Shown: positions 1-20,316 of the stretch, piece after piece
How positions within the stretch are numbered: the first letter of the stretch is position 1
Layout of the letters: every line of letters begins with the position of its first letter
IMG/VR virus record: IMGVR_UViG_3300010413_000214
Span: 1-20,316 of that record
Length of the DNA stretch: 20,316 bases
DNA from: a virus
Reading direction: 5' to 3' (one strand)
The notes under the pieces: model-generated
What the model was told of the DNA's origin: nothing
The model's input: the letters and a program-made list of their open reading frames with translations, nothing else
Database searches by the model: none
Program-made: the position numbers and the translations under genes

Positions 1-2
1 CG

Positions 3-311
3 CACCGCGTGCGCGAGCTCGAGGGACTGGGCCTGATCCGCCGCGAGGGTCGGCGCGTGCTCGTGTCTCCTCCGCGCGCCTGGCTGACGCTGGCGATCGG
101 CAAGGCCCGCAGGCGCTCGAGGTCGCGGCAGTTGGCGAGCGTGCGAGCGGCTGAGAACCGGCGAGAGACTCCGCCGATCGTGGACAACCTGATCGAGCCG
201 GAGTGGTTCAAGGCCGTTCACCCGCTCGGCCTCCCTGCGCCTGCGATGCAGCGGGTGGAATACGTCCCGATCGATCCGGTTGAGTGGTGGACAGCAACGG
301 GTCCACCATGA
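3..311 (+). CDS. Winged-helix-like DNA-binding protein, C-terminal part (5' end outside window)
   Basis: The frame is open to the left edge, so the true start lies outside the window; the GTG at 9 is only the first possible start inside it. The first ~20 residues (RELEGLGLIRREGRRVLV) look like the recognition helix and wing of a winged-helix domain, as in MarR-like or phage replication/regulatory proteins. A basic stretch (KARRRSRSR, about residues 32-40 counted from position 9) follows, then an acidic and proline-containing tail. The stop overlaps the next start as ATGA. A DNA-binding role is inferred from the short motif only; no family is assigned. Confidence 0.55.
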   Translation, partial: HRVRELEGLGLIRREGRRVLVSPPRAWLTLAIGKARRRSRSRQLASVRAAENRRETPPIVDNLIEPEWFKAVHPLGLPAPAMQRVEYVPIDPVEWWTATGPP

Positions 312-673
312 GCAAGGTCATCACCAGCCAACGAGTGCACGTCGACATACGCGTGCGAACGGAAATCAACGAGCGGAGCCGTGCGCTCGGATCGATCAAC
401 GATCTAGAGCAGTCTGCCGATGGCGACGCGGGCTGGCTCGTGCTCGCATGCGAGAACCAGAGCGTGCTTGAGGTGCACATGCTCCCCGGGGAGTACGCGT
501 TCGAGGCCGAGCAGCGATTCCGTGCGGCGAGTGCCGAGGTCCTCCCGCGTCAGCCAGGCGCGACATGGACACCGACAGCCGTGCTGCTCGCTCACCTAGA
601 GATCGGTGCATGGGACGGGGACGGATGCCTGACCGGGCCGGTTACGCAGAGCTCCATCCTTCGCGCCCAGTGA
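308..673 (+). CDS. Hypothetical phage protein, 121 aa
   Basis: ATG at 308 overlaps the TGA of the preceding gene (ATGA), which favours it over the GTG at 284 in the same frame. The product is soluble, mixed alpha/beta in appearance, and has no membrane segment, signal peptide or recognisable catalytic motif. The central part (around EYAFEAEQRFRAASAEVL) looks helical. I do not recognise the family. Its place in a run of tightly spaced small genes before a helicase suggests an early accessory gene, which is inference. Confidence 0.6.
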   Translation: MSKVITSQRVHVDIRVRTEINERSRALGSINDLEQSADGDAGWLVLACENQSVLEVHMLPGEYAFEAEQRFRAASAEVLPRQPGATWTPTAVLLAHLEIGAWDGDGCLTGPVTQSSILRAQ

Positions 674-683
674 GACACATGCC

Positions 684-1028
684 ATGAAGCACGAATTCAA
701 AGTCGGCGACGAGGTCGCGGTCGTTAGCCGCTTCGGCATCACGCGAGGCAAGGTCTCAGGCGTGCGGCGCTACAAAGTCAGGACGAAGGTCACGCTAGAA
801 AGCGGCAGCACGTGGGCTAGCGACGGATCTCCGTGGGAAAGCGAGGTGCGGCCCCTGGATCGGATCGAGCCGATGACAGACGAACGACGTGCGATCCTGC
901 GAGACCAAGCCCGCCGACGCGCTTGCAAGTGGGCGTCGGAGAACTGGTTCTCGATGCCCGAAGACGTGCGCCAGACGATCGGCGACGCGCTGATCAACGC
1001 ACGTCGTGCAGCCAAGGAGCGGCAGTGA
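684..1028 (+). CDS. Small phage protein with SH3/KOW-like N-terminus, 114 aa
   Basis: It starts at ATG 684, eleven bases after the previous stop, and its TGA shares bases with the next ATG (TGATG at 1026-1030). The first ~50 residues (KVGDEVAVVSRFGITRGKVSGV and onward) have the alternating hydrophobic/glycine pattern of a small beta-barrel of the SH3/KOW kind, which often binds nucleic acid or protein. The second half is a basic, Arg-rich helix (ERRAILRDQARRRACKWASE). The next gene also begins with a similar barrel-like segment. Function is unknown; the fold is a guess from pattern. Confidence 0.65.
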   Translation: MKHEFKVGDEVAVVSRFGITRGKVSGVRRYKVRTKVTLESGSTWASDGSPWESEVRPLDRIEPMTDERRAILRDQARRRACKWASENWFSMPEDVRQTIGDALINARRAAKERQ

Positions 1029-1252
1029 TGGACCTGCCAGCCGCACACACGCCGAAGACCATCCGGTCGGCGTTCAAGGCAGGCGAGCGCATATTCGCGG
1101 TGCGCTCGTACCTCCCTAGCAAGATCGTGACGGTGCATGTCCTGCGGATCGACGGAGCGGCGGTCGTGGTGCAGACGCGCAACGGCGAGGCCGAGCGAAG
1201 GGCGAGCGAGTTCGTCAGCATGGGCGCAGCCAAGAAAGCCAAGCGGCGGTGA
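1028..1252 (+). CDS. Small basic phage protein, SH3-like, 74 aa
   Basis: ATG at 1028 overlaps the preceding TGA by one base, so translation is probably coupled. The segment FKAGERIFAVRSYLPSKIVT followed by VLRIDGAAVVVQTRNGEAE resembles a small beta-barrel. The C-terminus is strongly basic (KKAKRR). It may be a divergent partner or duplicate of the upstream 114-aa gene, since both open with a barrel-like segment. No function is assigned. Confidence 0.6.
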   Translation: MDLPAAHTPKTIRSAFKAGERIFAVRSYLPSKIVTVHVLRIDGAAVVVQTRNGEAERRASEFVSMGAAKKAKRR

Positions 1253-1265
1253 CAGGAGGCATGCT

Positions 1266-1490
1266 GTGATCGTGTGCAAGATGCAGGTTCCAGATGCCGT
1301 GATCGATGCCGTCGTCCAGCGAATGCGCTCCGGCCAGTTCGAGTGTGCGACGCTGATCTCGGTCGCTCGCAGCATGTGGCCAGATGTTCCGGCGTGGTGC
1401 CATGACCGACTCGCTGACCGACTGATCCAGCGCGAGTCGAAGTCGGGCCGCATTTCGAGGGTCGGCGGGCGCGTCTGGGAGCCAGGCTAG
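1266..1490 (+). CDS. Hypothetical phage protein, 74 aa, GTG start
   Basis: A clear Shine-Dalgarno sequence AGGAGG (1254-1259) sits six bases before GTG 1266, which decides the start; the ATG at 1261 reads into a stop after two codons. The product looks like a short helical bundle with possible helix-turn-helix character (DAVIDAVVQRMRSGQFECAT, then a tryptophan-containing helix), ending in a basic tail. Family unknown. Confidence 0.6.
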   Translation: MIVCKMQVPDAVIDAVVQRMRSGQFECATLISVARSMWPDVPAWCHDRLADRLIQRESKSGRISRVGGRVWEPG

Positions 1491-1498
1491 CGGCGGCC

Positions 1499-1588
1499 AT
1501 GGAATTCGAACGCATGGACTGGCTCCCCGAACGCGGCGCTCGCCGTTCTATCGACGCGCTTGCCGAATGCCAAGGGGCAGCCACGTGA
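1499..1588 (+). CDS. Possible 29-aa leader peptide before the helicase
   Basis: ATG 1499 opens a 29-codon frame (MEFERMDWLPERGARR at the start) whose TGA (1586-1588) overlaps the GTG of the helicase gene as GTGA, the same coupling used across this window. There is no strong ribosome site before it. It fills the gap between the previous gene and the helicase, which supports a real but tiny gene or a coupling leader. It may equally be chance. Confidence 0.35.
   Translation: MEFERMDWLPERGARRSIDALAECQGAAT
1573..1577 (+). promoter_or_regulatory. Ribosome binding site for the helicase GTG start
   Basis: AGGGG lies seven bases before GTG 1585, favouring that start over the in-frame ATG at 1567, which would lie upstream of and overlap this site. 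The GTG also makes a GTGA overlap with the small upstream frame. Confidence 0.5.
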
Positions 1589-3729
1589 CGCAGGGCCAAG
1601 CCGGGCGAGAGTTGGAAGCGATCGACGGCGTGGTCGAGCGTGTTCGATTCCACAACGCCGCGTCGGGGTTCACAGTGCTGATCGCCACGGTCAACGGAGA
1701 GACGCAGACGCTGCAAGGTGAGCTCGCCACGCACGTCGAGAAGGGCGCTCGGTTCTCCGCTATCGGCCAGTGGTACGATGATCGAAAATACGGCCGGCAG
1801 TTTCGATTTGCTAGCCTCGAGGTCGAGCCGCCGTCCGGCAACGACGAGGTGATCGCTCGGCTCAAAACGTACCCCGGCATCGGGCAGGCGACGGCCGAGC
1901 GGATCGTCGAGCAACTCGGCGATCGAACATGGGAGACGCTCGACACCAACCCTGGGACCCTGCGGCACATCCCGGGGATCGGCCCGAAGGCGCTCGCCAA
2001 GATCAAGGAGCACCACGCAAGGCAAGGCGGACCGCTTGGGAAAGTGCGGACGCGGCTGATCACAGTCGGCGCGCCGCAGAGCCTGGCCAGGCACATCTAC
2101 GACGCCTATGGAGACAGGGCCCTCGAGATGCTCGACGACTACCCCTACCGCGTCGCGGCGAAGGTCGAGAGGTTCGGGTTCAGGCTGGCGGAGCGGTTCG
2201 CCCGATCGACGGGGCTCGATCCAGAGAACGCTGATCGAGTCGAGGCCGGCGTGGTCCATGCGTTGCGCGTGCGCCGAGTCGCGGGCCACTGCTGCATGCC
2301 TGCTCGAGATCTGACGCGCGAGTCCATGGGCCTGCTCAGCGTCAGCGAGCGCGCTGTCGACGACGCGGTCGAGAGGCTGCTCGACCATGGATCGATCCGC
2401 TACCAGCACGAGATGGTTTTCCTCGCAGGGACAGCGGTGATCGAGGGGCGAGTGGCCCAGGCGATCCTCTCGCTGACGCGCCCGGTCCGAGCGGTGCTCG
2501 ACGCCAGCCGGGTGCCGTCTCACCTGAGCGAAGGCCAGCGCGAGGCGGTCGAAGCCGTGGCCGCGAGCGGGGTCACGATCCTGACGGGCGGCCCAGGCAC
2601 CGGCAAGAGCACGGTGGTCGGCGCGGTGATCGAGATGGCCGAGCGTGCAGGCATCCGCGTCACGCTGTGCGCTCCGACGGGACGCGCGGCGAAGCGGATC
2701 ACGGAAGCAACGGGCCGCGAAGCAAGCACGATCCACCGACTGCTGCGGCCGATCGCTGGATCGCTGGAGTTCTACCACGGGCGCGCCAACCCGCTGCCGG
2801 TCAGCCTCGTGGTCGTAGACGAGGTCTCCATGCTCGATCTGGAGTTGGCTGACTCGCTGCTCGGCGCACTCACGGCAGATCACCGGCTGCTGCTGGTAGG
2901 CGACGCCGATCAGTTGCCGTCGATCGGCCACGGCAACCTGCTCACAGACTTGATCGACGCGGCCGAGGACGGGGCCAACATCGCGCTGGTGCGGCTGGAC
3001 CAGATCTTCCGGCAGGCGCAGGGCTCGACGATCATCGCGAACGCGCGACGGATCCTTGCAGGGCTCGCGCCGATCTCGGACACGCCGACCGGAGCCCTCG
3101 GGCAGTTCTACACGGTTGAGGCCGACACGCCGGAGGATGCCCAGGCGAAGATCATCAGGATGACCACGGAGCGGATCGCCAAGGCCTACGGACTCGATCC
3201 GCGAACAGACGTGCAGATCCTTTGCCCCGTGCACCGCGGCCACGCGGGCGTCGAGGCGTTCAACGGCGTACTCCAGCGGCTGTATAACAACGGCACGCGG
3301 ACCAGCTTTTGGGGAGCGAAGGATCGTCGGTTCTGCGTCGCCGATCGGGTCATGCAGATCCGCAACGACTACGAGCGCAACGTGTTCAACGGCGACATCG
3401 GGACCGTGAGCAAGATCGACGGCGACGACATGATCGTGGACTTCGACGGCGCGCCGAAGAGTTACAAGCGCTTTGACCTCGGCCTACTCCAACTCGCCTA
3501 CGCGATGACGATCCACAAGAGCCAGGGCGGCGAGTTCCCGGCGGTGCTGATCCCCGTGCTGCGCACGTCGTGGACGCTAGACCGGCAGTTGCTCTACACG
3601 GCCGTGACACGGGCACGCGATCTCTGTATCTTGACCGGGCACGTGGATGCGATCCAGCGTGCCGCGGAGACACTCCAACCGAGGCGCTGGACCCGACTGA
3701 CTCAGCGCATACTGACAAGCGACGGATGA
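1585..3729 (+). CDS. recD2: RecD2-type ATP-dependent DNA helicase (SF1B), 714 aa
   Basis: The product fits RecD2, a 5'-3' superfamily 1B helicase acting without RecB/RecC; about 714 residues is usual for that family. Visible in order: an OB-like N-terminal segment (~10-80, VVERVRFHNAASGFTVL), two helix-hairpin-helix motifs (~85-150, YPGIGQATAERI and IPGIGPKALAKI), Walker A GGPGTGKST (335-343, Lys341), Walker B VVVDE (Asp412-Glu413), helicase motif AMTIHKSQGGEFP (~640-652), and a C-terminal LLYTAVTRARD motif with the conserved arginines. All ATPase motifs look intact. It stands at the head of the DNA-processing block and is followed four bases later by the metallopeptidase-like gene. It probably helps replication, recombination or end protection of phage DNA; the exact role is inferred. 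Confidence 0.93.
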   Translation: MTQGQAGRELEAIDGVVERVRFHNAASGFTVLIATVNGETQTLQGELATHVEKGARFSAIGQWYDDRKYGRQFRFASLEVEPPSGNDEVIARLKTYPGIGQATAERIVEQLGDRTWETLDTNPGTLRHIPGIGPKALAKIKEHHARQGGPLGKVRTRLITVGAPQSLARHIYDAYGDRALEMLDDYPYRVAAKVERFGFRLAERFARSTGLDPENADRVEAGVVHALRVRRVAGHCCMPARDLTRESMGLLSVSERAVDDAVERLLDHGSIRYQHEMVFLAGTAVIEGRVAQAILSLTRPVRAVLDASRVPSHLSEGQREAVEAVAASGVTILTGGPGTGKSTVVGAVIEMAERAGIRVTLCAPTGRAAKRITEATGREASTIHRLLRPIAGSLEFYHGRANPLPVSLVVVDEVSMLDLELADSLLGALTADHRLLLVGDADQLPSIGHGNLLTDLIDAAEDGANIALVRLDQIFRQAQGSTIIANARRILAGLAPISDTPTGALGQFYTVEADTPEDAQAKIIRMTTERIAKAYGLDPRTDVQILCPVHRGHAGVEAFNGVLQRLYNNGTRTSFWGAKDRRFCVADRVMQIRNDYERNVFNGDIGTVSKIDGDDMIVDFDGAPKSYKRFDLGLLQLAYAMTIHKSQGGEFPAVLIPVLRTSWTLDRQLLYTAVTRARDLCILTGHVDAIQRAAETLQPRRWTRLTQRILTSDG

Positions 3730-3733
3730 CACC

Positions 3734-4759
3734 ATGGCGCGAACATACCTAGACACCACAACGGTCAGCCAGCACGAAGCGCTGAACAGCGCTCGGATCC
3801 TGGACGCTCACTTCACCCGACTTCAGGGCGTGCGAATCAAGCTTTTGTGCAAGAAGGCCGTCGTCGACGAAGACGACGATCCGATCTGCGACGCGCTCAC
3901 GTACCGCTCCCGGCCGATCATCACGGCCGTGTCGATCACGAAGGCCGAAGAGCGGTACTCGGAGGATGGAGAGGTCGAGCAGCCCGATGCTCGGGTGATC
4001 GTCAACGGAGATCTGTGGGGGACTCTCGTCACAGACGAGCAGGTCGCCGCGATGGATCAGGCGCTGACTCAGATCGAGGTGGTCACGGACAAAAAAGGCC
4101 ACCGCAAACTCGACGACGCAGGCCGGCCGAAGTTGCGCAAGCGCCGATATGATTACGAGGTGTTCGGCTTCGCCGAGGTGGCCGAGCGCCACGGCCGAGC
4201 GAGCCTCGAGGTCCAGGAGGCCAGGCGGCTGTTCAACGACTTCGGCCAGGGCATGCTGTTCGCAAGCGATGGCGAGGACGGGGACGGCGAGAACGTGGTC
4301 GCCATCGTGCGGCCGCGCGCAGCACCGCTGAAACGCGCCAAGCCACACAGGCGCGGCAAGATCAGCGTCAAGGAGTTGGTCGAACGGATCGCCGCCTGCA
4401 TGCCCGCGACGGTGCTCGGCCTGACTGCGCTGGAGCACGCGTCGAGTCCAAGGCCCGGCGTAGCGACGGCACTCAGGGATCGTGCGTACGCGCTGCGGAT
4501 TCTCCCCGACTACGATCTCGTCCTGCAAGGCAACACGCCGAAGATCAAGCCCGACACCGCGGCGGCCGTGCTGGCCACGACTCCGATCCGGCAAGTAGAC
4601 CAGCCCGGCCAGCTCGTGGCGGAGTGCTGCGATCCAACGGTGCTCGCCTGGCCGCTCGCGGAGGAGCGCGCTCTCGGAGACGACGGGCGCGCGGACTTGA
4701 TCGAGTTGCTCAGCGACCGTGCTGCTGCCCTGGGAGAACAGGCCGCGTGCGTGCACTGA
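3734..4759 (+). CDS. Degenerate phage metallopeptidase-like protein lacking HExxH, 341 aa
   Basis: Residues ~30-185 resemble the putative phage metallopeptidase family (PhageMetallopep, as I recall it): a DLWGTLVTDEQ segment, then the helix that normally carries HExxH, then a DDAGRPKLRKRRYDYEVFGF segment and AERHGRASLEVQEARRLFNDFG. In family members the helix reads roughly ALxDHELxH; here it reads AMDQALTQIE, with Gln109, Ala110 and Gln113 at the two His and the Glu. Zinc binding and catalysis should be lost. The remaining ~150 residues form an extra C-terminal region with a basic linker (PLKRAKPHRRGK), which I do not recognise. It is probably a pseudo-enzyme that kept a binding role. The substitutions are seen; the family identity is from memory. 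Confidence 0.7.
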   Translation: MARTYLDTTTVSQHEALNSARILDAHFTRLQGVRIKLLCKKAVVDEDDDPICDALTYRSRPIITAVSITKAEERYSEDGEVEQPDARVIVNGDLWGTLVTDEQVAAMDQALTQIEVVTDKKGHRKLDDAGRPKLRKRRYDYEVFGFAEVAERHGRASLEVQEARRLFNDFGQGMLFASDGEDGDGENVVAIVRPRAAPLKRAKPHRRGKISVKELVERIAACMPATVLGLTALEHASSPRPGVATALRDRAYALRILPDYDLVLQGNTPKIKPDTAAAVLATTPIRQVDQPGQLVAECCDPTVLAWPLAEERALGDDGRADLIELLSDRAAALGEQAACVH

Positions 4760-5193
4760 GCAGCGAAGCGGCGTGCCCAGGATGCCGCGCCCCGCTGACT
4801 TGCGGAACGATCGAGTTCGGCGTCGCCGATGGCCTGACAGACCGCGACATCGCAGAGGCGATCGCGGCGCTCTGCCCATCGATGCCCGCTGACGAGGCCA
4901 TCGCGTCGGTGCGCTCGATCGCGTCCAACCTTGCGGTGCCAACGAAGCGCGCGCGGCAAGAGGCTGAGCGGCTGGGGATCGACTTCAGCACGGACGCGGC
5001 GCGAGCGGCCGGAGGCATCGCAAGGTATCTACGGGGGCTGTCCGAGGCGGGCACCTTGAACGAGGCGCGGATGTTCGACAGCCGCGAGGCCCGAGCGGGC
5101 GCGTCGATCCTTGGTAGCGACATCGATGTCCGAGTGAGTCAGCCGGTCGAACGCGACGGCGTGATGGTTCGGGCCTGGCGTCGACATGGGTGA
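4747..5193 (+). CDS. Hypothetical protein with CxxC motif, 148 aa, GTG start
   Basis: GTG 4747 lies inside the end of the preceding gene (13-base overlap) with GGGAG (4732-4736) ten bases upstream. The N-terminus has CPGCRAPLTC, a CxxC plus one further Cys that could form half a zinc ribbon. Next comes a helical segment (LTDRDIAEAIAALCP, then ADEAIASVRSIASNL) reminiscent of helix-turn-helix proteins, and a helical C-terminal part. It overlaps the methyltransferase start by 8 bases, so the two are probably co-translated. A DNA-binding adaptor is possible but unproven. Confidence 0.6.
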   Translation: MRALSSEAACPGCRAPLTCGTIEFGVADGLTDRDIAEAIAALCPSMPADEAIASVRSIASNLAVPTKRARQEAERLGIDFSTDAARAAGGIARYLRGLSEAGTLNEARMFDSREARAGASILGSDIDVRVSQPVERDGVMVRAWRRHG

Positions 5194-6640
5194 ACTGATC
5201 GCACTCCCCGCAAGCGTCGACGCGCCGGTGCTGCTGCACGGCGACTGCCTCGACATGCTCGCGCGGCTGCCCGATGCGAGCGTCCACGTCGCGGTCACGG
5301 ATCCTCCGGCCGGGATCGGCTTCATGCACGCTGCGAAGGCCGGACGCACCTGGGATTCGTTCACCGGCTACCAGCCACGGACCGCCCGGGGCCGCGAGGT
5401 GGCGGCGCGCCACGGCGACGACCCGCTTATCGCCGAGGCCGCAAACGCGCTGCTCGGGTTCTCGCTGTCCGGCGCAACCGAGGATCTACCGGCGCGAGAG
5501 ACAGCGGCCTGGCTCGCCGAGGCCCTGCGCGATCGCTACACGTCCCCGCTCGCACGCCTGCCGGCGTGGGCCGTGGGCTTCGTGGCCTTCATGACCGACG
5601 TGTGGACCGAGGTTGACCGCGTGCTGAAACCTGGCGGCTGGATCTGCGCGTGGGCCCTGCCGAAGACGTCCGACCTCGCCGGGCTGGCCGGGCGCGCCGT
5701 GGGGTGGGAAGTCCACGACTCGCTGCTGCACCTGTTCGGTGGCGGGATGCCGAAGGGGGACAACATCAGCAAGCGGCTGGACAAGATGGCCGGGGCCGAG
5801 CGCGAGGTGGTGGGCACCAAGATCGGGCTACCCGGCTATAGCCTCGCACCGTCTAAGGGCTCGACGGTTTACGGCGGCGGCACAGGAGGGAGCGGCGACC
5901 CGTCGCGCGAGTGTGAGATCACCGCCCCGGCCACCGAGTCCGCCCAGCGCTGGGATGGATGGAACACGCAGCTCGCCCCCGGCTACGAGCAGTGGCTGCT
6001 GTTCCGCAAGCCCACCCGGCTCACCTACGCCGCCAACGCGATCGAGCACTGCACCGGGGTCCTGCACGTGGACGCGTGCCGCATCCCGCGGGGCGAGTCG
6101 CTGTCTAGGCCGCACGGCGCGACCGCGTTCGGGGTCATGAACGATGACGCTTGGACCGCGAACCCGAACAGTCGAACCGAAGCTGAACCGGCCGGCTCAT
6201 GGCCTCGCAACGTCGTAATCACCTGCGGCGGCGAGGAGTGCCCGGCCGAGGCGCTCGACAGGCAGAAAAGCGCGCGAGCGACAAAGCGCAACGACGCAAC
6301 CGCGTTTTCATCGGGGACAATATCGGACGAAAACCCGACCAGGTACAGCCCTAGTTACGAGGGTGAGGTCGGCGGGGCCTCGCGGTTCTTCACCCGCTTC
6401 GAGGACACGCGACCGTTCGACGACCGCGTGCGCTACCAGGCCAAGGCCAGCGACCGCGGGGCCGGGCTGCGCACGGACATCGTCAACGCCCACCCCACCC
6501 ACAAGCATGTCGACCTGATGCGCTGGCTTGTGCGCCTGATCGCCGCGACGGCCGAGACCACCGGCGGCGAGGCGGCGATCGTGCTGGACCCGTTCATGGG
6601 CAGGGGCTCAGTTGGCCCTGCTGTGAGGGCCTGGGAATAG
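5186..6640 (+). CDS. Phage DNA methyltransferase (beta-class N6A/N4C type), 484 aa, abrupt C-terminus
   Basis: This is an AdoMet-dependent DNA methyltransferase of the beta arrangement: catalytic motif IV first (TDPPAGIGF, 38-46), AdoMet-binding motif last (LDPFMGRGSVG, 467-477). DPPA in place of DPPY/F is, as I recall, typical of a phage subfamily with the DPPAGI-x-FM-x-x-WD pattern; here a TWDSF follows. The middle (~90-430) contains an LKPGGWICAWALPKTSD strand-turn, a GWNTQLAPGYEQWLLFRKP segment and a THKHVDLMRWLVRLI helix before the AdoMet motif. The protein ends only seven residues after that motif, whereas relatives continue by some tens of residues, so the end may be frameshifted. Target base and site cannot be told. 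Likely role: protection of phage DNA from restriction. Confidence 0.85.
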   Translation: MGELIALPASVDAPVLLHGDCLDMLARLPDASVHVAVTDPPAGIGFMHAAKAGRTWDSFTGYQPRTARGREVAARHGDDPLIAEAANALLGFSLSGATEDLPARETAAWLAEALRDRYTSPLARLPAWAVGFVAFMTDVWTEVDRVLKPGGWICAWALPKTSDLAGLAGRAVGWEVHDSLLHLFGGGMPKGDNISKRLDKMAGAEREVVGTKIGLPGYSLAPSKGSTVYGGGTGGSGDPSRECEITAPATESAQRWDGWNTQLAPGYEQWLLFRKPTRLTYAANAIEHCTGVLHVDACRIPRGESLSRPHGATAFGVMNDDAWTANPNSRTEAEPAGSWPRNVVITCGGEECPAEALDRQKSARATKRNDATAFSSGTISDENPTRYSPSYEGEVGGASRFFTRFEDTRPFDDRVRYQAKASDRGAGLRTDIVNAHPTHKHVDLMRWLVRLIAATAETTGGEAAIVLDPFMGRGSVGPAVRAWE

Positions 6641-6660
6641 GCGCGCCGCCCGTGGGTTGA
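6620..6660 (+). other. Candidate frameshift at the methyltransferase 3' end
   Basis: In the annotated frame the protein ends GPAVRAWE and stops at TAG 6638-6640. Re-reading from 6622 after a -1 shift gives CEGLGIGAPPVG and stops at TGA 6658-6660; Cys-Glu-x-Leu-Gly resembles the A-C-x-x-L-G that often follows the GxGxxG motif in such enzymes. The TAG is also in frame with the next gene (ATG 6668), with no other stop between. A sequencing error, a true truncation and programmed frameshifting are all possible. Confidence 0.3.
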
Positions 6661-6667
6661 GCCTGGC

Positions 6668-6982
6668 ATGACGGACACAAACCACGCCGCCGATCCGGGC
6701 CAGGCCGCACCGCATGAGCCGGTCGAGCCCGGCACCAACCGCCGACACACATGGGCTCAGTTCACCGAGGCCGGTATGCTGTGGTGGACAAATCGGATCT
6801 TGCACATGTTCGGGTGGGTCATCGTGCTGGAGAAGTCCGACGACGGCCAGACGCTCGCCGCCCACCCGGCCCGGACCGAGTGGCGAGGGTTCCCGCGCGA
6901 CCGCGAGGAGATCGGTTACACCCGCGTCGCCGCGTGGATGGAGAAGGCCGCGCGGTCGATCCGAGAGGAGACCGAGCGATGA
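6668..6982 (+). CDS. Small conserved phage protein, 104 aa
   Basis: After a Pro/Glu-rich start, the core HTWAQFTEAGMLWWTNRIL then HMFGWVIVLE and ARTEWRGFP resembles a small protein often found among phage accessory genes; I know no function for it. The FGWVIVLE strand and FTEAGMLWW helix are amphipathic rather than membrane-spanning. It lies 27 bases after the methyltransferase stop, in the same frame, and shares four bases (ATGA) with the following gene. Confidence 0.65.
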   Translation: MTDTNHAADPGQAAPHEPVEPGTNRRHTWAQFTEAGMLWWTNRILHMFGWVIVLEKSDDGQTLAAHPARTEWRGFPRDREEIGYTRVAAWMEKAARSIREETER

Positions 6983-7563
6983 AGATCCACCGCTTCTGGA
7001 TCGGGGCTGGCGAGCGGATCAGCCGGACGGGCGAGCGCTACGGCCAGGCGCTTTTCAATCACCTGGAGTCGGTGCGGCCTGACCTCGCCGAGCGCGTCCG
7101 CGGGACGGATGCGGATCCGTTCCGCTGCTTCGATGCGGGCTCGGACCAGATCGGGCGCTTCGCGGAATTCGTCGAGCGCGAGTGGTCGCGCAAACCAGCG
7201 AAGCGACGCGGGTTCCAGCAAGGTAAAACCTACTGGGGTTACAGCGTCGACGGCCCTGATGGTCAGTACTTCGGTGCGTTCGGGTCGCGAGATGCAGCGA
7301 TCAGCGAGGCCAGGTGCGAGCGTATCTCCGGCACCTTCTGGGTGTGCAGCGGGACACCGATCGTGGTCGGCGTCGACGACTCGGACGTGATCGAACGACT
7401 GCACGACTACGCGCACGACGAGGCAGGGCCGCACGCCGAGGAACCGATCATCGTCCACGGTGACGACGGGGAGCTCCAGCGCTTCCTCGATGACTGGTGC
7501 ACTCGACACGTGGAGATCAACGCCTGGAAGGCCAACGCCGAGCCAGAGGAGATCACGGGATGA
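6979..7563 (+). CDS. Two-part small phage protein, 194 aa
   Basis: ATG 6979 overlaps the preceding stop (ATGA), with GAGGAG about eight bases upstream. Two blocks are visible: residues ~14-48 (ERYGQALFNHLESVRPDLAE and DPFRCFDA) resemble a short protein commonly seen in phage accessory regions, and residues ~78-125 (YWGYSVDGPDGQYFGAFGS with a CERISGTFWVC stretch) look like a second small unit. The C-terminal third is acidic and helical. It may be a fusion of two genes often separate elsewhere. No function is known to me. Confidence 0.65.
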   Translation: MKIHRFWIGAGERISRTGERYGQALFNHLESVRPDLAERVRGTDADPFRCFDAGSDQIGRFAEFVEREWSRKPAKRRGFQQGKTYWGYSVDGPDGQYFGAFGSRDAAISEARCERISGTFWVCSGTPIVVGVDDSDVIERLHDYAHDEAGPHAEEPIIVHGDDGELQRFLDDWCTRHVEINAWKANAEPEEITG

Positions 7564-7829
7564 TCGGCCGACTGATCCGCTGGCTCCGGGTGCGCCGTGT
7601 CCAACCGCCGGCCAGCCTCCGAGGGCTCCGATCGCTGCTCACAGACGCCCGACGCAACCGCGTGCAGCGAGTCGCCGAACGCGAGGGACTCGGACCGGGC
7701 GAACTCGACGACGCGCTGACCGTGCTCGCTCAGGAGCACCCGCTGACGGCTGTCGAGGCGCTCGACCTCGTCGACCACCGGGGGCTAGAGCAGACCACAG
7801 CAGACCTCGAGGGTCTTCGCCGTGGCTGA
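7560..7829 (+). CDS. Hypothetical basic helical protein, 89 aa
   Basis: ATG 7560 overlaps the previous TGA (ATGA); AGAGGAG (7545-7551) is eight bases upstream. The N-terminus (MIGRLIRWLRVRRVQP) is strongly basic and amphipathic, followed by predicted helices (LRGLRSLLTDARRNRVQRVA and ELDDALTVLAQEHPLTAVEA) with the feel of a small DNA-binding or terminase-small-like helical protein. No small terminase is otherwise evident in the window, but the gene is ~3 kb from the large terminase, so that identity is only a possibility. Confidence 0.6.
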   Translation: MIGRLIRWLRVRRVQPPASLRGLRSLLTDARRNRVQRVAEREGLGPGELDDALTVLAQEHPLTAVEALDLVDHRGLEQTTADLEGLRRG

Positions 7830-8643
7830 GATTCAGCTGGAGTTGCGCGCTCAGGTTGCCCTCGACCTTACCGAGCAACTAGCGGAGAGGGCGGCGGCGG
7901 GCGAGGCTGACACCGACGACCGCGAGCAGCGGCGCCGATCGTTCCTGGATGCTCGCGCCCATGTCGAGCGGCTGGCCAAGCGAGAGACGCGGGACGGCAC
8001 CGATGCGATCGCGGAGTTGCTTAGGATCGCCAAGATCGGAGACGCGGCCTTCGACGACGCATGCAACCGCGCCATCGATCTGCGCGACACGATGGCGAGC
8101 GACCTCATGGATCGGCTACGATCTCCGAGGCCGCGCAGGGAGTTACGGGGAACGTGCGGCGCCGCGCATGACGGTGGCTGCACCAAGTTCGGCAACACAG
8201 TTCAAAGCGGCCTGACGGCCGGGAGTCCGAGGTGGAGTATGTGCGAGACGATCAAGCGAGTGGCGAAGATGGCGGTGGTGATGGCGATGCTGGCGGGGTG
8301 CGGAGATCAGCAGGACAGCGAGCGCAGGAGCCTTGTCGAGATCGACTGCGGCGGGTCGCCATGCGTAGCTCGATGGGACGAGACTGACCTGTGGTCACCC
8401 GTCTACCCGATCGACGACGTGACCTCGCTCCCGGACGTTGACCCGTCGACGCTGTGGGCGTGCGAGTCTAGTCCAGATCCAGACTTCGTTTTCTGCGTCG
8501 AAGTCGACGGACTCGGCCACGTCGGGTGCTTTCGCGACGAAGGCGATTGGGCGGTAGCGGTGGCCCCGACATGCGCAGTCGGATCTTTGCCTGACTGGAT
8601 CGATGTCGGTGCAGGCATGTCCGCGCAGGCGTTCGCTCGCTAG
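7822..8643 (+). CDS. Open frame joining a helical phage protein to a downstream lipoprotein
   Basis: GTG 7822 follows GAGGG (7809-7813) by eight bases and overlaps the previous stop by 8 bases. Residues 1-~100 are charged and helical (ELRAQVALDLTEQLAERAAA, and FLDARAHVERLAKRE) and look like a soluble coiled-coil or small-terminase-like protein of unknown function. From ~105 to ~139 the sequence loses this character. The frame then runs without a stop into a well-formed lipoprotein starting at codon 140 (position 8239). A 273-residue product would bury a signal peptide internally, so two products, or loss of an ancestral stop, is more plausible. Confidence 0.5.
   Translation: MAEIQLELRAQVALDLTEQLAERAAAGEADTDDREQRRRSFLDARAHVERLAKRETRDGTDAIAELLRIAKIGDAAFDDACNRAIDLRDTMASDLMDRLRSPRPRRELRGTCGAAHDGGCTKFGNTVQSGLTAGSPRWSMCETIKRVAKMAVVMAMLAGCGDQQDSERRSLVEIDCGGSPCVARWDETDLWSPVYPIDDVTSLPDVDPSTLWACESSPDPDFVFCVEVDGLGHVGCFRDEGDWAVAVAPTCAVGSLPDWIDVGAGMSAQAFAR
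8229..8232 (+). promoter_or_regulatory. Ribosome binding site for the nested lipoprotein
   Basis: GAGG within a purine-rich GAGGTGGAG run lies six bases before ATG 8239. It marks an independent start inside the longer frame. Confidence 0.5.
8239..8643 (+). CDS. Phage-encoded lipoprotein, 134 aa
   Basis: The N-terminus has two basic residues (K6, R7, then K10), a hydrophobic stretch (MAVVMAMLAG) and a lipobox LAGC with Cys21, as required by signal peptidase II. The mature part starts GDQQDSE and contains six further cysteines (including DCGGSPC), which could form disulfides in the periplasm. Asp/Glu residues are abundant. Phage lipoproteins are often outer spanins or superinfection-exclusion factors; this one is longer than a typical o-spanin and Cys-rich, and no inner spanin is evident, so exclusion or a fitness (moron) role is as likely. 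Its stop codon overlaps the convergent tail gene stop in a shared CTAG. Confidence 0.65.
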   Translation: MCETIKRVAKMAVVMAMLAGCGDQQDSERRSLVEIDCGGSPCVARWDETDLWSPVYPIDDVTSLPDVDPSTLWACESSPDPDFVFCVEVDGLGHVGCFRDEGDWAVAVAPTCAVGSLPDWIDVGAGMSAQAFAR

Positions 8644-9740
8644 GTCTGGACAGCTGACTCGACAGTGATGCGCACGCGGTCGGCGGTGACGTTACCGCCC
8701 GACACGCCCATCCGTACGCGAAACGTGTAGTTCTGCGTGGTAAGCTCCGCGAAACTGTCTGTGGGTTTCCACTTGAATCCATCTGAGACCGTGGCGCCCG
8801 TGTTCGCCACAGCTGGGGAGCGGATGCCGGACGTGAAAATGTCAGCGGTGCCAAGGGGGCCCGTGACGCGAACCTGGTAAGCGACATCCTGGCTGGCCAA
8901 ATCAACGGCGACGCGGGCACCGATGGTGATCCAGACATCCTCGTTTTGCTTGATCCTGCGACCGGCCTCGGCCGTAGTATCGGCCATGGCCCCGCCGGTC
9001 GTGAACGTCAGGTCAAAGCCGCGGCGAGGTTCCGAAAGCGTGTGGATCTGTCCAGCGTTATCGCGGATGGAGACGAAAGTATCATTCCACCGGATGCTGC
9101 CAGCGGTTGCCGGCAGCGTGGTCCCTGAGCTCTGGAACGCCAGAACGAGAGGCGCAATGCTTGTCCCGGTGATCGTCGGTGCATCGATTGACGAACCGAC
9201 AGCACCCGACAGCGCTCCGTTCAAGGTGGCGGCCGAGGTGGCGTCGAAGCCGATGCCGACATCGCCGACTAACGAGACCACGCTGGATGCATCCGTGCCA
9301 AGCGTCACGTTTCCGTTGATCGTCCAGTCGTTGGTGTTGGACGATCCCCAGGTCCAGGTATTGTCTGACGCGGACAGCGTGACGTTGGCCTGCACTGCCA
9401 AGGTCGAACCGTTGCCGATGATAAGGCCTGAGCCAGAGAGCATCTCGAGGGTCCCAAGGTTCTCGACGAACAGCATCGCCCCGCCTTTGATCGAGAGCGA
9501 GCCGGTGACCTTTGGATTTGCGAACGAGTAGCTCCCGATCGCAGTCGCCATCTGGTTGAACACCAGGTCATCGAGAGCGATGCCCTGGCTGATGATGACG
9601 TTGACGATCTCCATCTGGACCGAGTCGGCCCACTCGGGGGAAATCTGCGTCGCGGGAAGACCGGGTGACTCGCTGCGAAAGCCGTTCAGTCCAGCGCCGA
9701 ATTTGTCCGCCACCGCGGTCGGGGTCTTGATCACGTCCAT
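8640..9740 (-). CDS. Tail fibre / tail appendage protein, 366 aa
   Basis: Residues ~1-70 match the pattern of phage tail-fibre N-terminal regions: FGAGLNGFRSESPGLPATQI, then EWADSVQMEIVNVIISQGIAL and a DxLxxNQMATAI-like helix. Residues ~75-200 are Gly/Ser/Thr/Asn-rich short strands (GSLSIKGGAMLFVENLG, GSGLIIGNGSTLAVQANVTL, WTINGNVTLGTDAS) that suggest a beta-helix or triple-stranded shaft. Residues ~235-366 look like a beta-sandwich tip. It is probably a receptor-binding or fibre protein. It is the only minus-strand gene in the window, and its DNA looks somewhat less GC-rich than its neighbours, which may mean independent acquisition. No strong Shine-Dalgarno precedes the ATG. Confidence 0.8.
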   Translation of the reverse strand: MDVIKTPTAVADKFGAGLNGFRSESPGLPATQISPEWADSVQMEIVNVIISQGIALDDLVFNQMATAIGSYSFANPKVTGSLSIKGGAMLFVENLGTLEMLSGSGLIIGNGSTLAVQANVTLSASDNTWTWGSSNTNDWTINGNVTLGTDASSVVSLVGDVGIGFDATSAATLNGALSGAVGSSIDAPTITGTSIAPLVLAFQSSGTTLPATAGSIRWNDTFVSIRDNAGQIHTLSEPRRGFDLTFTTGGAMADTTAEAGRRIKQNEDVWITIGARVAVDLASQDVAYQVRVTGPLGTADIFTSGIRSPAVANTGATVSDGFKWKPTDSFAELTTQNYTFRVRMGVSGGNVTADRVRITVESAVQT

Positions 9741-9977
9741 GTGCGGCGGAGGATACCACGATCCAGCGGTCGCGCTCCCGCCGCTTTTCTCGCAGCCCGT
9801 GATGCGTCCCGACTGATGCGGCGGATGTCAAGCAAAACAGAACGCAACAAAGCACAATGATATCAATAGGTTACACGCATGCGCGGCGCTCATGCGATAT
9901 ATGTAATGCACGTAAGCCCAGTTACTGACGCGAAACCAGTGGACCGATGACCGCGGGCGTGGTGCAGTTTCGACACG
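9741..9977. promoter_or_regulatory. AT-rich divergent intergenic region
   Basis: This 237-base spacer separates the minus-strand fibre gene from the plus-strand gene at 9978 and is the only divergent junction in the window. Positions ~9830-9910 are much richer in A/T than the surroundings and hold a perfect TGATATCA palindrome (9858-9865), a TATAT run (9898-9902) and two CATGCG copies. On the minus strand a TTGACA hexamer (9831 to 9826) is a candidate -35 for the fibre gene, but no convincing -10 follows at 17-18 bases. It is probably the promoter region for both directions; individual elements are uncertain. Confidence 0.45.
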
Positions 9978-10553
9978 ATGGCCGCTGCACCACTCCAAGT
10001 CGCAGGCGACGACGAGCCGCTGCATCACATGCGCGAGCTCCTGGACAAACTCGGTGAGCACGTCGACGCCGCGATCGGCGATCCGAGCCGGTCGACAGTC
10101 GGGAGGATCGGTGACGATGTCACAGATCTCAAGTCGACCGCTCACCGGCTTGAGGTCGAGCGGGCAACGGACCCGATCGCCCAACTAGCGGACAGCCTCT
10201 CGAAGGCGATGCAACGCGGCGGAGGCCAGCCACCGATCGGCAAAGGCGGGGTCTACGGGATCGTGGTTGCGGTCTGCCTCGCCTTCATCGGCTCACCGGT
10301 GCTCGATCGGATGCTTCCGATCAGCCAGGAATTCGAGGCCGAGCACGCAGCCGCGGCGGCCGTCGTCGACAAGCGCCTTGACGAGATCGAGATCCGACTA
10401 GCGAGCGTGGACCGCCGCTTCGCCGCCGAGCAACGCACCAACGCCTGGGTGGCCGAGGTCCTGCGCAAGTCCCTCGCGGCGACCGGCAAGATCGCCCACA
10501 AGCTGGAGATCCAGGACGTGGACCTCGTCATGCCCGTCCTTTGGCCAGAGTGA
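9978..10553 (+). CDS. Membrane-anchored coiled-coil protein, 191 aa
   Basis: One clear transmembrane segment (YGIVVAVCLAFIGSPVL, about 93-109) divides an N-terminal ~90 residues (acidic/helical, HHMRELLDKLGEHVDAAI) from a C-terminal helical part (~118-180) with heptad-like spacing (VVDKRLDEIEIRLASVDRRF). There is no signal peptide or enzyme motif. One TM plus coiled coil is compatible with a holin-like, spanin-like or tail-associated membrane protein, but no endolysin is nearby, so lysis is not established. It overlaps the next gene if that gene starts at GTG 10550. Confidence 0.6.
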   Translation: MAAAPLQVAGDDEPLHHMRELLDKLGEHVDAAIGDPSRSTVGRIGDDVTDLKSTAHRLEVERATDPIAQLADSLSKAMQRGGGQPPIGKGGVYGIVVAVCLAFIGSPVLDRMLPISQEFEAEHAAAAAVVDKRLDEIEIRLASVDRRFAAEQRTNAWVAEVLRKSLAATGKIAHKLEIQDVDLVMPVLWPE

Positions 10554-10558
10554 CCACC

Positions 10559-10867
10559 ATGACCATCACCACGATCATCGCCACGATCATCACAGCGCTG
10601 CTGTGCCTCGCACCTGCTCGCGCTCACTACTGCGATCTCGATCCCGAGGTCCGCGTCCGCATCGGTCTGCCTGATGGCGACTGCGTCCCGCTCAGCGTCA
10701 AGCCCCCGACCGAGGAGACCGCCGCGCTCGTCTGGTGCTGCGGTTTCGAATCCGGCGGGTGCGTCCAGGTCACCTACGCCAGCGACTGCGATCCAGCCGT
10801 CGAGTTCGCCGTCTCGTGTGATTGGGGCGTCTGCGAAGACGACGGCACGATCACCTGCTACGAGTGA
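10559..10867 (+). CDS. Secreted cysteine-rich small protein, 102 aa
   Basis: The N-terminus (TITTIIATIITALLCLAPARA) is a signal peptide with a likely cut after Ala22 (ARA|HY). The mature ~80 residues carry nine cysteines (including a CC pair) and are acidic, so it is probably a disulfide-bonded periplasmic or extracellular protein. ATG 10559 is chosen; GTG 10550 would give three more residues and a GTGA overlap with the preceding stop. I do not recognise the fold. A phage gene for an exported disulfide protein suggests action on the host envelope, exclusion or lysis; this is inference. Confidence 0.65.
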   Translation: MTITTIIATIITALLCLAPARAHYCDLDPEVRVRIGLPDGDCVPLSVKPPTEETAALVWCCGFESGGCVQVTYASDCDPAVEFAVSCDWGVCEDDGTITCYE

Positions 10868-10870
10868 CCC

Positions 10871-12469
10871 ATGGGCGCCGAGGCGGAGGCACGCGAGCAC
10901 GATGAAGAGTTCGCGTTCCTACCGTGGCAGTGGCGCTGGTACGACGACCGCTCGGCCGTCAAGGTCTTCGAAAAATCGCGGCAGCTTGGCATCACGTGGG
11001 TGACCGCGTGCGAGGCTGTCGAGGTAGCGTCGACGCCGAAAGAAGACGGCGGGTCTGACGTGTGGTTCATGACCACGAGCCAGGACGACGCGCGGGAGTT
11101 CATCAGCGACTGCGCCGGGTGGATCGAGACGCTCTCGGACGCGATGGACGCGAACCCGGAGATAGACGAGTACGACTGGATCGAGCCTGACGATCGCGAG
11201 GCGGTGCTGACGTTTCGGATCACGTTCCCGTCCGGGTTTGCGATCCATGCCTTACCCTCGAGGCCCGCACGTCTGCGCGGCAAGAAGGGGTACGCGATCT
11301 GTGACGAGGCGGCGCACCAAGATCTCGACGCGTGGCTCAAAGCCTCGGGTGCCCTGCGGATCTGGGGCGGCCGTCGAGCGATCATCTCGACGCACCACGG
11401 GACTGACAGCGGTTTCTATCGGTACGTGCAGCGAGTCAAAGCGAGCATCGCGGACGGTAAGCCGATGGCCAGCCTGCACTCGGTGTTTCTCGACGAAGCG
11501 CTGGAGTTGGGTCTGTACCGGCGGATCTGTCGGATGGCGCGGCCTCAGATCCGCTGGTCGCGTGAGCGCGAGTTGGAGTGGATCGAGGAGCTCCGCATCG
11601 AATACGGCGACGGCTTTGACGAGGAGTGTCGCGGCATCGTCACCGGCGCGAGTAACCAACTGATCGCCCGACAGTTGATCACGGCCGCGCAGACGATGAC
11701 GGAGACCGAGTGCCAGATCGTCGAGTTCCGCGGTGGCGAGTCTCCGCGGATGTGGATCAACGGTGACCAGGTCGAGGTCGCCGACAAGCCTTGGCCACTG
11801 CCGTCGGACCAGGACGCGAACATCAGCTCACCGGAGGATCGTGAGGCGCTCGTCCGGCGATGGCTCGATCAACACTTGGCCGCTCCGCTGATGGCGATCA
11901 ACGGCCTTGGCCTCGACGTGCACGTGGGCGACGACTACGGCCGCAGCGGAGATCTCTCGACCAAGATCATCGGCACGAACGATCGGAACAACCGCCGCGC
12001 GGTCAGGCTCGTGATCGAGTGCGAGCGGGTCCCATGGACGGTGCAGTCGCAGATCGCCGACTACTGCTGGGCGATCCTGACGCGGCTCCGATCTGGCTCC
12101 GGCGACGGCAACGGCAACGGCAGCCACAACGCCGAGCGAGCCAAGGAGCGGACCCGCGGGAAGATGTCAGTCACCATGCGCTTGCCAGACGGTGCCTTCA
12201 CTCGGCTTCGCACGCGCCTCGAGGAGGGAACGATCAAGCTCCCGCGGCACGGCCGGGACATCGCCGACGACATCGCGTCGATCAAGCGCAAGTCCAACGG
12301 CGTCGAAGCGCCGCGCCGCAGGACCGCACGCGGGCAGCAGCGACACGCCGACGCCGCCTATGCGCTTGCGCATTTCGAGCACTCCATTGATACTGACGGC
12401 CAGGTGGTCGTGCCGATCAAGAGTGCTAGGCGAACCGGCCGATCACTGTGGCCACGGGGGCGACGATGA
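10871..12469 (+). CDS. terL: Large terminase subunit, Mu gp28-like, 532 aa
   Basis: This is the packaging motor ATPase and nuclease. Residues 17-43 (LPWQWRWYDDRSAVKVFEKS and RQLGITW) are the adenine-binding and deviant Walker A region typical of Mu-like terminases, with Lys35 before SRQ. Walker B is YAICDEA (Asp145, catalytic Glu146), and the coupling motif is IISTHHG (171-177). The C-terminal nuclease-like region includes GLDVHVGDDYGRSGDLSTK and a final HADAAYALAHFEH. All expected parts are present and the length is usual. It overlaps the portal gene by ATGA, in the normal terminase-portal order. A shorter disabled copy lies at 15450-16196. No small subunit was recognised. Confidence 0.9.
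   Translation: MGAEAEAREHDEEFAFLPWQWRWYDDRSAVKVFEKSRQLGITWVTACEAVEVASTPKEDGGSDVWFMTTSQDDAREFISDCAGWIETLSDAMDANPEIDEYDWIEPDDREAVLTFRITFPSGFAIHALPSRPARLRGKKGYAICDEAAHQDLDAWLKASGALRIWGGRRAIISTHHGTDSGFYRYVQRVKASIADGKPMASLHSVFLDEALELGLYRRICRMARPQIRWSRERELEWIEELRIEYGDGFDEECRGIVTGASNQLIARQLITAAQTMTETECQIVEFRGGESPRMWINGDQVEVADKPWPLPSDQDANISSPEDREALVRRWLDQHLAAPLMAINGLGLDVHVGDDYGRSGDLSTKIIGTNDRNNRRAVRLVIECERVPWTVQSQIADYCWAILTRLRSGSGDGNGNGSHNAERAKERTRGKMSVTMRLPDGAFTRLRTRLEEGTIKLPRHGRDIADDIASIKRKSNGVEAPRRRTARGQQRHADAAYALAHFEHSIDTDGQVVVPIKSARRTGRSLWPRGRR
11378..11487 (+). repeat. Copy 1 of DNA patch shared with the second terminase-like gene
   Basis: Bases 11378-11400 are identical to 15921-15943 (23 of 23), and 11414-11487 match 15954-16027 at 72 of 74 positions. 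The rest of the two genes is clearly more diverged, including at synonymous sites. Confidence 0.85.
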
Positions 12470-14805
12470 GCAAGGCGAAGCGAGCAAGCGGGCGGACGAG
12501 CGCGAGGGCCAAGGCTACGCCGAGGAAATCGAAGGCGATCGCCAAGAAGGACTCAGCCCCGGCGAAGGGGAGCAAGTCAAAGGCGACTCGGACCGACGGA
12601 CACATGGCCGGGATCTCCGAGATTGCCCGCGTGTTGCGAGGCGATTTCCCCGTCGGTCTGCCGGGGTGGATGTCCGGGGAGGCTGCATGGGCCTACTACA
12701 TCCAAAACGGCGTGGTGCGCCAGATGATCGGGCGCTTCGCCATGCTCATGACCTCGCCCGGTCACGGCTACACCCACAGCGACGTGCGGGACTTCGACTG
12801 GTCACCGACGATCTCGATGCTCGATGAGAAGCGCCTGCGCCAGGCCTGCCGCTCCGCAGCAACGTGGGCCTTTGTGTTCGGCGCCGGGATCATCGAGCAC
12901 GTCGTCGAGGACGCCTTCCGCGGAAACGAGCCGCTCGATCTGGACAACGTCCACGCCTACAAGGGCGTCAACATCCACACCGCGTGGAGCCTGCGACCCG
13001 AGGACAGCGCGGACTGGAAAACCGCGGAGTGGTTCGTCACGCGAACGCATCCGCAGCGCCGGATCCACCGATCGAGGCTGACGATCATGGTGGCCACCGA
13101 CACGCCGGCCGGTGTCATCACGACGCGGACGACGGGATGGCCGCCGTCGTGGATGGAAGGGATTTATCAAGCATTCAACGAGTGGACGCGGATCGAGTGC
13201 GACGTGTCGGCGATCGTTCGAACGCTGTCGGTGTTGCACCTCCAACTGGAAGGCTGGGCCCTCGCGGCAGGCAACACCGACAGTGTGGAGGCCGACGGTG
13301 TGCGGGCACGGATCGCCCAGGCTCTCGAAGGCCTGAACGCCGACGGGATGCTCGTCACCGACACGAAGGATCGGCTCGGCGAGGTCTCGCGCAACATTTC
13401 AGGCCTCGACAAGTTGATCGAGCGCAAGGCCCTCCGCGCCGCGGCGAGCAGCGGCGTCCCGAAGGAGTTGCTGCTAATGGAGGCCGAGGGAAACCTTGGA
13501 CTCAACAGCGCCCCGATCGACGCCTACATCGATCTCGTCGCCGGGTGGATGGACCAGATGGTCGTGCCGGCGATCACTGATGCGACCGACATCTCGCTCG
13601 CGGTGCAGCGCTACCGGGCATCCCTGGTCGGCGAGACGCTGATCGTGCCGTCGCAATTCATGGTGGTCATGGATCCGATCCAACAGGCCACCGGCAAGGA
13701 GCGGGCGGAGGAACGCAAGGCCAACGCCGACGCGCGAGCAGCCGACGCGACCAAGACCGGGATCCCGATCGAGGTCATCCTGCAAGATCCTACGCTGCGC
13801 GACGACTACCCGGGGATTGACGCGTTTCTCGACGACAAGGCGGCGCGCGAGCAAGCGGCCCGAGAGAAGACGGCCGCGGCTGGTCTCGACAATCCCGAGG
13901 GCGAGGACATGGTCAGCGCGGCCCAGGCCGCGAAGGCGTTCGGGATCAGCGGCGGCACGTTGATCAAGTACGCCAAGGCCGGCAAGGTCCGCGGCCAACA
14001 GATCGCCGGCCGCTGGCGCTTCTACCTCTCGCAGGTGCGCGAGGCCTTGACCGGCAAGACCCCGGCCGAGATCGAGCAAGCAGCGGATCGGCGACTCGAC
14101 GACATCGGTCTGTCCGAGTCCACGCGGTTCGGGGACGCATGGGGCGAGTCTGATGCGATGCGAGAGATCTTCGCCGTGCTCGAACGGGTGCGAGACACCG
14201 ATCTCTCGGTGCTGCTGCTTGGCGAGACCGGCACCGGCAAGGAGGGCATCGCCCGCGGTCTCCACGTCGGTGACGGCCCGTTCGTGGCGATCAATTGCGC
14301 GGAGGTGAGCGACGACGGGCAGGCAGCGGCGAAGCAACTGCGCAACGCACTCGCATCGGCGGCAGGCGGGACTCTGTTCCTGGACGAGGTCGGCGATCTG
14401 TGGAGCGATGCCCAGTCGGCGATCCTGCGCCTGCTCGCGTCGCCCCACGACGCCCGGATCGTGTCGGCGACCTCGCGGCCGGCGGACTACTTGCGCGCCG
14501 ATCTGTTCTACCGACTGGCCGACGTGCTGATCGAAGTGCCACCGTTGCGAGACCGTGAGCGCGACGTGATCGAGATCGCGACGGGGATTTACGAGTCCTA
14601 CACGAGCGAGCGTGGCTACCCGGCCGCGGAGCCTCCGTTCGCTGACTCCGCGATCGCAGCGATGCTGCTCTACCAGTGGCCGGGCAACATCCGCGAACTG
14701 AAGTCGGCGGTGAGCCGCGGCGTCGAGTTGGCCCAGCGTGGCGAGTCGGTCGGGGCCGAGCACATGCAGCTGAGCATGCGAGAGAGCGGCGGTGTGAAGC
14801 GATGA
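12466..14805 (+). CDS. Portal protein (DUF1073-type) fused to HTH and NtrC-type AAA+ ATPase, 779 aa
   Basis: ATG 12466 overlaps the terminase stop (ATGA). Residues 1-45 are a Lys/Ala-rich basic tail. Residues ~45-440 fit the DUF1073-type portal: an IHRSRLTIM segment, a WMEGIYQAFNEWTRIECDVS helix, SRNISGLDKLIERKALRAAA, SSGVPKELLLMEAEG and NLGLNSAPIDAYIDLVAGWM. After a charged linker comes an excisionase/MerR-like HTH (~482-528: VSAAQAAKAFGISGGTLIKY, RGQQIAGRWRFYLSQV). Residues ~555-760 are an NtrC-family AAA+ domain: Walker A GETGTGKE (586-593, Lys592), PFVAINCAE (605-613), Walker B TLFLDE (Asp640-Glu641), sensor I with ATSRP (668-672), arginine fingers Arg677 and Arg683, PPLRDRERDV, sensor II WPGNIREL (738-745). 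The GAFTGA loop is absent and no C-terminal Fis HTH follows. The portal role is well supported; the fusion's role is unknown. Confidence 0.85.
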   Translation: MSKAKRASGRTSARAKATPRKSKAIAKKDSAPAKGSKSKATRTDGHMAGISEIARVLRGDFPVGLPGWMSGEAAWAYYIQNGVVRQMIGRFAMLMTSPGHGYTHSDVRDFDWSPTISMLDEKRLRQACRSAATWAFVFGAGIIEHVVEDAFRGNEPLDLDNVHAYKGVNIHTAWSLRPEDSADWKTAEWFVTRTHPQRRIHRSRLTIMVATDTPAGVITTRTTGWPPSWMEGIYQAFNEWTRIECDVSAIVRTLSVLHLQLEGWALAAGNTDSVEADGVRARIAQALEGLNADGMLVTDTKDRLGEVSRNISGLDKLIERKALRAAASSGVPKELLLMEAEGNLGLNSAPIDAYIDLVAGWMDQMVVPAITDATDISLAVQRYRASLVGETLIVPSQFMVVMDPIQQATGKERAEERKANADARAADATKTGIPIEVILQDPTLRDDYPGIDAFLDDKAAREQAAREKTAAAGLDNPEGEDMVSAAQAAKAFGISGGTLIKYAKAGKVRGQQIAGRWRFYLSQVREALTGKTPAEIEQAADRRLDDIGLSESTRFGDAWGESDAMREIFAVLERVRDTDLSVLLLGETGTGKEGIARGLHVGDGPFVAINCAEVSDDGQAAAKQLRNALASAAGGTLFLDEVGDLWSDAQSAILRLLASPHDARIVSATSRPADYLRADLFYRLADVLIEVPPLRDRERDVIEIATGIYESYTSERGYPAAEPPFADSAIAAMLLYQWPGNIRELKSAVSRGVELAQRGESVGAEHMQLSMRESGGVKR
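13897..13901 (+). promoter_or_regulatory. Candidate internal ribosome binding site for a free HTH-AAA+ protein
   Basis: GAGGG lies seven bases before the in-frame ATG 13909, which falls exactly between the portal linker and the HTH domain. Confidence 0.4.
13909..14805 (+). CDS. Possible free HTH-AAA+ regulator nested in the portal gene, 298 aa
   Basis: If translation starts at ATG 13909 the product is a complete two-domain protein: an N-terminal excisionase/MerR-like HTH starting at its second residue and the whole NtrC-type AAA+ domain. The start sits at the domain boundary and has a Shine-Dalgarno-like GAGGG at good spacing. HTH plus AAA+ suggests DNA binding with ATP-driven remodelling, but without GAFTGA it should not open sigma-54 promoters in the usual way. 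It could be made in addition to the 779-residue fusion. The start is inferred and GA-rich codons alone may mimic the site. Confidence 0.4.
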   Translation: MVSAAQAAKAFGISGGTLIKYAKAGKVRGQQIAGRWRFYLSQVREALTGKTPAEIEQAADRRLDDIGLSESTRFGDAWGESDAMREIFAVLERVRDTDLSVLLLGETGTGKEGIARGLHVGDGPFVAINCAEVSDDGQAAAKQLRNALASAAGGTLFLDEVGDLWSDAQSAILRLLASPHDARIVSATSRPADYLRADLFYRLADVLIEVPPLRDRERDVIEIATGIYESYTSERGYPAAEPPFADSAIAAMLLYQWPGNIRELKSAVSRGVELAQRGESVGAEHMQLSMRESGGVKR

Positions 14806-15044
14806 TCATCAGCGGCAAAGCACCAACCCGGTTCGTCACGCCGTGCGAGCAACTGGCGACCGGCGATGTCTTCTACCCTGAGTCTGCACCGGCCGCAGGA
14901 CACCGGCCGCCGTTCATGTGCACTGGTCACGATGCCGGGTTCTGCTTTGCCGTGTCGCTGGAGTCCGGCTCACAGGTCGTGTTCAAGGCGCGCATGGTCG
15001 CGGTCGTGTCGGCTGCCGTGGTCGTCGAAAGCGGTGAACCGTGA
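14802..15044 (+). CDS. Small hypothetical protein, 80 aa
   Basis: ATG 14802 overlaps the portal-fusion stop (ATGA). The product looks like a small beta-rich protein (PCEQLATGDVFYPE, then SGSQVVFKARMVAVVSAAVVV) similar in feel to SH3-like or cement-like phage proteins. The hydrophobic C-terminal run VAVVSAAVVV is short for a membrane span. It is the first gene of a five-gene insert between the portal and the prohead protease. No function assigned. Confidence 0.6.
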   Translation: MIISGKAPTRFVTPCEQLATGDVFYPESAPAAGHRPPFMCTGHDAGFCFAVSLESGSQVVFKARMVAVVSAAVVVESGEP

Positions 15045-15160
15045 GCTACGTCGTGCCGTGGATCGCATCGACCTTTTTTCTGTCCGGCATGCTGGTCGGC
15101 ATCGGAACGACACTGGCATACATCAGGACCCTGGGCGAAGACGATCATGGTGACTCATGA
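15041..15160 (+). CDS. Single-span membrane mini-protein, 39 aa, GTG start
   Basis: GTG 15041 overlaps the preceding TGA (GTGA) and the stop overlaps the following ATG (ATGA), so it is locked into the operon. The sequence is one hydrophobic helix (IASTFFLSGMLVGIGTTLAY, ~8-27) with an acidic His-containing tail (GEDDHGDS). It has no cleavable-signal features, so it is probably an inner-membrane micropeptide. A tiny holin or regulator is possible; the role is unknown. Confidence 0.55.
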   Translation: MSYVVPWIASTFFLSGMLVGIGTTLAYIRTLGEDDHGDS

Positions 15161-15453
15161 CACGAGTGAGTGATCAAGGGCGCAGGTTCCCGATCATTGC
15201 TCCGCGCGACACGAAGGGGCGACCCACCGACGGATGCCCAACGTCCGTCCCGTGGTCGTTTGTCGGGTGCCACGAAGCGCAGGCGTGGGCGAACCATGGT
15301 CAGACGCTTGAGCGGTTGGCCGAGCGAGGCGGCCTAGCGCCGTGTGAGTTGCACGCAGTCGTGCACGGTAGGCGGTGGCGATCGATGCCGATCGGTGAAC
15401 TTGTGACTTGGCTTGCAGAGGTCGTCGGCCCCGCACGGGATGACGGATCATGA
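15157..15453 (+). CDS. Small conserved phage protein, 98 aa
   Basis: ATG 15157 and the stop both make ATGA overlaps with neighbours. The core TDGCPTSVPWSFVGCHEAQA followed by NHGQTLERLAERGGL is a pattern I recall from small proteins in many phage genomes, with no known role. His/Cys residues (GC, CHE, NHG) might bind a metal but there is no clear motif. It belongs to the insert between portal and protease. Confidence 0.65.
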   Translation: MTRVSDQGRRFPIIAPRDTKGRPTDGCPTSVPWSFVGCHEAQAWANHGQTLERLAERGGLAPCELHAVVHGRRWRSMPIGELVTWLAEVVGPARDDGS

Positions 15454-16196
15454 CGATCGATGATGCGCAGCGCGACGCTCACTGGTATCATGTGCACATG
15501 GACACAGTTCTCCTCCCCTACCAACAGGAATGGATCGCTGACCGGTCACCGGTCAAGGTGTTTGAGCAGTCTCGAAAGATTGGCATCACGTGGGCGACCG
15601 CGTGCGAGGCGGTCGATGTCGCATCGCTGCCAAGCGCCGACGGCGGCTCCGACGTGTGGATGATGACCGGAACCCTGGACGACGCACGCGAGTTCATCTC
15701 CGACTGTGCATGGTGGATCGGTACGCGCATGATCGACCGCGAGTCGATCATGGACTACAAGATCGAATTCCCGTCTGGGTACGCCATCCATGCGATGCCG
15801 TCGAGGCCATCGTGCATGCGCGGCAAGACGGGGTATGCGATCTGTGACAGCGCGGCATTCCAGGATCTTGACGCGTGGATGAAGGCGTCGGCTGGCCTGA
15901 AAATGCAGGGCGGGCGGTTGGCGATCATCTCGACGCACCACGGTGACAGTGGGTTCTATCGGTACGTGCAGCGAGTCAAGGCGAGCATCGCCGACGGTAA
16001 GCCGATGGCCAGCCTGCACTCGGTGTTCATGAGTGACGCCATACAGCAGGGATTGTACCGCCGGATCTGCCAGGTTTCGCGTCCTCAGATCCCGTGGACG
16101 CAGGAGGGCGAATCGGCATGGATCGACGGCCTTCGTGAAGCATACGGCGACGCATACGGCGAGGAGTGCTGCGGCGTCGTTTCTCTCGCGTGCTGA
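15450..16196 (+). CDS. Truncated, catalytically altered second terminase ATPase, 248 aa
   Basis: It aligns along its length with residues ~17-247 of the large terminase at 10871 but lacks ~17 residues in the middle and stops before the nuclease domain (ends GEECCGVVSLAC where the full copy continues). The adenine motif LPYQQEWIADRSPVKVF and coupling motif IISTHHG are kept. The Walker A-like KSRQLGITW is QSRKIGITW here (Lys to Gln40), and Walker B CDEAA is CDSAA (catalytic Glu to Ser134). ATP hydrolysis is therefore unlikely. ATG 15450 is coupled to the preceding gene (ATGA); ATG 15498 is a possible later start. It may regulate or mimic the motor, or be a relic of recombination. The open frame argues against simple decay. 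Confidence 0.8.
   Translation: MTIDDAQRDAHWYHVHMDTVLLPYQQEWIADRSPVKVFEQSRKIGITWATACEAVDVASLPSADGGSDVWMMTGTLDDAREFISDCAWWIGTRMIDRESIMDYKIEFPSGYAIHAMPSRPSCMRGKTGYAICDSAAFQDLDAWMKASAGLKMQGGRLAIISTHHGDSGFYRYVQRVKASIADGKPMASLHSVFMSDAIQQGLYRRICQVSRPQIPWTQEGESAWIDGLREAYGDAYGEECCGVVSLAC
15921..16027 (+). repeat. Copy 2 of DNA patch shared with the large terminase gene
   Basis: See copy 1 at 11378-11487. Between the two blocks, copy 2 lacks one codon (HHGDSG against HHGTDSG). The high local identity points to recent recombination or gene conversion. Confidence 0.85.
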
Positions 16197-16209
16197 TCGG
16201 CAAAGGATC

Positions 16210-16887
16210 ATGACGATCGGCGACCGACTCCGGCGCGAGCGCACGCGGGCAGGGCTGACGCAAGTCGACCTTGCAAGCCGTCTAGGTGTCTCATCCGAAT
16301 ACGTGTGCCGCGTCGAGCATGGGATCCGCCGTCCATCGCGTGTGCTCGTTGACCGCTGGGCCATCGCCGTCGGAGCCGGTCCAGCCGATCTCGTGCTCGA
16401 CGGTCCGGCGCTGTTCGACGTGACCTTCGCTGTCGAGGCCGGCGAGATCGATCCGTTCACGGCGCGGTCCGTGCTCGGGCACTTGCCGATCCACATCAGG
16501 CGCCTGGCATCCGTGTGGCCGACGATCGACAGCCAGGCGATCAGGCTCCGTGCTCGAGGCTCCGCGCTGCCGTCGGTGATCGGCCTTGTCGGGACCGATG
16601 TCTCCGGGGTCGGGATCCTCGGAGCGCCGGTCGTCAAGCCGGTCGAGGCCGCGGCGGAGTTGATCGCGTGGGTTCGTGCTGCGAGCGAGGACGATGCACG
16701 GGCAGAGGTCGAGCGCCGTCTGGTGCGGGCCGCAGCGAGCGGACGCGTGTCGGTCCATGCAGCCGGGCGCCTATTTGTGGCGAGCGTCGTCGAGTTGGCC
16801 GCCGATGCATCCATGCGCTTGCAGGAATTGGTGGACGGTTCGCCGCTCGGGTTGTTCGTTCCTACGCCCGAGCCTGACGCGGTATAG
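16210..16887 (+). CDS. XRE/Cro-family HTH regulator, 225 aa
   Basis: ATG 16210 follows AAAGGA (16202-16207). Residues ~4-57 are a classic XRE helix-turn-helix (IGDRLRRERTRAGLTQVDLA then SRLGVSSEYVCRVEHG), so it binds DNA, probably as a dimer. The remaining ~165 residues are helical (DPFTARSVLGHLPIHIRRLA; VEAAAELIAWVRAASEDDA) with no LexA/CI-type protease Ser-Lys dyad that I can see, so RecA-driven self-cleavage is unlikely. It sits between the structural gene blocks rather than at a lysogeny switch, and a palindrome follows 20 bases downstream of its stop. It may control the downstream head operon or itself. Function is inferred from the domain. Confidence 0.8.
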   Translation: MTIGDRLRRERTRAGLTQVDLASRLGVSSEYVCRVEHGIRRPSRVLVDRWAIAVGAGPADLVLDGPALFDVTFAVEAGEIDPFTARSVLGHLPIHIRRLASVWPTIDSQAIRLRARGSALPSVIGLVGTDVSGVGILGAPVVKPVEAAAELIAWVRAASEDDARAEVERRLVRAAASGRVSVHAAGRLFVASVVELAADASMRLQELVDGSPLGLFVPTPEPDAV

Positions 16888-16896
16888 CGATGGCTG

Positions 16897-16923
16897 GCCG
16901 CGCGGCTTGACCACACAGGTCAA
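16897..16923. promoter_or_regulatory. Paired palindromes, likely operator, before the protease/head operon
   Basis: Two adjacent dyads are seen: GCCGCGCGGC (16897-16906) and TTGACC-ACACA-GGTCAA (16907-16923), the latter a perfect 6+5+6 inverted repeat. There is no T-run, so a terminator is less likely. The TTGACC could also serve as a -35 hexamer, with TAGCAA near 16931 as a poor -10. The position just after an XRE regulator gene and before the next operon suggests an operator. Confidence 0.45.
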
Positions 16924-16972
16924 TAGCCGCTAGCAAGATTGCGAGACAAGCCCGCGCGCGAGGCTGTACTCC

Positions 16973-17122
16973 ATGGGCGTGGATACTGCCCAGCCGCCGG
17001 TCAAGCCGGTTCAGCCGGACGAGCGTGACCCGAAGCCGAAACCGGCCTCGGCGAAGCCCGATCGGCCGACCACGGACGAGCGGCCCCCAGACGACACCAA
17101 GCCCGTCGTGAGGTTCGGATGA
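16973..17122 (+). CDS. Small proline/lysine-rich protein, 49 aa
   Basis: ATG 16973 opens a 49-codon frame ending in an ATGA overlap with the prohead protease gene. The composition is unusual: nearly one quarter proline, with many Asp/Lys/Arg (VKPVQPDERDPKPKPASAKP). It is almost certainly disordered. It is the first gene after the operator-like palindrome and may be a leader or an early head-assembly accessory. No family recognised. Confidence 0.5.
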   Translation: MGVDTAQPPVKPVQPDERDPKPKPASAKPDRPTTDERPPDDTKPVVRFG

Positions 17123-19383
17123 CCGACGCCGTCGACACAGCGCCGCGATCGGACGCCTTCGCCGTCACCGTGGACGACACGATCGACGTGCGCGAGGGCG
17201 AGTGGGACGGCGCTCGCGGCGAGCGTGAGATCTTCGACTGGGCAACCGGCGATGACGGCGAGGTCGACTGGACCAAGGCGTCCAAGGGCTTCGGCGTCGC
17301 GGACCTGAACCCGCCCGCTGGCGAGAGCATCACCCGCGCGTCGTTCAAGTTGGCGATCGCCTACGTCGAAGGCGACAAGTTGATCGGGATCGGCAACGCG
17401 ATCCGCAATGCGCTCGCACGGCTGCCGCAGACTGAGGGCCTCTCGGATGCGGTGCGCGACGAGGTCCAGGGCAAGCTGGAGGGGATGCTAACGCGCCTGA
17501 ACGAGCAGACTGCCGACGCGCTGGCTGGCCACTTCTCCATTTCGGTCGATGACGCTCGCGCTGTGGTCGACTCGATCAGCGAGCGCCTGCTCGCGCTCCG
17601 CGACGTGGAGCGCAGCGAGGAAGAGCAAGCCGAGATCCGCGAGGAGTTCCCGCGCTTGATCAACGGCACCCCATCGCAAATGCGAGAGTGGGCCGAGTCG
17701 CCATACTCCGGCGAGAACCGCAAGGAAGGCGAGGCCCGCGTGAGCGCCCGCGATGCGCTGCGCCGCGTGATCGCGCTGAAGGAAAAGCCCATGTCTGACT
17801 GGACGGAGGGCGACTACGACGACGCGGTCAAGGCGATCGCGTTCGTCAAGCGCATGTCCGAGGTCGAGCAGGGCGACCCGATCGTGATCGAGGGGCGCGA
17901 GGGTCCGAGCGAGCGCGACGCGTCGCTGCGAGACTGGGGACACTGGACCTCCGACGATCTGGACGCGCTGGCCGGTCACTTCGTGATGACGGTCGGAGAC
18001 TCGACCGACCGCGTCTACCGGACCTGCACCATGGATTTCTCGCTCGACGCTCAGGCGCGGGTCGCCGTCGATCGAGCACTGGCCATCGCCGACGAGATCG
18101 GCCCGCGCACCGACGCGGCGCAGGTCAAGGCGATCGCCGAGCAACTCCGCGCCGACGGATTCGCCGACTCGGTCTCGTCCGACGGTCTGCTGATCGTCAC
18201 CGGCTACGCCGCGCGCACCGGCTCGCAACTCTACGGCGACGGCAAGTCGACGTGGTACGAGTACCGCAGCGAGGCCGAAGTCGAAAAGAGCCTCGCGTCC
18301 TACGATTACAAGACGTTCACCGATGATCACCCGCCGGTGCTGGTGACCTCCGACAACTGGCGAGAGTACGCCCGCGGGATGCTTGGCACCGGCGCAGAGT
18401 TGCTGCCGCCGGAGGATGACGGGCACCGCTACGTCAAGGTCAAGATCGTCATCGGCGACGTGGGCACGCTCCGCAAGATTCGGGACGGCCGTCACCAACT
18501 GTCGGCCGGCTACACCACGATCGCCGTGCGCGACCCGGGCGTCGACGCTCACGGCGTCAAGTACACCTATCGCCAGACCGACATCCAGATCAACCACCTG
18601 GCGCGTGTGGATGAGGGCCGCGCTGGCCCGCGTGCGCGTGTGCAGATCGACGGCGCCCAGCCAGTTTTCGAAGTCAACGAGGAGACCACCATGGCAACCC
18701 CCACCAACGATCAGATGACCCCCGAAGCGGCCGACGCCCTGCTCGACGCGATCAATGCGTTCGCGGGGGCCGACAGCCCCGAAGCGTCCGAGGCCGCGAT
18801 GATGGCGATCGCAACCGCGACCGGCATCGAGCCGGGCATGGTCAAGCAGCGCCTCGGCGGCGGCGAGATGATGGAGATGGACGGCGTCCAATTCATCGTG
18901 AGCAAGGACGCCGCGGCCAAGATCCGCGAGCACCAACGACGGATCACCGGCGACGCTGCGAAGATCGCCAACGATCTGGCGACTGCGCAGGGGCAACTCG
19001 TCGCGCTCAGCCGCACGGTCGACACCCTGCAAGCAGCCAAGGCCGAGGCCGACATGCGTGATCTCGAGCGGGAGATTTCCCCCTTGTGCCCGCAGTTGAC
19101 CAAGACGTGGACCGGCGACGCCCGACCCAAGTCTCTGACGGCGATGCGCGTCGCAGCGATCCTCGACCTCGACACGGCCGCCAAGGTCGACCTCGACAAG
19201 GCGATTGGCGACCCGACCGCACCCGCGCCAACCTACGACGCGTTCGTCGAGTCGCTGTATAGCGCGACCAAGCGGCACGCCGCGGCCCGCCAACGGGCCT
19301 CGGTCAACGACGGCGCGCCGTCGCTCCCCATTCCCAAGATCGACACCAGCGGCATCTACGGCAGCCGCGGCACCGCCAACTGA
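17119..19383 (+). CDS. DUF2213-type prohead protease with N-terminal extension and C-terminal scaffold, 754 aa
   Basis: Residues ~350-512 resemble DUF2213 phage head proteins, thought to be prohead proteases: DGLLIVTGYAARTG (355-368), TFTDDHPPV (399-407), RHQLSAGY (458-465) and INHLARVDEGRAGPRARV (491-508). His404, Ser462 and His493 are candidate catalytic residues by analogy with capsid proteases; this is inference. The first ~345 residues are an extension with a KASKGFGVADLNPP/ASFKLAIAYVEGDKLIGIGN unit, a second unit (PSQMREWAESPYSG, ARVSARDALRRVIALKEKPM) and a repeated DALAGHF (133-139, 282-288). From Met525 a coiled-coil-rich part (IREHQRRITGDAAKIANDLA) looks like a scaffold. Order protease-scaffold-decoration-capsid is standard for head modules. 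Confidence 0.8.
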   Translation: MTDAVDTAPRSDAFAVTVDDTIDVREGEWDGARGEREIFDWATGDDGEVDWTKASKGFGVADLNPPAGESITRASFKLAIAYVEGDKLIGIGNAIRNALARLPQTEGLSDAVRDEVQGKLEGMLTRLNEQTADALAGHFSISVDDARAVVDSISERLLALRDVERSEEEQAEIREEFPRLINGTPSQMREWAESPYSGENRKEGEARVSARDALRRVIALKEKPMSDWTEGDYDDAVKAIAFVKRMSEVEQGDPIVIEGREGPSERDASLRDWGHWTSDDLDALAGHFVMTVGDSTDRVYRTCTMDFSLDAQARVAVDRALAIADEIGPRTDAAQVKAIAEQLRADGFADSVSSDGLLIVTGYAARTGSQLYGDGKSTWYEYRSEAEVEKSLASYDYKTFTDDHPPVLVTSDNWREYARGMLGTGAELLPPEDDGHRYVKVKIVIGDVGTLRKIRDGRHQLSAGYTTIAVRDPGVDAHGVKYTYRQTDIQINHLARVDEGRAGPRARVQIDGAQPVFEVNEETTMATPTNDQMTPEAADALLDAINAFAGADSPEASEAAMMAIATATGIEPGMVKQRLGGGEMMEMDGVQFIVSKDAAAKIREHQRRITGDAAKIANDLATAQGQLVALSRTVDTLQAAKAEADMRDLEREISPLCPQLTKTWTGDARPKSLTAMRVAAILDLDTAAKVDLDKAIGDPTAPAPTYDAFVESLYSATKRHAAARQRASVNDGAPSLPIPKIDTSGIYGSRGTAN
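18680..18684 (+). promoter_or_regulatory. Internal ribosome binding site for the nested scaffold
   Basis: AGGAG lies six bases before the in-frame ATG 18691, at the boundary between the protease and scaffold parts. Strength and spacing are as good as at ordinary starts in this window. Confidence 0.6.
18691..19383 (+). CDS. Nested scaffold protein, in-frame internal start, 230 aa
   Basis: Starting at ATG 18691 the product (MATPTNDQMTPEAADALLDA at the start) equals the last 230 residues of the protease fusion. It is acidic at first, then a long helix with coiled-coil character, then a compact C-terminal tail (LPIPKIDTSGIYG) that could bind the capsid protein. A protease gene with an in-frame scaffold gene at its 3' end is the well-known lambda C/Nu3 arrangement. 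The strong Shine-Dalgarno and the exact domain boundary support it; both long and short products are expected. Confidence 0.6.
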   Translation: MATPTNDQMTPEAADALLDAINAFAGADSPEASEAAMMAIATATGIEPGMVKQRLGGGEMMEMDGVQFIVSKDAAAKIREHQRRITGDAAKIANDLATAQGQLVALSRTVDTLQAAKAEADMRDLEREISPLCPQLTKTWTGDARPKSLTAMRVAAILDLDTAAKVDLDKAIGDPTAPAPTYDAFVESLYSATKRHAAARQRASVNDGAPSLPIPKIDTSGIYGSRGTAN

Positions 19384-19396
19384 AAGGCTCACGACC

Positions 19397-20200
19397 ATGT
19401 CTCTCGCACAAACCGTCGCCCCCATGCGGGGCCAGGATCTCAACCGCAACCACGGTGACGTTCGCTCGCGAGTGTGGCCGGGGCATCCCACTACGTGGAC
19501 CGTCGCGCTGACTGGCGTCTATGCCGACGGGACCTACAGCTTCGACTTCGTCGGCCCGGTCTCGACCACGACCGTCTCCGTCGCGGTGGTCGGGTCAAGC
19601 TTCGCCGGCGTCATCGTCGAGTTGCGAGACGCGGCCGATGGCCTCGACGTGGTCTTTGCCGTGGCTGAGAGTTCGGCGAGCGGCGCGACCCTGACCATGG
19701 CGGCGCGCAACCTCGATCAGTCGTTCTCGCTGGCCACACCCGTGGCACCCGGCGGCGTCACCATGACGCTGACCGACGTGACCGGGGCCCTGACCCCGCT
19801 GCGCCCCGGCCTCGCGGTCTCGCTCGACGACGACGGCAACCTGCGCCGGCTCAAGACTGGTGACACCGCTGCGCTCGTTCTCGGCGTGTCGCAGATCAAC
19901 GAGGAACTGGACAGCGCCACCGGAGCCGTCGGCGAGGTGGCCCAGTGGTCCGAGGGTTCGATGGTCACCGTCCGCTGCCAAGGCGAGATCCTGGTGCCCG
20001 TCGAGGAGGCCGTCACCACGCTCGACGCGGCGGTCTGGGTTCGCATCAACGCCCCGGGCTCGCAGGAGGTCGGCGCGTTCCGTGTCACCGACGCGGGCGG
20101 CGGAAACAGCATCCAACTCACCAACGCTCGCTGGACGGGCAAGTCCTTTACCGGCGGCGACGGAACCCCGACCGCCTACGTCTTGATCAACCAGCCGTGA
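19397..20200 (+). CDS. Head decoration / structural cement-like protein, 267 aa
   Basis: AAAGG shortly before ATG 19397 supports the start. The first ~115 residues are a beta-rich domain (VWPGHPTTWTVALTGVYADG, TYSFDFVGPVSTTTVSVAVV). The rest resembles phage structural cement proteins: RPGLAVSLDDDGNLRRLKTG, VLGVSQ, WSEGSMVTVRCQGEILVPVE, AAVWVRINAPGSQEVGAFRV and a final VLINQP. This protein probably stabilises the capsid shell from the outside. Its place between scaffold and capsid genes fits. The N-terminal domain may be an added decoration module. Confidence 0.75.
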   Translation: MSLAQTVAPMRGQDLNRNHGDVRSRVWPGHPTTWTVALTGVYADGTYSFDFVGPVSTTTVSVAVVGSSFAGVIVELRDAADGLDVVFAVAESSASGATLTMAARNLDQSFSLATPVAPGGVTMTLTDVTGALTPLRPGLAVSLDDDGNLRRLKTGDTAALVLGVSQINEELDSATGAVGEVAQWSEGSMVTVRCQGEILVPVEEAVTTLDAAVWVRINAPGSQEVGAFRVTDAGGGNSIQLTNARWTGKSFTGGDGTPTAYVLINQP

Positions 20201-20217
20201 GGCACGAGGACGACGAC

Positions 20218-20316
20218 ATGAACGCGCGAATCCAATCTCGCAACCGCACCCCGAAGCTCGACTTCTCGAAGCCCCATCATCAGGACGAGGCGCAGCAGGA
20301 GCACTTCCAGACCATC
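20218..20316 (+). CDS. Probable major capsid protein, N-terminal 33 codons only
   Basis: CGAGGA (20205-20210) precedes ATG 20218 by seven bases and the frame is open to the right edge. Only 33 residues (beginning MNARIQSRNRTPKLDFSKPH) are visible, polar and basic, without a diagnostic motif. The call rests on gene order: protease, scaffold, cement, then major capsid (often a DUF2184-type protein in phages with this portal). The identity is inference. Confidence 0.55.
   Translation, partial: MNARIQSRNRTPKLDFSKPHHQDEAQQEHFQTI

Follow-up and report, generated by a model that had tools for sequence, protein, structure and literature searches.

The window, that is, the whole stretch of DNA analysed here, is an entire IMG/VR record of 20,316 bases, and its most unusual gene encodes a phage portal continued by a helix-turn-helix (HTH) domain and an AAA+ ATPase domain. 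This fusion gene (12466..14805, plus strand, as are all features below) runs through 779 aa with zero internal stops and has 12 homologous fusions; an alternative GTG start lies at 12448, 18 bases upstream. From the N-terminus, the chain consists of a basic, Lys/Arg/Ala/Ser-rich tail with a net charge of +13 (residues 1-45; 12466..12600), a portal domain (residues 76-423; 12691..13734), the junction GLDNPEGEDMV (residues 473-483; 13882..13914), an HTH_17/excisionase-like winged helix (residues 484-529; 13915..14052), an NtrC-type AAA+ core that lacks both the GAFTGA (L1) loop and the pre-sensor I hairpin (residues 560-694; 14143..14547), and an AAA+ lid of the AAA_lid_14 type (residues 695-774; 14548..14787). 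The core contains Walker A (GETGTGKE, residues 586-593; 14221..14244), Walker B (FLDE, residues 638-641; 14377..14388) and the arginine fingers R677 and R683 (14494..14514), and the lid carries sensor II (GNIREL, with R743). The portal tails of the window's clade have net charges of +11 to +14 and a histone H1-like look, those of other lineages being shorter and less basic.

Domain assignment and neighbouring genes

Pfam searches matched Phage_portal_3 to the fusion at 4e-27 (95 bits against a cut-off of 33.8), spanning profile positions 5-354 of 357, and all five homologous fusions that were scanned also passed this cut-off. In the C-terminal part, Sigma54_activat was matched at residues 560-684 (4e-19) and AAA_lid_14 at residues 695-774 (2e-11). 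HTH_17, at residues 484-529, is under the cut-off in the window copy (3e-4); four homologues score between 3e-8 and 7e-6, and L139, L135 and L045 exceed the cut-off. The HTH carries a net charge of +3 to +9 in every one of the 13 members despite acidic flanking stretches. PHROGs returned a portal (9e-29), an AAA+ family of unknown function (6e-21) and an excisionase-type HTH (9e-7). By profile, then, the product is both a member of the Phage_portal_3 family and a member of the NtrC-clade AAA+ group, and the sequence suggests that the HTH would bind DNA and the AAA+ part would act as an ATPase. A preliminary description, made by reading the DNA alone, had already proposed a portal, an HTH and an NtrC-type AAA+ in one stop-free frame, which the open reading frame and the Pfam matches bear out. 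It had also placed Walker A (G586-E593), Walker B (D640-E641), R677/R683 and sensor II with R743 correctly, while overlooking that the sigma-54 loops are absent.

The start codon of the fusion gene is overlapped by the stop of a Mu gp28-like large terminase (TerL; 10871..12469), which is approximately 31% identical to that of Mu. Mu head genes share this type of terminase but differ in that the fusion portal matches Phage_portal_3, not the family of the Mu portal, and in that no MuF domain was found in the scanned genes next to the fusion. Downstream, an XRE-type HTH protein (16210..16887; 225 aa), conserved in its C-terminal part, occupies the place that MuF has in phage E217, and is followed by a DUF2213 head maturation protease with an N-terminal extension of approximately 350 aa (17119..19383) and by a cement protein of the E217 gp24/Pam3 gp6 type (19397..20200). 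The gene order of the family is TerL-fusion-DUF2213-cement-MCP. The XRE gene adjoins the fusion in the window's lineage and in L045/L134, L135 and L033/L138, and was not found beside it in L032/L034/L039/L040 or L139.

Two further observations concern these neighbours. The extension of the DUF2213 protease (17119-18168) weakly matches DUF3140 (1e-5); in the protease of E217, DUF2213 lies at the very N-terminus. Between the fusion and XRE genes of the window, positions 15450-16196 encode a second, truncated terminase large subunit of 248 aa. It shares 63% identity with the N-terminal half of the TerL of the window, has a deletion of 17 aa and reads CDSAAF in place of the Walker B-like CDEAAH; no such copy was seen in related contigs, which have another small gene (L009:10675-11073) ahead of the XRE gene.

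Homologous fusions and their inheritance

When the portal half and the HTH-AAA+ half were searched separately, both retrieved the same contigs (L002, L003, L004, L005 and L006), in which the portal is 61-70% and the HTH-AAA+ part 74-76% identical to the window. DNA patterns for the Walker A region and for the portal motif GWPPSW retrieved more distant fusions (L032, L033, L034, L039 and L045), and a profile scan added L135 and L139. The set, assembled from the matches listed, contains at least 13 distinct full sequences including the window, in five lineages, with identities to the window of 38-72%. The preliminary description had suggested looking for further DUF1073-AAA+ fusions in viral metagenomes, and this search yielded 12 more distinct IMG/VR sequences. 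All genuine portals retrieved by the GWPPSW pattern bear the HTH-AAA+ part, the remaining pattern matches being short portal-less frames, and no unfused portal of the window type occurs among the confirmed ones. Outside viral metagenomes, none of the records among 50,697 phage genomes covered 80% of the fusion protein; two scans of cellular genomes gave no fusion among the matches listed, the second returning stand-alone activators; and 379 Myxococcota genomes contained distant portal matches only, the best being an ordinary unfused portal of 464 aa (L207).

An assembly artefact, a frameshift read-through or a chance match might be suspected, given that the window is one metagenomic contig and that HTH_17 falls under its cut-off in the window copy. 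However, the same junction is present in the twelve other distinct sequences, some homologues have HTH_17 above the cut-off, and purifying selection extends over the whole frame. Because the architecture is identical in 12 other distinct sequences, misassembly and chance are excluded, and we assign an artefactual origin next to no probability.

When the 13 fusion AAA+ domains were placed in a tree together with 64 stand-alone activators, drawn from bacterial genomes and viral contigs, they grouped as one clade (100/100 support), and the supported nodes are congruent between the portal tree and the HTH-AAA+ tree. The monophyly of the AAA+ domains and the agreement between the two trees therefore indicate a single origin and inheritance as a unit. 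Between lineages, identity to the window is 47-58% for the AAA+ part versus 31-48% for the portal, and AAA+ dN/dS ranges from 0.10 to 0.33 across six pairs, showing that the AAA+ part is under purifying selection. Overall, sequence comparison shows a fusion that is real, old and conserved. The ATPase had been described as captured onto the portal; this was no one-off capture, since the module arose once, long ago, and has been inherited vertically together with the portal.

In each of the six pairs, synonymous divergence of the AAA+ part (window positions 13915-14802) is below that of the portal part, for example 0.32 versus 0.66 between L002 and L004, which could be due to recombination or to a constraint at the DNA level.

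Two candidate features of the junction were rejected. An ATG at residue 482, preceded by GAGGG, could start translation of the HTH-AAA+ part as a separate protein, but it is not conserved (CTG in L003, other residues further out) and was discarded as a general route. A conserved protease site was not found either, the stretch GLDNPEGED being identical across six close members and variable outside the nearest lineages. The most divergent linker is that of L139 (10097-12595, plus strand), which has approximately 80 extra residues between HTH and AAA+, with a THNMIAHPLM motif.

An NtrC-type ATPase without the sigma-54 loops

The P-loop lysine and glycines, the Walker B DE, both arginine fingers and the sensor II arginine R743 are invariant in 13/13 fusions. 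In contrast, every one of the 13 has a deletion of the GAFTGA loop, and L033 alone retains the pre-sensor I hairpin (L2), which is deleted in the other 12, the window included. As a control, we examined 146 stand-alone relatives taken from the matches listed in the scans: L1 is full-length in 146/146, the spacing between Walker A and Walker B is 63-75 aa in all of them versus 48-58 aa in the 13 fusions, and a GAFTGA-like expression occurs in 140/146 versus none of the fusions. The C-terminal Fis-type DNA-binding domain is absent as well, as the fusion chain stops after the lid and its HTH_17-like HTH precedes the AAA+ part. NtrC1, FlrC, FleQ and PspF thus share with the fusion the AAA+ core, lid, Walker motifs, arginine fingers and sensor II, but possess GAFTGA and the hairpin, and the HTH of the NtrC family is C-terminal and Fis-type, whereas that of the fusion is excisionase-like, N-terminal of the AAA+ part and tethered to a portal.

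Both the GAFTGA loop and the pre-sensor I hairpin serve to engage sigma-54 (PMC2745333; PMC12421884), and their loss is therefore a strong argument against ordinary sigma-54 activation. Intact ATPase residues, and best profile and fold matches that are NtrC-family activators, would be consistent with a sigma-54 enhancer-binding protein captured onto the portal and activating host sigma-54 promoters. Nevertheless, given deletions that none of the listed relatives has in L1, we consider this highly unlikely, and we do not class the fusion as an enhancer-binding protein because the defining loops were tested and are missing. The preliminary description had put an enhancer-binding-protein ATPase on the portal: the assignment to the NtrC clade holds, and the action on sigma-54 does not. 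The ATPase must serve a purpose other than sigma-54 switching, probably inside the capsid. It is a clear example of an NtrC-type ATPase re-purposed through deletion of both loops, and L033, which has lost GAFTGA but not the hairpin, is an intermediate that can still be seen.

NtrC regulators without GAFTGA do exist. Caulobacter NtrC has an NtrC-type AAA+ of this kind, but it stands alone as a response regulator and works at sigma-70 promoters (PMC12421884). By analogy, unassembled portal-HTH-AAA+ protein might bind phage or host promoters late in infection, independently of sigma-54, and the second HTH protein (XRE) adjoining the fusion gene in most lineages would fit such regulation. Yet the XRE gene was not found in two groups that have the fusion, and regulation offers no reason for the lasting attachment to the portal in all members, so that we regard this explanation as unlikely.

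The portal fold and its C-terminal slot

The structure model used here was built with 13 sequences (mean pLDDT 68.8, pTM 0.40) and replaced an earlier six-sequence model (pLDDT 45.5). In this predicted model, residues ~57-474 (12634-13887) match the portals of E217, Pa193, Pam3 and T1 (Foldseek/VIA), although the portal part is of moderate quality, with an rmsd to solved portals of >14 Å at full length. Specifically, the match to the E217 portal covers E217 residues 99-528 and ends at model residue 474, and model residues ~553-775 match NtrC-family AAA+ structures with Z of ~20-23.

The C-terminal barrel of the E217 portal points into the head (PMC10329688), residues 529-765 of the Pa193 portal are without density (PMC11042391), and residues 635-753 of E217 gp19 match InPase (3e-43, Pfam). 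The HTH-AAA+ part begins at residue 474, where the structural match to E217 stops, and the E217 InPase sits after the corresponding place. Since the E217 barrel points into the head with InPase beyond it, the end of the barrel would be an enzyme slot, here filled by HTH-AAA+, and by this homology the HTH-AAA+ units are likely to lie at the capsid-side end of the portal. The fusion thereby supports a view of the barrel end of portals as a slot whose enzyme varies from phage to phage.

The closest known counterpart is gp19 of Pbunavirus (E217, Pa193; PDB 8FVH, 9B41), which likewise is a Phage_portal_3 portal with a C-terminal barrel and then an enzymatic extension, has a similar total length (765 aa) and belongs to contractile-tailed phages. 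E217 also shares the gene order portal - X - DUF2213 - cement - MCP. The differences are that its extension is InPase (PF18823) rather than HTH-AAA+, and that a MuF gene follows its portal, where the fusion phages have XRE or neither.

Portals with C-terminal enzymes are known (Iyer 2017, PMC5512222; PMC9503650), and these enzymes include PBECR, the 2H/Acb1 type and InPase. These cases, together with the E217 InPase, substantiate the earlier statement that portals of the DUF1073 type carry C-terminal modules; the portal-Acb1 link mentioned with it would fit the 2H fusions and one BFVD portal-like model labelled Acb1-like. In the accessible text of Iyer 2017, portal chains ending in effector-like enzymes resemble the present fusion, but none has an HTH or AAA+ domain; such enzymes are usually interpreted there as injected effectors, and 2H, PBECR and similar modules also occur on MuF and polyvalent proteins, whereas the HTH-AAA+ module was seen, among the matches listed, on the fusion portal only. 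No portal with an HTH or AAA+ domain was found in the open-licence papers searched, and the earlier remark that such an architecture was undescribed agrees with those papers and with the 50,697 phage genomes. A portal with a capsid-side enzymatic tail was thus already known; the HTH-AAA+ module on a portal is one that we found described nowhere.

Possible roles of the HTH-AAA+ module

Portals are usually regarded as passive channels and sensors. The explanation to which we give an even chance is a dodecameric portal of the E217/Pam3 kind whose capsid-side slot holds a winged helix and an AAA+ domain as a nucleotide-switched DNA-binding module in the head. Up to twelve HTH-AAA+ units would be placed at the end of the portal barrel, within the head, where the AAA+ part might act as a nucleotide-dependent oligomerisation switch, not a sigma-54 remodeller, and control the grip of the HTHs on DNA at the portal's inner mouth. 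That a loop-less AAA+ can serve as such an oligomer switch is suggested by analogy. A virion outside the cell has no ATP supply; therefore, an uncut fusion could use ATP only in the producing cell, and an injected role would require release. If the portal stays uncut, ATP would be available only before lysis and the module would act in assembly and packaging; if the linker is cut by the DUF2213 protease, which is a possible processing enzyme for it, the HTH-AAA+ piece could instead be delivered into the next host and act there at an early stage.

This second course would make the module an injected effector. Once the head protease has cut the linker during maturation, the free HTH-AAA+ piece would be packaged, leave with the DNA and act in the new host, where ATP is present; it might target promoters, a defence system or the nucleoprotein of phage or host. 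We consider this possible though not probable. It is in line with the effector-like PBECR, 2H and InPase of the portal superfamily, read as injected in PMC5512222 and PMC9503650, with InPase in the same slot of E217 gp19, with a DUF2213 protease downstream in every lineage, and with linkers that are variable and flexible-looking. On the other hand, the junction has no cleavage motif conserved across lineages, the loop-less AAA+ is absent on MuF, alone or on other carriers among 80 viral and 80 genome matches listed, and the module was never exchanged within the family. Injection remains a strong rival to the portal-coupled role, to which we give slightly more weight because the loop-less module is found only on the fusion portal, unexchanged, among the matches listed. 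Counting against the portal-coupled role, the head-side position rests on E217/Pa193 homology, the assembly and injected roles are inseparable by sequence evidence, and we found no direct precedent for a hexamer-forming AAA+ on a dodecamer.

A bolder form of the portal-coupled role, which we hold to be doubtful, is that the portal has a nucleotide-driven ring of its own within the head: with their DNA-binding domains, twelve tethered AAA+ units would constitute a second ATP-dependent device, lying at the capsid side of the packaging channel and serving as a clamp, an end-sensor or a motor together with the terminase outside. A portal that permanently bears an apparently active AAA+ and a DNA-binding domain, long retained within one phage group, would either bring ATP-dependent activity to the inner face of the vertex or point to a new kind of DNA-binding machine delivered by the virion.

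Phage type and related contigs

One long related contig encodes a tail sheath, a tape measure, a baseplate hub, an integrase and a DnaB-type helicase. The sheath, tape measure and baseplate hub identify contractile-tailed phages, and from the gene content at least one phage of the family is perhaps temperate. An 80.8 kb contig encodes a second AAA+ protein (L010:2889-3989, plus strand) with clamp-loader-like PHROG matches and a weak match to the fusion profile, approximately 2-3 kb upstream of the terminase. A 97.5 kb related contig encodes a 658-aa FHA-domain protein (L022:7994-9967, plus strand), which is unusual for a phage.
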